Source: Bacteroidales bacterium (lineage in GTDB: Bacteria > Bacteroidota > Bacteroidia > Bacteroidales > UBA1556). From it: a stretch of 64,000 nt of DNA. Of the stretch, positions 1-64,000 are shown piece after piece. The notes under the pieces are model-generated. The model was not told the DNA's origin and searched no databases. It saw only the letters and a list, made by a program, of their open reading frames with translations. The translations under genes and the position numbers were made by a program. The DNA lies in the NCBI GenBank assembly GCA_023146135.1, contig JAGLCR010000002.1:1-64000 (forward strand). The letters run 5' to 3'. How positions within the stretch are numbered: the first letter of the stretch is position 1; each line of letters opens with the position of its first letter.

Positions 1-79
1 AAGTTTAGATGCGTTTGCCCTAATAGATTAAGTTCACCTATTTTTTAATTCCAAAAAAATAAACGAAATTTGTTGACTT

Positions 80-1858
80 ATGATGAGTGTTCAACAGCAT
101 ATCGATAAGTTTAATGTCTGGCGCGAGCATCACATTAGCCAGCAGCAGTTTGTCTTGTTTTTAAGTGTAATTATTGGCTTAATAACAGGAGTGGCTGCTT
201 ACTTGATGAAGACTTTCGTTATCTACCTTAAAGATTTTCTGATTGATCGTTACGAGGTTGATCAAAGCAATCTCCTATTATATGTTTATCCCATGGCGGG
301 AATCCTATTAACGGTGTTTTTCTTGAGGTGGATTGTTCGTGATGATGTGCGGCATGGTATTCCACGTATTTTGTATGTAATCTCCAAAAAGGGAGGCGAA
401 ATGCGCAAACATAAAACTTTTTCATCCTTTATTGGTGGAGCACTTACCTCAGGTTTTGGAGGCTCGGCCGGGCTGGAGTCACCCATTATATCCACAGGGG
501 CTTCTGTGGGTTCTACTTTTGCCAGTGCCTTTAACTTAAATTTCAAGACCAAAACCTTACTCATTGGAGCAGGGGCTGCTGGTGCAATGGCCTCAATTTT
601 TACCACACCTATTGCAGCGGTGATTTTTAGCATGGAAGTTTTAATGCTCGACCTCACTGCGGCATCCATACTGCCATTACTTATAAGCTCGGTTACGGGT
701 GCTATTACTGCCAAATTATTGATGTCGGACGAGGTGCTCTTTCACTTTTCGTTGGACAATCATTTTGAGGTGCCCGATCTTCCTTTTTATATTCTGCTAG
801 GTATTTTGGCGGGTTTTGTTTCGCTGTATTTTAATCGAAGCAATTATGTGATAAGTAAGTGGATGAACAATATTAAGGATGCCAGACGTAGAACTATTGT
901 GGGAATGCTTCTGATGGGTCTATTAATATTTATTTTTCCAGTACTCTTTGGTGAGGGTTATAATTTTCTAAAAATTATTATTGATGGAGATCCAAAAGAG
1001 CTTACTTCATGGAGTTTTTTCTATGATTATCGTATGAATTTTTGGATTTTTTCAGCCTTTTTATTTTTGGTTTTGCTATTAAAAATTGTAGCTACTACAT
1101 TAACCATAGAAAGCGGAGGTGTAGGGGGAATATTTGCTCCTGCAGTATTTACAGGAGGTATTACGGGCTATTTGTTTTCAAGTATTGTTAATCATTTTGA
1201 TTGGCTACGTCACCTTAACGAAAAATCATTTACACTGGTAGGAATGGCGGCCGTATTAGGTGCCGTATTACATGCTCCCTTGACGGCTATTTTCTTTGCT
1301 GCCGAAATTACCAATGGCTATCATCTGATGTTGCCATTGATGCTCACCACAAGTGTTGCTTATTCTACAATTAAGCTATTCGACTCGCACTCGATTTTTA
1401 ATAGGCAACTGGCCGAACGAGGACAGCTACTAACACATCACAAAGATAAAGCGGTACTTACATTGCTGGCTGTATCGAGTGTGATTGATAAGGATTTTAA
1501 CACCATTGGTCCTGAAGCGAGTTTGGGCGACCTTGTTAAAGAAATAGCTCATTCTAAGCGAAATATTTTTCCAATTATTAAGGAGGATAATACATTTATT
1601 GGGCTTATTGCGATGGATGATGTACGAGAAGATATGTTTAAGCCCGAGTTGTATTCAAAGCCTGCCATTGATTATATGATGCAACCCAAAGACTCGGTTT
1701 CGTCGAAGCAAACCATGGAAATGGTAATGCAAAAATTCAACGAGACAGATTATTATAATTTACCAGTAATTGATGATGGAAAATATGTGGGCTTTGTTTC
1801 TCGCTCAAATGTTTTCTTGGCTTATCGTAAGACCTTGCTAGAGGTTAGTCTGGATTAG
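80..1858 (+). CDS. ClC-family chloride channel/antiporter with C-terminal CBS domain pair
   Basis: 592 aa; GSAGLESP and GGVGGIFAPAVFTGG motifs typical of ClC selectivity filter; CBS-like C-terminus. Confidence 0.93.
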   Translation: MMSVQQHIDKFNVWREHHISQQQFVLFLSVIIGLITGVAAYLMKTFVIYLKDFLIDRYEVDQSNLLLYVYPMAGILLTVFFLRWIVRDDVRHGIPRILYVISKKGGEMRKHKTFSSFIGGALTSGFGGSAGLESPIISTGASVGSTFASAFNLNFKTKTLLIGAGAAGAMASIFTTPIAAVIFSMEVLMLDLTAASILPLLISSVTGAITAKLLMSDEVLFHFSLDNHFEVPDLPFYILLGILAGFVSLYFNRSNYVISKWMNNIKDARRRTIVGMLLMGLLIFIFPVLFGEGYNFLKIIIDGDPKELTSWSFFYDYRMNFWIFSAFLFLVLLLKIVATTLTIESGGVGGIFAPAVFTGGITGYLFSSIVNHFDWLRHLNEKSFTLVGMAAVLGAVLHAPLTAIFFAAEITNGYHLMLPLMLTTSVAYSTIKLFDSHSIFNRQLAERGQLLTHHKDKAVLTLLAVSSVIDKDFNTIGPEASLGDLVKEIAHSKRNIFPIIKEDNTFIGLIAMDDVREDMFKPELYSKPAIDYMMQPKDSVSSKQTMEMVMQKFNETDYYNLPVIDDGKYVGFVSRSNVFLAYRKTLLEVSLD

Positions 1859-1976
1859 ATTAATTTCAGTCTATCAAAATAGGAATTAGCCCTTTTACCT
1901 AAGGTGCTTAAAAAAAACAATGCTTTCAAGTCATGATAGCCGCTTTAGTATTATCTTTGCCCCAAATTATTAATAG

Positions 1977-3692
1977 ATGATGGAATTAACAGAACAAGAA
2001 TTAGTTAGAAGAAATTCGCTAAACGAATTATATAAATTGGGAATCAACCCTTATCCTCCTGAGGAGTTTAAGGTAAACACGAGCAGTGTTGAGATCCAAG
2101 AGAATTTTCCGAAAGAAGCTTCGAGCTATCAAGAGATAAGTATAGCGGGTCGTATAATGAGCCGTCGTATTATGGGAGCTGCTAGTTTTGCTGAAATACA
2201 AGACGAAAAAGGCCGCATTCAATTATATTTGAAACGTGACTCATTATGCCCAACAGAGGACAAAACACTTTATAATATTGTTTATAAAAAACTTTTGGAT
2301 ATTGGTGATATCATTGGTGTTAAGGGCTATGCATTTACCACCAAGATGGGAGAGATTTCGATTCATGTAAGCGAAATGACCCTGCTGAGTAAGGCGCTAC
2401 GACCTTTACCCATAGTAAAAGAAAAAGACGGTAAAACATACGATGCTTTTACTGACCCTGAACAGCGCTATCGCCAACGTTATGTGGATTTGATAGTAAA
2501 CACGAAGGTTCGTGACACCTTTATTCGTCGAAGTAAGGTGATTAACTCCATGCGTGAGTATTTCAATAAGCATGAGTATTTGGAAGTGGAGACCCCTATT
2601 TTGCAACCCATTCCAGGTGGTGCTGCTGCTCGTCCTTTTGTAACCCACCATAATGCGTTGAACATGCCTCTTTATTTGCGTATTGCAAATGAGCTTTATC
2701 TCAAACGATTGATTGTAGGTGGATACGAAGGTGTTTACGAGTTTGCCAAAGACTTCCGTAATGAGGGGATGGATCGTACTCATAATCCAGAGTTTACTGT
2801 AATGGAGATTTATGTAGCCTATAAAGACTACAATTGGATGATGGATTTTACCGAAAAAATGCTGGAAAAAGTAGCCGTGGATATAAATGGTACATCCACA
2901 GTAATCTATGGAGAGAATGAAGTGCATTTTAAGGCGCCATTTGCTCGCGTTCCTATGCTTACGGCTATTAAAGACCATACCGGCTTTGACCTTAATGGAA
3001 TGAGTGAGGATGAGATTCGAGAAGTGGCAAACAAACTGGAAATAGAAACAGACCCTTCCATGGGGAAAGGGAAGCTAATAGATGAAATATTTGGAGAGAA
3101 GTGTGAACACCACTATATTCAACCAACCTTTATTACAGACTACCCTGTAGAGATGTCGCCACTGTGTAAGAAACATCGCGATAATTCGGAACTTACCGAG
3201 CGGTTTGAGTTGTTTGTAAATGGAAAAGAATTGGCCAATGCATATACCGAGCTTAATGACCCAATTGATCAGAGAGCGCGTTTTGAAGAGCAATTACAGC
3301 TTTCTGAAAAAGGTGATGATGAAGCCATGTTTATCGATGAGGATTTCTTGCGCGCATTAGAATATGGCATGCCGCCAACATCGGGAATGGGAATTGGCAT
3401 CGATCGTTTGGTGATGTTTATGACTAATAATGACTCGATTCAAGAAGTATTATTATTCCCTCAAATGCGACCAGAGAAAAAGCCTGAAATGACTACTGAC
3501 GCAGAGTTTGTGGCTGTAGGTATTCCTAGCGAATGGGTAGCGGTATTACGCAAAGCGGGTGTAAACACCATGGATGCCTTGAAGGAGCAGAACCCTAATA
3601 AATTGCATGGACAACTATGTGGATTGCGAAAGAAAATGAAATTAGAAATAAAAAACCCAACTCCAGAAGAGCTTAAGGAGTGGGTGAGATAG
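1977..3692 (+). CDS. lysS: Lysyl-tRNA synthetase, class II
   Basis: 571 aa; class II motifs ([26 protein letters not shown]); TATCTTTG -7-like element at 1952-1959. Confidence 0.97.
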
Positions 3693-3725
3693 TACGCACA
3701 TATTATTTCTGAAAAAATGCTATTG

Positions 3726-3758
3726 CCGCCCGTATAATTACTTATACGGGCGGTTTTT
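3726..3758 (+). terminator. Intrinsic terminator after lysS
   Basis: Perfect 11-bp stem ccgcccgtata/tatacgggcgg followed by ttttt. Confidence 0.9.
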
Positions 3759-4007
3759 ATTTAAAGCTGTTTGTTTTGCTCTGCTAAGATTATACCTTTT
3801 TGACTTACCTAATTATTCCTTAAATTCAATTAATCTCATTTTTGGCACAGTTTATGAAATGTGTAAAGCGAACTGCATATTTTTCATATTGGCCAATAAC
3901 AGAAGGCAATAGCAAAAAAAGACCAATTCTTTTTAATGGGATTTCTACGCTCAATCTTTCTTGAAATATGATGCATTATTACTCATTAATTATTTAAAAA
4001 TTGTATT

Positions 4008-4682
4008 ATGGAAATCAAAAAGAGTAAGAACGCCAACTTAGAAAAAGGGCGAAGTACAAATCTATTGATTGGTTTATTATTGAGCTTGGCATTTGTGTGG
4101 ATGTCATTTGAGTACAAAACTTATGATCATGACAGTGCTATGGAAGAAATAGCACATATGGATTTTGAAGAAGAGGATTTGATTATTCAAACTAAAGCTC
4201 CGGAGCCTATTAAACCACCACCAGTGAAAATATTTACTAAACTCATTGAAGTGGATGATGATGTTATAGTGCCTGATATTGATATTGATGTTGAAACAGA
4301 TGGGGATGATGATATTGAGGATCCAGTTATTTATGACGATGAAATAGATGATGATGACGAAGGCAATATTTTTGTCTTTGTAGAAGATCATCCTGCTTAT
4401 CCTGGTGGAGATATTGCGCGTATTAAGTATCTTAAAAAGAGCGTTAATTATCCGATGATGGCTATTGAGAGCCTAATCCAAGGCACAGTGTATGTTACTT
4501 TTGTAGTGGAGAAAGATGGTAGAATTACTGATGTGAAAGTGATTAGTGGAATTGGTGGAGGATGCGATGAAGAGGCTGTACGTGTAATTAAGAAAATGCC
4601 TAAGTGGAATCCTGGAAAACAAAGAGGTATTCCTGTGAGAGTACAAATTAATGTACCGATAAAATTTAAGCTAAGTAGTTAG
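4008..4682 (+). CDS. TonB-family energy transducer with Asp-rich linker
   Basis: Single N-terminal TM; C-terminal GTVYVTFVVEKDGRITDVKVISGIGGGCDEEAVRVIKKMPKWNPGKQRG is TonB_C. Confidence 0.9.
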   Translation: MEIKKSKNANLEKGRSTNLLIGLLLSLAFVWMSFEYKTYDHDSAMEEIAHMDFEEEDLIIQTKAPEPIKPPPVKIFTKLIEVDDDVIVPDIDIDVETDGDDDIEDPVIYDDEIDDDDEGNIFVFVEDHPAYPGGDIARIKYLKKSVNYPMMAIESLIQGTVYVTFVVEKDGRITDVKVISGIGGGCDEEAVRVIKKMPKWNPGKQRGIPVRVQINVPIKFKLSS

Positions 4683-4727
4683 ACTTATTGCATTGAGTGG
4701 GAGAGTATACCTGCTCAATGCTTTTTT

Positions 4728-5885
4728 TTAAGGCATAAAATCGTAGCGTAATTCTGAGTAATGAATAAGACTGGTATTGGTGTAGTAAAACGAAATAATA
4801 TCCTTATAGTTAATGCCAATATTAGCCATTTTGATAGCACCTTGTTGACAAAGCCCCACCCCGTGTCCATAACCACGACCGTGAAATAAAACAGAATCAC
4901 CTTTTAGTTCAATGGAGAAGAAAGTAGAACGAAGATGTAAATCGCGTCGTATGGCTTTCAATGGAATAGCATTTTCAAAGAACACCTTACGCTCATTTTG
5001 TGTATAGGTACATGCTTTGTTGAGCATTATAGTATTTTCAATGGGGTAATTGTATTTTTCGTGCAAAAAATTTAGCCAATCGGTTTTAGTCATCATATAT
5101 TCCCAATGGGCATTCGACTCATGGGTGCAACAAGTATCTATTACCGATTTAAGATAGGAAGTTTCAATGGTCCATACATTTTCCGAATTAATAGTTTGCC
5201 CTCCACAATTTGAATGAAAAGCCGCTGAAATCATTCGGTTGTCATCATCAACAATCACTTCGCCACTTGTACGAGCTGTAGCGCGCGTAATATCGGAGTG
5301 ATGGCAACGACTAGAGTAGTATTGGCAATGCACATCGTCGCACAAATTAAAGCCTTCATCTGTATGCTTAAGATAGTTTACCAGTGCATATGTGCGGCAT
5401 GTAATAGCCTGAACGAAAAAGAATTGCAAATCTTTACTGCTTCCTAAAGCTTCAGATTGCACTACTCCTGCAGTATAGTTTTCTATGCCCACACGATTGA
5501 CAAGCTGTATTTTATTATCATAAATACGAATTATCAAATCATCATCATATTTACGAAGCTTTGTAGTTGAATTACTTATTTTAATAGAAAAAGCATTCAT
5601 AAAACCCTTACTCTTTAAGTGGATTTCACGAAACTGTCCTATTAAATTACTGTCTTGATAATAGTTGAGTAGGCTATCTTGAAATATTGCAATACGAATA
5701 CTATTACCCTTGAGCACTTCGCCAAAATCTTGTTGGTTTCCACGAACATGGTATTTTCCAGTAATTGAGGTAAAAACAATTTCTTTTTTTTCAATATTGT
5801 GAAAAATACCAATATCTAGTTTTACTGCTTTAAGACCAAAAGGAATGAAGAAGATTAAAAGAATAAACAGTTGTCGTAGTTTCAT
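4728..5885 (-). CDS. SpoIID/LytB domain protein
   Basis: AGVVQSEALGSS and GRGYGHGVGLCQQGA motifs of the SpoIID family. Confidence 0.85.
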   Translation of the reverse strand: MKLRQLFILLIFFIPFGLKAVKLDIGIFHNIEKKEIVFTSITGKYHVRGNQQDFGEVLKGNSIRIAIFQDSLLNYYQDSNLIGQFREIHLKSKGFMNAFSIKISNSTTKLRKYDDDLIIRIYDNKIQLVNRVGIENYTAGVVQSEALGSSKDLQFFFVQAITCRTYALVNYLKHTDEGFNLCDDVHCQYYSSRCHHSDITRATARTSGEVIVDDDNRMISAAFHSNCGGQTINSENVWTIETSYLKSVIDTCCTHESNAHWEYMMTKTDWLNFLHEKYNYPIENTIMLNKACTYTQNERKVFFENAIPLKAIRRDLHLRSTFFSIELKGDSVLFHGRGYGHGVGLCQQGAIKMANIGINYKDIISFYYTNTSLIHYSELRYDFMP

Positions 5886-5888
5886 TTT

Positions 5889-6992
5889 TTACTTATTGTT
5901 TAGATATTTTACCATGAGTTTTGCGGCACGTTCAGAGGCACCATTAGGACCAACTTTTTGTTGCATCAGAGCATAATTTGAAAGCATGTTTTCACGCTTT
6001 TCACCGCCAATAAGAATACTACTAAGCTCTTTGCTAATACGCTCAAAGTTTAGGTCGTGTTGAACAAGCTCCACCACAATTTCTTGATCCATTATAAGGT
6101 TTACTAAAGAAATATATTTTATGCTTACAAGATTTTTGGCAATGGTATAAGAAATCGGATTGGCTTTATAACACACCACTTGAGGGATATTAAGAAGTGC
6201 AGTTTCAAGTGTTGCTGTTCCTGATGCAACCAATGCAGCTTCTGCCTGATCAAGCACTTTATAGGTTTCATCCAAAATGAGCTCGACTTTATTGTTGCCA
6301 ATAAGTTCTTTATACAATTCTTTTGGTAGATTGTGTGTGGCTGCAAGTACAAATCGATAATCTGGAAAGGCCTTAATCACTTGTAGCATATCAGGCAAGA
6401 TAAGCTGTAATTCTTGCTTTCGGCTGCCAGGCAATAGCGCGATAGTTTTTTGTGGCTTAGTGTTGGTGCTTCTTTGGTCTTTATGCTTTTGAATAGCATC
6501 CATAAGAGGGTTGCCAATGTAATCGACAGTAACTCCAAATTTTTCGTAAAATGCTGTTTCAAAAGGTAGAATAGTGAACATTCGTTCTACATTTTCTTTG
6601 ATAGTATAAACGCGTTTTTGTTTCCATGCCCATATTTTTGGAGAAATATAGTAAAACACACGGATACCTTTTTTATGAGCAAATTTTGCCATTTTCAAGT
6701 TAAAACCAGGATAATCGACAAGGATTAATACATCGGGCTTAAATTCTAATAATTGCTGTTTGCAAAGTTTGAAATTACGAAAAATGGTGAAAATATTTTG
6801 CACCACTTCCAAAAAACCCATGAATGCAAGCTCATTAATATGCTTTAGGGGCTTTATACCAGATGCCTCTTGCATTTTGTCGCCACCCCAATATTGAAAC
6901 TCTGATTGTGCATCCTCGGTACGAAGTGTTTTAATCAGGTTTGAAGCATGCAAATCGCCCGAAGGCTCGCCAGTAATAATAAAATACTTCAT
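5889..6992 (-). CDS. lpxB: Lipid-A-disaccharide synthase
   Basis: N-terminal ITGEPSGDLHASNLI; PLMDAI; LLPGSRKQEL; ATLETALLNIPQVVCYK. Confidence 0.96.
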   Translation of the reverse strand: MKYFIITGEPSGDLHASNLIKTLRTEDAQSEFQYWGGDKMQEASGIKPLKHINELAFMGFLEVVQNIFTIFRNFKLCKQQLLEFKPDVLILVDYPGFNLKMAKFAHKKGIRVFYYISPKIWAWKQKRVYTIKENVERMFTILPFETAFYEKFGVTVDYIGNPLMDAIQKHKDQRSTNTKPQKTIALLPGSRKQELQLILPDMLQVIKAFPDYRFVLAATHNLPKELYKELIGNNKVELILDETYKVLDQAEAALVASGTATLETALLNIPQVVCYKANPISYTIAKNLVSIKYISLVNLIMDQEIVVELVQHDLNFERISKELSSILIGGEKRENMLSNYALMQQKVGPNGASERAAKLMVKYLNNK

Positions 6993-6997
6993 AAATA

Positions 6998-7300
6998 TTA
7001 CATCAATAGATATTTGTAATGGAGGTAGAAATGAATAAGTGCTAATGTAAATGTGCTAAGCATCACTCCGCGACCTGTCATCTCGTATTTTGGATTTTGC
7101 AAGTAGGCATACATGATGAATAAATTGGAAAATATACTCACCAATTCAATGTTTTTGTCTTGTACTAACTGAATTCCCCAAGTAAGCTGCAAGCTCAGTG
7201 CATCAACAAGAAATGATAGTAAAAAGTATAATGCCACGGGAGTAATAGTGCCCGCAACAATACCCAATATAATGGAGTTTTTCTTTAGAATATTAAACAT
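6998..7300 (-). CDS. Small hypothetical membrane protein between lpxB and surE
   Basis: 100 aa, several hydrophobic segments, tightly packed in operon. Confidence 0.75.
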   Translation of the reverse strand: MFNILKKNSIILGIVAGTITPVALYFLLSFLVDALSLQLTWGIQLVQDKNIELVSIFSNLFIMYAYLQNPKYEMTGRGVMLSTFTLALIHFYLHYKYLLM

Positions 7301-8068
7301 CTATTCCCAGTTTTTTAGTTTTTCAATTTGTTGATATGCAGTGAAGTCGAATTGTACAGGAACAATCGATACATAGTAGTTTTCCAAAGCCCATTCATCG
7401 GTCGACTCATCATTTTCGTTTACAGTAAAGGTGCCTGTAAGCCAAAAATAAGGTTTGCCATTGCGTGGGTCATTACGTTCAGCAAAATCTTCTTTCCAAT
7501 AGGCTTTTGATTGTCTACAGATTTTCAATCCTTTATAATCATTATCTGCGACTAGCTTTGGGAAATTCACATTTAGTGCAATGCCTTTATCCAACCCTTG
7601 CTCAAGCACTTGCTTGGCAATTTTCAAAATATACTCCTCACTACGACTAAAATCTGCATCATGATTATAGTCTAAAATGGAAAAGCCAATGGCAGGAATT
7701 TCTCCCATCGCTCCTTCCAATGCAGCACCCATGGTGCCACTATAAATAATATTTATGGATGCATTGGAACCGTGGTTAATACCTGAAACAATAAGGTCGG
7801 GCTTGCGCTCCAATAGTCGATGAAGACCAAATTTCACGCAATCTACAGGCGTTCCATTTAAACTATATTCTTTATAATCTTCTGTAATTTCAATTTCTTT
7901 ATATACTAGGGGGCATTTAATGGTAATGGCGTGGCTCATGGCCGATTGAGGGTCTTCTGGAGCCACTACAACGACCTTTCCTAGCTTGCGCATCAATTCA
8001 ATTAACTTACGAATCCCAGGAGCAGTAATTCCATCGTCGTTGGTAACTAATATAAGTGGTTTAGACAT
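7301..8068 (-). CDS. surE: 5'-nucleotidase SurE
   Basis: MSKPLILVTNDDGITAPGI and SGINHGSN motifs; start refined to internal Met at 8068. Confidence 0.95.
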   Translation of the reverse strand: MSKPLILVTNDDGITAPGIRKLIELMRKLGKVVVVAPEDPQSAMSHAITIKCPLVYKEIEITEDYKEYSLNGTPVDCVKFGLHRLLERKPDLIVSGINHGSNASINIIYSGTMGAALEGAMGEIPAIGFSILDYNHDADFSRSEEYILKIAKQVLEQGLDKGIALNVNFPKLVADNDYKGLKICRQSKAYWKEDFAERNDPRNGKPYFWLTGTFTVNENDESTDEWALENYYVSIVPVQFDFTAYQQIEKLKNWE

Positions 8069-8224
8069 ATTCTGTTTTGTAAAAATGATGGGCAAAGATA
8101 GGGAAAAGTTAAGCTATGCATGATTGCTTGAAACATTAATTCTTTGCGATAGCAAACTAATTGAAAAAAAAAGAGATTGCCCATGTGGGAAACCTCTTTT
8201 GTGATATAAAATAGTTGAATTGGG

Positions 8225-8860
8225 TTAGTTGCAATTGTTTGGTTTTTCGTGAGAGCCATTAATAATGGCATCATAGTCAGTCTGACTTAAAAACTGTGGA
8301 GTATATGTATAGCCAGCATTTTTCATGTTTTTTTCAAATGAACGCATATGGTTTCTTGAACCTGTTAGTAATACATCGTAAGTACATTTTAAATCTTCGT
8401 TATCGGTAATGTCAATATATTTTATTAGATCAACAATATCTACTTCTTCAATGGTAGCACCAACAATGAAAGCTGCTATTAATGAATCTTTTCCACTATC
8501 AACTAATTGGTCGTATAGTTTTTGTAGATCATCATTCACAAATTTGCCGGTATCCTGACTTATTACATCTTTAAGCTTAAATTGTTCTACACGGTCAAGT
8601 AATAAATCCATATGAGTCTGTTCACTTTTACTAATATTTGAAAATACTTTGGCATTCCAAAGCTCGTACATTTTGAAATAGGAATCGCGAGCAAGTTTTT
8701 CTTCTTCACGCATAAAAATTAAACCTTCGGCATCTGAGGCGCTTAATAAGCTTGTATCATCTGGAATTGTTGAGTCATTATCATTTTTATCACAAGATAG
8801 GAAGATTGTTCCACTAGTTAAGATGAGCATAAGAGCTGCAATTTTCAATACTGTTTTCAT
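8225..8860 (-). CDS. DUF2202 (ferritin-like) lipoprotein
   Basis: Lipobox-like ILTSGTIFLSC; EAEGLIFMREEEKLARDSYFKMYELW-type segment characteristic of DUF2202. Confidence 0.85.
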   Translation of the reverse strand: MKTVLKIAALMLILTSGTIFLSCDKNDNDSTIPDDTSLLSASDAEGLIFMREEEKLARDSYFKMYELWNAKVFSNISKSEQTHMDLLLDRVEQFKLKDVISQDTGKFVNDDLQKLYDQLVDSGKDSLIAAFIVGATIEEVDIVDLIKYIDITDNEDLKCTYDVLLTGSRNHMRSFEKNMKNAGYTYTPQFLSQTDYDAIINGSHEKPNNCN

Positions 8861-8862
8861 AG

Positions 8863-8910
8863 TTTATTATTTAAGTTAATATTTATTATTTAAGTTAATA
8901 TTTATTATTT
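8863..8910. repeat. Perfect 19-bp tandem repeat, about 2.5 copies (tttattatttaagttaata)
   Basis: Copies 8863-8881, 8882-8900, partial 8901-8910; immediately upstream of the DUF2202 gene. Confidence 0.95.
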
Positions 8911-9000
8911 TCTTATAGAGTACTATAATCACCGAAATACAGTAAATTAATTGTTACAATATTTGTAGTAATATGTGTAATATTAAAAAGCTTAAAAAGT

Positions 9001-9417
9001 TTAGATTTTAAGCCATTCCAAAGTATGCCAAAAAAAGTACTTTGAGCCCACAACCTCAATATCTTTTTCGCGTATTTCGGTTATTTTCAAATTGAAGATC
9101 ATTCCTTTCTCTGGCCCGTACATTTTTCCATTAATCCATTGTTTTTCGTCCATATCAAACTCCAAGCCATGAATGATAAGCATGCCTAAAAGTGGAGTGC
9201 TATGCTCAGAATCATCAGGGTTTTTAGTGTCAGTTGTTTGACCGTTTTGGTATCCATTCAATGCAATGATTTTACCAAAGTATTTATTTCCTTCTTTGTA
9301 TATTTCGATATCTAAATCGTTGGGTAAATGATATTTCCCTATAATATCGTCGCCTACTTGGGCATGTGCCAAGCTTGTGAAGAAAAGAAGTGCTAATAAT
9401 ATTTTTAGATGCTTCAT
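9001..9417 (-). CDS. DUF2147-family secreted protein
   Basis: Signal peptide; DDIIGKYHLPNDLDIEIYKEGNKYFGKIIAL...LLGMLIIHGLEFD pattern. Confidence 0.75.
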   Translation of the reverse strand: MKHLKILLALLFFTSLAHAQVGDDIIGKYHLPNDLDIEIYKEGNKYFGKIIALNGYQNGQTTDTKNPDDSEHSTPLLGMLIIHGLEFDMDEKQWINGKMYGPEKGMIFNLKITEIREKDIEVVGSKYFFWHTLEWLKI

Positions 9418-9423
9418 AGAGGA

Positions 9424-10683
9424 TTAAAAATTATATTTTATCTTGGTGTAAATCATAGAATTGTCGCCATATTGGCCAAATTGACCTTCGGTATCTCCCA
9501 CAAAAATATTTCCTCCAAGAAGAATGGAAAAGCTATCGTCAAAATCGTATGAAATCTTTGGCCGAATTAGTGCATCACCATTGGTAAGTCCCATATAGGA
9601 GAACAGTTCGAGATGAAGTGTTTCTCGGAGCATATCATATCGAGCCAAGAAAGTAGCCATATTATTGATTTCGTTTTCAGTCATTAAATCGTTATGGTCG
9701 ATAATATACTTTTGGATAAATTGACCACTTAGTTTAACTGGTCCAATATTAAAATCAAGCCCAACTACATAGTTCAAATAGTCCTTTTCAATTATTGCAT
9801 CTACTGCTGTGGGGTCGGTTGTTTGAAAGTGCTTTCCATTATAGTAAGCTGCTTCACCACGTAGAATAAAGCCTTTTATCTCGGTGCTAAAAGAACCGCC
9901 AAACACTGTAAGTCTATGATGTTTTGGAGTTATATTCAGTCCAATAAGTCCAGGTTTTGGAGGTACTGTGCTTGTGTCCATTCCAAAAACTTTTTCCACA
10001 TGCATTGTTGGATTATCATCCCAGGTATAGCCCCCCATCAAATCAAAGTCAATAACTGAAGTCATGGCCGAGTATTTTAAGAAAAACTCAGAGTTCTCCA
10101 AGGAAGGGTCTATTTCGCTTTGAGTCCAATCAAAGGTAGGTGTTGCAGGAAAATCAGGTTGTATATACCAAATGGAGCCTGCTGCAGGTCGTTTTGTGGG
10201 TGTAAATTGAGGAATAAAAATTGCTTCAATAGTGCTATTTCCGATATAATAATCGAGCTTAGCAGCAATCACTCCAATGCGTATTTCATCAAAATCGGGA
10301 AGTAAAAATTCCGTTAGGTTCAATGGAGATACGATATCGGTAATAAAAACGCCATCCGCCTTTCCCCATACTATTTGCTGTTGTCCTATTCGTAAATCAA
10401 AATTCTCAAAGTAGAGGTCCATATAAATCTCTCGCATGCGAAAATCGAAACTGTCTGAGTTGAACATAAAGATCATAGGATTAGCTTTAAATGCCACCTT
10501 TTCGCCTCGCTTTTCAAAGTTCAAGTTTAAGGTTTGTTGCACTATACCAAAACTTCCATTATCGACCAATATTCCTTCGTAGGTTCTTGCAAAACCAGAT
10601 AATTCAATGTTTTGTGCGTTTGTATATAGGCCAATTATTAGCATCAAAGCCGTAAATAATCCTTTTATTTTTATTGTTTTCAT
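9424..10683 (-). CDS. DUF1302-like outer-membrane beta-barrel protein
   Basis: Signal peptide; LRIGQQQIVWGKADGVFITDIVSPLNLTEFLLPD resembles DUF1302-type barrels. Confidence 0.65.
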   Translation of the reverse strand: MKTIKIKGLFTALMLIIGLYTNAQNIELSGFARTYEGILVDNGSFGIVQQTLNLNFEKRGEKVAFKANPMIFMFNSDSFDFRMREIYMDLYFENFDLRIGQQQIVWGKADGVFITDIVSPLNLTEFLLPDFDEIRIGVIAAKLDYYIGNSTIEAIFIPQFTPTKRPAAGSIWYIQPDFPATPTFDWTQSEIDPSLENSEFFLKYSAMTSVIDFDLMGGYTWDDNPTMHVEKVFGMDTSTVPPKPGLIGLNITPKHHRLTVFGGSFSTEIKGFILRGEAAYYNGKHFQTTDPTAVDAIIEKDYLNYVVGLDFNIGPVKLSGQFIQKYIIDHNDLMTENEINNMATFLARYDMLRETLHLELFSYMGLTNGDALIRPKISYDFDDSFSILLGGNIFVGDTEGQFGQYGDNSMIYTKIKYNF

Positions 10684-10700
10684 TTCTAATAATTATAATG

Positions 10701-11597
10701 TTAAAACCGTATTTTTTCTGTCATAATGCCAAATCTAAGTACTGATAAATGCTGATCGAAATGGATATTATAATAGTCAGATCCTTGATATATTTGAGCA
10801 AAAAATCCAATGTCTTCTAAAAATGTTGGGTGATAATATACCATCAAACTACCTATAAATCGCTTCCATGAAAGTGTAGCTTCGTTATTATAATCACCAA
10901 ATATATATGTGGTTTTAAGTTTTATAGATAAGCTAGCTTTCCGCCTTATGTCATTTGTTTCCTTTGGGAGTTTAAATATTGATAAAACTGAGTTCCATCG
11001 ATACATTCCATATATACCATCCAGTTCTGCTATACTAAAATTGGTAGGGTGCACTTCTAGAGATGTAGATAAAAACTGTACCGCATTAAACTGCCTACTA
11101 TAATTAGTTTTCACAAAGCCCAATTCAAAATAGTTTGTCGAAAAACTTCCGTTTTTAGTATTAATCGATCCATTATCCAGATAGAAATCTCCGTCTTGAC
11201 CATTTGAATGGTGTGCTATACGACCAAATAAGCTAAAACTGTTTGCCCTACCTTTATTACTCATTAAATAATAGAGTGTAAGTTGTGGTATATAGCTTGG
11301 TGTTCGTACAGGAAACGATTCTTCTTGATACATACGTATAATTATTTGCGGTGTAAGAACCCCTAAAAACCTTGAGTTTTTAGTCGCTCTTATATTAAAG
11401 TTGGGTATTAGATTTGCTTCGAACCATAATGGATCAATATTTCCTACATCTGTTGGAAATGTGATATAGCTATTACCTTGATTTTCTTGTGATATAGTTG
11501 TTAAATTAATATTGCAAAGTGTGTCATACCCATCCTGCCCAAGTAGTATTATTACTTGAAAAAGTAATAATATTGATATGACACCTTTTCTTAACAT
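10701..11597 (-). CDS. Outer-membrane phospholipase A (OMPLA/PldA)-like protein
   Basis: Catalytic-type HHSNG (compare HQSNG in PldA), downstream Asn in FSTNYFELGF, C-terminal FFAQIYQGSDYYNIHFDQHLSVLRFGIM resembling the PldA C-terminus. Confidence 0.75.
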   Translation of the reverse strand: MLRKGVISILLLFQVIILLGQDGYDTLCNINLTTISQENQGNSYITFPTDVGNIDPLWFEANLIPNFNIRATKNSRFLGVLTPQIIIRMYQEESFPVRTPSYIPQLTLYYLMSNKGRANSFSLFGRIAHHSNGQDGDFYLDNGSINTKNGSFSTNYFELGFVKTNYSRQFNAVQFLSTSLEVHPTNFSIAELDGIYGMYRWNSVLSIFKLPKETNDIRRKASLSIKLKTTYIFGDYNNEATLSWKRFIGSLMVYYHPTFLEDIGFFAQIYQGSDYYNIHFDQHLSVLRFGIMTEKIRF

Positions 11598-11598
11598 C

Positions 11599-12372
11599 TT
11601 ATATTCCGCGAGTCATCATACGTTCCGAAAATTTAGAAGCTGAAACGCCCGTATTGATTTTTATGTTTGAGAGTTTTATTGTTGTTTTATGGTTCTTTTG
11701 TACATTCTTCATCTCGGAATGTGTAATCACCCAAAAGCCTTCAATTTTTTCCACTTTCTTAATGGTCAGTACTTTTAATAGCTCACTGTCTTCATCATAA
11801 AATTCTTTTTTCATTCCCACAAAAATATCCTTTCGAATCCATGTAATGGTTTTCGAATACATATAATCCTCATCTTTCGAAACCGACTCCACCACATAGC
11901 AAGCGTGACCATCAATAGTTTCTTCACGAAGGAGCTTATGCACATCAGCATCGAGTTTGCGATCACCTAAATCATCGTAAGTGAAATCAGACCCCATGAA
12001 ATAATCGCTCTTACTATCACTTGAAATACGCTTTACTTTTTTTAAAGCGGGGAGATAAATCCACTGATCGTCCGATTTATCACTATCATAGGACCAATTC
12101 ATAAATGAAGTATTCTTAATATCGGCAGGCGTCATAAAAAACATGATACTTTTTTCAACATCTCCAAAATTTTTGAAGTATTGTTGAATTTTTCGAACTC
12201 GTGTTTGACCACTTTTATTGGTTAAGGTCATGTTTAGCGTAGATGTTACATCTTCACCAGTTGGTAAATTATAGACTTTTTCTACAATTTCGTTAGCTGT
12301 TATTTGTGCTTTGGCACTGAAACCGAATACCATTATTATGGCTAGGGCTATTAATTTTGTTGTTGTTTTCAT
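11599..12372 (-). CDS. Outer membrane lipoprotein-sorting (LolA-like) protein
   Basis: Signal peptide; QWIYLPALKKVKRISSDSKSDYFMGSDFTYDDL is typical of this family. Confidence 0.9.
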   Translation of the reverse strand: MKTTTKLIALAIIMVFGFSAKAQITANEIVEKVYNLPTGEDVTSTLNMTLTNKSGQTRVRKIQQYFKNFGDVEKSIMFFMTPADIKNTSFMNWSYDSDKSDDQWIYLPALKKVKRISSDSKSDYFMGSDFTYDDLGDRKLDADVHKLLREETIDGHACYVVESVSKDEDYMYSKTITWIRKDIFVGMKKEFYDEDSELLKVLTIKKVEKIEGFWVITHSEMKNVQKNHKTTIKLSNIKINTGVSASKFSERMMTRGI

Positions 12373-12380
12373 AGTTATTT

Positions 12381-14690
12381 TTATTTTGTTTTCTTCTTAA
12401 AATACACATTGCTTACATATAGTAATACCATCATAATTGTAAGTGTTCCTATTAGGCTAGTAAACATATTTAATGATACCAAAGCTCCGAGTTCCCGGTT
12501 AGGAGGAAATACGGAAAACATCAAAACCAAGAAACCAGCGATTACTACAATGGCATTATAAATTATAGCACGTCCTGAGTGAGCCATCGTTTTTTGCGCA
12601 GCCACCATCTTATCGTCAGTGTTAGCAGCATTGGTTCTATATTGTTCCAAGAAATGCACAGCATAGTCAATTCCTATACCAATGGCGATACTTGACAATA
12701 GGGCTGTGGTGGTATTTAATGGAATTCCTAGAAATCCCATGATTCCAAAACTTATCATCGCTGTAAGAATAATTGGTACCGAAGCGATAAAGCCAATTTT
12801 GATGTTCTTAAACATGGCTGATATCAATACGATAATTAGAATTAGGGAAAGAACCAAGCTCATGATTTGCCCCTCCAAAATTAAATCGGTAAATACCAGT
12901 CCTTTATAGCCACTACCGGCATAGTTTAATGTGATTCCTAGTTTCTTAAAGTCGTCCTCATAGTTATGGATAATGGCCAAAGTAGCGTCCATGGCTTTGG
13001 AGTTATCACTCTTAAGTTGGAAGGTTATATTGGCTTTTTCGTAATTATAGTCCACTACTTTATTCAAATTTTCCGGGTCACCCGACATTTCGTAGAGTAA
13101 AAGGTATTGGGCTATCATTTCTTTACTATCAGGAATAGTATTGAACTCTTCCTTATCAGCATTCATTACTTTATTCATCCGGTTGATATAGTCGGCAAGG
13201 GAAAAAGTGTTTCCAACCACTTGAAGTTGTCCGTTTACATCTTTCTGCATTTTGTCTACCAAACGCAGCACCTCAGGTTGCTTGAATGCATCTTTCGTTC
13301 CATTGGCATCTAAAATCAAGTTTAATGTGGAGGTGCCTCCAAAATGTTCATTTATAAACTTGTCCGTTTGAACGATATCACTTTCTTTCTCAAATTTCTC
13401 TAAGAAACTTGAGTTTATCCATATTTCTTGCATTCCTATTAGGGAAGCTACCACAATTAGTGCTGATCCTAAAATGGAAACATACTTGTATTTGATAATC
13501 CAGCTAGCAAAATTATTGGCTAGTTTGGAGTGTGAATGGCCTTCTTTATCTTCCTCAAGATTTACTGGTTTTGCCTTTGGCAGACCAAAAAGCATAATGG
13601 CTGCAGGTAAAAAAACTAAAGAGAAAACCATGGCCATCATTACACCAAAGGCTGTGAAAAGTCCAAAATATTTGACTGGGTAAACCTGGGAAGTTAACAA
13701 GGAAATAAATCCAACAGCAGTAGTTACTGATGTCATTGCTACAGGTTTCCACATATGCTTAATCATATCGATGGTGGCTTGTCTTCTTGTTGCATTTGGG
13801 AAGTGATTTATAAATACTTGCAAATGACTGTAAAGGTGTATGCCATCGGCAACCCCAATGGCAATAAGCATTACGGGAATCATGGTTGAAACTGCATATA
13901 CTGGGATACCTGTAATGGCCATCAATCCAAATGTCCAAATGGTGGAAAAAAACACTACCCCAAGTGTGATTAATGTTCCTTTGAAACTTCGTAATGTGAT
14001 AAATAAGACCACAAAGATTATTAGGATAACAATGGGCACCATTTTTTTCATGTCAGCTGGTCCTAGAAGAGCCATTGTGCCTTCCACAATTGGTCGGCCT
14101 GCCACATAGATTTTTATATCATCCGTTTCGGAAGCTTCTGCAGTTTCCAATATTTCGTTATAAAACTTTTGGGTAAAAACATCATCACCTATTTCTGCGA
14201 TAATTACGGTTACGGTTTCGTCGGTCGAAACTAAGCGCCCAAAAATCATTTCGTTGTTACGAACATTATTTTGAAGATTATCAAGTTTATCGGCTGTTTT
14301 TGGTACCCGTTTGAAAAATGCTTTCACATCCATACCATCTTCAGTGCCTACAATATTATCAGCTGTGTAAAGTGAAGTTACATCGCTTTTTTGAATTTCA
14401 TCAAACTTTTGAAAACGCTTAGTTAGCTTTTTTAAAGTATCTAAAGTTTCGGTATTGTAAATGCCATTTTTATTTTCTATGGCGATGATGATTCCATCTT
14501 GAATTCCAAACCAACTTTCTGCTGAATCGCTATAAATAAATGCAGGATGATCATGCGGCATGTATTTATCTAGATTGGTTTCCATGCGCGTGTTCTCTTT
14601 CATTTCTAGAATGAAGAATGCGGAAATCGCAATAATAATGACCATGGTGAGCCATTTGTAATCTAAAAGTTTAATAATAAACTGTGTCAT
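12381..14690 (-). CDS. MMPL/RND-family transporter
   Basis: 769 aa, two TM blocks with large extracytoplasmic loops, IGVADGIHLYSHL and IGIGIDYAVHFLEQYR motifs. Confidence 0.93.
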   Translation of the reverse strand: MTQFIIKLLDYKWLTMVIIIAISAFFILEMKENTRMETNLDKYMPHDHPAFIYSDSAESWFGIQDGIIIAIENKNGIYNTETLDTLKKLTKRFQKFDEIQKSDVTSLYTADNIVGTEDGMDVKAFFKRVPKTADKLDNLQNNVRNNEMIFGRLVSTDETVTVIIAEIGDDVFTQKFYNEILETAEASETDDIKIYVAGRPIVEGTMALLGPADMKKMVPIVILIIFVVLFITLRSFKGTLITLGVVFFSTIWTFGLMAITGIPVYAVSTMIPVMLIAIGVADGIHLYSHLQVFINHFPNATRRQATIDMIKHMWKPVAMTSVTTAVGFISLLTSQVYPVKYFGLFTAFGVMMAMVFSLVFLPAAIMLFGLPKAKPVNLEEDKEGHSHSKLANNFASWIIKYKYVSILGSALIVVASLIGMQEIWINSSFLEKFEKESDIVQTDKFINEHFGGTSTLNLILDANGTKDAFKQPEVLRLVDKMQKDVNGQLQVVGNTFSLADYINRMNKVMNADKEEFNTIPDSKEMIAQYLLLYEMSGDPENLNKVVDYNYEKANITFQLKSDNSKAMDATLAIIHNYEDDFKKLGITLNYAGSGYKGLVFTDLILEGQIMSLVLSLILIIVLISAMFKNIKIGFIASVPIILTAMISFGIMGFLGIPLNTTTALLSSIAIGIGIDYAVHFLEQYRTNAANTDDKMVAAQKTMAHSGRAIIYNAIVVIAGFLVLMFSVFPPNRELGALVSLNMFTSLIGTLTIMMVLLYVSNVYFKKKTK

Positions 14691-14738
14691 AACTATTTAT
14701 TTTTGTTTGGTAAATGCTGAAATAAGCTGATCATCTGC

Positions 14739-14758
14739 GTTAGTTAATATTCACTAAC
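14739..14758. promoter_or_regulatory. Near-perfect palindrome, candidate TetR operator 1
   Basis: GTTAGTTAATATTCACTAAC; symmetric except positions 7/14; abuts a minus-strand TACTTTTG -7-like element (14758-14765). Confidence 0.7.
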
Positions 14759-14826
14759 AAAAGTACATCTATTTTTATTACAAGCTCTTATTAAATTATA
14801 AAAAGTGTTAAATATCATTTAGCTTC

Positions 14827-16194
14827 TTAAAAAGCGACTCTTACTTCTAATCGTGCCATAATAAAATCATTTGGTATTGCATTGGAGCTCACATGACTTA
14901 GTATTCCAGTCATTTTTATATGATTATTAAATAATTTTATTCCAACTTCTAGGTCTTGCTCATTGGTTTTTGCAAGTTCAATTTGCCCGACAGCCTTTAC
15001 TGCAACGTGAAGTTTTAACTTCCCAGGAAAACGGTGCTTGAGTGCTACTTGCCAAATAGGGAAATCGGGAGCGTCCATACGCATAACTTCACCTATAAAA
15101 AGGTTACTAAAAAGAGGTTGAAAAATAGCATTATTATCAATATTGTATTTACCAATATATGCTACCGACAGTTTAGTGTTTGAGGCATTTCCCCAAGTTT
15201 TACTATTCCCAAGCTTTGCAATGTAAACAATAGCATCATTGTCTTTCATGTTTTGATAAACTCCTCCTGTTTGCATAAAAAAGCCAAAAGGTAAGCCAAT
15301 ATCTACTAATAGTCCTGTATAGAATTTATTATCTGGTATATATTTTTCAGAGCCAAATTCATCATAAAAAATCAAGCCAATGTTTTTAATTACAAAGAAG
15401 GGTTTTGCTTTATTATTATCCTCAGTATCGTTTTCTTCTGAAAACTCCTCTGAACTTCCAAATTCATTGAAATCATGATTTACATGAAATTCATCCGTAG
15501 TTTCAAATTCATCTTCTGTTTTATTTTCAACGGTTTTAGTAAAATGGGGATCCCAATTAATTACAAATCCTGTAAGGTTTGTTTCACCAAGCGACTTTCC
15601 AATTTTCTCTGTATAATCAGGGTTTAGAATGCCGTATAAATGTCTATTTGCACAAAATTTTCCCATTCGTGCGAAATTCTGATTTACACTTCCCAAGCGA
15701 AAATTTAGACTAAAAGCTCCAATTGAATGATCAACACTTAAGCCAACCATTCTTTCATCAATTAAAAAGAAGTCACCTAAACGTGTTTCATGGAGGCCTA
15801 TTTTTATTTTGGTATTATCAGAGGAGTATGAATAGAATAATTGTCTAATTCCAATATGACGACTACTGCTCATTGTATCATCCACAAATTCAGAATTTTT
15901 CCAATTTTTATATCCACCTTCAATATAGAAATGATTTTTTTTCTTAAACTGAAAATCTAATGCACCAAGCATCATACCTCCATTTAGCATTGTTTTTTCC
16001 TTTTGCGGAAAAGGGCTTGTCATTAACCCTGGAGCCATTGTACCTTCTATAGCCCATGATAGTGCCCCGTCCTTTTTGAATGAAGTTAAATGTGCGCCAA
16101 GCATACTTCGACAGTCCATTTGTGCTTTTGCTGTTGTACTTGTGATAAGAAACAATCCAAAAACTATTGTAAGGATTTGTAAAGTTCGTTTCAT
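14827..16194 (-). CDS. Hypothetical outer-membrane protein with acidic insert
   Basis: Signal peptide; beta-rich; C-terminal MARLEVRVAF; internal FNEFGSSEEFSEENDTEDNN acidic stretch. Confidence 0.7.
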   Translation of the reverse strand: MKRTLQILTIVFGLFLITSTTAKAQMDCRSMLGAHLTSFKKDGALSWAIEGTMAPGLMTSPFPQKEKTMLNGGMMLGALDFQFKKKNHFYIEGGYKNWKNSEFVDDTMSSSRHIGIRQLFYSYSSDNTKIKIGLHETRLGDFFLIDERMVGLSVDHSIGAFSLNFRLGSVNQNFARMGKFCANRHLYGILNPDYTEKIGKSLGETNLTGFVINWDPHFTKTVENKTEDEFETTDEFHVNHDFNEFGSSEEFSEENDTEDNNKAKPFFVIKNIGLIFYDEFGSEKYIPDNKFYTGLLVDIGLPFGFFMQTGGVYQNMKDNDAIVYIAKLGNSKTWGNASNTKLSVAYIGKYNIDNNAIFQPLFSNLFIGEVMRMDAPDFPIWQVALKHRFPGKLKLHVAVKAVGQIELAKTNEQDLEVGIKLFNNHIKMTGILSHVSSNAIPNDFIMARLEVRVAF

Positions 16195-16199
16195 ATGGC

Positions 16200-17315
16200 C
16201 TAATTTTTAAGATTAATTTTTTTTATTCCTTTTAGTACGATTTGTGACTGGTGTTTTTTACCTTTTCTAAAAGGTTGAATACTTTTTATTTTGCAATCAC
16301 TCATACAGTCTCCACACATTATACACTCTTGATTATCTAGGTGTGACGTTTTATCATCACGTGTAATTGCATTTATTTGACATGATGTATTACATGTTTT
16401 ACATCCTGCACAACTAGTGTTGTCAATGCCTAGTATAGCAGCACCTGGTAGTTTTGTAACCCAACCAAAGATTAGTCCTGCTGGGCAAACTATTTTACAA
16501 AAAGGCCTATGAATAAATAATGAACTTAATAATAGTACACCAAGTAGAATATACCCTGTAATATTTGGAGAATATAGATTAAATATTACTTTGAAAGGTC
16601 CTATTTTACTCCATTCAATAGACTGGGTGATAATTAATTGAATTAATATTGCCGCTAGTAAAACATAGCGAATAATACGCATTGTCTTTTGAGCTTTCTC
16701 TGTTTGAAGGATTTTTATTTTGCCAATATACAGAAACTCTTGAACAGCTCCTAAGTAGCATATCCAACCGCAAAACACTTTGCCTTGAAAGTAAGTGAGT
16801 ATGACTACTCCTAGGAAAAGAACAATTGCTGTCCATTTCCATGAGACTCCAATTGCAAATAATACGGTGTTTTGAAAGCTAGAAATAATACCAGGACCAC
16901 CACGATAAAATCCTAATATAACAACAGCAGCGAGAAGAAAAACAGGTCTTAATTTTTTTGTTTTTTCATTACGAACAAAAAGCCCAGCAATAAATGTTGC
17001 AAAGAGAATACCAATGGCCCAGTTGAAACGGTTCCAATTTGTTTTTGGGTTAATATCTTCAGTATCGCTAACTTCATCAAATTCTGAAAACTCATCAGAC
17101 TCGAAATCATTTTCGCCAAATTCGTTATCTGATGATTTTTCCTCCTCAAAATCATCTGAAGACGTTTTGTTATTTTCAAATTCTTCTTCAAAATCAGAGT
17201 CATTAGCTAATTGCGTATCTTCCTGAATTTTAATTAATACTGAATTAGTTGCATTAACAATTAAAGAACTAAAGACAAATGATAGTATAAAAATTAATCG
17301 ATAGAAAGTCATCAT
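16200..17315 (-). CDS. Membrane 4Fe-4S (NapH/NosR-like poly-ferredoxin) protein with acidic N-terminal segment
   Basis: CAGCKTCNTSCQ and CIMCGDCMSDCK ferredoxin motifs; FCGWICYLGAVQEF and CKIVCPAGL membrane cysteine motifs; start refined to MTFYRL to avoid overlap. Confidence 0.8.
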   Translation of the reverse strand: MMTFYRLIFILSFVFSSLIVNATNSVLIKIQEDTQLANDSDFEEEFENNKTSSDDFEEEKSSDNEFGENDFESDEFSEFDEVSDTEDINPKTNWNRFNWAIGILFATFIAGLFVRNEKTKKLRPVFLLAAVVILGFYRGGPGIISSFQNTVLFAIGVSWKWTAIVLFLGVVILTYFQGKVFCGWICYLGAVQEFLYIGKIKILQTEKAQKTMRIIRYVLLAAILIQLIITQSIEWSKIGPFKVIFNLYSPNITGYILLGVLLLSSLFIHRPFCKIVCPAGLIFGWVTKLPGAAILGIDNTSCAGCKTCNTSCQINAITRDDKTSHLDNQECIMCGDCMSDCKIKSIQPFRKGKKHQSQIVLKGIKKINLKN

Positions 17316-17326
17316 AGTATTTTGTT

Positions 17327-17704
17327 TTATTCCATTTCTAATTTCATGGACCCAAAGCCCCCATCCTTTTCGCATTCTCGCACAGCAGTTAAGTTTATTT
17401 TCTTTGCTTCGGTTTCAGTTACAACAATCATCAGTTTCCTTTCCCAATCATTGGCTGATTTTTGCTTCCAAGGTGTAGATTTTAGCACTTTCATTCCATT
17501 TAGTTTAAACTTGGTTTTCTTCATTGCCACAGGGCATGATCTGTGCGTAAGCTTTACTTCTACAAGTATAACTATAGTGTCACCGGCTTTATATTTTTCT
17601 TTTTCACCTTTTAGGATTTTAAATTCAATTTCACATGCTTTTGTTTGGTTAGTTGGTGCAAAAGCAAGAAATAGTCCTAATAATATTGGAAGAATCCATT
17701 TCAT
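17327..17704 (-). CDS. Small secreted hypothetical protein
   Basis: Start refined to MKWILPILLGLFLAFA signal peptide; precedes the 4Fe-4S gene. Confidence 0.7.
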   Translation of the reverse strand: MKWILPILLGLFLAFAPTNQTKACEIEFKILKGEKEKYKAGDTIVILVEVKLTHRSCPVAMKKTKFKLNGMKVLKSTPWKQKSANDWERKLMIVVTETEAKKINLTAVRECEKDGGFGSMKLEME

Positions 17705-17743
17705 AATTAAAGTATACTTTATATTTTTATTTATTTTCAATCG

Positions 17744-17763
17744 CATAGTTAATATTAACTAAC
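17744..17763. promoter_or_regulatory. Palindrome, candidate TetR operator 2
   Basis: CATAGTTAATATTAACTAAC, 17/20 identical to operator 1; 40 bp upstream of the refined start at 17704. Confidence 0.65.
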
Positions 17764-17809
17764 TTTTCTTACCTAATAAAACCCGTATATCACGGGTTCA
17801 ATATTGTAT

Positions 17810-18148
17810 TTATAAGATGATACCTTTTTTAGTTGGTCTAGGAGTTTTGCACACCAAAACGCGAAGATTTTTATCGGTATTATTTGCTATATAATGTACA
17901 ATGTCTTTAGGATTGTCAACTACAGCGTCTGGGCCAACTGTTTCTGTTTCATCGCCAATTGTTATACTGGCTTCACCTTCGAGCACATAAATAAAAACAT
18001 CTACAGGTGTAATATGTGGTTTTAATGCTTCGCCAGGTTTTAATAACATATGTGCCATTTGTGCCTCGGGGTGGTCATATATAAATCGCACGTCAATTTT
18101 GTGTGCAGTGTCTTTTATTGGAGTGTCTTTTACTTTTGTAATTTTCAT
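17810..18148 (-). CDS. Cupin-domain protein
   Basis: MLLKPGEALKPHITPVDVFIYVLEGEASITIGDETETVGPDAVV cupin motif. Confidence 0.88.
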   Translation of the reverse strand: MKITKVKDTPIKDTAHKIDVRFIYDHPEAQMAHMLLKPGEALKPHITPVDVFIYVLEGEASITIGDETETVGPDAVVDNPKDIVHYIANNTDKNLRVLVCKTPRPTKKGIIL

Positions 18149-18168
18149 ATCGTTCCTTATATTAAATG

Positions 18169-18753
18169 CTAGTTTTTTGCAAGTATTAGTTTTAGATTAT
18201 TGATTAATTCACCACCTTCTTTTACCATATTTCCATGGTAGTCCTTTAAGTCCCATTGCTTAACTCTAAATCGAAGGCTTCCCATGACGATAAGGGCAAG
18301 GGTGTTGCCATCAATATCAGTTCTTATTTCATTTCTTTCTTGACCTGCTGTAATAATTCCTTCAACGGTTTTTTCATTAAAGTCCATTATTTCAACAATC
18401 TTATTTTTGAGAACAGCTTCATTTCTGAAAATTTCCTCCGAAAAAACTACTGAGATAAAATATGGTGTTTGAGAAAATATATCAATGATACGAGAAAACA
18501 TAAATTCAATTTTATCTACTGCAGGGCCCTGATTTTCTTCCATCATATCTCCCATAAAAGTTGCCATTTCTTTAAAATTATCTAGAATAGAAATTAGGAT
18601 TGCTGTTTTACTTTCGAAATGGCGATAAATGGCAGGCTCAGAAATGCCAATTTCTTTTGATAAATTCTTAATTGTTAGTCCTTGAATACCTTTGGTTCCA
18701 ATTATTTCAATTGATTTGTCAATTATTTCCGTTTGTCTTTCCGTTAGGACCAT
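18169..18753 (-). CDS. TetR/AcrR-family transcriptional regulator
   Basis: N-terminal HTH: IIDKSIEIIGTKGIQGLTIKNLSKEIGISEPAIYRHFESKTAIL. Confidence 0.95.
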   Translation of the reverse strand: MVLTERQTEIIDKSIEIIGTKGIQGLTIKNLSKEIGISEPAIYRHFESKTAILISILDNFKEMATFMGDMMEENQGPAVDKIEFMFSRIIDIFSQTPYFISVVFSEEIFRNEAVLKNKIVEIMDFNEKTVEGIITAGQERNEIRTDIDGNTLALIVMGSLRFRVKQWDLKDYHGNMVKEGGELINNLKLILAKN

Positions 18754-18781
18754 TGTTATTATAAATTAATTTGACGACAAA

Positions 18782-18801
18782 GATAGTTAATATTCACTAA
18801 C
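18782..18801. promoter_or_regulatory. Palindrome, candidate TetR operator 3 (autoregulatory)
   Basis: GATAGTTAATATTCACTAAC, 19/20 identical to operator 1; overlaps minus-strand -7-like TATCTTTG (18778-18785) upstream of tetR. Confidence 0.75.
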
Positions 18802-18881
18802 ATGAAAGATCTTTTGCTAATGCAAACTAAAATATTTCGTAAATAGCATAAGAACAGTAGAATATACCTAGTTAAAGATAC

Positions 18882-21146
18882 TTAAAGGCCATATTGTAAA
18901 CCAACAGAGAGGTAACGGCCCAATGATATTTGATCGGAACTAACCATATGCTGCTCGTCAAATAGGTTCTGTCCGCTAAGTCGTATGGAGAACTTCTTAT
19001 AGAACTCGTAGGTAATAGATGCATCCAATGAGAATAGAGGATTTACCTCAAATGTATTTACTTCATCCAAATACATTTTTCCTTGGTAGTGAATATTCAA
19101 ACTTGTTTTTATTTTTTTATGTAGATATGAGATAGATATATTAGCCATGTCTTGAGGGATATAGGCTAATTTTTTTCCTTCTAAATCCTGTCGCGCATCA
19201 AATTGTCCAATTTCGGACCCATTAAAAGTATAATTAGTGTTCAATCGCAAGCTTTTTGTAAATGCATAATCAAAATTGATTTCTGCACCATAAAGGTAAA
19301 CGGTGGTAACATTCTCTTTTTTATACACCAGTTTACGACCACCAAACAAGCTATCTCCAGTTGCTACATAATTCATAAAATTATTGCCTTGAGAAAAGTA
19401 CATATTAGTTTGCAATGCCCATTTTTTTCTATGAACTCGGAAGCCAGCTTCTATATTATCCAAGGTTTCGGGAGTTAAATTTGGGTTTGCCTCTTTATAA
19501 CCAATATTAATAAAACCAAATCGTGTGATATCATCCAGCGAAGGAGCTCTAAAACCCTGTGAGTAAATAGAGTATATATTCATATTTTTTGAAAAATCAT
19601 ATTGTAGTGCAAGGCGTGGGCTTAAGCCACTCCATATTTTTGTGTCTAAGGGGCCACTATTTGCTTTCATAAAATCGGTGGCATTTGTGCTTTCCTCAAG
19701 CAAAAAAGCTCCATTATGAAAATGACCATAGGCATAGTTTAATCCGATAATAGCTTTAAGCTTTGGAGAAATCTGCCACTCATCACCGATAGAGAGGTTC
19801 AGTACATCAAGCTTTCCTTGATTGATTACTTTATCGGTGCTGGTTTGATATTCATCTACTCCGTATACTTCGCCAGATCGAAAATCGCCTCCAAAACTGA
19901 AATTGTGATTTTCCAATTCGTAATGAAACATTGCTAAAGCACCGTAGTCGGTACGGTCCGAATTTACTTTGATATGGGTATAATTACCTTTTTTCATTTT
20001 TTCAATATCACGACCATAGTGCTCAATTTGGTAGAATAGGTTAAAATCCATCTTAAGTTTCCCCAATACATTAGTATAATTCAGTTTAGTAAAATGGGTT
20101 TTATAAGTGGAAACGGCACCATCCTCCAATAGTATTTTTGTCCCTTGACCACGATATTCGTCATAGTAATTATATTCCAATTCAATATGTGATTTTGCAT
20201 CAAACATATATCCAAGTCGTGCATTTGCTCCATATTCTTTAAGGAAAACGGCTGTATCTGTTTTATCTCTTATTGTGTCAGGAGCGGTGATATAACCATC
20301 ACTATTAAGCCCTTTGGCTGCAAGAGTATAATAGAACGAGCTTTCCTTGTCGCTTAGTTTTTGCATGATGCTGAAATCAGCTTGCAAGGTGTTATAAGTG
20401 GAGTAGGAGGTACGAGCTGTAACATCCACTTTATTTGAAGTTGGTCGTTTAAGCACAAGATTGACAGCTCCTCCCATGGCGTTGTTTCCATAAATAGTGG
20501 CGCCTGGGCCTTTCAAAACTTCAATTCTTTGGAAATCGGATTCGATTAATCGATTCCAATTAGTACCACCATTATCGGCAGAGTTTATTGGTACACCATC
20601 GACAAGTGTTAATTGACGCCCTGCTTCGCGACTTACTACCGATCGTAAACCTACAACCGATTTTCCAAAAATACCAAAAGCACGATCTACAAATACGCCA
20701 GATGTAAACTTAAGGTTTTGATCAATTTTATCGGAAGCAATGAGTTGTATTTGTTGCTGTGAAACGACTGAAATATCAGCTGGAATGCTCATAACCAACT
20801 GAGGGATGCGATTGGCTACCACGCTTACCTCTTCGGTTTCGAAAAGAGCAGGCTCCATTTGTATTTCTCCAAGATTTACATCCTTGTTGTGTAGGGTGGA
20901 ATAAGGTAAATCTTTTAGCTTAAAACCTAAATAGCTTAGTTGTAGGGTGCTAGAAATGGTTGTATCAATATTAAGTTTGAAACTTCCATCTGTATGGCTG
21001 ATAGTGTATGCATTCTGACTGCGATCTACAATATTAGCCCCTGCTAAGGGCTCACGATTTTCGTTTAGGATTACTCCTGTAACTGATTGAGCAATAACTA
21101 AATTGCCAATTAGTAATAATAAAATACTAAATGTAATTTTTGACAT
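18882..21146 (-). CDS. TonB-dependent outer-membrane receptor with carboxypeptidase-like N-terminal domain
   Basis: Signal peptide; VTGVILNENREPLAGANI; plug RIEVLKGPGATIYGNNAMGGAVNL; C-terminal barrel. Confidence 0.95.
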   Translation of the reverse strand: MSKITFSILLLLIGNLVIAQSVTGVILNENREPLAGANIVDRSQNAYTISHTDGSFKLNIDTTISSTLQLSYLGFKLKDLPYSTLHNKDVNLGEIQMEPALFETEEVSVVANRIPQLVMSIPADISVVSQQQIQLIASDKIDQNLKFTSGVFVDRAFGIFGKSVVGLRSVVSREAGRQLTLVDGVPINSADNGGTNWNRLIESDFQRIEVLKGPGATIYGNNAMGGAVNLVLKRPTSNKVDVTARTSYSTYNTLQADFSIMQKLSDKESSFYYTLAAKGLNSDGYITAPDTIRDKTDTAVFLKEYGANARLGYMFDAKSHIELEYNYYDEYRGQGTKILLEDGAVSTYKTHFTKLNYTNVLGKLKMDFNLFYQIEHYGRDIEKMKKGNYTHIKVNSDRTDYGALAMFHYELENHNFSFGGDFRSGEVYGVDEYQTSTDKVINQGKLDVLNLSIGDEWQISPKLKAIIGLNYAYGHFHNGAFLLEESTNATDFMKANSGPLDTKIWSGLSPRLALQYDFSKNMNIYSIYSQGFRAPSLDDITRFGFINIGYKEANPNLTPETLDNIEAGFRVHRKKWALQTNMYFSQGNNFMNYVATGDSLFGGRKLVYKKENVTTVYLYGAEINFDYAFTKSLRLNTNYTFNGSEIGQFDARQDLEGKKLAYIPQDMANISISYLHKKIKTSLNIHYQGKMYLDEVNTFEVNPLFSLDASITYEFYKKFSIRLSGQNLFDEQHMVSSDQISLGRYLSVGLQYGL

Positions 21147-21403
21147 ACGTAAATTTTTGTGCAGAAAAAAAGCTCCAAGCTGTTCCTTATGTTGTATTGG
21201 GAGCTTGAAACTTCGATATTGTACGTTGTCAATATGATGAATCTACTACCCCTTTCCAATTCATTCGTCATTTGACGAAATCGGGAGGCATAATCGTTTC
21301 CTTTTATACCCATCGGTTAATCGAGCGTGCTTGATGTTTAGTTCGAATAACTCGGTTTAGCTATGTTGTTTTGTTTCTGCTGTGAAACAATGGAGCAAAG
21401 GTA
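21147..21403 (-). promoter_or_regulatory. Candidate structured 5' leader / attenuator RNA of the TonB-dependent receptor
   Basis: -7-like TACCTTTG at 21396-21403 (minus), hairpins TTGTTTC/GAAACAA (21371-21390), GGTATAA/TTATGCC and TTCGTC-AAAT-GACGAA, then the terminator hairpin. Confidence 0.55.
21163..21208 (-). terminator. Intrinsic terminator-like hairpin in the 5' leader of the TonB-dependent receptor
   Basis: Minus strand AAGCTCC(CAA)...(TTGG)AGCTT stem then a T-run, ending about 18 nt before the ATG. Confidence 0.75.
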
Positions 21404-21440
21404 GAATAATTTTGGCTTTATTAGAAACTTAAAATAGGTA

Positions 21441-23336
21441 TTACTCCACCATCAAATGCGTAGCTTCCATAGCGGCATTAGTACCAAATACGTGGATAAT
21501 ATCACCTTTTCGTAAATAAGTGTCACCATGAGGAATACTTAGGCTTTCGCCACTTTTAATCATCATCAAAATGGCTTCGCTATGGAAAGGTATTTCCCTA
21601 ATTTGCTTGCCATCAACCTCACTATTGATAACTTGAATCTCTTCTACACTGTAATTATCAAAACTTTCCACTAGATTGTGGTAGGTATTGGGTCGAAGAA
21701 TTAGATTTTCTATTGTAGTGGCTAAAACTCGTCGCTCATCAATAGTGTCTACATTAATCAATTGCAATTGTTTTTCAATGGTTTTTGATTGTGAACGACT
21801 AATAATATTTTCGTGTTGAAACTGTTTGCGAAGCATTTTACCTACAATAAGATTATCCTCATCACTTCCGCATTCAAGCACTACATAATTATTTGCTGAT
21901 AAATGTATTTCTCTGTAAACGGCTTCCTGACAGCCATTTTCTAATATTGCATTGAGTCCTTTATTCTGAATATCACGAAAACGGTCTATGTTTTTTTCAA
22001 TAATAATGGACTTTTTTCCATGCACATGGAGGCGTCGAGCCAGGAGTACAGCGGTGCTACTTCCTCCTACGATAATGGTTTTGCTTCCGGAGAGAATATT
22101 TCCAGGGTTAAGCGCATTGAAAATGATGGGTGATATAAGGCAAGTGACTACCGCCATTAAAATAAAACTAGCATTAATGCCCTCGGTAATTACATTCATT
22201 TCCAGACCAATGGCTGAGGCTGCAATGATTAAGCTTAATCTTGACGACATTAGAAAACCACCTGCTAATGCTCTTCGGAAACCAAATATCCGAGACCATA
22301 TCATTGATGGAATAATTTTAACGGTAAAAAGAATCACCAATAGGGCAGCTAAAAACCAAATTATGGAAGAGTCGAATTCTGCAAAAGCAGAAGTATCGAA
22401 TTTCATGCCCACCATAATAAAGAAGATGGGGATAAAGAAGCCGAAGCCCATTCCATCCATTTTTACAATAAGGAGAGAGCGTTCTTTATGCATAAAACTG
22501 GAGAGTAATAATCCGCTAAGGAAAGCTCCAAGTAGCACTTCTTCTTCGCCAATAAATTGTGCTATTACTACAAAACCAAGAATTACTAAAATAGTTCCGC
22601 GCACTCGAATTTGTAATGCTGAATGGGAAAATTGATATCCCATCTTTTTGAATATAGGAATCTGCTTTAATCGTCGACCTACAATAGTGAAAATGTAGAG
22701 TGCAAAGAAAAGAACGAAGATATAGAGGAGTTCGATTTTGAATCCATGTTTCAGTGTAAAAGCAGTAAAAGAGAATAAAATGATGCTAAAAATATCGGCT
22801 ACTGCTGCGGCTATGATAATCATTTGACCGTAATGCCCTGCAATTTCGCCACGGTTTTTTAGCACCGGAAGAATAATTCCTACCGAGGTAGTTACCATGA
22901 TTAATGAGAAATACCAGAGGTTTGGAATATCGATGATTTGTGCGAGAACCAGTGTGCTGATATAGGATAAAATCAAAGCTAGAAGAAAATGACTAATTCC
23001 CACAAGCAATGGATTCTTTAAAAAACTTGCAAGGCTTAGTTTTTTTCGCGGTAGTGAGGCTGTGATTTGGTCTACGTTAATCTCCAGCCCACTTAAAAAC
23101 ATTAAGAATATAAAACCAGCTAGTGCGAGAAAATCTAAAATTTTCATGCTTTCACTTGTGATATGATCGAGCATAAAATGTCCTAAAATATACCCGAGTA
23201 TTATCTCAGCTATAACCGTAGGAACTTTAGTAATTCGAAAAAGAGAAAGCAGAACAGGTGCCGCCCACGCCAAACCGATGACAAGTGCCAGGGGCCAAAA
23301 TGGAATATGAAATGACATGTTTAGTAATATACCCAT
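21441..23336 (-). CDS. CPA2-type cation:proton antiporter with TrkA-N/TrkA-C regulatory domains
   Basis: Multi-TM antiporter domain, IIVGGSSTAVLLARRLHVHGKKSIIIEKN (TrkA-N), C-terminal TrkA-C-like domain. Confidence 0.9.
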   Translation of the reverse strand: MGILLNMSFHIPFWPLALVIGLAWAAPVLLSLFRITKVPTVIAEIILGYILGHFMLDHITSESMKILDFLALAGFIFLMFLSGLEINVDQITASLPRKKLSLASFLKNPLLVGISHFLLALILSYISTLVLAQIIDIPNLWYFSLIMVTTSVGIILPVLKNRGEIAGHYGQMIIIAAAVADIFSIILFSFTAFTLKHGFKIELLYIFVLFFALYIFTIVGRRLKQIPIFKKMGYQFSHSALQIRVRGTILVILGFVVIAQFIGEEEVLLGAFLSGLLLSSFMHKERSLLIVKMDGMGFGFFIPIFFIMVGMKFDTSAFAEFDSSIIWFLAALLVILFTVKIIPSMIWSRIFGFRRALAGGFLMSSRLSLIIAASAIGLEMNVITEGINASFILMAVVTCLISPIIFNALNPGNILSGSKTIIVGGSSTAVLLARRLHVHGKKSIIIEKNIDRFRDIQNKGLNAILENGCQEAVYREIHLSANNYVVLECGSDEDNLIVGKMLRKQFQHENIISRSQSKTIEKQLQLINVDTIDERRVLATTIENLILRPNTYHNLVESFDNYSVEEIQVINSEVDGKQIREIPFHSEAILMMIKSGESLSIPHGDTYLRKGDIIHVFGTNAAMEATHLMVE

Positions 23337-23499
23337 AAATTAATATTTGTCAATAAATATGTGCTGAACAAAGATAAGGCAAAAAACGTAGGTTATAAAT
23401 TTAAATTGGCATGTAGTTTCCCGATTGGAAACTTACAAGTGATGATTCGTAAGTCAAAACATTTGCATTTTTCCAATTTAGGTTGATAGCTACCACATA

Positions 23500-24246
23500 T
23501 TATAAGTAGATACTTATACCTGCATTGATCCCCATAAATACACTTCCAGTATTTAGCTCCTTAGGTTTTTCTTTAAAAGTAAAATTTAGTAAGAAACCTA
23601 ACTTAAAATCAATATTATCAGAGGTCATATGAAAACCTATCATATTTTCCGCTGCAATAATTGGGTTGTTATTGTTTGATTGAAAATAAAAAACAGCTCC
23701 AATTTCTGTGTAGAAACCCACCTTATTACCTATGGATACTACCATAGTAGTGGGTATGCCGAGTAAAGAAGTAGATTTCTCATCATGCTTCCCATAAGGT
23801 ATAGTTAAGTAAGAAACTCCTGTTTTTAGCCCAAGTACATTATTAAAATAGTACCCCAATTCGGCTCCAAAATTAGTTGCTTTATTAAAGTCGAAAAAAC
23901 CTAAAACATCATTTTGTACTGCTCCGTTTCCAATTGCAAAATGCCCACCTAAAAAGAAAGTTTTTTTTGTATAAGCGGAGCTTACTTCTGCTGTTTCTGC
24001 TTGTACACTCTTACTTGAAATAAATTTTTGTATTTCTCCTGTTTTATATTTGATCAAAGCAACTTGATCCTTTGTAATAATATATAAGGTGTTTTCAGTT
24101 TCATTGTACTTATTAAATCTAATGACATTACCTTCAGTATCTATGATTTTCGCTTGGATAACTTCTCCATTTATTTTCATAATTGTATCCTGGGAATATA
24201 GATTTCCAGCGAAAGACAGAAGGATAATTATTAAGAGATACTTCAC
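23500..24246 (-). CDS. Hypothetical secreted/outer-membrane protein
   Basis: Signal peptide; beta-rich; overlaps next gene stop/start by one base. Confidence 0.7.
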   Translation of the reverse strand: MKYLLIIILLSFAGNLYSQDTIMKINGEVIQAKIIDTEGNVIRFNKYNETENTLYIITKDQVALIKYKTGEIQKFISSKSVQAETAEVSSAYTKKTFFLGGHFAIGNGAVQNDVLGFFDFNKATNFGAELGYYFNNVLGLKTGVSYLTIPYGKHDEKSTSLLGIPTTMVVSIGNKVGFYTEIGAVFYFQSNNNNPIIAAENMIGFHMTSDNIDFKLGFLLNFTFKEKPKELNTGSVFMGINAGISIYL

Positions 24247-27002
24247 TATTCAATAAGGATAAGTTTACGGCTATAATGTTCATTTGAAGATGATAATACC
24301 AAATGATACACTCCTGATTTGAGCCTCAATTCTCCTGCATTTAGTATAAAATGATAAGTGCCTTTAGGGAGTTTATTCTCCGTCCATTTTTTTCGTAATT
24401 GACCAAGATTATCATAAACAGATAGTTGTATATTCTGCTTTTTATCATTGATAATTGTAATTTTTGTTTTTGAAGAAAATGGGTTGGGTTGACCGGTATA
24501 AAGGTACAGACTTTGTTCTTTTTCTTGCTGATTAGAAATACTGGCCGTATTATAGTATGTATCGTAAGCCTCTTGAGCTACTTGCTTCAAATCATGTAGG
24601 TGATCGCCCACAAGCACTGCAAAACTTACCACTATACTATCGTTCTTAGCAATAGTATATGGCCCAGCACTGATCATGTTTGATACATCGCCACCGTTTC
24701 CATAACCAGCTGAATCACGTGCCTGTGTCATGGTTTGAAATTTTTCAAAGCCGTAAAAATCATCATAAATTCTTACGCTACCATTTTTGCCATCGTTATC
24801 AATATTGTAGATATTAGTATTTATCCCTTCCAAAATCATCAGGCCAGCATGCTTTCCCCCCGATGTGGGATAGGTGTATGCTAATCTATGTGTAGGGTCA
24901 TGACTTGCTTTATTGGCCGATGATTTTTCAATGTCGAAATCGGCAAAAAGTGCAGTATGCAAATTAGTAAGTGGAGCATTACCTAAATTGAAAATGTGAT
25001 ATTCTAAGATTACAAATTGGTCTTTGCCTGCTTGATTATAGGCATATGAGAACTGCTTCACTTTAATATTTAGCTTACTAAAACTGGCATTATCATCATT
25101 AAACTCACAAAAGAATGCTTGATCACCCTGACTTGGATTTAGGATTTCTTTTATGGGTACAATAGTCTTAAAGTCATGGTCATATCCTTGTTGTCCATAG
25201 ATATTATCAGAGACTTGATTTCCAGAAGTAGCTACTAATAGCCCTCCATACGATAGCATACTTCGGCCTCCTTTATAAACCATACCTACACCTTGATTTT
25301 GATAGTCATCATTATAACCAAGTCGGCTGTTTGAAGTGAGTGTTAATGCGATTTTATTGGTGTCTATATTTATAAAATCTTTATTCAATTCAATTCGTAC
25401 AAACTCAAATCCAGAGTAGTTGCCGTCAGAATATGTTACTTTAATATCTGCTTGATACCCCAAAGGAATACTGGGTAAAATTCTAATTTTAAAAGCATTA
25501 TTGTTATTATTTACAATTCCATTTGTAGGTAATTGTCCAATATTGAAAGTGGAATTCAAAATCAATAGATAGGGCGAAGTAGTACTAATTGTAGCTTTTA
25601 ATGCCGAAGAAGAAGGTGAAAGGTAATTGATAAAGTCGCCACTAATAGAAATAGTGTCAGAATAATCATTTGTTGAAAAACTAATAATCTGATTTTCAAA
25701 TCGAAGGGCAGGACTCGTAGTATCAATTAAAGCTTTATGCATATTAAGTCTGCCTGAACCCATAAAGTCTTTGGTAGGGATATTGCCAGCGATGGTGTCA
25801 ATAATATCAGCCGATACTCTCATTTGCTCGCCAAGTTGTAAAGCATTCATCCATGGGTAATGCGATTTTACCAAGGCGGCCGCAGCTGCAACCATGGGGG
25901 AAGAGAAACTGGTTCCGTGTGAGCTAAAATAAACATTGCCGGGCCAAGTTGAGTAAACAAATGTGCCTGGTGCATTCATGTCAACCATGCTGCCATAGGA
26001 CGATTGTGCCCATCGTACATCCAAGGAGTCGGTTGCTGCCACACTTAATACAATATCGTATGATGCAGGGTACATCCAAACGGAACTATTACTATTGCCA
26101 CATGCTGCTACGACCAAAACATTTCGATTAAATGTTGCATAATTAACTACATCTTTTCCAAATTGCGTGAAAACTGGACCACCCCATGCGCAATTTATCA
26201 CAGCGCAAAATTTATCTGCAGCATATACTATTCCTTCATAATCACGCGTTAACTTGCCTTCAGTATCATCAATTTTTACGGGGAGAGTTTTTATGTTATA
26301 CCCCACACCAGCAATACCAACGCCATTATCGGGCACAGCAGATACAAAGCCTGATACAAAAGTGCCATGACCTATTGGCCCCCATTGCGGATTATTATCA
26401 TTGTTACCCACATCCCAGCCACAAAAGTTATCTAGAAATCCATCATTGTCGTTATCAATACCATCAACGGGATCTTGATAATTGTATTTAATTCCATCAA
26501 TTAAATCCTCGTGAACACGATCAATACCCGTATCAGTAACTCCAACTACCACATTGGTATCACCCATTTCCACATCCCATGCATCATAGGCATGAATAAT
26601 ATCTAAATACCATTGATTTCCTCTTTTGGGGTCGTTAGGAGTATAAAAAAGAGTATTTAATGGACGTTGTTCAACATATTTAAATATGCCAATCTTTTGC
26701 AATTTATTGATAATAGACGTTTCTGGAATATCAGATTTATAAACTAACTGATGCCACAAACTTAGATCAACCAATTGGTGTCCATATCGGTCATATTCTT
26801 CGTTTGGCTTTTTATGTTTTGGAAAAATCTGTTGAATAGTTCCCTTGCTTTCTTGAAGGATTTGACTTAGAGCTTGATTATTTGAAAATTCAACGGCATA
26901 TTTAGGAAGTATTTTAACTAATATCGTTTTACTTTGATATTGTGAAAAAATAAAAAAAGGCAAAAAGATAAATAGGTATAAAAGGGTAAGTTTTGTTTTC
27001 AT
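24246..27002 (-). CDS. Subtilisin-like S8 serine protease with T9SS C-terminal sorting domain
   Basis: VVGVTDTGIDRVHEDL (Asp), GHGTFVSGFV (His), SSHGTSFSSPMVAAAAAL (Ser); C-terminal YTGQPNPFSSKTKI...LKSGVYHLVLSS. Confidence 0.93.
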   Translation of the reverse strand: MKTKLTLLYLFIFLPFFIFSQYQSKTILVKILPKYAVEFSNNQALSQILQESKGTIQQIFPKHKKPNEEYDRYGHQLVDLSLWHQLVYKSDIPETSIINKLQKIGIFKYVEQRPLNTLFYTPNDPKRGNQWYLDIIHAYDAWDVEMGDTNVVVGVTDTGIDRVHEDLIDGIKYNYQDPVDGIDNDNDGFLDNFCGWDVGNNDNNPQWGPIGHGTFVSGFVSAVPDNGVGIAGVGYNIKTLPVKIDDTEGKLTRDYEGIVYAADKFCAVINCAWGGPVFTQFGKDVVNYATFNRNVLVVAACGNSNSSVWMYPASYDIVLSVAATDSLDVRWAQSSYGSMVDMNAPGTFVYSTWPGNVYFSSHGTSFSSPMVAAAAALVKSHYPWMNALQLGEQMRVSADIIDTIAGNIPTKDFMGSGRLNMHKALIDTTSPALRFENQIISFSTNDYSDTISISGDFINYLSPSSSALKATISTTSPYLLILNSTFNIGQLPTNGIVNNNNNAFKIRILPSIPLGYQADIKVTYSDGNYSGFEFVRIELNKDFINIDTNKIALTLTSNSRLGYNDDYQNQGVGMVYKGGRSMLSYGGLLVATSGNQVSDNIYGQQGYDHDFKTIVPIKEILNPSQGDQAFFCEFNDDNASFSKLNIKVKQFSYAYNQAGKDQFVILEYHIFNLGNAPLTNLHTALFADFDIEKSSANKASHDPTHRLAYTYPTSGGKHAGLMILEGINTNIYNIDNDGKNGSVRIYDDFYGFEKFQTMTQARDSAGYGNGGDVSNMISAGPYTIAKNDSIVVSFAVLVGDHLHDLKQVAQEAYDTYYNTASISNQQEKEQSLYLYTGQPNPFSSKTKITIINDKKQNIQLSVYDNLGQLRKKWTENKLPKGTYHFILNAGELRLKSGVYHLVLSSSNEHYSRKLILIE

Positions 27003-27071
27003 AGTATGATTTTTTTACAAAAACAAAGATAAAGAAAATGGGTGACTAACAATAAAAATGTAAGAAGGGAT

Positions 27072-27818
27072 TTAGTTATCCATAGATCCAAAAACACTCT
27101 CCTTTTGAAAAGCAATTTCGGCAGCACGCTGTTCAGCACTTTTTATTGCTCGATCTTGGGCTGTGGAAACCATTTCGCCATTAATAAAAAGCTCTACAGT
27201 GTGAAGTAATTTATTACCACCAGAAGAAGATTTGGATGATCTAAACTCTATAGTATGCTTTTCTTTTTGTGCCCATTCAATTAATCGACTTTTAAAATTG
27301 GTTTCGGTATGCTGAAGTTCGTCGATATCTAAGTGGAGTTTTATGATACGCTCTATAATCACCTTTTTAGTAAAGTCATAACCCTTGTCAATATAGAGAG
27401 CGCCAATAAAAGCTTCAAAAGCATCTCCCCTCAATGATTTGGGTTGACTGCGTACGTCTTTAGTTGCTTGAATTAGTTTAGTGATTCCTAGTTTTGTAGA
27501 AAGGCTATTTAACTGGGCTCTGCTCACCATTTTGGAGCGCATTTTTGTAAGAAAACCTTCGTCTTTATAGGGATAAATTTTAAAAAGGTAGTCTGCTACT
27601 ACTGCATCAAGAATAGCATCTCCAAGGTATTCTAAGCGTTCGTTGCTGTTTTTAACACCAGGTTGTAACTCATCGGCCACCGATTTGTGACGAAAGGCTA
27701 GCTGATATAAAAAAATATTTCCGGGATAAAACCCGAAAATATTTTTCAATGTATCAATAAGCTCACGATTCTCTTTAGAGAACTTGGCTCTAATCGATCC
27801 TTTAATATCGATTACCAA
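27072..27818 (-). CDS. rnc: Ribonuclease III
   Basis: NERLEYLGDAILDAVVADYLF signature; dsRBD C-terminus; downstream of fabF. Confidence 0.97.
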   Translation of the reverse strand: MVIDIKGSIRAKFSKENRELIDTLKNIFGFYPGNIFLYQLAFRHKSVADELQPGVKNSNERLEYLGDAILDAVVADYLFKIYPYKDEGFLTKMRSKMVSRAQLNSLSTKLGITKLIQATKDVRSQPKSLRGDAFEAFIGALYIDKGYDFTKKVIIERIIKLHLDIDELQHTETNFKSRLIEWAQKEKHTIEFRSSKSSSGGNKLLHTVELFINGEMVSTAQDRAIKSAEQRAAEIAFQKESVFGSMDN

Positions 27819-27821
27819 GGC

Positions 27822-29072
27822 TTAGTCAGTAAATTTTTTGAAAATAATAGAAGCATTATGCCCACCAAAACCAAAGGTGTTGCTTAAAGCAACCTTGATA
27901 TCTGCTTTTTTTGCTTTATTGAATACGAAATTCAATTTAGGAATTGCAGGGTCAAGTTCTGTATGGTTAATTGTTGGAGGAATAATTCCTTCTTTTACAG
28001 CAAGAATAGAAGCGATTGCTTCGATTGCACCTGCTGCGCCTAGTAAGTGGCCAGTCATCGACTTAGTAGAGTTGATGTAAATATCTTTAGCATGATCCCC
28101 AAAAAGACTTACAATAGCTTTTGGTTCAGCAACATCACCCACAGGGGTAGAGGTTCCATGTGTATTGATATGATCAATATCTTCAAGTTTCAAACCAGCG
28201 TCAAGTACTGCTTCTTTCATTGCTTTGGCAGCACCTGCACCTTCAGGATGTGGAGCTGTCATATGATAAGCATCGCCAGAAAGTCCTGCACCTGCTACTT
28301 CAGCGTAGATTTTAGCTCCTCGAGCGAGCGCATGCTCTAGCTCTTCGAACACCATTGATGCTCCACCTTCTCCCATTACAAAACCATCACGGTCTTTATT
28401 GAAAGGTCTTGAAGCTTTAGCGGGCTCGTCGTTCCGGGTTGAAATGGCATGCATGCCGTTAAAACCCCCAACACCAGCCTCGTAAATAGAAGCTTCACTT
28501 CCTCCTGTAACGAAAACGTCGGCTTTGCCGAATCGGATGTACATCAATGCATCGGCCATGGCATTTGCTGCTGAAGCGCACGCAGATACCGTTGTAAAAT
28601 TCGGTCCCATAAAACCATACTTCATCGAAATATGACCTGCTGTAATATCAGCAATCATCTTAGGAATAAAGAAAGGGTTAAACTTGGGAGTACCGTCTCC
28701 TTTTGAAAAATTAGTTACCTCATCAGAGAATGTCTTTAGGCCTCCGATACCGGATCCCCAAATAACTCCAATGCGTCCTAAATCCTCATCTTCAAGATTC
28801 AAACCACTATCGGCTACAGCCTGATCAGCAGCAATCATCCCAAATTGAGCACATGGGTCTAACTTACGTGCTTCTTTACGGTCAAAATAATCCAAAGGAT
28901 TATAATCTTTAACCTCACAAGCAAAACGGGTTTTGAATTTACTGGCGTCAAAGTTCTTAATAGGAGCAGCACCACTCACTCCATTAATCAAACTATCCCA
29001 TAATTCTGGAACAGTATTTCCTAATGGAGTAAGTGCGCCTAGTCCTGTTACAACTACTCGTCTTAAATTCAT
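27822..29072 (-). CDS. fabF: 3-oxoacyl-ACP synthase II
   Basis: VSACASAANAMADA active site; NTHGTSTPVGD; start refined to MNLRRVVVTG. Confidence 0.97.
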   Translation of the reverse strand: MNLRRVVVTGLGALTPLGNTVPELWDSLINGVSGAAPIKNFDASKFKTRFACEVKDYNPLDYFDRKEARKLDPCAQFGMIAADQAVADSGLNLEDEDLGRIGVIWGSGIGGLKTFSDEVTNFSKGDGTPKFNPFFIPKMIADITAGHISMKYGFMGPNFTTVSACASAANAMADALMYIRFGKADVFVTGGSEASIYEAGVGGFNGMHAISTRNDEPAKASRPFNKDRDGFVMGEGGASMVFEELEHALARGAKIYAEVAGAGLSGDAYHMTAPHPEGAGAAKAMKEAVLDAGLKLEDIDHINTHGTSTPVGDVAEPKAIVSLFGDHAKDIYINSTKSMTGHLLGAAGAIEAIASILAVKEGIIPPTINHTELDPAIPKLNFVFNKAKKADIKVALSNTFGFGGHNASIIFKKFTD

Positions 29073-29085
29073 AAAATGAGTTTTA

Positions 29086-29322
29086 CTATTTTGTGTTGTT
29101 TTCAATGTATGTGATTGCATCACCTACGGTACCGATGTTCTCGGCTTGATCATCTGGAATTGCAATATTGAATTCCTTTTCGAATTCCATAATTAACTCT
29201 ACAGTATCCAATGAATCTGCACCTAAGTCGTTAGTAAAACTTGCTTCAGGTGTTACTTCGCTCTCATCAACTCCTAATTTGTCAACGATAATCGCGTTAA
29301 TTCTAGTTGCTATGTCTGACAT
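29086..29322 (-). CDS. acpP: Acyl carrier protein
   Basis: 78 aa; [12 protein letters not shown] phosphopantetheine site. Confidence 0.98.
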
Positions 29323-29584
29323 GTTTTTAATATTTTTTGGTTAAACACAATGCAAAGAAAAACCTAATAAGATGAAAAACCAAAAAAACTTTACTTTTTA
29401 TCTCTTTTGGCAAATATTAATATAATTGATAATCAGTAATATAGAATATTAGTGAATATATATTATGATATTATTATGCTATATAAAGCCATGATACATA
29501 GTGTATAATATACTTGTTGTTAAGAAAAACTATATTATTATATAATATTAAACATTTTTAAGAATTGCCCTAAATTGACAATAT

Positions 29585-31153
29585 CTACTTATTAAGTATA
29601 AACTTCTTAGTAATCTGATTGTTATCAGTTGATAGTACGAAAAAGTATGTTCCTGAACTTAATTCGAAATATGCTGGAGAAAAGGTTTCGATGTAAAGTC
29701 CTGGCTTGTGAATTTGGCTTTCTATTAAATTCGATATTACTCTTCCTTTAATATCTACCACCCTCAGATTAACAGTTTCCTTTTTGTTTAATTTGAATGA
29801 AAAGTATACTTGATCTTGAATTGGATTGGGGTACACTTTGGTTTGCGGAATATTTTCCAAATTATTCTTTTCAATTAGTCCTAATTGTGTATCAGGATTG
29901 ATAATAGCAGTCCAAACACTTAGTTTGCCATAATGTAGGCGTGTCCATATTGGTCGCACGATTCCATTCTGCACACTAATATTGTTATAGTCGCCAAAGA
30001 AAACAGTATGAGAGGGCATAAAAGGGGATTCGCTAATTTCATAATTTTCAAATGTTAAACCGCCATCTTTAGATATTGCTAAATAAACATCTGTAAGGTT
30101 ATTTGTTTGATTTCGACGGTCATAAAATATAAAATATAGATAACCCGTTGACTGGTCAACATCCATCCAAGTGAAGAATTGAGGTTGTTGAGTAGTATCA
30201 TTATTAACTCGTAAGGGGCTTGACCAAGTATTGCCTCCATCAATGGATTTGGAGAGGAATACATCCACATTGGTTTGCCCATTTCTTTGGTCAGTCCAAT
30301 TTACGTAAATAGTACCATTATGTGGGCCTCCACTCACATCACATTTGGTTATTGGTAAGCCATTGCAACGCGAAATACCTGCTACATCATAGTCCCAGCC
30401 ACCAGGCATAGGGTCGATGGAAATATCATTGTTAAGCCACGTGTTTCCTTGGTCGGTGCTACGGTCAAAGACTAAGCCGTTGGGGCCTGCCCATGCTACA
30501 TAAATTTCCCCATTGGGGCCAATGGCTGGCACAGCCCCTTCAACGGTATTATCACTATCAATACAATCTCCCGCTTGTTTGCTTAAACGAATTGGACTGC
30601 CCCATGAGTTTCCCCCATCAGTTGATTTCGAAAACAGGATTAGACTACTATCTAGTGGGTCGCTTGATCCATATTTGTCAAACTCGGTCCATGTAACGTA
30701 CATATTATTATTGCTTGGGTCTACTGCAATCCATTCTTTATCTTGGGCTTTTTGTGGAGTACTGCTCAATCCCATAAAGGTATCGGTGGTCCAAATTTGG
30801 TTTTGAGTTTCATATTTTTGAAAAACAATTCTATCAATCCAAGCCCCTTGACCTTGAGGCGGGTTAGAGAGGTGTAGAAAAAGAAAATTACCCGCAGTAT
30901 CGGCACTAATACATGGATCGCCCCAAACGCCATAGTTTGAGGTCATTTCTGACATTGTCCAAGTACGGCCCGTATCTAATGACAGATAGGTTTTGTGAAT
31001 ATTAGCCCCTGCCATAATCAATGCTGGATTTTTAGGGTTAATAAATATACTAGGTTCTTCAGGGTTTAGTGTGTCGCTTATCATTATGTTTTTCGGTTGA
31101 GCGAATAAACTAAATGGTAGTAGAATGGCGATAAAAAGGATTATATTTTTCAT
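29585..31153 (-). CDS. Secreted sialidase/BNR-repeat-type exo-beta-propeller protein with T9SS sorting domain
   Basis: Repeated S(K)STDGGNSWG/S-D-G-TW Asp-box motifs; C-terminal KVYPNPIQDQVYFSF...SSGTYFFVLSTDNNQITKKFILNK; start refined to MKNIILF. Confidence 0.85.
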   Translation of the reverse strand: MKNIILFIAILLPFSLFAQPKNIMISDTLNPEEPSIFINPKNPALIMAGANIHKTYLSLDTGRTWTMSEMTSNYGVWGDPCISADTAGNFLFLHLSNPPQGQGAWIDRIVFQKYETQNQIWTTDTFMGLSSTPQKAQDKEWIAVDPSNNNMYVTWTEFDKYGSSDPLDSSLILFSKSTDGGNSWGSPIRLSKQAGDCIDSDNTVEGAVPAIGPNGEIYVAWAGPNGLVFDRSTDQGNTWLNNDISIDPMPGGWDYDVAGISRCNGLPITKCDVSGGPHNGTIYVNWTDQRNGQTNVDVFLSKSIDGGNTWSSPLRVNNDTTQQPQFFTWMDVDQSTGYLYFIFYDRRNQTNNLTDVYLAISKDGGLTFENYEISESPFMPSHTVFFGDYNNISVQNGIVRPIWTRLHYGKLSVWTAIINPDTQLGLIEKNNLENIPQTKVYPNPIQDQVYFSFKLNKKETVNLRVVDIKGRVISNLIESQIHKPGLYIETFSPAYFELSSGTYFFVLSTDNNQITKKFILNK

Positions 31154-31294
31154 GCTATTTGTATTTGTTTGATTGAGTAAAGGTAAGACAAATGTTTTGA
31201 AAATAGTTGTATGAAATATGAAGCTAGAAAATAGAGGACATACTGATTTTATCCTACTGATGAAATAGAAAAAAATGAAAGTGTGATAAAACAA

Positions 31295-32467
31295 CTACAT
31301 GCCAGGAATACGTGGGATATTTTTCAGTTTGGAATGTTTAAAATACCATCCCCAGCCTTTTTTCATCCAATGACCAATAATAGGTAAAGGTATGATAAAC
31401 TCTGTATTTTTGGTACGTTTAATAAAGGCCGCACCGTCTCCTGAATCCATAACACATACTATATTTAAGTGCTCCCAATAGCTTTTACGTTTGCCTACAG
31501 AGCGAATTTCGTTGTGAATATTAAAGGCTGCTGTATCGGCCATTACCTCAGCCAGATGCCCTTGCTTTGCAGCCCAATTAGGCCCCGCAATTGCAGCAAT
31601 ATCACCTATTGCGTAAATGTTTCGATGGCTTTGTACTCTGCACAATTCGTTAATGCGTACAAAACCCGCCTCACTGGTTGGTAAGTTAGAGTTTTCGATA
31701 AAACTATGTCCACTACCTGCGGCAATAAAAATAGTTAAGTCACTTTCAAGACGGCTATCGTCACCAAAAACCACAGCATCATGATCAAAATGGTCAATTT
31801 TTTTACCCAAGCGAGTATTGATTTTATAATGCTTGAAAAAGACATCCATCTTTTTATAAGGCTTTTCACCCATACGTTTGCCAGGTTCTTTCATTGGGGC
31901 AAAAAAAGTAATCTCAAACTTGTCTCGCAAGCTCTTTTGCTTGAGGTAGTGACTAAAATTGAATAATAATTCAAAGGCAGGCCCTCCTCGAACAGCCGTT
32001 GCAGTGGGGTCTTTCGGATTGCCACCAAAACCAATAGCAATACGACCACTTCCTTGTTCAACTAATTTGTCTAGGCGGTCTCGGATACTAAGTGACTCTT
32101 CAGGCTTGCCACAAATAGTAAGAGTGTGCTCCATGCCTGGAGTTTTCACTTTATGCATTCCTAAAGCAATGATGAGGTAATCGTAATTTAGTTTTGAATT
32201 TTCCAATTGCACCTCATTATTTTCAGTATTTAAACCAACAGCCTTGTCGAGCACCAGATTAAATCCATGCTTTTTGGCCAAAACCTTTAAGTCAATTTGA
32301 ACATCTTCAAAACTCTTTTTATGCGTTGGAATCCATATAGATATAGGATAAATAAAGAAATAGGGCCGATCTGAAACTAAAGTTACATCGTATTTCTTTT
32401 TCCGCATTTTGATTGCTGCTTCTAGTCCAGCAAACCCTCCACCGAGTATTAGAATTTTGTTGCTCAT
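31295..32467 (-). CDS. NAD(P)/FAD-dependent oxidoreductase (SQR/NDH-2-like)
   Basis: N-terminal ILGGGFAGLEAAIKMR Rossmann; IYAIGDIAAIAGPNWAAKQGHLAEVMA. Confidence 0.88.
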   Translation of the reverse strand: MSNKILILGGGFAGLEAAIKMRKKKYDVTLVSDRPYFFIYPISIWIPTHKKSFEDVQIDLKVLAKKHGFNLVLDKAVGLNTENNEVQLENSKLNYDYLIIALGMHKVKTPGMEHTLTICGKPEESLSIRDRLDKLVEQGSGRIAIGFGGNPKDPTATAVRGGPAFELLFNFSHYLKQKSLRDKFEITFFAPMKEPGKRMGEKPYKKMDVFFKHYKINTRLGKKIDHFDHDAVVFGDDSRLESDLTIFIAAGSGHSFIENSNLPTSEAGFVRINELCRVQSHRNIYAIGDIAAIAGPNWAAKQGHLAEVMADTAAFNIHNEIRSVGKRKSYWEHLNIVCVMDSGDGAAFIKRTKNTEFIIPLPIIGHWMKKGWGWYFKHSKLKNIPRIPGM

Positions 32468-32701
32468 AAATTGTAAATTTATTATTAGGCAAAACTAGAA
32501 ATAAAAAACGATAGGTAAATTCTAAATAATAATATAAATATTTGTTTAACAAATTGTTGTAAAGATACATGCAGTCGGCGAGTATTATCAGTATTTAGAA
32601 TGATTATGAATAGAGTCTTAAAAACTGCTCTTTTTTGAGACTAATCTTAAAACAAAAAACACTTACCTTTGCCTTTCAAAAAACAAAAAACACACTATTA
32701 A

Positions 32702-33919
32702 ATGAAGGAATCAGTAGCAATATTATGTGGTGGAGGACCAGCTCCAGGAATTAATGCAGTAATCAGTTCGGTTGCTCGGGTATTTCTAAAATCGGGTTAT
32801 CGTGTAATTGGCATCCATGGAGGTTATCGTGGTTTGTTAATGGAGTCGCCGAATATTGAAGATATTGATTATCGCTTTGCCGATCGCATTCATAACATTG
32901 GCGGGTCAGCGCTTCAAATGAGTCGTCATAAACCTAAAGATGATGAGTTCAGTACTGCATTTTTTACAAGTAATAATGTAAAGCTTTTGGTAACTATTGG
33001 TGGCGATGATACAGCCTCTACAGCTAACCGACTATCGCAATATTTACGCAACAACAATGTGAAGTTGCAAAATATTCATGTGCCGAAAACAATTGATAAC
33101 GATCTTCCTCTGCCTGAAGGAATATCCACTTTTGGTTATCAGTCGGCCAAGCACGAAGGAGTAAAAATTGCAAATACGGTATATGAGGATGCTCGTACTA
33201 GTGGCAACTGGTTTGTAATATCAGCCATGGGACGTGAAGCTGGTCATTTGGCTTTTGGGATTGGATCATCGGTTCGATTTCCTATGATTATTATTCCTGA
33301 AATGTTTAATAAGACAAAGATTACTACAAATAAAATTACCCGATTAATTATTTCCGCGATCATAAAACGCAAAATACTGGGCTTTGAATATGGCGCTGCT
33401 ATTATTAGTGAGGGAGTATTTCATTTTATGACCGATGAGGAAATAAAGGCTACAGGAATTAATTTTACATTTGATGACCATGGTCACCCAGAGTTGGGAA
33501 CGGTTAGTAAAGCTCATATATTCAACCTATTACTTACAAAGCATCTCAAGGAGTTGAAGCTTGATGTAAAGAGTCGTCCGGTGGAATTAGGTTATGAGTT
33601 ACGTTGTATTATGCCTATTGCCTACGATTTGATGTATTGTAGCTTATTAGGAATGGGGACCAAACGACTTTACGATTCAGGTTATACGGGTTGTATGGTT
33701 ACTGCGGATTCGTTGGGGAATATCACTCCATTGTTTTTGAAAGATGTGGAGGATGAAAATGGGAAAGTTAAACCTCGATTGGTAGATATCGATTCGGAGC
33801 GATCAAAAATGGTTTTTGAGGATGGCCTACAGTATCTTGATGCGGGTGATTATGAGGAGGCAAGAGAGTATGTGTCGAATCCTGAGTACTACGATTTTCG
33901 TAATATCTTGGAATGGTAG
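32702..33919 (+). CDS. 6-phosphofructokinase, PPi-type signature residues
   Basis: CGGGPAPGINAVI; GGDDT and PKTIDND motifs; TACCTTTG -7-like element at 32664-32671. Confidence 0.92.
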   Translation: MKESVAILCGGGPAPGINAVISSVARVFLKSGYRVIGIHGGYRGLLMESPNIEDIDYRFADRIHNIGGSALQMSRHKPKDDEFSTAFFTSNNVKLLVTIGGDDTASTANRLSQYLRNNNVKLQNIHVPKTIDNDLPLPEGISTFGYQSAKHEGVKIANTVYEDARTSGNWFVISAMGREAGHLAFGIGSSVRFPMIIIPEMFNKTKITTNKITRLIISAIIKRKILGFEYGAAIISEGVFHFMTDEEIKATGINFTFDDHGHPELGTVSKAHIFNLLLTKHLKELKLDVKSRPVELGYELRCIMPIAYDLMYCSLLGMGTKRLYDSGYTGCMVTADSLGNITPLFLKDVEDENGKVKPRLVDIDSERSKMVFEDGLQYLDAGDYEEAREYVSNPEYYDFRNILEW

Positions 33920-34041
33920 ATGACTATTCCCTTTAAGCTTGCTCAGGAGTCTTGTGTCTGCGATTAATGATGGCTAAAAACTGTGGGGAGTATTTTGAGT
34001 ATTTGTAAAATATTATCAGTATTTTAGTAAAAATATTAAAC

Positions 34042-34782
34042 ATGAACTTTTTTACCCTGTTTGGAAGGTATTTATTACTAATGAAACGGTCGTTTGGTAA
34101 ACCACTAAATCATCGCTACTTCTTTAAACAATTAATAAATGAGATTTCATCTATTGGAATAAGCTCGGTGGGAATTGTATTTATTATTTCCTCTTTTATG
34201 GGTGCTGTATTGGTGATTCAAGCAGGCTATAATCTAGAAAATCCATTAATTCCAGCATATACTATTGGTTATGGGGTGCGTGAATCCTTAATCTTAGAAT
34301 TTTCGCCTACTATTGTAAGTTTAATATTGGCGGGTAAAATCGGGTCAAGTGTTTCATCACAGATTGGTACTATGCGTGTTACAGAACAAATTGATGCGCT
34401 AGAAATAATGGGAGTAAATTCGGCCAATCATCTTATTTTACCAAAAATAATAGCAGCATTATTGTCGTTTCCATTTCTTATTGCCATAAGTATGATGGTG
34501 GGAATGGGTGGAGGATATGCAGCCGCAACGATATGGAGTATAGTAAGTTCTAATGATTTCATTGACGGGCTTAATTTTTACTTTGTTCCTTTTGAAATTG
34601 TGTATGCGTTGATTAAATCGGTAGTTTTCGCCTTTATCATTGTTAGTGTTTCAACTTTTTATGGTTATTACGCCAAAGGTGGAGCTGAGGATGTAGGGCG
34701 CGCGAGCACTAAAGCAGTGGTTTCTAGTAGTATTGCCATTCTAGTTATGAATCTAGTTCTCACCAAATTGATTCTAGGATGA
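34042..34782 (+). CDS. MlaE-family lipid ABC transporter permease
   Basis: LEFSPTIVSLILAGKIGSSVSSQIGTMRVTEQIDALEIMGVN signature. Confidence 0.95.
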   Translation: MNFFTLFGRYLLLMKRSFGKPLNHRYFFKQLINEISSIGISSVGIVFIISSFMGAVLVIQAGYNLENPLIPAYTIGYGVRESLILEFSPTIVSLILAGKIGSSVSSQIGTMRVTEQIDALEIMGVNSANHLILPKIIAALLSFPFLIAISMMVGMGGGYAAATIWSIVSSNDFIDGLNFYFVPFEIVYALIKSVVFAFIIVSVSTFYGYYAKGGAEDVGRASTKAVVSSSIAILVMNLVLTKLILG

Positions 34783-35528
34783 TTGAAGTTAAAAATATAG
34801 ACAAATCCTTTGATGATAAGCAGGTGCTTTTTGATATTAATATTAATTTTGAAAAAGGCAAAAAGAATTTAATTATTGGACAGAGTGGTTCAGGAAAAAC
34901 AGTGTTAATTAAATGCATGGTAGGGCTTCTTGAACCAGATAATGGGGGTATTTATTTCAATGATCGCAATTTTACTCTAATGAATGAAAACGAGCGAAAA
35001 CAAGTGCGTACAGAGATTGGAATGTTATTTCAAGGTAGTGCGCTGTTTGATACCATGACAGTGGAGCAAAACGTACTTTTTCCTTTGCAAATGTTTTCAA
35101 AGATGTCAGTTGATGAACAAAAAGAACGTGCGAATTTTTGCATTGAAAGAGTTGGCTTGATTGAAGCAACGAATAAACTTCCTTCAGAAATTAGCGGAGG
35201 AATGCAAAAGCGTGCGGCTATTGCACGAGCAATTGCACTTAATCCCAAGTACTTGTTTTGTGATGAGCCTAATTCGGGTCTCGACCCTCGAACAGGCGTG
35301 GTGATTGATCATCTAATAGCTGAAATTACAGAGGAATTCCAAATTACAACAATTATCAATACTCATGATATGAACTCTGTGATTGAGCATGGCGATAATA
35401 TTAGTTTTATTCATCAAGGTCATGTGTGGTGGCAAGGGGGTAAGGCAGAATTTATGAAAACAGACAATAAAGAACTTAATGATTTTATTTTTTCCACAGA
35501 AATTCTTAAACGTATTCGACCAAAATAA
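34779..35528 (+). CDS. MlaF-like ABC transporter ATP-binding protein
   Basis: Walker A GQSGSGKT; SGGMQKRAAIARAI; overlaps mlaE-like gene by 4 bp. Confidence 0.95.
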   Translation: MIEVKNIDKSFDDKQVLFDININFEKGKKNLIIGQSGSGKTVLIKCMVGLLEPDNGGIYFNDRNFTLMNENERKQVRTEIGMLFQGSALFDTMTVEQNVLFPLQMFSKMSVDEQKERANFCIERVGLIEATNKLPSEISGGMQKRAAIARAIALNPKYLFCDEPNSGLDPRTGVVIDHLIAEITEEFQITTIINTHDMNSVIEHGDNISFIHQGHVWWQGGKAEFMKTDNKELNDFIFSTEILKRIRPK

Positions 35529-35534
35529 TTAATT

Positions 35535-36089
35535 ATGCCCATAAGTGTGTTAGATATTATTTTAATTATTCCCATCGCGTGGTTTACCTATAAGGGTTTT
35601 TCCAAGGGTTTGATAATTGAACTTGCCACATTGCTGGGTTTGTTATTGGGTATTTATATTGCTGGCAATTTCTCCTTTTATACAGCGGATTTTCTTCGAG
35701 ATAAATTTGATTTTCACAGTCAGTATATGAATATTATTTCTTTTACAATTACATTCATTGGGGTGGTAATAATGGTGATGCTGTTTGGTAAGAGTCTTGA
35801 GAAAGTTGTGAATTTACTGATGCTTAGCTTTATTAATAAATTGGCGGGAGCCTTGTTTGGACTGTTAAAGGTAAGTTTTATTTTAAGTGTTTTGATTTTT
35901 ATACTTACCACATTTGGTGTTGAGGAGAGCCTTGTTGATGAGGATATGCAACAAAAATCACACCTATACGAACCCGTGAAAAGCATTGCTCCTTTCGTAT
36001 TTCCTATGGTGAAAGATAATGGTGTTGATATTTTTGATCAAATTGATGAGAAAATAAATGACATTGAGATTCCTATTTTTGATAAATAG
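35535..36089 (+). CDS. CvpA-family membrane protein
   Basis: DIILIIPIAWFTYKGFSKGLIIELATLLGLLLGIYIA typical CvpA N-terminus. Confidence 0.88.
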   Translation: MPISVLDIILIIPIAWFTYKGFSKGLIIELATLLGLLLGIYIAGNFSFYTADFLRDKFDFHSQYMNIISFTITFIGVVIMVMLFGKSLEKVVNLLMLSFINKLAGALFGLLKVSFILSVLIFILTTFGVEESLVDEDMQQKSHLYEPVKSIAPFVFPMVKDNGVDIFDQIDEKINDIEIPIFDK

Positions 36090-36095
36090 ATTATT

Positions 36096-36971
36096 ATGAA
36101 TAAATATATATTTATATCTATTCTGCTTATTGTTGTTGCCTTAATTACAAATTGTAAGAAAGAATATACTTTAGGTAGTGACCCTACTGTTGATGAAGTA
36201 GAGCATTATGTGCGTAAAACCAATGATTCTCGAGCAGTATTTAGCTATAAGCAGTATGAGGAATTACTGACCGAATTGCAAAAAGATCGATATGTCGTAT
36301 TGCCCATTAATCAATTTCGAAGCTGTAAAAGAAATGATTCGCTAGTCGTAGTTGGACTACGGCATGATATTGATTGGCATCCATTCAAGGCACTTGAAAT
36401 GGCTCGATTAGAGCAAGATTTTGGACTTTCTTCCACATGGTATATTTTGCCCACAGCACCTTATTTTGCTAAGTATTCTAGAAAGGAGCTTAATCGATTT
36501 TCATCCATGTTGCCCATCTATAAGTCAATAGAAAATAGTGGCTGTGAGATCGGAATTCATAACGATTTGCTTACAGTTATGGTTACCTATAAAATGGATC
36601 CTAAGCAGGTAAATAGTGATGATATTTCATTCTTACGAAGAAAAGAAATTCAGATATTTGGTTCGGCAGCACATGGATCGACAGTTGCTCAAAAAGCTCA
36701 TGTAGTTAACTTTGAAATGTATTCAAACTTTACTAATAGGTCTTCGTTTAGCTTTAGAGGAAAAGTTTATCCATTGGGCTCATACTCTTTACAGCAATAT
36801 GGCTTTTATTATGAAGCATATCATGTGGATCATGATTTGTACTTTTCTGATGTGGGAGGGGTGTGGAATGTCTCAGGTGGGAGTTTTAAAAGTTTTATGA
36901 AAACCTTAAAAAATATAGCGCCCGGAAAAAAAGTACAGATTTTGGTGCACCCTGTGTGGTGGAAAAAATAG
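36096..36971 (+). CDS. Polysaccharide-deacetylase-like lipoprotein
   Basis: Lipobox LITNC; GLRHDIDWHPF and GCEIGIHND motifs like NodB-type HD/H sites. Confidence 0.65.
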   Translation: MNKYIFISILLIVVALITNCKKEYTLGSDPTVDEVEHYVRKTNDSRAVFSYKQYEELLTELQKDRYVVLPINQFRSCKRNDSLVVVGLRHDIDWHPFKALEMARLEQDFGLSSTWYILPTAPYFAKYSRKELNRFSSMLPIYKSIENSGCEIGIHNDLLTVMVTYKMDPKQVNSDDISFLRRKEIQIFGSAAHGSTVAQKAHVVNFEMYSNFTNRSSFSFRGKVYPLGSYSLQQYGFYYEAYHVDHDLYFSDVGGVWNVSGGSFKSFMKTLKNIAPGKKVQILVHPVWWKK

Positions 36972-36999
36972 TTATGCTAAACGTATGAAATCTAAGTAG

Positions 37000-37446
37000 T
37001 TATCTCTTTTTAAGAAAGAATTTTTTTAGTAAATCCGAAGATGCTTTTTCCATTAATCCACCCATCAGTTTCGTTTTAGGGTGAAGCAATTTGTCTCCTG
37101 ATTTTTTGTGTCCATGTCTGTCGTCAGATGCACCATACACAATTCCACTTATTTGGGTCCAGTAGCTAGCGCCAGCACACATTACACAAGGCTCAAGGGT
37201 GACATATAATATACAGTCTTTAAGATACTTACTCCCTAAATAGTTTTCAGCAGCCGTTATGGCTAGCATCTCAGCATGAGCGGTGGCATCATTTAGCTTT
37301 TCAGTCATATTATGAGCGCGTGCGATAATTTGTTTATTGCAAACGATTACCGCACCAACTGGCACTTCATTCTCCTCGAAGGCTTGGCGTGCCTCTTTTA
37401 GAGCTTCTTTCATAAAATACTCATCCGAAAATAGTTCCATTTCCAT
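37000..37446 (-). CDS. tadA: tRNA-adenosine/nucleoside deaminase
   Basis: HAEML and TLEPCVMCAGA zinc-deaminase motifs. Confidence 0.88.
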   Translation of the reverse strand: MEMELFSDEYFMKEALKEARQAFEENEVPVGAVIVCNKQIIARAHNMTEKLNDATAHAEMLAITAAENYLGSKYLKDCILYVTLEPCVMCAGASYWTQISGIVYGASDDRHGHKKSGDKLLHPKTKLMGGLMEKASSDLLKKFFLKKR

Positions 37447-37516
37447 ACTATAAAGGTATTTATAATGCATTCAATAGTACCCTAGTCCCTAGGGTGCTAT
37501 TGAATTTTTATTTGAT

Positions 37517-38326
37517 TTATCGCTTGATAAATAGCTCAGAAAATTGGGCGTCTTTATTTTGTATCTGAATGATATACGACCCTTTGGGAAGATCTGAAAT
37601 ATTAATATCCACACTTTCTAAACCACCATTAAACTGATCACTAATAATTAGTTTGCCAGTTAAATCTAATATTTTAATATCATAATATTGAATTGATGAA
37701 GTTTCGATACTTAGTACATTATTGGCGGGATTAGGAAAAATATTAAACGAATTAGCCAGGCCCTCACTATTCATTCCAATACTAAGGTCTTCGTTATATG
37801 TATAATTAGTGTTATAAATAACATCTCCAGAAGTGGCATTATTCCCATCAGCAGCATTTAGCGAAGCGTAAAAGGTAACACCACCACTACCAGTCGCAGG
37901 AGCGGTCCAATCAAACGACCAAGATTTGGTGTTGTTGGATGGAGTCAATCCGTTGCCTGTATGAGTAACAGCGTGCGCCAGATTGGTAAGTTGTGTTTCA
38001 TTAGCATTGGTTATAGTAAAAACGCCCTTTTTTGCCTTAGTAGCATCTTCGGCAGTAATTTCAAAACCAAATTTTGCAACACCCGAATGTATGCCCGTAA
38101 GAGTAATCGTATATTTTGTTCCAGGAGCGTATCCGCCTACTGGAATATTGCTCGAGATCCAACTAATTGCTGTTTGTGCAGATCCTGTATGACAGGCACT
38201 GCAGTCTGCACCATCGGCTGGGGAACCGGTTTTTGCACCAGGTGAATGTGACACGTTTGATATTGCAGACCCCAATATAATGACGATTGCGATAACACTT
38301 AGATAAAGAAAGAATCGGTTTTTCAT
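37517..38326 (-). CDS. Secreted Reeler/choice-of-anchor-V-like protein with CxxCH motif and T9SS sorting domain
   Basis: GSPADGADCSACHTGSA; C-terminal NSFNIFPNPANNVLSIE...LPKGSYIIQI; start refined to MKNRFFL. Confidence 0.8.
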   Translation of the reverse strand: MKNRFFLYLSVIAIVIILGSAISNVSHSPGAKTGSPADGADCSACHTGSAQTAISWISSNIPVGGYAPGTKYTITLTGIHSGVAKFGFEITAEDATKAKKGVFTITNANETQLTNLAHAVTHTGNGLTPSNNTKSWSFDWTAPATGSGGVTFYASLNAADGNNATSGDVIYNTNYTYNEDLSIGMNSEGLANSFNIFPNPANNVLSIETSSIQYYDIKILDLTGKLIISDQFNGGLESVDINISDLPKGSYIIQIQNKDAQFSELFIKR

Positions 38327-38525
38327 AAAAATACTGATTTGATTTATAATTATCCGTAAAAATAGGGTATAAATCTTTACCACATCAATCACTTGATATA
38401 TATTATTTTAAGATTATTCAGATTTGGGTTAAAGGAAGTGGTTTGGAGCTGTTTTTCATATTAATATTTTAGTGTTTCTATTTCAAAAAAAACATATCTT
38501 TGCACTTCCAAATTCCTAAACAAAT

Positions 38526-38609
38526 GCCCAGGTGGCGGAATTGGTAGACGCGTTGGTCTCAAACACCAATGAGGTAACACTCGTGCCGGTTCGACCCCGG
38601 CCCTGGGTA
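38526..38609 (+). tRNA. tRNA-Leu(CAA)
   Basis: GCCCAGG/CCTGGGT acceptor arms; anticodon stem ttggt-ctcaaac-accaa; GGTTCGACCCC T-arm; preceding TATCTTTG at 38495-38502. Confidence 0.96.
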
Positions 38610-38612
38610 CTG

Positions 38613-38655
38613 AAGCGGACAAGTCAATATTTTTCATTGACTGTCCGCTTTTTAT
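38613..38655 (+). terminator. Terminator after tRNA-Leu
   Basis: aagcggaca-agtcaat...attgac-tgtccgctt stem followed by ttttat. Confidence 0.88.
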
Positions 38656-38805
38656 TTGCTTGCATTTCTCTGTAAAATAGCTCATTATATGAAATACCTC
38701 ATTAATATTATCGGTTAGAACTTGCTTAGTATCTGCCTGAACGACCATCCCTTTAGGAAACATAGCTTTTTGCAAGCTCTTTTTAAACTGAAATGTTCCG
38801 CTAAG

Positions 38806-39073
38806 CTAGAGTTTATCGAGCTTTTGAGTTTTTTCAATTATTAATTTTATCTTTTCAGACTGGTAAGATGTTGAATAATTTTCGTTACTAATTTTTTCAT
38901 CTAATATGATTATTTGCTTTTCTAACTTACTAGAAAATTTTTGATATAAATTCTCAGGAATTTTACCATAAGTAAACCTTTCTTCAATAATTTCCAATTC
39001 CTTTTTTAGTTCGGTTATTTTTTTCTTATCCTCCTTAATCTCTTTTTTAAGGTCTTCGCTTCGATTGTTAACT
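38806..39073 (-). pseudogene. C-terminal coiled-coil remnant of a serine site-specific recombinase
   Basis: Open frame reads VNNRSEDLKKEIKEDKKKITELKKELEIIEERFTYGKIPENLYQKFSSKLEKQI, the EERF..G.I...LY.KFSSK pattern of large serine recombinase tails; no ATG, no catalytic domain upstream. Confidence 0.55.
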
Positions 39074-39100
39074 CATGGAGAGTTGAGGAGACGAGGGAAA

Positions 39101-39778
39101 TTACCATGCAACTGCCCAATAAACAATCAACGCCTTAGAGTCATTTACAGCGACACCTGAAGTATAACCTTGCTTAATGGATTCAGGTAATAAATTCCAA
39201 TTATATGCATATGATTCCTCTATTACATTTGCAAAATCATGCTCTAATACATAAATCTGAAAATCAGCTGGTAGGCCACAATTTGTATTGTCATTAAGAT
39301 CAAAAGGTAAATATTGTTGGAATACTTCCCGAAAATTGGGTAAAAAGAAATCATTATTTAGATTAAATATCTGAACCAAATCATTGATACTATATAATTT
39401 TAGCAGATGCTCCTCTGAACTTATTATGTTGTATTCACTTTCTTCAGAAGCTAAATTTCTCTTCGACTTTAATCTTAAATCATTTTTCCTATTTAAATAT
39501 AATTGATCACTATCATACTTGTAAATTAAACAAATGTATAAAACCTCAAATTCTGAAGGAATATATGGTTTATCTAGTGGTTCTGAATTATAAAAAGCAT
39601 CAACCAATTTTCCAGAAGAATGCTTACTACTATCTTGCAAATGTGGAAAAAAAGACATTATCGAATCGGGTATTACAAAATTATTTCTAGGTATATCCAA
39701 TTCAGGAGTAACACAAGAAGCAAATAAGCTTGTAACTAAAATTAGCACTGTATATTTTAGAGGATTCAATTTTATCAT
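39101..39778 (-). CDS. Hypothetical lipoprotein (possible immunity partner)
   Basis: Lipobox VTSLFASC; directly downstream of RHS tip ORF with an 11-bp gap. Confidence 0.65.
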   Translation of the reverse strand: MIKLNPLKYTVLILVTSLFASCVTPELDIPRNNFVIPDSIMSFFPHLQDSSKHSSGKLVDAFYNSEPLDKPYIPSEFEVLYICLIYKYDSDQLYLNRKNDLRLKSKRNLASEESEYNIISSEEHLLKLYSINDLVQIFNLNNDFFLPNFREVFQQYLPFDLNDNTNCGLPADFQIYVLEHDFANVIEESYAYNWNLLPESIKQGYTSGVAVNDSKALIVYWAVAW

Positions 39779-39789
39779 ATTTATTTTTA

Positions 39790-40146
39790 TTATTTTCTAT
39801 TTTCTAAACCCCATTGAAGTAATTCAAGAAAAATATTCGCAGCACCTCCATTAAATTTGACTACTCTTTTATCATATGAATACGTACGAATTTCATAAGT
39901 GTCCACATGTCTATAAGGAGTAATAAGTTGTTTGAAAAAACTCTTCACAGTTAATACACTTTTAGGAGTCAGCTCATTGGGATCTTCAATCCCTTCCAGT
40001 CCCCAAGGATCAATATAATTTAATGGATTATGATAGCAGTAAGCATACGGGGATATTCCAGGAAACTTATCACTCAACAGATCCACACTTAGCCAAACCG
40101 ACAACTCACTATCATAATACCTAGCACCATCGTATTTATAGTCCAT
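39790..40146 (-). CDS. Orphan RHS repeat-associated core tip with variable C-terminal extension
   Basis: YDGARYYDSELSVWLSVDLLSDKFPGISPYAYCYHNPLNYIDPWG core motif; no upstream RHS repeats. Confidence 0.8.
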   Translation of the reverse strand: MDYKYDGARYYDSELSVWLSVDLLSDKFPGISPYAYCYHNPLNYIDPWGLEGIEDPNELTPKSVLTVKSFFKQLITPYRHVDTYEIRTYSYDKRVVKFNGGAANIFLELLQWGLENRK

Positions 40147-40148
40147 AA

Positions 40149-40823
40149 TTATAAACATTTCTTTACACACCTAACTGGCAAATAAGTTTCACTTGTTTTA
40201 GATGAACTTCCAGATCTCCTCCAAAAATAATCTTTATAAAAAGTAGTACAGCATTTTTGCCCACTTTTGGTTAAATAGGAATCCGAAGCCCAAAATTCAG
40301 ATTGGCCTAAAAAAGGTAGTCTAATATTTAAAAATTCACCCTTCTCAAAATCATAATAACCATATCTTTTCAAGTTTAATCCATAATCATTATTCTTTTT
40401 CAAAGAGTCAAAAGCATTGTAATTGTAATCGCCAATATATTTTTTCAAATCATTTATTTCGTTTTCTGTAGGTAAATGCCAGCCTTCAGGGCATGATTGT
40501 ATGGCTGTTTCCCAACCGTAGTAATAACCATACTTCTTAACTTTTCGTTCTTTGTGCTTAAAAGCAACGCAGCCTGAATCTGCTTTATATGCCAAGTTTT
40601 CTGCCATCCATTTATGATCTCCTATTCTTACCCATTTATACTTCTTACCATCTCTTTCATCAATGAAATAGCCAGATGTTCCACTATAGCTATTCAATGT
40701 ATCTAGACTTGTTGAATTGGAAGATATTACTTTTGAAGTATGACAATTCTCAAAAATGATAATGGCTAAAACAATAGCCATTATCATTTTTATTTTCTGT
40801 AAAATAATTTTATTAATTTCCAT
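40149..40823 (-). CDS. FISUMP (Fibrobacter succinogenes major paralogous) domain lipoprotein
   Basis: Lipobox-like IIFENC; YKWVRIGDHKWMAENLAY...CPEGWHLPTENEINDLKKYIG. Confidence 0.85.
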   Translation of the reverse strand: MEINKIILQKIKMIMAIVLAIIIFENCHTSKVISSNSTSLDTLNSYSGTSGYFIDERDGKKYKWVRIGDHKWMAENLAYKADSGCVAFKHKERKVKKYGYYYGWETAIQSCPEGWHLPTENEINDLKKYIGDYNYNAFDSLKKNNDYGLNLKRYGYYDFEKGEFLNIRLPFLGQSEFWASDSYLTKSGQKCCTTFYKDYFWRRSGSSSKTSETYLPVRCVKKCL

Positions 40824-41011
40824 ATCCTTCTGATCCTAAAATTAATTTCCTTTTTGGTAATTCAAAATTACTTTGTTTCTGAGCCACTCTATTGGGGTGT
40901 TTAGCGTTGAACTGCCGACCTCATGATTATGAAATATATTCATTTAGTAACATATTAAAAACAAAAAATAATCTGTAATACTCTATTTATATGCTAATTA
41001 CATTAAAGGGC

Positions 41012-41192
41012 TTTTCCGAGGGCATGGTCTCTTATAACGGACCTATTTGCATTCGGAAAACAGATGTCTCTCTATAAAAATCAAAGATAATGAATATTAT
41101 AATTTGTTGGCTAGAGAATTAGAAATATTACTTTGTCCCTCGGAAAACAGGGTTTTTCCGAGACTTTGGTCTGTTATAACGTGCCTTTTGCA
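41012..41192. repeat. Nested inverted and direct repeats (attC-like geometry)
   Basis: Direct repeat ttttccgagNNNNNggtctNttataacg at 41012-41039 and 41154-41181; outer arms ATAACGGACC (41034-41043)/GGTCTGTTAT (41168-41177); inner arms TCGGAAAA (41053-41060)/TTTTCCGA (41154-41161). Confidence 0.85.
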
Positions 41193-41355
41193 AGCATACT
41201 GCTACACCAAAAACCTAGAACACTAACTCACTAAGTCGTTCAATTTCATGTATCAATAGGTTCGCGTTTTGCTTACCACTTTAATTCTCCATTTTTGTTT
41301 GTTTTATGTTCAAAAAGAGCTAATTTTGAATTTTTGTCATACCATACTCAACTAT

Positions 41356-44300
41356 ATGAAACAATTGATATTTACTTTGGCAGCATTTGTTTTCTCTACT
41401 ACTGTCTTCTCACAGAACCTGTATGTTGATTCTGCGAGTACCTGTACTCTTGCATGCAACGGAAATACTTGGAATACAGCGTATGTCGATCTGCAGGATG
41501 CTTTGTCAGTAGCACTTGCAGGAGATACAATCTTTGTAGCAAAAGGAACGTACTTTCCTGATGAAGGTGTTGGTTATACGAATAATAACCGCCAACAGTA
41601 TTTTGAGATTCCTGATAGTGTGGTGTTATTTGGTGGGTATCCAAATGGTGGAGGCCCTCGTGATTGGGTTCAGAATCTCACTATCCTTTCTGGAGATATA
41701 AATCAGAATGGATACATTAGTGGAAATGCTTCTCATGTAATTTTTACGGAAAATGTGTCCTCAGAGTTGATTGTGGAAGGTTTTACAATTACTATGGGGT
41801 ATGCCGCCTACGGTTCTGTTACTTTTGATAAGAGAGGCGGAGGATGGCATAATAAAGGGTCAGGAAATGGGAATGCTTCTTCACCTCAAGTAAGGAACTG
41901 TATTTTCATAAGTAATAAAGCAGATGGTGGTGGCGCTATCTATGATGATGCCACCAGTTACGGTGCTTCAAGCATGATTATTGAGAACTGTAAGTTTATC
42001 GATAATAGAGCGGATGACTGGGGTGGTGATATCTATTTTAATGCTCATCATCATGGTGTTAGCTCTCCAGATGTAAAAAACTGTTCTTTCTTAAACTCAT
42101 ATAGTGGTGGAGCAGGTGGTTCTATTTATGTTGGAAATGGCAGCTATTCTACTGCTACTCCATATTTCGATTCCTGTGTGTTTGAGAGCAGTTACTCTTA
42201 CAATCAAGGTGGTGCTATTTACTTTGCTTCCACTACAGGCACGAGCAATCCAATATTTGAAAACTGCAGTTTTAACTACAATGAAACCAGCCTGAACCGT
42301 GGAGGTGCTATTATGCTTAATACATGGATGGGACAGGGTAGAGCTACAATCAAAAACTGTCGTTTTACTGGTAATATCGCTAGTACTTATGGTGGCGGAT
42401 TGACAATAAACGGATATCAGGGGAATTATGGTGCCGATATTATTAATTGTGTTTTTGACGGAAATTACTCTTCCTATCAGGGGAGTGCAGTCTTTAACTC
42501 GGTTTGTGATGTTTCTTACGTAAATTGTACTTTTACAGCTAATGATGGTGATGTAGCCTTGTATGCAAACCATTCGCAACTTTATGTAACGAACTGTATC
42601 TTGTGGGATAACTTAGCTGGCGAAATAAAAATGGATACAAATAGTACTGTGTACATTTCAAACAGCATAATATTAAATGATGAGTATAGGTTGTTATGGG
42701 ATGATAATCTGGGATTTGACGGAGGAGGGAATCGGTTTAAGGACCCTTTGTTTACAAACCCCGCAATTGGTGATTTCAGTCTACTAGCTTGTTCACCAGC
42801 TATCAATACAGGCAGAAACGACAGCTTACCAATAGGGGCACAATATGATATCCTCGGTAATCCAAGAATTTATAATAATCAAACAGTGGACATTGGCGCT
42901 ATTGAATACTTGGGAAGTCCAAGCTATATGGTGATTGATTCATTGGAAATAATGGAGTACTATTCGTGCTTGGATACTACTGCCACTGCAAGACTTAGCC
43001 TAGCATCCATGGGTGGCGCCACCAGCATTCTATGGGATAATGGTGAAACGCTGAACCCTGCTATTAATTTGCAAAATATTCATCATAAGGTAGTTGTATC
43101 GAATACGAGTGGCTGTACAGATTCTTTGGAATTTTCGATAAACAAGTATTTCAATAATCATATTTATGTTGACTCCGCTGCTACAGGTGATAATACTGGC
43201 TGTGACTGGGCCAATGCTTATAATAATCTTCAGGATGCTTTGTACCATGCAAAAGCAACTTATACAGTTCATATAGCAAAAGGCAGTTATTTTCCAGATC
43301 AGGGTTTTGATGTTACCAGTAATAATCATTTGGAAAGCTTTAATATACCCGATAGTGTAAAAGTATTAGGAGGATATCCTTCTGGTGGAGGAGTGAGAAA
43401 CCCAGATTCAATATGGACGATTCTATCTGGTGAAATTCAACATGATACATTGTATTCAAACAACTCCTATAAAATTATTGTTGCCGAAGGTGTTAGCAAT
43501 CAAACAGAAATTGACGGGCTAATAATAACTGGAGGAGTTTCAAATGCTTTCTATAATGAGGGTCAGGGCAAACAAATTGAATCTTCTCCCGTTATTCGAA
43601 ACTGCACCTTTAAAGACAATCATGTTACTTCTAATGGAGTTTTACAGAATTATGCTAATTATTTTGGTAAAGCAAACCCTTCCATTATCGATTGTAAATT
43701 CATAAATAATACCGCTACAAGTGCGGGTATTTTAGTGAATACCTCTTTCTTCTACACTGAATGTAATCCACTGATATTGAATTGTGTATTTCAAGGAAAT
43801 TATAATTCCTACAAAGGCGGGGCAATGCTGAACTATGCGGGTAGCAACGGAGAGTGTAAGCCTGATATCATTAACTGTAGTTTTATCAATAACACTTCAG
43901 GAAGCCATGGTGGGGCTATAGCAAACGATATCTACAGTACAGGTGTTTGTAGTCCTAAGATCACCAACTGTACATTTTTTAATAACACTTCTTGGTATTC
44001 AAATAGTGGTTCTATATTTAATGATGAAAGTAGTCCTATACTGAATAACTGTATTTTGTGGGGGCTTGATTCGGTTCAGGTTCTGAATACAAGTAGCAGC
44101 AGTCCTACATACGCAAACTGCATTATTCAAGGCAGCGGCAGTGCTAACTGGAAACCTACATACGGTACAGATGGCGGTAATAACATTGACTCTTTTCCTG
44201 CTTTTGTTGACACAGTCAATTTTAATATCCATTTATCGGCAATATCGCCAGCAATCAACACAGGTGATACTTCAGGCTTGTTTATTCCTGCTTTCGACTT

Positions 44301-45615
44301 AGATTACAACCATAGAATTGCCGCTGGAACAATTGATATTGGATGCTATGAGTATGGTTCTGGATCATATGCAACAAGTACTCTTGGGACAGATTATCAA
44401 ACAGCCTGCAACTCATATATATGGATTGATGGTATTACTTATACAAGCAATAATACCTCAGCTACCTATATTCTCACAAATTCGATAGGTGGGGATAGTA
44501 TTGTTACATTAAACCTTACCATTAATCAAAGTACTTATGGACTTGATCAGCAAGTTGCCTGCGATAGCTTTGTGTGGATCGATGGCACTACTTATTATAC
44601 AAGCAACAACTCAGCTAGCTTCACATTAACAAATGCTGATGGCTGCGATAGTGTAGTAAGCCTGGACTTGACGATTAATAATAGCACTTATTTTACTGAT
44701 GTTCATTCAGTATGTGATAGTTTAGTTTGGATTGATGGAAATACTTATTATTCAAATAACAATAATGCTACTCATACCTTGAGTAATGCAGTCGGTTGCG
44801 ACAGTGTTATTACTTTAGATTTAACAATAAACTACAGTACTTATGGTCTTGATCAGCAAGTAGCCTGTGATAGCTTCACTTGGATTGATGGTATTATCTA
44901 CTATGCAAGTAATAATACCGCTAGCTACACCCTCAGCAATACAGTTGGTTGCGATAGTGTTGTAAGCCTAAACCTGATTATCAATCATAGCACAACGGGG
45001 TTTGATGTTCATACTAGCTGTGACAGCTTTACTTGGATCGACGGCATTACTTATTACGCTGATAATAATTCAGCAATTTACACTTTAACCAATAGCGCTG
45101 GTTGTGACTCTGTTGTTTACCTCGATTTATCGATAGATACCGTGAACAGTGGTGTAACACAAACGGGAGATACACTTTATGCCAATACGCCAAATGCTAT
45201 TTATCAATGGCTAAACTGCAACAGTGGGTATGCAATTATCCCTGGTGAATCATCTCGCCAGTTTATTGCTACAGTAAATGGCTCTTATGCTGTGGAAATA
45301 AAGGAGAACAACTGTACGGATACTTCTGCTTGTTTTAATATCACAGGAATTGGTATTGAAACAATTGAACATAAAATGGGATTTCGTGTATTTCCTAATC
45401 CTACAAAGGGTAAGGTTGAGTTATTCTTCGATCGTGAAATTGGGGATGCAGAAATCCTTATCATGAACTCTCTCGGGCAGCTTGTATTGCAACAAAGGAT
45501 TAGCTCTACAGATTATATTAGTACGGAAATATTAGGTGCTCCAGGAGTTTATTACCTTAGAGTAGTTGATGTACAGGGGCAATCTCTTACTGTTAAGGTA
45601 ATTAAGCAAAAATAG
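41356..45615 (+). CDS. Large secreted protein: two parallel beta-helix modules, five CDS-x-xWIDG repeats, T9SS sorting domain
   Basis: Start refined to MKQLIFTLAAFVFSTTVFSQ; duplicated (L/I)YVDSA...NLQDAL...IAKG.YFPD modules; C-terminal FRVFPNPTKGKVELFF. Confidence 0.88.
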   Translation: MKQLIFTLAAFVFSTTVFSQNLYVDSASTCTLACNGNTWNTAYVDLQDALSVALAGDTIFVAKGTYFPDEGVGYTNNNRQQYFEIPDSVVLFGGYPNGGGPRDWVQNLTILSGDINQNGYISGNASHVIFTENVSSELIVEGFTITMGYAAYGSVTFDKRGGGWHNKGSGNGNASSPQVRNCIFISNKADGGGAIYDDATSYGASSMIIENCKFIDNRADDWGGDIYFNAHHHGVSSPDVKNCSFLNSYSGGAGGSIYVGNGSYSTATPYFDSCVFESSYSYNQGGAIYFASTTGTSNPIFENCSFNYNETSLNRGGAIMLNTWMGQGRATIKNCRFTGNIASTYGGGLTINGYQGNYGADIINCVFDGNYSSYQGSAVFNSVCDVSYVNCTFTANDGDVALYANHSQLYVTNCILWDNLAGEIKMDTNSTVYISNSIILNDEYRLLWDDNLGFDGGGNRFKDPLFTNPAIGDFSLLACSPAINTGRNDSLPIGAQYDILGNPRIYNNQTVDIGAIEYLGSPSYMVIDSLEIMEYYSCLDTTATARLSLASMGGATSILWDNGETLNPAINLQNIHHKVVVSNTSGCTDSLEFSINKYFNNHIYVDSAATGDNTGCDWANAYNNLQDALYHAKATYTVHIAKGSYFPDQGFDVTSNNHLESFNIPDSVKVLGGYPSGGGVRNPDSIWTILSGEIQHDTLYSNNSYKIIVAEGVSNQTEIDGLIITGGVSNAFYNEGQGKQIESSPVIRNCTFKDNHVTSNGVLQNYANYFGKANPSIIDCKFINNTATSAGILVNTSFFYTECNPLILNCVFQGNYNSYKGGAMLNYAGSNGECKPDIINCSFINNTSGSHGGAIANDIYSTGVCSPKITNCTFFNNTSWYSNSGSIFNDESSPILNNCILWGLDSVQVLNTSSSSPTYANCIIQGSGSANWKPTYGTDGGNNIDSFPAFVDTVNFNIHLSAISPAINTGDTSGLFIPAFDLDYNHRIAAGTIDIGCYEYGSGSYATSTLGTDYQTACNSYIWIDGITYTSNNTSATYILTNSIGGDSIVTLNLTINQSTYGLDQQVACDSFVWIDGTTYYTSNNSASFTLTNADGCDSVVSLDLTINNSTYFTDVHSVCDSLVWIDGNTYYSNNNNATHTLSNAVGCDSVITLDLTINYSTYGLDQQVACDSFTWIDGIIYYASNNTASYTLSNTVGCDSVVSLNLIINHSTTGFDVHTSCDSFTWIDGITYYADNNSAIYTLTNSAGCDSVVYLDLSIDTVNSGVTQTGDTLYANTPNAIYQWLNCNSGYAIIPGESSRQFIATVNGSYAVEIKENNCTDTSACFNITGIGIETIEHKMGFRVFPNPTKGKVELFFDREIGDAEILIMNSLGQLVLQQRISSTDYISTEILGAPGVYYLRVVDVQGQSLTVKVIKQK
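44380..45140 (+). repeat. Five tandem protein repeats of about 50 aa (CDSFTWIDGITYYASNNTASYTLTN..GCDSVVSLDLTIN)
   Basis: Visible in translation of the ORF. Confidence 0.9.
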
Positions 45616-45676
45616 GGGGCTTGTCACATGTCTGTTTCTTGTTGTCTTTATCAGATAATAAAGAAGTAATGTACAG

Positions 45677-48600
45677 TTATCTAATGACAAGCCTAAATGT
45701 TTTCTTTATGCCATCTGTTAGTATCTCAATGTGATATAATCCAGGAGACTCCGTTAATTTGAAGGTGTATCGAGGAGTATTAATATTATTATTCTGAAAT
45801 ACTAACTGCCCACTAGCGTTATATACCTTGACTGTCACATCTCTTAATGAGCCCAATTCTATATTTACAATTCCTTTTGTTGGATTTGGAAATATATTTA
45901 CCTTTTTAAATATCTCATTATCATCAATACTCGCACTTACAATACTAATACATGAGGAAGTGTCAATACAGGTGTTTTTTGTGATCTCAACAGCATAAGA
46001 GCCATTTATTACTGCAGTAAAAGCTTGTGAGTTAGCATTTGGAATTAGAGCATAGTTATTCCCACAATCAAGCCATTGGTATGTGGCGCCATTTTGTTTA
46101 GCAGTTATGGTAGGATCCACTATTAATAAGGCGGTATCAATAGTATTTATTGTTAAATTCAATCGGATAATGGAGTCACAGCCCCAGATACTCGACAAAG
46201 TATCAATGGCTGTATTATTATTTGAAGTATAGGTTTGTCCATCAATCCATGTAAATGAATCGCAGGCAACAACAGTGTCAATACCGAAACTAGAAGTATG
46301 AATAGTTAAATCTAGGAGTAGTATCGAATCACAGCCCCAGATACTCGACAAGGTATCAATGGCTGTATTATTACTTGAAGTATAGGTTTGTCCATTTACC
46401 CATGTAAATGAATCGCAGGCAATATGCACTTCTGTGTTAACAGTAGTATTACTAATAGTTAGGTTAAGAATGATAATTGAATCACCTCCTATGGAATTAG
46501 TAAGTGTATCTGTTGCCGTGCTGTTACTTGCATAATAGGTAATACCATCAATCCAAGTTAATGAATCACAAGCAACTATAATATCAGTGCCATAGCTAGT
46601 ACTTGATTCATTTCTGTATAATTTGGCGCAATAATGATCTTGCCAATTTTTTCCGGCTATTATTATATCTTTATCGTTGTCATTATTGATGTCTAGGAAA
46701 ATGATAGAGCCTGTAAAAAGCGAATCGAAAGGCATTCCCTGTTGATAGGAAAAACTACCCGAGCCATTATTTATGTATAGTTTTGTTGTAGCTTTATAGG
46801 TACTACTCGTTCCCGATATTAAAATATCCATATCATTGTCATTATCAATATCGGCAATAGAAATTGCGCTTTTATACACATTTTCGAAAGGGGTATAGGG
46901 AACGAATGAAAAGGTGCCACTACCATTATTAGTATATAATCTCGACAATTTTAATCCTGAACCATGTTGCCCTGAAATAAGAACATCCATATCATTATCT
47001 CCATCGATATCAGCAAATGCCACAGCACCCTCTTTGGCATTATAAAATGGATTTCCAGAAACAAGAGTAAATGTACCTGTGCCATTATTTGTATACAATT
47101 TAGCGTATACATTTGGGTAATTGTTGTTATGCCCAGTAATTAATAAATCTTGATCATTATCACCATCAATATCAGCAAAGGCAACAGCGCTTTGATCAAC
47201 ATTGATAAGCGAGGTGTTGGTTTTTAGAGTGAAAACACCACTTCCATTATTAGTATATAAGAGTGAATTTGCAAGCGCAGTTGAGTTTGCTCCACATAGT
47301 AAGAGGTCTAAATCAGTATCGCCATCGATATCAGCAAATGCGATTGAACTGCAATCCATAGCCGAAAAGGGTGTGCTTGAAACTAATGAAAAAACACCAC
47401 TTCCATTATTGACTAGTAATTTTGTGACTCTTGAACCCGAATTATTTTGACCACTATATATCAAGTCCATATCACTATCACCATCAATATCAGCAAAAGC
47501 TACACTAGAACAAAAGAGACTATCAAATATATTCAGTGTATCAACTTTATAAGTCCCATTTCCATTATTAATGTACAGTTTTGATTGATATGTACTATTA
47601 TAGTGCCATCCGCCTATAAACACATCCTGGTCACCATCATTATCAATATCAGCATAGGCAATTTTTCCATTATATACTCCCTCAAAAGGAGTGCCCAAAG
47701 CAAGAGTAAAAACGCCTGTTCCATTGTTTACGTATAGACTGGAAAATTTCTTCATATTGCCTCCGTCACCCATTAAAAAAATATCTTGGTCATTATCATT
47801 GTCAAAATCTCCCACCGCTATGGAGCTATTTCCCACTGCCACAAAAGGGTCTCCTGCAGTTGCTGTATATACCCCATTTCCATTATTTGAATACAATTTG
47901 GTAACTTTATTTGCTAGATCTCCTGTAATAAATATGTCCTGATCATTGTCATTATCAATATCAATAAAAGCCACGTCACCAGAATTAATTCCAATAAATG
48001 AAGTGCCTAAAACTTTAGTAAAAATTCCACTACCATTATTTGAGTATAATTGCGTTACCGGATTTTGAACTGTGGTATCTCCTGCAAGCAGAAGATCCAT
48101 ATCACCATCATTATCTATATCGGCAAAAGCAATAGAGCTATTATAAACAGAATCAATAGTTGAAGCACTAGATGCGGTGAAAATACCACTGCCATTATTT
48201 TTATAAAGATGAGATACTGGGTGGTTATAACTTTTATAACCCGTAATTAGCACGTCTTGATCAAGATCATTGTCAATATCAACAAATGCTACTGCGCTTG
48301 ATTCAACTCCTGAAAAAGGCGTTCCACTAACTAAAGTGAATGTGCCACTTCCATTATTGGTATATAACTTAGTTATTCGCTGCCATGAGCTATTTCTACC
48401 CGTTATAAGCACATCTTGATCTCCATCACTATCCACATCGCAAAAATCAATAGTACCTCCTTCTAAACCTTCAAATACCGTAGTTGGGTCTAAAGAAAAA
48501 CCTCCAGAGCCGTTGTTCGTGTATAATTTAGTAATCAGTTGGTTGGAGGTATTTTTACCTGATATAAGCACGTCAATATTCCCATCGCCATTAATATCAG

Positions 48601-48910
48601 CTGTAGCAATGGCACTATTTACAACACCAATAAATGGCGTGCCCAAAACTCTTGTTAAGTTTCCAGATACATCATTTATGTAAAGTAAAGCAACCTTTAC
48701 CCCTTTTGCATTATTACCAGTAATAAAAAGGTCTAGATATCCATCATTATTTACATCAGCACTAGTTGTAGCCCCAGCATATGCTCCTGCAAAAGTTGTA
48801 ATATTTTGCGGTGCAGGAGGAGGTGCAGGAATTTGTTTAAAAGAGATATTCTGTCCAAAACTAATATTGAAAGCAAGGACTAGCAATAGTGATAATAGGC
48901 TATTTTTCAT
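45677..48910 (-). CDS. Secreted FG-GAP/VCBS-repeat protein with three CDS-WIDG repeats and T9SS sorting domain
   Basis: Fourteen ADIDNDGDQDVLITG-type repeats; VNIFPNPTKGIVNIELG C-terminus; start refined to MKNSLLSLLL. Confidence 0.9.
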   Translation of the reverse strand: MKNSLLSLLLVLAFNISFGQNISFKQIPAPPPAPQNITTFAGAYAGATTSADVNNDGYLDLFITGNNAKGVKVALLYINDVSGNLTRVLGTPFIGVVNSAIATADINGDGNIDVLISGKNTSNQLITKLYTNNGSGGFSLDPTTVFEGLEGGTIDFCDVDSDGDQDVLITGRNSSWQRITKLYTNNGSGTFTLVSGTPFSGVESSAVAFVDIDNDLDQDVLITGYKSYNHPVSHLYKNNGSGIFTASSASTIDSVYNSSIAFADIDNDGDMDLLLAGDTTVQNPVTQLYSNNGSGIFTKVLGTSFIGINSGDVAFIDIDNDNDQDIFITGDLANKVTKLYSNNGNGVYTATAGDPFVAVGNSSIAVGDFDNDNDQDIFLMGDGGNMKKFSSLYVNNGTGVFTLALGTPFEGVYNGKIAYADIDNDGDQDVFIGGWHYNSTYQSKLYINNGNGTYKVDTLNIFDSLFCSSVAFADIDGDSDMDLIYSGQNNSGSRVTKLLVNNGSGVFSLVSSTPFSAMDCSSIAFADIDGDTDLDLLLCGANSTALANSLLYTNNGSGVFTLKTNTSLINVDQSAVAFADIDGDNDQDLLITGHNNNYPNVYAKLYTNNGTGTFTLVSGNPFYNAKEGAVAFADIDGDNDMDVLISGQHGSGLKLSRLYTNNGSGTFSFVPYTPFENVYKSAISIADIDNDNDMDILISGTSSTYKATTKLYINNGSGSFSYQQGMPFDSLFTGSIIFLDINNDNDKDIIIAGKNWQDHYCAKLYRNESSTSYGTDIIVACDSLTWIDGITYYASNSTATDTLTNSIGGDSIIILNLTISNTTVNTEVHIACDSFTWVNGQTYTSSNNTAIDTLSSIWGCDSILLLDLTIHTSSFGIDTVVACDSFTWIDGQTYTSNNNTAIDTLSSIWGCDSIIRLNLTINTIDTALLIVDPTITAKQNGATYQWLDCGNNYALIPNANSQAFTAVINGSYAVEITKNTCIDTSSCISIVSASIDDNEIFKKVNIFPNPTKGIVNIELGSLRDVTVKVYNASGQLVFQNNNINTPRYTFKLTESPGLYHIEILTDGIKKTFRLVIR
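46175..46428 (-). repeat. Near-identical tandem DNA repeats, period about 153 bp
   Basis: cacagccccagatactcgacaa(a/g)gtatcaatggctgtattatta at about 46177 and about 46330, each followed by near-identical sequence through gaatcgcaggcaa. Confidence 0.85.
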
Positions 48911-49207
48911 TTCAAAACGGTTTATAATCATTGAAAACAAAATTAACTAATAAACATAATATCAACTTATTATAATATTGAATTAAGTGCATTGAATCAT
49001 TAAAGTTCGTTAGCTTCATATTAAGCACAAATCTAATATATTTATTGGAATAGTCCAATTAATTTGTGATTTACCACATTTTTATTAGCTGTGGGAAAAC
49101 TAATTTCCTTGGCATGTACTAAGATAAAAGGCATAAAAAAAATAGCTTGGCAATAATTAAGCAAAAAATCATTTTCTTTGCACTTCAAAATTCAAATAGT
49201 AAAGATT

Positions 49208-50176
49208 ATGGCAAAAATATTAGGAATGGGAAACGCATTGGTGGATATGTTAATCCAAATTGATGATGATAGTTTCCTTGAAAAGAATAATCTCCCAAAA
49301 GGCGGAATGCAATTAGTAGATTGGGAAACAGCAGATGGTGTTTTGGCAATGAGCAAAGGTTTTGAGCGTAGTCAAGCCTCAGGTGGATCAGCAGCAAATA
49401 CTATTCATGGCCTAGCAAAGCTTGGTGTAAAAACAGGCTTTATTGGAAAAGTAGGAAAAGATGAGATTGGTCGTTTTTTCAAAAACGATTTATTGGATGC
49501 GAAAGTAAATCCAGAATTAGCCGAAAGTGATAGTAAATCAGGCGTTGCTGTGGCATTAGTTAGCCCTGACTCGGAACGTACCTTTGCAACTTTTTTAGGA
49601 GCTGCAGTGGAAATATCAGCAGAGGATTTAACATCGGATATGTTTGCTGGATACGACTATTTCCATATTGAGGGTTATTTGGTGCAAAACTATGCGCTGA
49701 TTGAACGCGCTGTAATCCTTGCCAAAGAGAATGGCTTGAAAGTGAGTTTAGACCTTGCTAGTTATAATGTTGTTGAAGATAACTTGGAGTTTTTGCAACG
49801 TATTGTAAAAGACTATGTGGATATTGTTTTTGCCAATGAGGAAGAAGCAAAGGCATTTACAGGTAAAGAACCAGAGGAGGCATTGCACGCCATTGCTGAA
49901 GTTGCAGAATACGCAATTGTAAAAATTGGCAGTAAAGGCTCTATGGTAAAGCATCAAGGAAACGTTTTTACGACAGGAGTTATTGAGGCTAAAAGCATTG
50001 ATACTACTGGTGCAGGTGATTTGTATGCCTCTGGATTTCTTTTTGGATTACATAAAGGTTTAAACTTGGACGAAGCAGCACGCATTGGTTCTATTACTGC
50101 TGGAAATGTAATTGAAGTTATTGGTGCTAAGATGAATAATGAGCGCTGGACACGTATTTATGATATGATTGGATAA
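49208..50176 (+). CDS. PfkB-family carbohydrate/adenosine kinase
   Basis: GGSAANTIHGLAKLG and DTTGAGDLYASGFL motifs; start refined to MAKILGMGNALVD. Confidence 0.92.
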   Translation: MAKILGMGNALVDMLIQIDDDSFLEKNNLPKGGMQLVDWETADGVLAMSKGFERSQASGGSAANTIHGLAKLGVKTGFIGKVGKDEIGRFFKNDLLDAKVNPELAESDSKSGVAVALVSPDSERTFATFLGAAVEISAEDLTSDMFAGYDYFHIEGYLVQNYALIERAVILAKENGLKVSLDLASYNVVEDNLEFLQRIVKDYVDIVFANEEEAKAFTGKEPEEALHAIAEVAEYAIVKIGSKGSMVKHQGNVFTTGVIEAKSIDTTGAGDLYASGFLFGLHKGLNLDEAARIGSITAGNVIEVIGAKMNNERWTRIYDMIG

Positions 50177-50197
50177 AAGATTATCGAAGATTTATTA

Positions 50198-50241
50198 AGC
50201 CGCCATTTCACAATATGATATTGTGTTGGCGGCTTTTTTTA
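50198..50241 (+). terminator. Intrinsic terminator
   Basis: agccgcca...tggcggct stem with inner cacaatatgatattgtg, then ttttttt. Confidence 0.88.
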
Positions 50242-50444
50242 TTGTGATTAAGATATTTTAGAAAATGGTTAATTCCATAACTGAAAAAGTCTGAATGACA
50301 TAGCTTATTTATACTGAATATAAGTAGTGATAGGCTAATCTAATCAGAAAATTTCATACATTTACGGCTCTTTTAGAAGAACTAACACAGCTTTTAAAAG
50401 AATAAACACAAAACACATTATATAAACACAAAAAATATAAGCAT

Positions 50445-52574
50445 ATGAAAGTTTTTCAAGCCAACGAGATTAAAAATATTGCCTTGGTTGGCGGGGCGAA
50501 AGCAGGAAAGACCACACTGGCTGAGGCCATGCTTTTCGAAGGAGGATCAATTAAACGCCGTGGTACAGTGGATGACAAAAATACTGTTTCTGATTATCGA
50601 GATATAGAGCTCGACAAAGGACAATCAGTTGTGTCAACCATTATGCATACGGTTTACGAAGGAGTTAAAATTAATATTATTGACACTCCAGGTACTGCTG
50701 ATTATGTGGGAGAAGTGGCTACAGGTTTAAGTGTTGCAGATACAGCACTCTTGGTTGTTGATGCACATGAAGGCGTTGATGTGGGAGTAGAAATAGGATG
50801 GCGAAATACCCAAAGCCGAAATACTCCAACCGTTTTTATTATTAATAAAATAGATCATGAAAAATCTAATTTCGAAGAAACATTAACACAGCTAAAAGCT
50901 GCTTTTGGCGATAAAGTAACTGTTGCACAGTACCCTGTAAATCAAGGTGTCGATTTTGATACTGTTATTGATTTGGTGTACATGAAGCAAATTAAGTACA
51001 AAAAAGGGGGCGGAGATGCTGAGATTACAGATATACCTGACTCAGAGAAAGCAAAAGCAGAAGAGCTTGAAAGGGCTTTAATTGAAGCTGCTGCAGAAGG
51101 CTCAGAAGAATTGATGGAAACCTATTTTGAGAATGATACGCTGACCATTGATCAACTGCGCGAAGGAATACGTTTGGGAATTGCCAAGCGAGCATACTTT
51201 CCTGTATTTATCACTTCGGCTAAAGAGTGCATTGGAGCGGGTCGTATATTGGAATTTATTAATAAATCAGGACCACTACCAAAGCGTCGATATCGCAAAG
51301 GAAGTGATGATGTAAAATATAACAGTAATCCAGATGATCCTACAACATTGTTTGTTTTCAAAACAGAAATGGAGCCGCATCTTGGAGAAATATCTTATTT
51401 CCGCGTTTATGGAGGTCATGTAGAAGAAGGAATGGATTTGATTAATTCAAATACTGGAAACAAAGAACGTTTGTCACAATTACTAGTTAGTACAGGTAAA
51501 AATCGTGAAAAAGTTACCACTTTGTGTGCTGGAGATATTGGAGCTGCTATTAAACTAAAGGAAACTCATAGCAATCAAACACTGGTAGATGCATCACATA
51601 AAAATACGGTATTAGCACCCATTGTATATCCAGCCCCTATATATTCAGTAGCTATTAAAGCAGATAACTCCAGTGATGACGAGAAAATGGGATTGGTGCT
51701 TAATGAGATGCATAAAAGCGATCCTTCATTACGTGTTGGTTATTCGCGAGAGTTGAAGCAGCTGATTGTTGAAGGTATGGGAGAGCAGCATATCAATATT
51801 GCCAAATGGTATTTTGATAAGGTTCATAAAATTCCATTCCATTTTGAAACACCAAAAATTCCGTATCGTGAAACAATAACAAAATCAGCAATGGCCGATT
51901 ATCGACATAAAAAACAGTCGGGTGGATCTGGTCAGTTTGGTGAAGTTCATATTATGATAAAGCCATATACTGAAGACTATACTGACCCAGATGAGTATAA
52001 TGTTCGTGGCACTGACGTGCATGAATTACCATGGGGCGGAAAATTGATTTTCAAGAACTGTATTGTTGGAGGAGCCATCGACACTCGTTTCCTTCCAGCT
52101 ATTATGAAAGGGCTTATGGAGCGTATGGACCAAGGTCCTTTAACGGGTTCCTATGCACGTGATATTATTGTATATGTATATGATGGAAAAATGCACCCTG
52201 TTGATTCTAACGAAATTTCATTTAAGCTAGCTGGACGTCATGCTTTTAGTACTGCATTTAAGAATGCTGCACCAAAAATTATGGAGCCAATTTATGATGT
52301 ATCGGTACTTGTGCCTGAGGATATGATGGGTAATGTAATGACTGACCTTCAAGGCCGTCGTGCCATTATTATGGGTATGGAATCCAAAGGTCATATGCAA
52401 CAAATCAATGCACGTGTACCTTTAGCCGAAATGAATCGGTATAGCACTGCCATGAGTTCCTTGACTTCAGGTCGTGGAACATTTAGCATGACTTATGCTG
52501 AATATGAGCAGGTGCCTAGCGACGTGCAAAAAATACTGCTTAAGAAATATGAGGAAGAAGAGGATGAAGATTAA
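50445..52574 (+). CDS. Elongation factor G-like protein (EF-G2-type paralog)
   Basis: 709 aa EF-G domain order; P-loop GGAKAGKTT; DTPGTADYVGEV in place of DTPGHVDF; NKIDHE. Confidence 0.9.
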   Translation: MKVFQANEIKNIALVGGAKAGKTTLAEAMLFEGGSIKRRGTVDDKNTVSDYRDIELDKGQSVVSTIMHTVYEGVKINIIDTPGTADYVGEVATGLSVADTALLVVDAHEGVDVGVEIGWRNTQSRNTPTVFIINKIDHEKSNFEETLTQLKAAFGDKVTVAQYPVNQGVDFDTVIDLVYMKQIKYKKGGGDAEITDIPDSEKAKAEELERALIEAAAEGSEELMETYFENDTLTIDQLREGIRLGIAKRAYFPVFITSAKECIGAGRILEFINKSGPLPKRRYRKGSDDVKYNSNPDDPTTLFVFKTEMEPHLGEISYFRVYGGHVEEGMDLINSNTGNKERLSQLLVSTGKNREKVTTLCAGDIGAAIKLKETHSNQTLVDASHKNTVLAPIVYPAPIYSVAIKADNSSDDEKMGLVLNEMHKSDPSLRVGYSRELKQLIVEGMGEQHINIAKWYFDKVHKIPFHFETPKIPYRETITKSAMADYRHKKQSGGSGQFGEVHIMIKPYTEDYTDPDEYNVRGTDVHELPWGGKLIFKNCIVGGAIDTRFLPAIMKGLMERMDQGPLTGSYARDIIVYVYDGKMHPVDSNEISFKLAGRHAFSTAFKNAAPKIMEPIYDVSVLVPEDMMGNVMTDLQGRRAIIMGMESKGHMQQINARVPLAEMNRYSTAMSSLTSGRGTFSMTYAEYEQVPSDVQKILLKKYEEEEDED

Positions 52575-52599
52575 TCTTTTTCAGAAAATTTAATTTAAG

Positions 52600-52628
52600 A
52601 AGAGCTCCGTTTTGGAGCTCTTTTTTTT
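52600..52628 (+). terminator. Intrinsic terminator
   Basis: agagctcc-gttt-tggagctct followed by tttttttt. Confidence 0.88.
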
Positions 52629-52740
52629 ATTAGGTGTAGTAATATCGGCTTTTTCATAATCAAGAAAAAACTTATAAAATTTGAGTGTAAAAAAATGTAT
52701 TTTTGCCGCTTAGAACAAACGCCCGAAAAATAAACTTCTA

Positions 52741-54639
52741 ATGAGCGAACAGATTAAACATGAGTGCGGTATCGCATTTGTCCGACTTTTAAAACCTCTT
52801 GAGTATTATCGTGAGAAGTATGGAACAAGCTTCTACGGAATTAATAAAATGTATCTCCTGATGGAGAAGCAGCATAATCGTGGTCAAGATGGTGCTGGTA
52901 TAGCAAATATTAAAATTGATACCGAGCCAGGAATGAAGTATATTGACCGAGAACGCTCAGTCGATAGTGCTCCAATCAAGGATATTTTTGCGACTATCTA
53001 TGAAGAGTACGGTAAAATTAAGGAGCAAGACCCATCATTGCTCGATGATGTAAACTGGCTTAAGAAGAATGCTCATTTTACAGGAGAGGTTTTTCTAGGA
53101 CATTTACGCTATGGAACCTTTGGTGATAATAGTGTACATTATTTACATCCATTTATTCGTCATAATAACTGGAAAACAAGAAATTTAGTAGTAGCGGGTA
53201 ATTTTAATCTAACAAATGTAGATGAATTATTTGCCAATCTGATTGAATTGGGTCAGCACCCAATTGAAACATCGGATACCGTTACAATACTTGAGAAAAT
53301 AAGCCACTTCTTAGATGAAGATGTGGACAATATATATCAATCACATAAAAACGATACTTCTAAACGTAAGATGACTGACATCATTGCTGAAGAGATGAAT
53401 TTGGTTGAAATACTAAAAAAATCATCAAAGCGATGGGATGGAGGATATGCAATGGCAGGAATGATTGGTCATGGCGATGCATTTATTTTGCGTGATCCAA
53501 ACGGAATACGCCCGGCTTATTACTATCAAGATGATGAGGTGGTTGTAGCAGCATCGGAACGCCCTGTTATACAAACAGCTTTTAATGTGCCATTGGAGTC
53601 GGTAAAAGAGGTTGCTCCAGGTCATGCTTTAATTGTAAAGATGAATGGTGAAGTTTCGCATGTGGAGATTAATGAGCCTCAGGAACGCCTTTCTTGTTCA
53701 TTTGAGCGCATTTACTTTTCTCGTGGTACCGATTGTGATATATATAAAGAACGTAAGAAACTAGGCCGCAATTTGGTTCCTCAGATATTGCAGTCAGTGG
53801 GACATGATTTACATGATGTGGTTTTCTCCTATATTCCCAATACCGCTTCCGTTGCTTTTCGTGGAATGGCCGAGGCGCTATCCGACTACTGCAGTGATGT
53901 GAAGCGTGATCAAATAATGAAACTTGATGGTAAAGGAAGTATTGAAGAAATTGAAGAGATTCTTAGGAAAAAACCTCGTATCGAAAAAATTACCGTGAAG
54001 GATGTGAAAATGCGCACCTTTATCACTCAAGATAATCAACGTGACGACTTAGTGGCACATGTGTATGATGTTACTTATGGTGCAGTGAAAAATGATGTGG
54101 ACACTCTAGTTATTCTTGACGATTCAATTGTACGTGGAACAACATTAAAACAGAGTATTCTAAGAATCTTGGATCGACTTAAGCCCAAGAAAATCGTGGT
54201 AGTTTCATCAGCTCCTCAAATACGCTATCCTGATTGTTATGGAATAGATATGGCTAAACTTAATGACTTTATTGCTTTTCAAGCTACCATTGCCTTATTA
54301 AAAGACCATAAGATGGAGTCGGTGATTAACGCGGTTTATAAAAAAGCAATTGCAGAAGTAGAGAAACCCAAAGAAGAGCAGATTAATGTGGTACGTGATA
54401 TTTATGAACCATTTACAGCCGAGCAGGTTTCAGCTAAGATTAGTGAATTGTTAACACCTAAGGATTTACATGCAGAGGTGGAGATTATTTATCAAAGTAT
54501 AGAATCGCTTCATGAAGCAATTCCAAATGATAGAGGCGACTGGTATTTTACGGGTAAGTATCCCACTCCAGGCGGCGTAAAAGTCGTAAATCAGTCGTTT
54601 ATAAATTACATTGAAGGTCGTAATGAGCGTGCATATTAA
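52741..54639 (+). CDS. purF: Amidophosphoribosyltransferase-like (class II glutamine amidotransferase + PRTase)
   Basis: N-terminal ECGIAFVRL; NRGQDGAGI; LDDSIVRGTTLKQSILRIL PRPP motif; TATTTTTG -7-like element at 52698-52705. Confidence 0.88.
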   Translation: MSEQIKHECGIAFVRLLKPLEYYREKYGTSFYGINKMYLLMEKQHNRGQDGAGIANIKIDTEPGMKYIDRERSVDSAPIKDIFATIYEEYGKIKEQDPSLLDDVNWLKKNAHFTGEVFLGHLRYGTFGDNSVHYLHPFIRHNNWKTRNLVVAGNFNLTNVDELFANLIELGQHPIETSDTVTILEKISHFLDEDVDNIYQSHKNDTSKRKMTDIIAEEMNLVEILKKSSKRWDGGYAMAGMIGHGDAFILRDPNGIRPAYYYQDDEVVVAASERPVIQTAFNVPLESVKEVAPGHALIVKMNGEVSHVEINEPQERLSCSFERIYFSRGTDCDIYKERKKLGRNLVPQILQSVGHDLHDVVFSYIPNTASVAFRGMAEALSDYCSDVKRDQIMKLDGKGSIEEIEEILRKKPRIEKITVKDVKMRTFITQDNQRDDLVAHVYDVTYGAVKNDVDTLVILDDSIVRGTTLKQSILRILDRLKPKKIVVVSSAPQIRYPDCYGIDMAKLNDFIAFQATIALLKDHKMESVINAVYKKAIAEVEKPKEEQINVVRDIYEPFTAEQVSAKISELLTPKDLHAEVEIIYQSIESLHEAIPNDRGDWYFTGKYPTPGGVKVVNQSFINYIEGRNERAY

Positions 54640-54730
54640 AAATTTAACAAAAGAAATACTATGTAATATACAGATAATCAGATAATAGTACAATATTGAT
54701 TAGGATTTTGTATATTTTTCATTCTTTATC

Positions 54731-54760
54731 TTTGAAATATTAAAAAATAGTGTAATTTTG
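54731..54760 (+). promoter_or_regulatory. Bacteroidetes-type promoter for tRNA-Gln
   Basis: TTTG (54731-54734) N18 TAATTTTG (54753-54760). Confidence 0.65.
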
Positions 54761-54779
54761 CAGTCCCAATTGGGGGTAC

Positions 54780-54850
54780 TGACCCATTGTGTAAAGGTAG
54801 CACTACAGTTTTTGGTACTGTCAGTCAAGGTTCGAATCCTTGTGGGTCAA
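54780..54850 (+). tRNA. tRNA-Gln(TTG)
   Basis: TGACCCA/TGGGTCA acceptor arms; acagt-ttttggt-actgt anticodon arm; GGTTCGAATCC T-arm. Confidence 0.95.
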
Positions 54851-54914
54851 CAAGGGAAAGCCCGAAAAGCATTCCCTGATGTCGAAAGACATTAATAGAA
54901 GGAGATTTGATAGA

Positions 54915-54941
54915 GAGGGGACATTAGTCCCCTCTTTGTTT
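54915..54941 (+). terminator. Terminator after tRNA-Gln
   Basis: Perfect gaggggac-atta-gtcccctc stem followed by tttgttt. Confidence 0.8.
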
Positions 54942-54957
54942 ATCCAAAAATATTAAT

Positions 54958-55413
54958 ATGATAAGTAAAAAAAGGGTTGTAGAGCTAATTGAAGAGCGCA
55001 TTGAAGGTACTGATATCTTCATTGTGAATGTGGATATTAGCACTGGAAATAAAATCTTAATTACGCTTGATGCAGACCAAGGCTTAAGTATTGAAAAGTG
55101 CATGTCGGTGAGTCGTAATGTAGAGCATAATTTGGATCGTGAGGAGGAGGATTTCTCTCTTGAGGTAGCTTCTTCTGGCTTGAATAATCCTTTACTTTTG
55201 CCAAGACAATTTGAAAAGTATATTGGTAAGAAAATCGTAGTTCAAACTAACGATATGGATAAGTTGGAAGGGATACTTTTGGCTTTTGACGATAAAAGTT
55301 TAGACCTTGAATTGGAGTTAAGTAAGAAACAAAAAAAGGCTAAAGTAGAGCCTAAAATGAATATTTCTTTTGATGAAATAAAAGAAACTAAAGCAGCAAT
55401 AAGATTTAAATAA
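54958..55413 (+). CDS. rimP: Ribosome maturation factor RimP
   Basis: Upstream of nusA-infB; LEVASSGLNNPLLLPRQFEKYIGKKI. Confidence 0.93.
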   Translation: MISKKRVVELIEERIEGTDIFIVNVDISTGNKILITLDADQGLSIEKCMSVSRNVEHNLDREEEDFSLEVASSGLNNPLLLPRQFEKYIGKKIVVQTNDMDKLEGILLAFDDKSLDLELELSKKQKKAKVEPKMNISFDEIKETKAAIRFK

Positions 55414-55430
55414 TTTTAAAAATATATAAT

Positions 55431-56666
55431 ATGGACAGTATCAACCTGGTAGAATCATTTGCCGAATTTAAGGAATTCAAAAATATCAATCGCCCTACGA
55501 TGATGCGTATTTTGGAAGAGGTGTTTCGTAATACATTACTTAAAACATATGGCACAGACGATAATTATGATATTATTGTAAATGTTGATAAGGGTGACCT
55601 AGAGATATGGCGTTTTCGTCAAGTTGTTGAGGATGGAGCTGTAGAAGATGAAAATCGTGAAATCTCATACTCTGATGCCGTTAAAATTGAACCTGATTTT
55701 GAAGTGGGTGAGGAAGTTTCGGAAGAGGTGAAGTTGACAGATTTTGGTCGACGTGAAGTATTAACTATCCGCCAAAATCTGGTAGCAAAAATTCAAGAGT
55801 TTGAGCGTGATAATGAATTCAAAAAATATAAGGACCGCATTGGAGATATCGTTTCTGGTGAGGTTTATCAAATTTGGAAAAAAGAAATATTGATTCTTGA
55901 TGATGAAGGAATTGAATTGATTCTTCCAAAAACTGAGCAAATTCCTTCTGATTTCTTTAGAAAAGGTGATAATATTCGTGCCATAGTTTTGAAGATTGAA
56001 ACAAGAAATAATAATCCAGTAATTGTTCTTTCTCGTACCTCTCCAATTTTCCTTGAGCGATTATTTGAAATGGAAGTTCCTGAAATTTTTGATGGACTAA
56101 TTACTATCAAAAATATTGTGCGTGAGCCAGGTGAACGTGCCAAGGTTTCTGTAGAATCCTATGATGATCGTATCGACCCAGTAGGTGCTTGTGTGGGAAT
56201 GAAAGGTTCACGTATTCACGGTATTGTTCGTGAATTGCGTAATGAGAATATCGACGTAATTAATTTTACCAACAATATGAGCTTGTATATCCAACGCTCC
56301 TTAAGCCCTGCAAAAATTACATCCATCGTGTTGAATGATGATGAAATGCACGCAGAGGTTTACTTGAAGCCTGATCAGGTATCATTGGCTATTGGTAAAG
56401 GTGGGCATAATATTAAATTGGCAGGTAAACTTACAGGTTACGAAATTGATGTGTATCGCGATAGTGAAGAGGATATGGAGGATGTGGACTTGAACGAGTT
56501 TTCTGATGAAATTGATGCATGGATAATCGAGGAGTTCAGAAATGTGGGTTGTGATACCGCCAAAAGTGTATTAGATATTGGTGTTGAGGAGTTGGTACGA
56601 CGTACCGACCTTGAAGAGGAAACCGTAAAATCAGTAGTTGATATCCTTAAGTCGGAATTCGAATAA
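55431..56666 (+). CDS. nusA: Transcription termination/antitermination factor NusA
   Basis: S1/KH domains; VGACVGMKGSRIHGIVRELRNENIDVI; QVSLAIGKGGHNIKLA. Confidence 0.97.
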   Translation: MDSINLVESFAEFKEFKNINRPTMMRILEEVFRNTLLKTYGTDDNYDIIVNVDKGDLEIWRFRQVVEDGAVEDENREISYSDAVKIEPDFEVGEEVSEEVKLTDFGRREVLTIRQNLVAKIQEFERDNEFKKYKDRIGDIVSGEVYQIWKKEILILDDEGIELILPKTEQIPSDFFRKGDNIRAIVLKIETRNNNPVIVLSRTSPIFLERLFEMEVPEIFDGLITIKNIVREPGERAKVSVESYDDRIDPVGACVGMKGSRIHGIVRELRNENIDVINFTNNMSLYIQRSLSPAKITSIVLNDDEMHAEVYLKPDQVSLAIGKGGHNIKLAGKLTGYEIDVYRDSEEDMEDVDLNEFSDEIDAWIIEEFRNVGCDTAKSVLDIGVEELVRRTDLEEETVKSVVDILKSEFE

Positions 56667-56742
56667 GAAATTGAGCATTACTGAAAGCAAAACAACTAAT
56701 ACATTTATTAATAAGCCAATACTCAAAGTTTAAAACAATAAT

Positions 56743-59700
56743 ATGACAGCAACAAGAAAAGACAAACGTTTGAGAAAAGTAGCCGGAGAATTTAACATTG
56801 GTACATCTACCATTGTTGATTTCCTATCGGACAAGGGTTTTAAGATTGACAGCAGTCCAAACTCTAAGATTACACCTGAAATGTACGATTTATTGAATGG
56901 AAGTTTCCAGTCGGATAAGTCGTTAAAAGAACAAAAGGAAGCGGTAACTCATGAGTTTTCGAGCACTCGCCGTGCCGAAAAGGAAAAGGCTGCAATAGAG
57001 GTCGCTGAAAAAGAAGCTGCTGAAGAAGCTGCTCGTGTAGCTATGGCTGCTGAAAAGGCTGCTGAAAAGGCTGCTGAAGCTGCTGCTGAGCAAGCTCGTA
57101 AAGCTGAAGAGGAGAAGAAGGCTGCAAATGTGATTAAAACCGAAATTCCTAAGCCGAAAGTAATAGGAAATATCGATTTGGATGCTGGAAAGAAAAAAAC
57201 CAAGAAGGCAGAAAAGACAGAGAAGGTTGAGAAGGAGGAAAAGGCCAAGAAAACGGAAAAAGTAGAGGAGCCTAAGGAAGAGAAGATTGAACTTGTGGAG
57301 AAAAAAGTTGCTGTTGAAACACAAGCTGAGGTAGTAAAGGAGGTAGCTTCTGCGCCTGAAACTGACAATGTTAAAAAAGGCCCTAAAATATTGGGTACGG
57401 TGGATTTGAAAGGAATGAACCAGAAAACTCGTCCTGATAAAAAATCGAAAAAGGAAAAGAAGAACGAAATAAAAGTTCACGAAAAGAAAAAGCCTAATAA
57501 GCAGGAAGGAAAAAATGAGGCTCCTGCTAAGCCTGAACAAGCAAAAGAAGCGGTAGTTGATACTAAGCCGAAAGATGATCCTAATTTTGTGAAAACAAGA
57601 ATAGAAAAACTTGCAGGCCCAACGGTTTTAGGTAAAATTGAACTACCTGTTATTAAAAAACCAGAAAAGAAAAAGCCCATTGGTTCTTCTTCTGATAATC
57701 CAAACAAGAAGAAAAAGCGGAAACGAATTAGGAAGGATGGTGGAAAACCTGCCAATACGAATACTAATTCTAATCAGAGGCAGAATGCTAAAGAGAGCCG
57801 TTTCAAGAGTAAGAAAAAGAAAAGAGAGCCGAAGCCAGAGCTTTCTGAAGAAGATATTTCAAAGCAGATTAAGGAAACCTTGGCTCGCTTAAACGATTCA
57901 AGCAAGAAGACTTCAGTGAAACATCGCCGTAATAAGCGTGATACTGTGGGTAAAGCCCAAATGGCTGAAATAGAAAAGCAGGAGGAAGAAAAATCAACCA
58001 TTAAGGTGGCTGAATTTGTTACCGCTAACGAACTCGCAACCATGATGAGTATTAGTGTTAACGATGTAATTGCAACATGTATGTCTCTTGGCCTATTTGT
58101 ATCAATTAATCAGCGACTGGATGCAGAAACAATTGTGATTGTAGCTGAGGAATTTGGCTATACAGTCGATTTCTTGAATGTAAAAGAAGTTGAAGATACT
58201 GAGCTTGATGATATAGATGATGAGGCTGATTTAATACCTCGAAATCCAATTGTAACTGTGATGGGTCACGTTGACCATGGAAAAACATCTTTACTTGACT
58301 TTATTCGCTCAGAAAATGTAATTGCTGGTGAAGCTGGTGGTATTACACAGCATATTGGAGCATACGAAGTTGAACTAAAGAGTGGACAACGTATTTCATT
58401 CCTTGACACACCAGGTCACGAGGCCTTTACTGCAATGCGTGCTCGTGGTTCAAAAATTACAGATGTAGCGGTTATTGTGATTGCTGCAGATGATAGCATC
58501 ATGCCGCAAACAAAGGAGTCAATTAATCATGCTCAAGCAGCCGATGTGCCAATTATTTTTGCAATCAATAAGATTGATAAGCCTGGTGCAAACCCAGAAA
58601 AGATAAAAGAAGAGTTAGCCAATATGAATCTGTTGGTTGAAGATTGGGGTGGAAAAATTCAATCGCAAGAAATTTCAGCCAAGAATGGAACAGGTGTAGA
58701 GGAATTAATGGAGAAGATTGTTCTTGAGGCCGAAATGCTTGACCTTAAAGCTAATCCTAATCGTAGTGCCAATGGAACTGTTTTAGAAGCATCATTGGAT
58801 AAAGGAAAAGGATATGTTACTAAAATATTAGTTCAGAACGGAACCCTTAAAGTTGGGGATATGGTTTTGGCAGGTATGAGCTATGGTAAAGTAAAAGCTA
58901 TGTTTAATGAGCGTAATAAGCTAGTTGAAACCGCAGGCCCTGCAACACCAGTATTATTATTAGGATTGAATAGCGCACCTCAAGCAGGTGATGCATTCCG
59001 AATATATCGTGACGAGAAAGAAGTAAAAGCCATTGCTAGCAAGCGTGAACAATTGCAACGAGAGCAGGGAGTTCGTACTCAGAAACATATTACTCTTGAC
59101 GAAATTGGTCGTCGTTTGGCAATAGGTGACTTTAAGGAGTTGAACTTAATTGTGAAAGGTGATGTGGATGGTTCTATCGAAGCATTGTCCGATGCATTGG
59201 TGAAATTAAGTGTGGATGAAATTCAAGTGAATATTATTCATAAGTCTGTGGGACAGGTGAATGAGGCCGATGTGGTATTAGCATCTGCATCTGACGCAAT
59301 TATTATTGCGTTCCAAGTTCGTCCTTCACCAATAGCTCGCCAGTTGGCAGATAAGGAACAAATTGATATTCGTACCTACTCTGTTATTTATAAGGCTATC
59401 GACGAAATAAAAGAAGCAATGCAAGGAATGCTTTCTCCTGATATGGTGGAAGAGATAGTTTGTAGTGTGGAAGTGCGTGATGTATTTAAGATTACTAAAG
59501 TTGGTACCGTAGCAGGATGTTATGTGCTAGATGGTAAAATAAATAGAAACACTAAAATTCGCTTAATTCGTGATGGTATCGTAATTTACGAAGGTGGTTT
59601 AGGATCTCTTAAACGTTTCAAAGATGATGCGAAAGAGGTTGCCAAAGGTTACGAATGTGGATTGAACATTGAAAACTATAATGATATTAAAGTAAATGAT

Positions 59701-59745
59701 ATCATTGAAGGTTTTGAAATGAAAGAAGTAGAGCGAAAATTATAA
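56743..59745 (+). CDS. infB: Translation initiation factor IF-2
   Basis: 1000 aa; [29 protein letters not shown]; long K/E/A-rich N-terminus. Confidence 0.98.
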
Positions 59746-59752
59746 TATAATT

Positions 59753-59792
59753 AGACTAAAGAGATATCATCTCTTTAGTCTTTCTTTTTTTT
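59753..59792 (+). terminator. Intrinsic terminator after infB
   Basis: Perfect 13-bp stem agactaaagagat/atctctttagtct followed by T-rich tract. Confidence 0.92.
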
Positions 59793-59838
59793 AAGTGCAT
59801 TTTTCTCATTGTATTTTTTTTGAATTAAATAATCAAGA

Positions 59839-60927
59839 ATGAAGAATAATTACTGCGTAATAATGGCTGGCGGAATTGGTGCTCGATTTTGGCCAATGAG
59901 CAAAACAGCTCGCCCAAAACAATTTATTGATATTTTGGGAACAGGGGAAACCTTAATTCAACAAACGTTTAACCGTTTTTTAAAAATTTGTCCTCCTGAG
60001 AATATTCTCGTTGTTACCAACGATCAGTATAAGGATTTAGTTTTAGAGCAACTTCCACTATTGAAAGAAAATCAGGTTTTATGTGAGCCATCTCGTAGAA
60101 ATACCGCGCCATGTATCGCCTATGCAAATTATAGAATATTAGCAGAAAATCCTGATGCTCGTGTTGTGGTAGCTCCGTCCGATCATATTATTATGAAAGA
60201 GGATGTTTTTGTAAATGTGGTTACCGAGGCTTTGGATGTGGTTGAAAAAAATGATTGGCTACTTACCCTCGGAATAAAGCCGAGCCGTCCTGATACTGGT
60301 TACGGATACATTCAATATAATGGCGATACTCCATACAAAAGTAATGAGGACATAAAAAAAGTAAAGACATTTACTGAGAAGCCACAGCTCGAAATGGCGA
60401 AAGAGTTTCTCGAAAGTGGTGATTTCCTTTGGAATGCAGGTATCTTTATATGGAGTTTGAAAAGTATAATGGCAGCTTTTACCAATTATCTTCCCGAAGT
60501 TGACTCCCTATTTAATGGGGGTATTGGAAAATATAATACAGCGGAGGAAACTGCTTTTATCAATGATACCTACTCTGTTTGTACCAATATTTCAATTGAT
60601 TATGGAGTGATGGAAAAAGCGGAAAATGTGTATGTATATGCTGCCGATTTTGGATGGTCTGATTTGGGAACTTGGGGTTCATTATACGAGATTAAAGAAA
60701 AAGATGCTGGTAATAATGCTATTATCGGTAATAATGTAATGACCTACGATTCGAAAAACTGTATCGTTAACGTGCCTAAAAATAAATTGGTAGTTATTCA
60801 TGGCCTTGACGACTATATTGTTGCTGAGGGGGATCAATCACTACTTATTTGTCGTAAAGAGGATGAGCAGATGATTAGAAATATCGTGAATGATATACGT
60901 ATCGAAAAAGGGGAACAATATATTTAG
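59839..60927 (+). CDS. manC: Mannose-1-phosphate guanylyltransferase
   Basis: MAGGIGARFWPMSKTARPKQF; FTEKP; DYGVMEKAENV. Confidence 0.93.
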   Translation: MKNNYCVIMAGGIGARFWPMSKTARPKQFIDILGTGETLIQQTFNRFLKICPPENILVVTNDQYKDLVLEQLPLLKENQVLCEPSRRNTAPCIAYANYRILAENPDARVVVAPSDHIIMKEDVFVNVVTEALDVVEKNDWLLTLGIKPSRPDTGYGYIQYNGDTPYKSNEDIKKVKTFTEKPQLEMAKEFLESGDFLWNAGIFIWSLKSIMAAFTNYLPEVDSLFNGGIGKYNTAEETAFINDTYSVCTNISIDYGVMEKAENVYVYAADFGWSDLGTWGSLYEIKEKDAGNNAIIGNNVMTYDSKNCIVNVPKNKLVVIHGLDDYIVAEGDQSLLICRKEDEQMIRNIVNDIRIEKGEQYI

Positions 60928-61027
60928 GTATTAGATTTAACCTATTTATCGACTTAATGATAATTATAGAGTATTAATCATTATTATACTGTTATATAAC
61001 AGCATATCAACCAAATAAATTATACAT

Positions 61028-63208
61028 ATGAAAAAGAATATATTATTATTGCTTGTTGTTGGGCTATTGTCTACAACGTTTGCTAGCAAAGCTAAAGCAG
61101 ATGAAGGTATGTGGTTACCTTTCCTTATCAAACGTTTGAACTACGTTGATATGCAGAAAGAAGGATTGAAACTTACTGCAGAAGAAATTTATAGTGCTAA
61201 TCATTCCAGTTTGAAAGATGCAATTATTCAATTAGGCAATGGTTGTACTGGCGAGATAATTTCAAACGAAGGTTTGATTTTGACGAATCACCATTGTGGT
61301 TTTGGAAGTATACAATCGCATTCTACAGTGGAGCACGATTATTTGACTGATGGTTTTTGGGCTATGAATAAGCAAGATGAATTGCCAAACCCAGGATTCT
61401 TTGTTAAATTCCTTGTGCGTATTGACGATGTTACCACCAAAGTATTGGCTAATGTAAATGATGATATGACTGAGGAGGAGCGATCGTTGGAAATATCAAA
61501 GATAATTAGAGTCTTACGTGATAGTAATTCCGTATCAGGAAAATATGATGTAGTTATTAAGCCCTTCTTTAATGGAAATGAATATTATATGTTTATTATG
61601 CAAACCTATAATGATGTACGCTTAGTTGGTGCACCTCCTTCATCTATTGGTAAATATGGTGGAGATACTGACAACTGGATGTGGCCACGCCATACTGGTG
61701 ATTTCTCCATGTTTCGTGTTTATACTGCCCCCGACGGAAGTCCAGCAAAATATTCAAAGGATAATATTCCAATGAAGCCTAAGCACTTTCTTCCTGTTTC
61801 GGTTGATGGTGTAAAGGAAAATGACTTTGCTATGATTATGGGATATCCTGGAAGCACCGATCGTTATTTGACTTCTTATGGTGTTCATCATAATCTAAAC
61901 CTAGTGTATCCTACACGAATTAAAATTCGTCGTGCCAAGCTAGATATTTATTCTGAGGATATGAAAGCGGATCCTAAAGTGCGTATTCAGTATGCTTCAA
62001 AATATGCTCGTGTAGCAAATTATTGGAAAAACTTTATCGGCATGAGCAAGGGTTTAAGAAAACTCAAGGTTGCTGAGAAAAAAGAAGAGACAGAAGATAA
62101 ACTAAGCCAATGGATTGCCTTGGATGAAAGTAGAAAAGCTAAATATGGTAATGCATTGACAGATATTGACTCTGCTTATATGGTGATTGATAAATACACT
62201 GTTCAGAAATATTATTATTATGAGGCGATTAAATATGGTCCTGAGATACTTAATGCTAGTGCTTCATATAAGAGCTTAATGGCTCAGCTTAAAAATAGAA
62301 AAGTAGACCAAGGTGAAATAGCTAAAATTACCACATCATTGAAAAAGAAGGCGGATGCATTTTTTAAGGATTATAACTTGCCGACTGATAAAAAACTGTT
62401 TTCGAAGATGATGCAAATGTATCACCAAAATGTGCTTGAAGATCAGCAGCCAAAGTATTTAATAGAAGCTTCAATAGATTATGAGTTAGATTATGATAAG
62501 ATGGCTGACAAAGTATTTTCAAACACCATGTTTTGTGATAAGGATAAGCTAGCCAAATTTTTAGATAATCCATCAGCTAAAGTGCTAGCAAACGATCCTG
62601 CCTATATTGTTATGAAAGCGTTTAGCGATAATTTTGATAAGTTCAAAAAGGAATCTGAAAAAGCTTCTGAGCAATTAGCAAAAGGAAATCGTCTGTTTAT
62701 CCAAGCTTTGCAGCTAATGGAAAAAGATAAAAAGTTTTATCCTGATGCTAACTTTACCATGCGATTAACTTATGGTAAGGTAAAAGGATATGATGCCGCT
62801 GATGCTATTCATTATAAATACTATACTACCATAGATGGTTTAATGGCTAAAGAAGACCCAAATAATCCTGAGTTTATTGTTCCTGCAAAGCTAAAAGAAC
62901 TTTATGAAGCTAAAGATTATGGTATCTATGGAGAGGGAAATACCTTGCATGTATGCTTTTTATCAAATAACGATATTACTGGTGGTAATTCAGGAAGCCC
63001 GGTTATTAATGGTAAAGGAGAATTAATTGGATTGGCTTTTGATGGAAACTGGGAAGCTATGAGTGGGGATATTGCTTTTGAACCCGAATTACAAAGAACC
63101 ATATCAGTTGATATTAGATATGTTTTGTTTATTATTGATAAGTTTGCAGGTGCAGCTAATCTAATTGATGAAATGAAATTTGTGGGTAATAATGCAAAGA
63201 AGAATTAG
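61028..63208 (+). CDS. S46-family dipeptidyl-peptidase, DPP7-like
   Basis: TNHHCGFGSIQSHS; TDNWMWPRHTGDFS; TGGNSGSPVINGKGELIGLAFDGNWEAMSGD. Confidence 0.94.
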   Translation: MKKNILLLLVVGLLSTTFASKAKADEGMWLPFLIKRLNYVDMQKEGLKLTAEEIYSANHSSLKDAIIQLGNGCTGEIISNEGLILTNHHCGFGSIQSHSTVEHDYLTDGFWAMNKQDELPNPGFFVKFLVRIDDVTTKVLANVNDDMTEEERSLEISKIIRVLRDSNSVSGKYDVVIKPFFNGNEYYMFIMQTYNDVRLVGAPPSSIGKYGGDTDNWMWPRHTGDFSMFRVYTAPDGSPAKYSKDNIPMKPKHFLPVSVDGVKENDFAMIMGYPGSTDRYLTSYGVHHNLNLVYPTRIKIRRAKLDIYSEDMKADPKVRIQYASKYARVANYWKNFIGMSKGLRKLKVAEKKEETEDKLSQWIALDESRKAKYGNALTDIDSAYMVIDKYTVQKYYYYEAIKYGPEILNASASYKSLMAQLKNRKVDQGEIAKITTSLKKKADAFFKDYNLPTDKKLFSKMMQMYHQNVLEDQQPKYLIEASIDYELDYDKMADKVFSNTMFCDKDKLAKFLDNPSAKVLANDPAYIVMKAFSDNFDKFKKESEKASEQLAKGNRLFIQALQLMEKDKKFYPDANFTMRLTYGKVKGYDAADAIHYKYYTTIDGLMAKEDPNNPEFIVPAKLKELYEAKDYGIYGEGNTLHVCFLSNNDITGGNSGSPVINGKGELIGLAFDGNWEAMSGDIAFEPELQRTISVDIRYVLFIIDKFAGAANLIDEMKFVGNNAKKN

Positions 63209-63241
63209 ACTAATCTAGTTATTTTAAGTTTTTATCTAAAG

Positions 63242-63276
63242 AAAAGCCCCATTAGTATTTGCTAATGGGGCTTTTT
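63242..63276 (+). terminator. Intrinsic terminator
   Basis: aaaagccccattag-tattt-gctaatggggctttttt-type stem-loop. Confidence 0.92.
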
Positions 63277-63295
63277 AGGTATTAATTGTGTAATA

Positions 63296-63553
63296 TTATT
63301 GGTTATACCAAGATTTCTTTCGGTAATTTCTTTTATGTTTGATGTTATAAGTGGAGGCTGTTTTAGTCTTCTTTTTGCGAAGCTTCTTCTGATACGTGCC
63401 TTTGTTTTTCTTTCTTTTCTTGGTAGTTGAGCGGCGTTTCTTTACCATTCGCTTATACCTATGCTGACTGCATGAGCTAATGCTAAGGCCACCTATTAAT
63501 AAAAATATTATGAGTAAAGTGCGGTTAAAAATAAGATGTTTCTTCTTTTTCAT
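63296..63553 (-). CDS. Small, very basic lipoprotein-like hypothetical protein
   Basis: 85 aa; N-terminal hydrophobic segment ending ISSC; remainder Lys/Arg-rich. Confidence 0.55.
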   Translation of the reverse strand: MKKKKHLIFNRTLLIIFLLIGGLSISSCSQHRYKRMVKKRRSTTKKRKKNKGTYQKKLRKKKTKTASTYNIKHKRNYRKKSWYNQ

Positions 63554-63698
63554 AGTAACTATAATTTGGCCTTGTAATTTTAGTTTATAGATTGCGAATT
63601 TACCAAATCTTATACAGAAATAAAAAAATAATGTTACAGAGTATATTTATTATATTTTTGCACACTATTCAATAAAACAAAAACAAAATACCTTTTCA

Positions 63699-64000
63699 AT
63701 GAACCTAGGTCGTATAATCATAAGTTTTTCTTTTTTTTTATTTTTCTCAACCACAGTTTTTGCTCAATTGAGTGGCACAAAAACCATTGGTGGTACTAGT
63801 CCCGATTATGCTACATTTTCCGCTGCAGCTACAGATTTGAATACTAATGGTGTTAATGGTGCAGTGATATTTAATGTAGCTCCAGGCACTTATATTGAGC
63901 AATTTACCTTGTCAAATATTGTGGGTACTAATAGCGTTAATACTATTACTTTTCAATCTAGTAATGGGGATAGCACTTCGGTGATTATACAATATGCATC
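63699..64000 (+). CDS. Partial secreted protein, runs off the window end
   Basis: Open frame MNLGRIIISFSFFLFFSTTVFAQLSGTKTIGGTSPDYATFSAAATDLNTNGVNGAVIFNVAPGTYIEQFTL... with signal peptide and no stop. Confidence 0.8.
   Translation, partial: MNLGRIIISFSFFLFFSTTVFAQLSGTKTIGGTSPDYATFSAAATDLNTNGVNGAVIFNVAPGTYIEQFTLSNIVGTNSVNTITFQSSNGDSTSVIIQYA

Follow-up and report, generated by a model that had tools for sequence, protein, structure and literature searches.

A probable palindromic operator shared by a TetR-family regulator and predicted envelope export and Fe-S operons in Bacteroidales

In the window, a 64,000-nt stretch of a Bacteroidales (UBA1556) contig, one TetR-family regulator very probably controls three operons through three near-identical 20-bp palindromes: its own tetR-cupin unit, an Fe-S operon, and an operon for envelope export. 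The initial annotation had proposed such a regulon from the window. Comparison with relatives gives strong support to common control of the three gene sets.

All three 20-mers were confirmed at the positions assigned to them by the initial annotation (Table 1). Allowing up to three mismatches, we found no further match in the window (six strand matches, representing three sites); shuffles gave a chance expectation of 0.02. The source genome (70% complete, 84 contigs) was also scanned with the palindrome. Exact matches to WTAGTKAATATTMACTAW in this 70% complete assembly were the three window sites only, and no genome-wide scatter was seen. The next-best match was a single site with one mismatch (C56:23486), which we did not count as part of the regulon, as it is intergenic and its neighbours have no evident tie to the system. 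Sites with two mismatches were at the level of the controls. Two weaker matches near 8872 and 8891 are not operators; they correspond to a short tandem 19-bp AT-rich repeat upstream of a DUF2202 gene.

Table 1. Features of the predicted regulon in the window, with supporting evidence.
Feature	Position	Strand	Evidence or remark
DUF2147 secreted protein	9001..9417	-	PF09917, 68.7 bits
DUF1302 outer-membrane protein	9424..10683	-	PF06980, 59 bits
OMPLA-fold outer-membrane phospholipase (predicted)	10701..11597	-	Foldseek; invariant HHSNGQ and N146
LolA-like carrier of the periplasm, related to P. gingivalis LolA3	11599..12372	-	PF17131, 218.6 bits; PDB 9TP6
MMPL/RND transporter, HAE3-like	12381..14690	-	PF03176, 146 bits; TIGR00921, 245.5 bits
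Operator 1, palindrome preceding the MMPL export genes	14739..14758	-	Equivalent site in 52/66 relatives
Outer-membrane beta-barrel protein (predicted), 455 aa, acidic DEF repeats	14827..16194	-	Model mostly beta strands
NapH/NosR-like polytopic 4Fe-4S protein	16200..17375	-	PF12801; napH_ subfamily similarity below cut-off
Small secreted protein, no known domain	17327..17704	-	Start corrected from 17746
Operator 2, palindrome preceding the secreted protein/Fe-S/beta-barrel genes	17744..17763	-	Equivalents in L048, L050, L185, L186
Small cupin protein, 112 aa	17810..18148	-	PF07883, 50.5 bits
TetR-family regulator, 194 aa, FadR/YsiA-like	18169..18753	-	PF00440, 44.1 bits; top PDB hits Bacillus FadR
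Operator 3, palindrome within the promoter of tetR-cupin	18782..18801	-	Upstream of tetR in 58/104 relatives

Each palindrome had been described as lying upstream of a separate minus-strand gene set, and this holds for all three copies, provided that one gene start is moved. Copy 2 immediately follows a terminator-like hairpin and overlaps the first in-frame ATG (17746) of the ORF for the small secreted protein. Translation more likely begins at the following ATG (17704), where the product opens with MKWILPILLG, a signal peptide; this start places copy 2 some 40 bp ahead of the gene proper. Copy 1 precedes the MMPL ATG (14690) by 48 bp and directly follows TACTTTTG. Copy 3 precedes the tetR ATG (18753) by 28 bp and overlaps a -7 element, TATCTTTG, the TATC of which is the 3' end of the copy. 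The promoter contacts reported for copies 1 and 3 were thus both borne out in the window. In relatives, the argument from -7 overlap stands for tetR promoters, where the operator touches TAnnTTTG (the Bacteroidota -7) at 51 of 62 sites, which fits autorepression. It does not extend to MMPL promoters: the operator touches a recognisable -7 in 3/51, so such contact is nearly peculiar to the window, and we counted this against the main reading. At pump promoters the operator sits about 20 nt ahead of the gene, frequently right behind a terminator. A sigma-70 promoter scan gave no signal over shuffles, the sigma-70 model being uninformative for Bacteroidota.

We searched 295 sampled genomes of Bacteroidales and found orthologs of the regulator in 68. 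The motif was carried by 45 of these 68 genomes, compared with 15 of the 227 genomes lacking the regulator (odds ratio 28, p=3e-23); a reversed control pattern gave an odds ratio of 2.3 over the same 295 genomes. We then counted operators with at most two mismatches within 250 bp upstream of each gene. They preceded 58/104 tetR genes, 52/66 MMPL genes, 8/14 genes for a second TetR, and 2/4 secreted-protein genes, but none of 241 operon-internal genes (LolA, cupin, OMPLA, DUF1302, RND, MFP); shuffles in this count gave 0. Overall, the real motif was found in 110/168 upstream regions, and 500 scrambled palindromes with the same composition reached 13 at most (mean 0.3). Comparison of genomes thus shows the operator, its target genes, the autoregulatory geometry, and the coupling of operator to regulator. 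The predicted co-occurrence of palindrome and gene set in relatives was therefore observed, as was the proposed autoregulatory site. About 44% of tetR genes lacked a site by this measure, which was counted against the main reading. The order TetR-(cupin)-(Fe-S cassette)-MMPL-LolA-OMPLA-DUF1302-DUF2147 is conserved in many marine and sediment Bacteroidales, with the exporter swapped in some: a TolC-MFP-AcrB pump replaces the MMPL module beside the same TetR and operator (e.g. L071, L072, L084).

The initial assignments of the MMPL, LolA-like, OMPLA-like, DUF1302, DUF2147, and 4Fe-4S proteins were confirmed by domain and fold searches. The MMPL protein aligns end to end with TIGR00921 (HAE3 RND), by far its best model, at a score under the cut-off of 351.9; it is predicted to work like an HAE3 pump, though it is no strict member of that family. 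The closest solved relative of the LolA-like carrier is the crystallised P. gingivalis LolA3 (LolA3-PG, PDB 9TP6, E=3.7e-64), and the carrier also matches PF07044 (48.7 bits, cut-off 23.1). The OMPLA-like protein had no Pfam match at E 0.01, and a PDB profile search by sequence alone was empty for its family, so a fold search was needed. Foldseek ranks 1-8 were all OMPLA structures (probability 1.00, TM about 0.53-0.65), consistent with the 12-strand OMPLA barrel. The catalytic H-x-S-N-G and Asn of OMPLA (PldA) are present as H129-H-S131-N-G and N146, which do not vary among 17 relatives; N146 is a candidate counterpart of OMPLA N156.

A TetR that represses an exporter is a known kind of system; among those described, P. 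gingivalis PG1175-PG1181 and AmeABCD come closest to the window locus. In PG1175-PG1181, the TetR PG1181, the MMPL protein PG1180, and the LolA-like (outer-membrane-lipoprotein-sorting) protein PG1179 share one operon with ABC genes, which is up-regulated 13- to 136-fold on iron depletion. It differs in its ABC ATPases, and the accessible part of its description mentions neither a cupin nor OMPLA, DUF1302, or an Fe-S cassette. AmeABCD of Castellaniella defragrans, an HAE3-type RND system for monoterpene efflux, combines the pump with DUF1302 and LolA-superfamily DUF1329 partners, both represented in the window (PF06980; PF07044, PF17131). AmeC (COG4447) has no counterpart among the ten window proteins scanned, and AmeABCD, according to the accessible portion of its description, is without OMPLA, DUF2147, or a local TetR with operator. 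In Bacteroides fragilis, the TetR repressor BmeR5 lies beside the TolC-MFP-RND pump BmeABC5 that it represses, which resembles the RND-type loci of this TetR family; the window has the MMPL-LolA module instead, and no TolC-MFP-AcrB operon is found beside its TetR. LolA3 of Bacteroidota (PGN0947, Fjoh_0605) has no assigned role, and in F. johnsoniae it showed neither a gliding nor a secretion phenotype; the LolA3-like carrier of the window is linked both to an MMPL pump and to a predicted operator for TetR. A full-text search for the operator sequence retrieved no paper, and no description of this regulon was found in the literature. The earlier view that the combination is undescribed nevertheless holds only in part, as PG1178-1181, AmeABCD, and BmeR5-BmeABC5 are close in composition or logic.

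We propose that the TetR acts as a dimeric repressor, binding the palindrome GTTAGTKAATATTMACTAAC directly and repressing rather than activating three promoters: its own, that of the secreted protein/Fe-S membrane protein/beta-barrel operon, and that of the export operon (HAE3-like MMPL pump, LolA3-like carrier, OMPLA-fold phospholipase, DUF1302 barrel, and DUF2147 protein). The cupin gene, which adjoins tetR in 44/110 distinct relatives, is probably cotranscribed with it. A hydrophobic ligand, probably bearing an acyl chain, would build up and release the repressor; the pump and carrier would then transport the compound, or a damaged lipid, through the envelope, with the phospholipase editing the outer membrane. 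The ligand class, substrate, and transport direction are presumed here, and we regard the ligand and transport part as having an even chance of being correct. The regulator matches PF00440 (TetR_N helix-turn-helix, cut-off 24) and PF08359 (TetR-like C domain, 24.7 bits, cut-off 21), and a palindromic operator is present in its own promoter. Its nearest solved structures are those of Bacillus FadR (YsiA), with a match over nearly the whole length, and a lipid-like ligand is therefore likely. The similarity to these acyl-CoA responsive repressors is distant: the best NCBIfam match, NF053878, scored 57.3 bits, far under its cut-off of 200. FadR regulates fatty-acid degradation.

This kinship raises the alternative that the TetR is a FadR-type sensor of internal fatty-acid state (acyl-CoA), which would adjust the traffic of membrane lipids as a housekeeping task and not in response to toxic compounds. 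An outer-membrane phospholipase within the operon would suit such a role, as would the two operators in one relative (G184) ahead of an operon with CTP_transf and CDP-alcohol phosphatidyltransferase genes. However, beta-oxidation genes were not seen among the operator targets examined, and in a whole TetR clade an AcrB-type drug/hydrophobe pump stands in place of the exporter module, which points to efflux. We consider this alternative unlikely.

The same regulon might serve a different purpose, namely protection from nitrosative, iron, or redox stress, as reported for PG1181 and its MMPL-LolA operon, with the Fe-S protein as a core part and lipid export as a side effect. The NapH/NosR-like protein is predicted to be co-regulated in the window, the P. 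gingivalis operon responds to iron depletion, and the title of a cited paper ties PG1181 to nitric oxide stress resistance. Most relatives, however, lack the Fe-S cassette near tetR, whereas most loci have an exporter module, and the nearest structures of the regulator are acyl-CoA and drug sensors. This explanation appears improbable. The 4Fe-4S protein has acidic DEF repeats in its N-terminal region; ortholog matches begin at about residue 24, and its gene perhaps starts at 17315. The 455-aa protein matched nothing in Pfam, NCBIfam, or PDB and belongs to no known family, and its structure model is of low confidence and too poor to use. In favour of the main reading, the operator accompanies the cassette even away from tetR: the equivalent of operator 2 is unlinked to tetR in L186; in G093 the cassette, on a separate contig from tetR, retains an operator with one mismatch.

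In G010, of the same genus, the operator precedes the Fe-S cassette and no TetR was found in the fragmented assembly, which was counted against the main reading. This case, together with some genomes in which a second TetR-like gene is preceded by an operator, would accord with use of the palindrome by a DNA-binding protein other than the adjacent TetR. Such use is very improbable, since operator presence follows the adjacent TetR, most relatives carry the site in the promoter of that TetR, and the second TetR gives no match in the window. Chance AT-rich resemblance or a dispersed repeat, conceivable in that palindrome and genome are both AT-rich, is already refuted by the chance expectation in the window, the three exact genomic sites, and the conserved placement across many families.

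Under control by the adjacent TetR, regulator and operator are seen to outlast the exporter that they control. We tentatively suggest that the regulator-operator pair may be the stable core of a widespread Bacteroidales regulon for envelope-lipid stress with modular output. Export would fall either to an MMPL-LolA3-DUF1302 line or to a TolC-MFP-AcrB pump, each generally accompanied by the OMPLA phospholipase, and modules for Fe-S redox, lipid synthesis, and nucleotide cyclases would be optional additions. If so, the orphan LolA3 would shuttle lipids or hydrophobes for an HAE3 pump, and would not be a lipoprotein carrier. LolA3, DUF1302, DUF2147, and the Bacteroidota OMPLA-like barrel, mostly unassigned, gain a testable function through their tie to one regulator and operator. 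The operator consensus is precise enough for regulon mapping in Draconibacterium sediminis and Mariniphaga sediminis, cultured strains that carry this TetR.

The three palindromes of the initial annotation were present in the window exactly as described and were its only sites with ≤3 mismatches (0.02 in shuffled sequence). As had been claimed, each precedes a different gene set (see the table), with the small secreted protein starting at ATG 17704; we moved the start there because the first in-frame ATG falls within palindrome copy 2. The palindrome is not scattered genome-wide: the rest of the genome (2.28 Mb, 70% complete) held no further exact copy and one copy with a single mismatch.

Coordinates of palindromes, operons and neighboring features in the window and in comparison loci (L-numbers) or genomes (G-numbers; C, contig)
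Feature	Position	Description
Copy 1	window:14739-14758	upstream of MMPL gene
Copy 2	window:17744-17763	upstream of small secreted protein gene
Copy 3	window:18782-18801	upstream of tetR gene
DUF2202 (ferritin-like) gene	window:8225-8910	tandem 19-bp AT-rich repeat AATAATAAATATTAACTTA upstream, about 2.5 copies
DEF/EEF repeat proteins	window:14827-17375	Fe-S membrane protein and beta-barrel protein
Second TetR-like gene	L071:8962-9537	example
DUF6134-TauE-CTP_transf-NAD reductase-CDP-alcohol phosphatidyltransferase, then TonB-type receptor	L060:1694-6834	two operators upstream
Nucleotide-cyclase operon	L195:722-8810	
Nucleotide-cyclase operon	L200:1-6298	
Nucleotide-cyclase operon	L078:1-7660	
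Nucleotide-cyclase operon	G082:C32:139531	position of the matching operator, which by its coordinates apparently lies upstream of the operon

TetR orthologs occurred in 68 of 295 sampled genomes of the order Bacteroidales. We compared 40 loci from TetR-bearing genomes and genus relatives, and 80 further named loci from the species genome collection. The recurrent order was tetR, often cupin, sometimes the cassette of secreted protein, Fe-S protein and barrel, then MMPL, LolA, OMPLA, DUF1302 and DUF2147; the palindrome recurred together with this gene set, between its units. Among distinct loci (≤250 bp upstream, ≤2 mismatches), the operator preceded tetR in 58/104, MMPL in 52/66, a second TetR-like gene in 8/14 and the secreted protein in 2/4, and was found upstream of none of the LolA (0/50), cupin (0/48), OMPLA (0/46), DUF1302 (0/44), RND (0/28) or MFP (0/25) genes, nor in shuffled upstream regions. 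The real motif was present in 110 of 168 upstream regions, whereas the best of 500 scrambled palindromes with matching half-site composition reached 13 (mean 0.3). It occurred in 45/68 TetR-bearing versus 15/227 TetR-free genomes (odds ratio 28; reversed control pattern, 2.3), with a Fisher p of 3e-23 that overstates independence because the counts take in related genomes; the matches nonetheless span dozens of families. Comparison across genomes bears out the predicted TetR regulon in its operator, targets and autoregulatory layout.

The proposed contact with the Bacteroidota -7 element (TAnnTTTG) held for tetR promoters, where the operator touches the element in 51/62, either overlapping it from its 5' side or following directly, as autorepression would predict. 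It did not hold for MMPL promoters generally (3/51, window copy 1 included). There, the median gap between operator and gene is 20 nt (51 operators), and a terminator-like hairpin directly precedes the operator in 15/51 (shuffles, 0). Across the roughly 50 MMPL loci, an operator placed straight after an intrinsic terminator is thus frequent, and a -7 element is generally not evident.

The exporter appears exchangeable. In a large TetR clade, a TolC-MFP-AcrB pump replaces the MMPL-LolA-DUF1302 module, often with operator, cupin and OMPLA-like gene retained, and exporter type switches on the TetR tree at least three times by starred branches and five times by parsimony. In these loci the operator lies at tetR and sometimes at a second TetR-like gene. 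Since only 2 of 27 TolC genes have it directly upstream, we propose that transcription would reach the pump by read-through from a promoter upstream. The second TetR-like gene is divergent, has no Pfam TetR match, and in many RND-type loci is flanked by cupin and TolC. TetR-MMPL cassettes also lie on MAG contigs labelled Kiritimatiellae or Aminicenantes (L121, L142, L159), which may reflect mis-binning or transfer.

The Fe-S cassette is an optional module. It adjoins tetR in the window, L048, L050, L061 and L146, stands behind DUF1302 in L187, and in L185 and L186 is unlinked to tetR yet has its own operator. Further operators lie upstream of a CTP_transf and CDP-alcohol phosphatidyltransferase operon in one genome (G184). 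A nucleotide-cyclase operon, preceded by an operator in G184 and G286, encodes a class III nucleotide cyclase, an HD protein with a PycTM (Pycsar effector) domain, a pyruvate-kinase-barrel protein and an Omp85 protein.

The initial gene calls were confirmed by family matches to TetR_N, Cupin_2, Fer4_5 (NapH/NosR-like), MMPL, LolA_like, DUF1302 and DUF2147. The 298-aa OMPLA-like protein had no Pfam match; structural matches 1-8 of its predicted model were E. coli and Salmonella OMPLA. Its HHSNGQ motif and one Asn, invariant among relatives, fit the His-Ser-Asn site of OMPLA and are presumably catalytic. The Fe-S membrane protein and the adjoining beta-barrel protein, otherwise unrelated, share DEF/EEF acidic repeats, which suggest a common metal- or partner-binding tract. 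Bacillus FadR proteins were the closest structures to the window TetR and its top NCBIfam match, at a score well under cut-off. The LolA-like protein matched the P. gingivalis LolA3 crystal structure (9TP6, PMC13103446; E=3.7e-64).

Efflux is the leading candidate role, by analogy with AmeABCD, which joins an HAE3 pump to DUF1302 and LolA-type partners and reduces monoterpene toxicity in Castellaniella (PMC6394551), and with BmeR5, which in B. fragilis represses a tripartite pump (PMC4790292). A stress-response role is kept alive as a rival by P. gingivalis PG1175-1181, which iron depletion induces (PMC10434189) and which a title cited in PMC10101095 connects with nitric oxide resistance. Targeted searches of the non-subscription literature found no description of this regulon, and a full-text search of the same scope no paper with the operator sequence. 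TetR repressors of envelope exporters are well known as a kind; this one is set apart by the regulon composition, the exchangeable exporter and the tie of LolA3 to an MMPL pump. We infer TetR binding to the operator, and likewise the ligand, substrate and transport direction. On the favored reading, TetR would be a repressor sensing a hydrophobic, probably acyl-type compound, whose recognition would derepress export and outer-membrane lipid editing.
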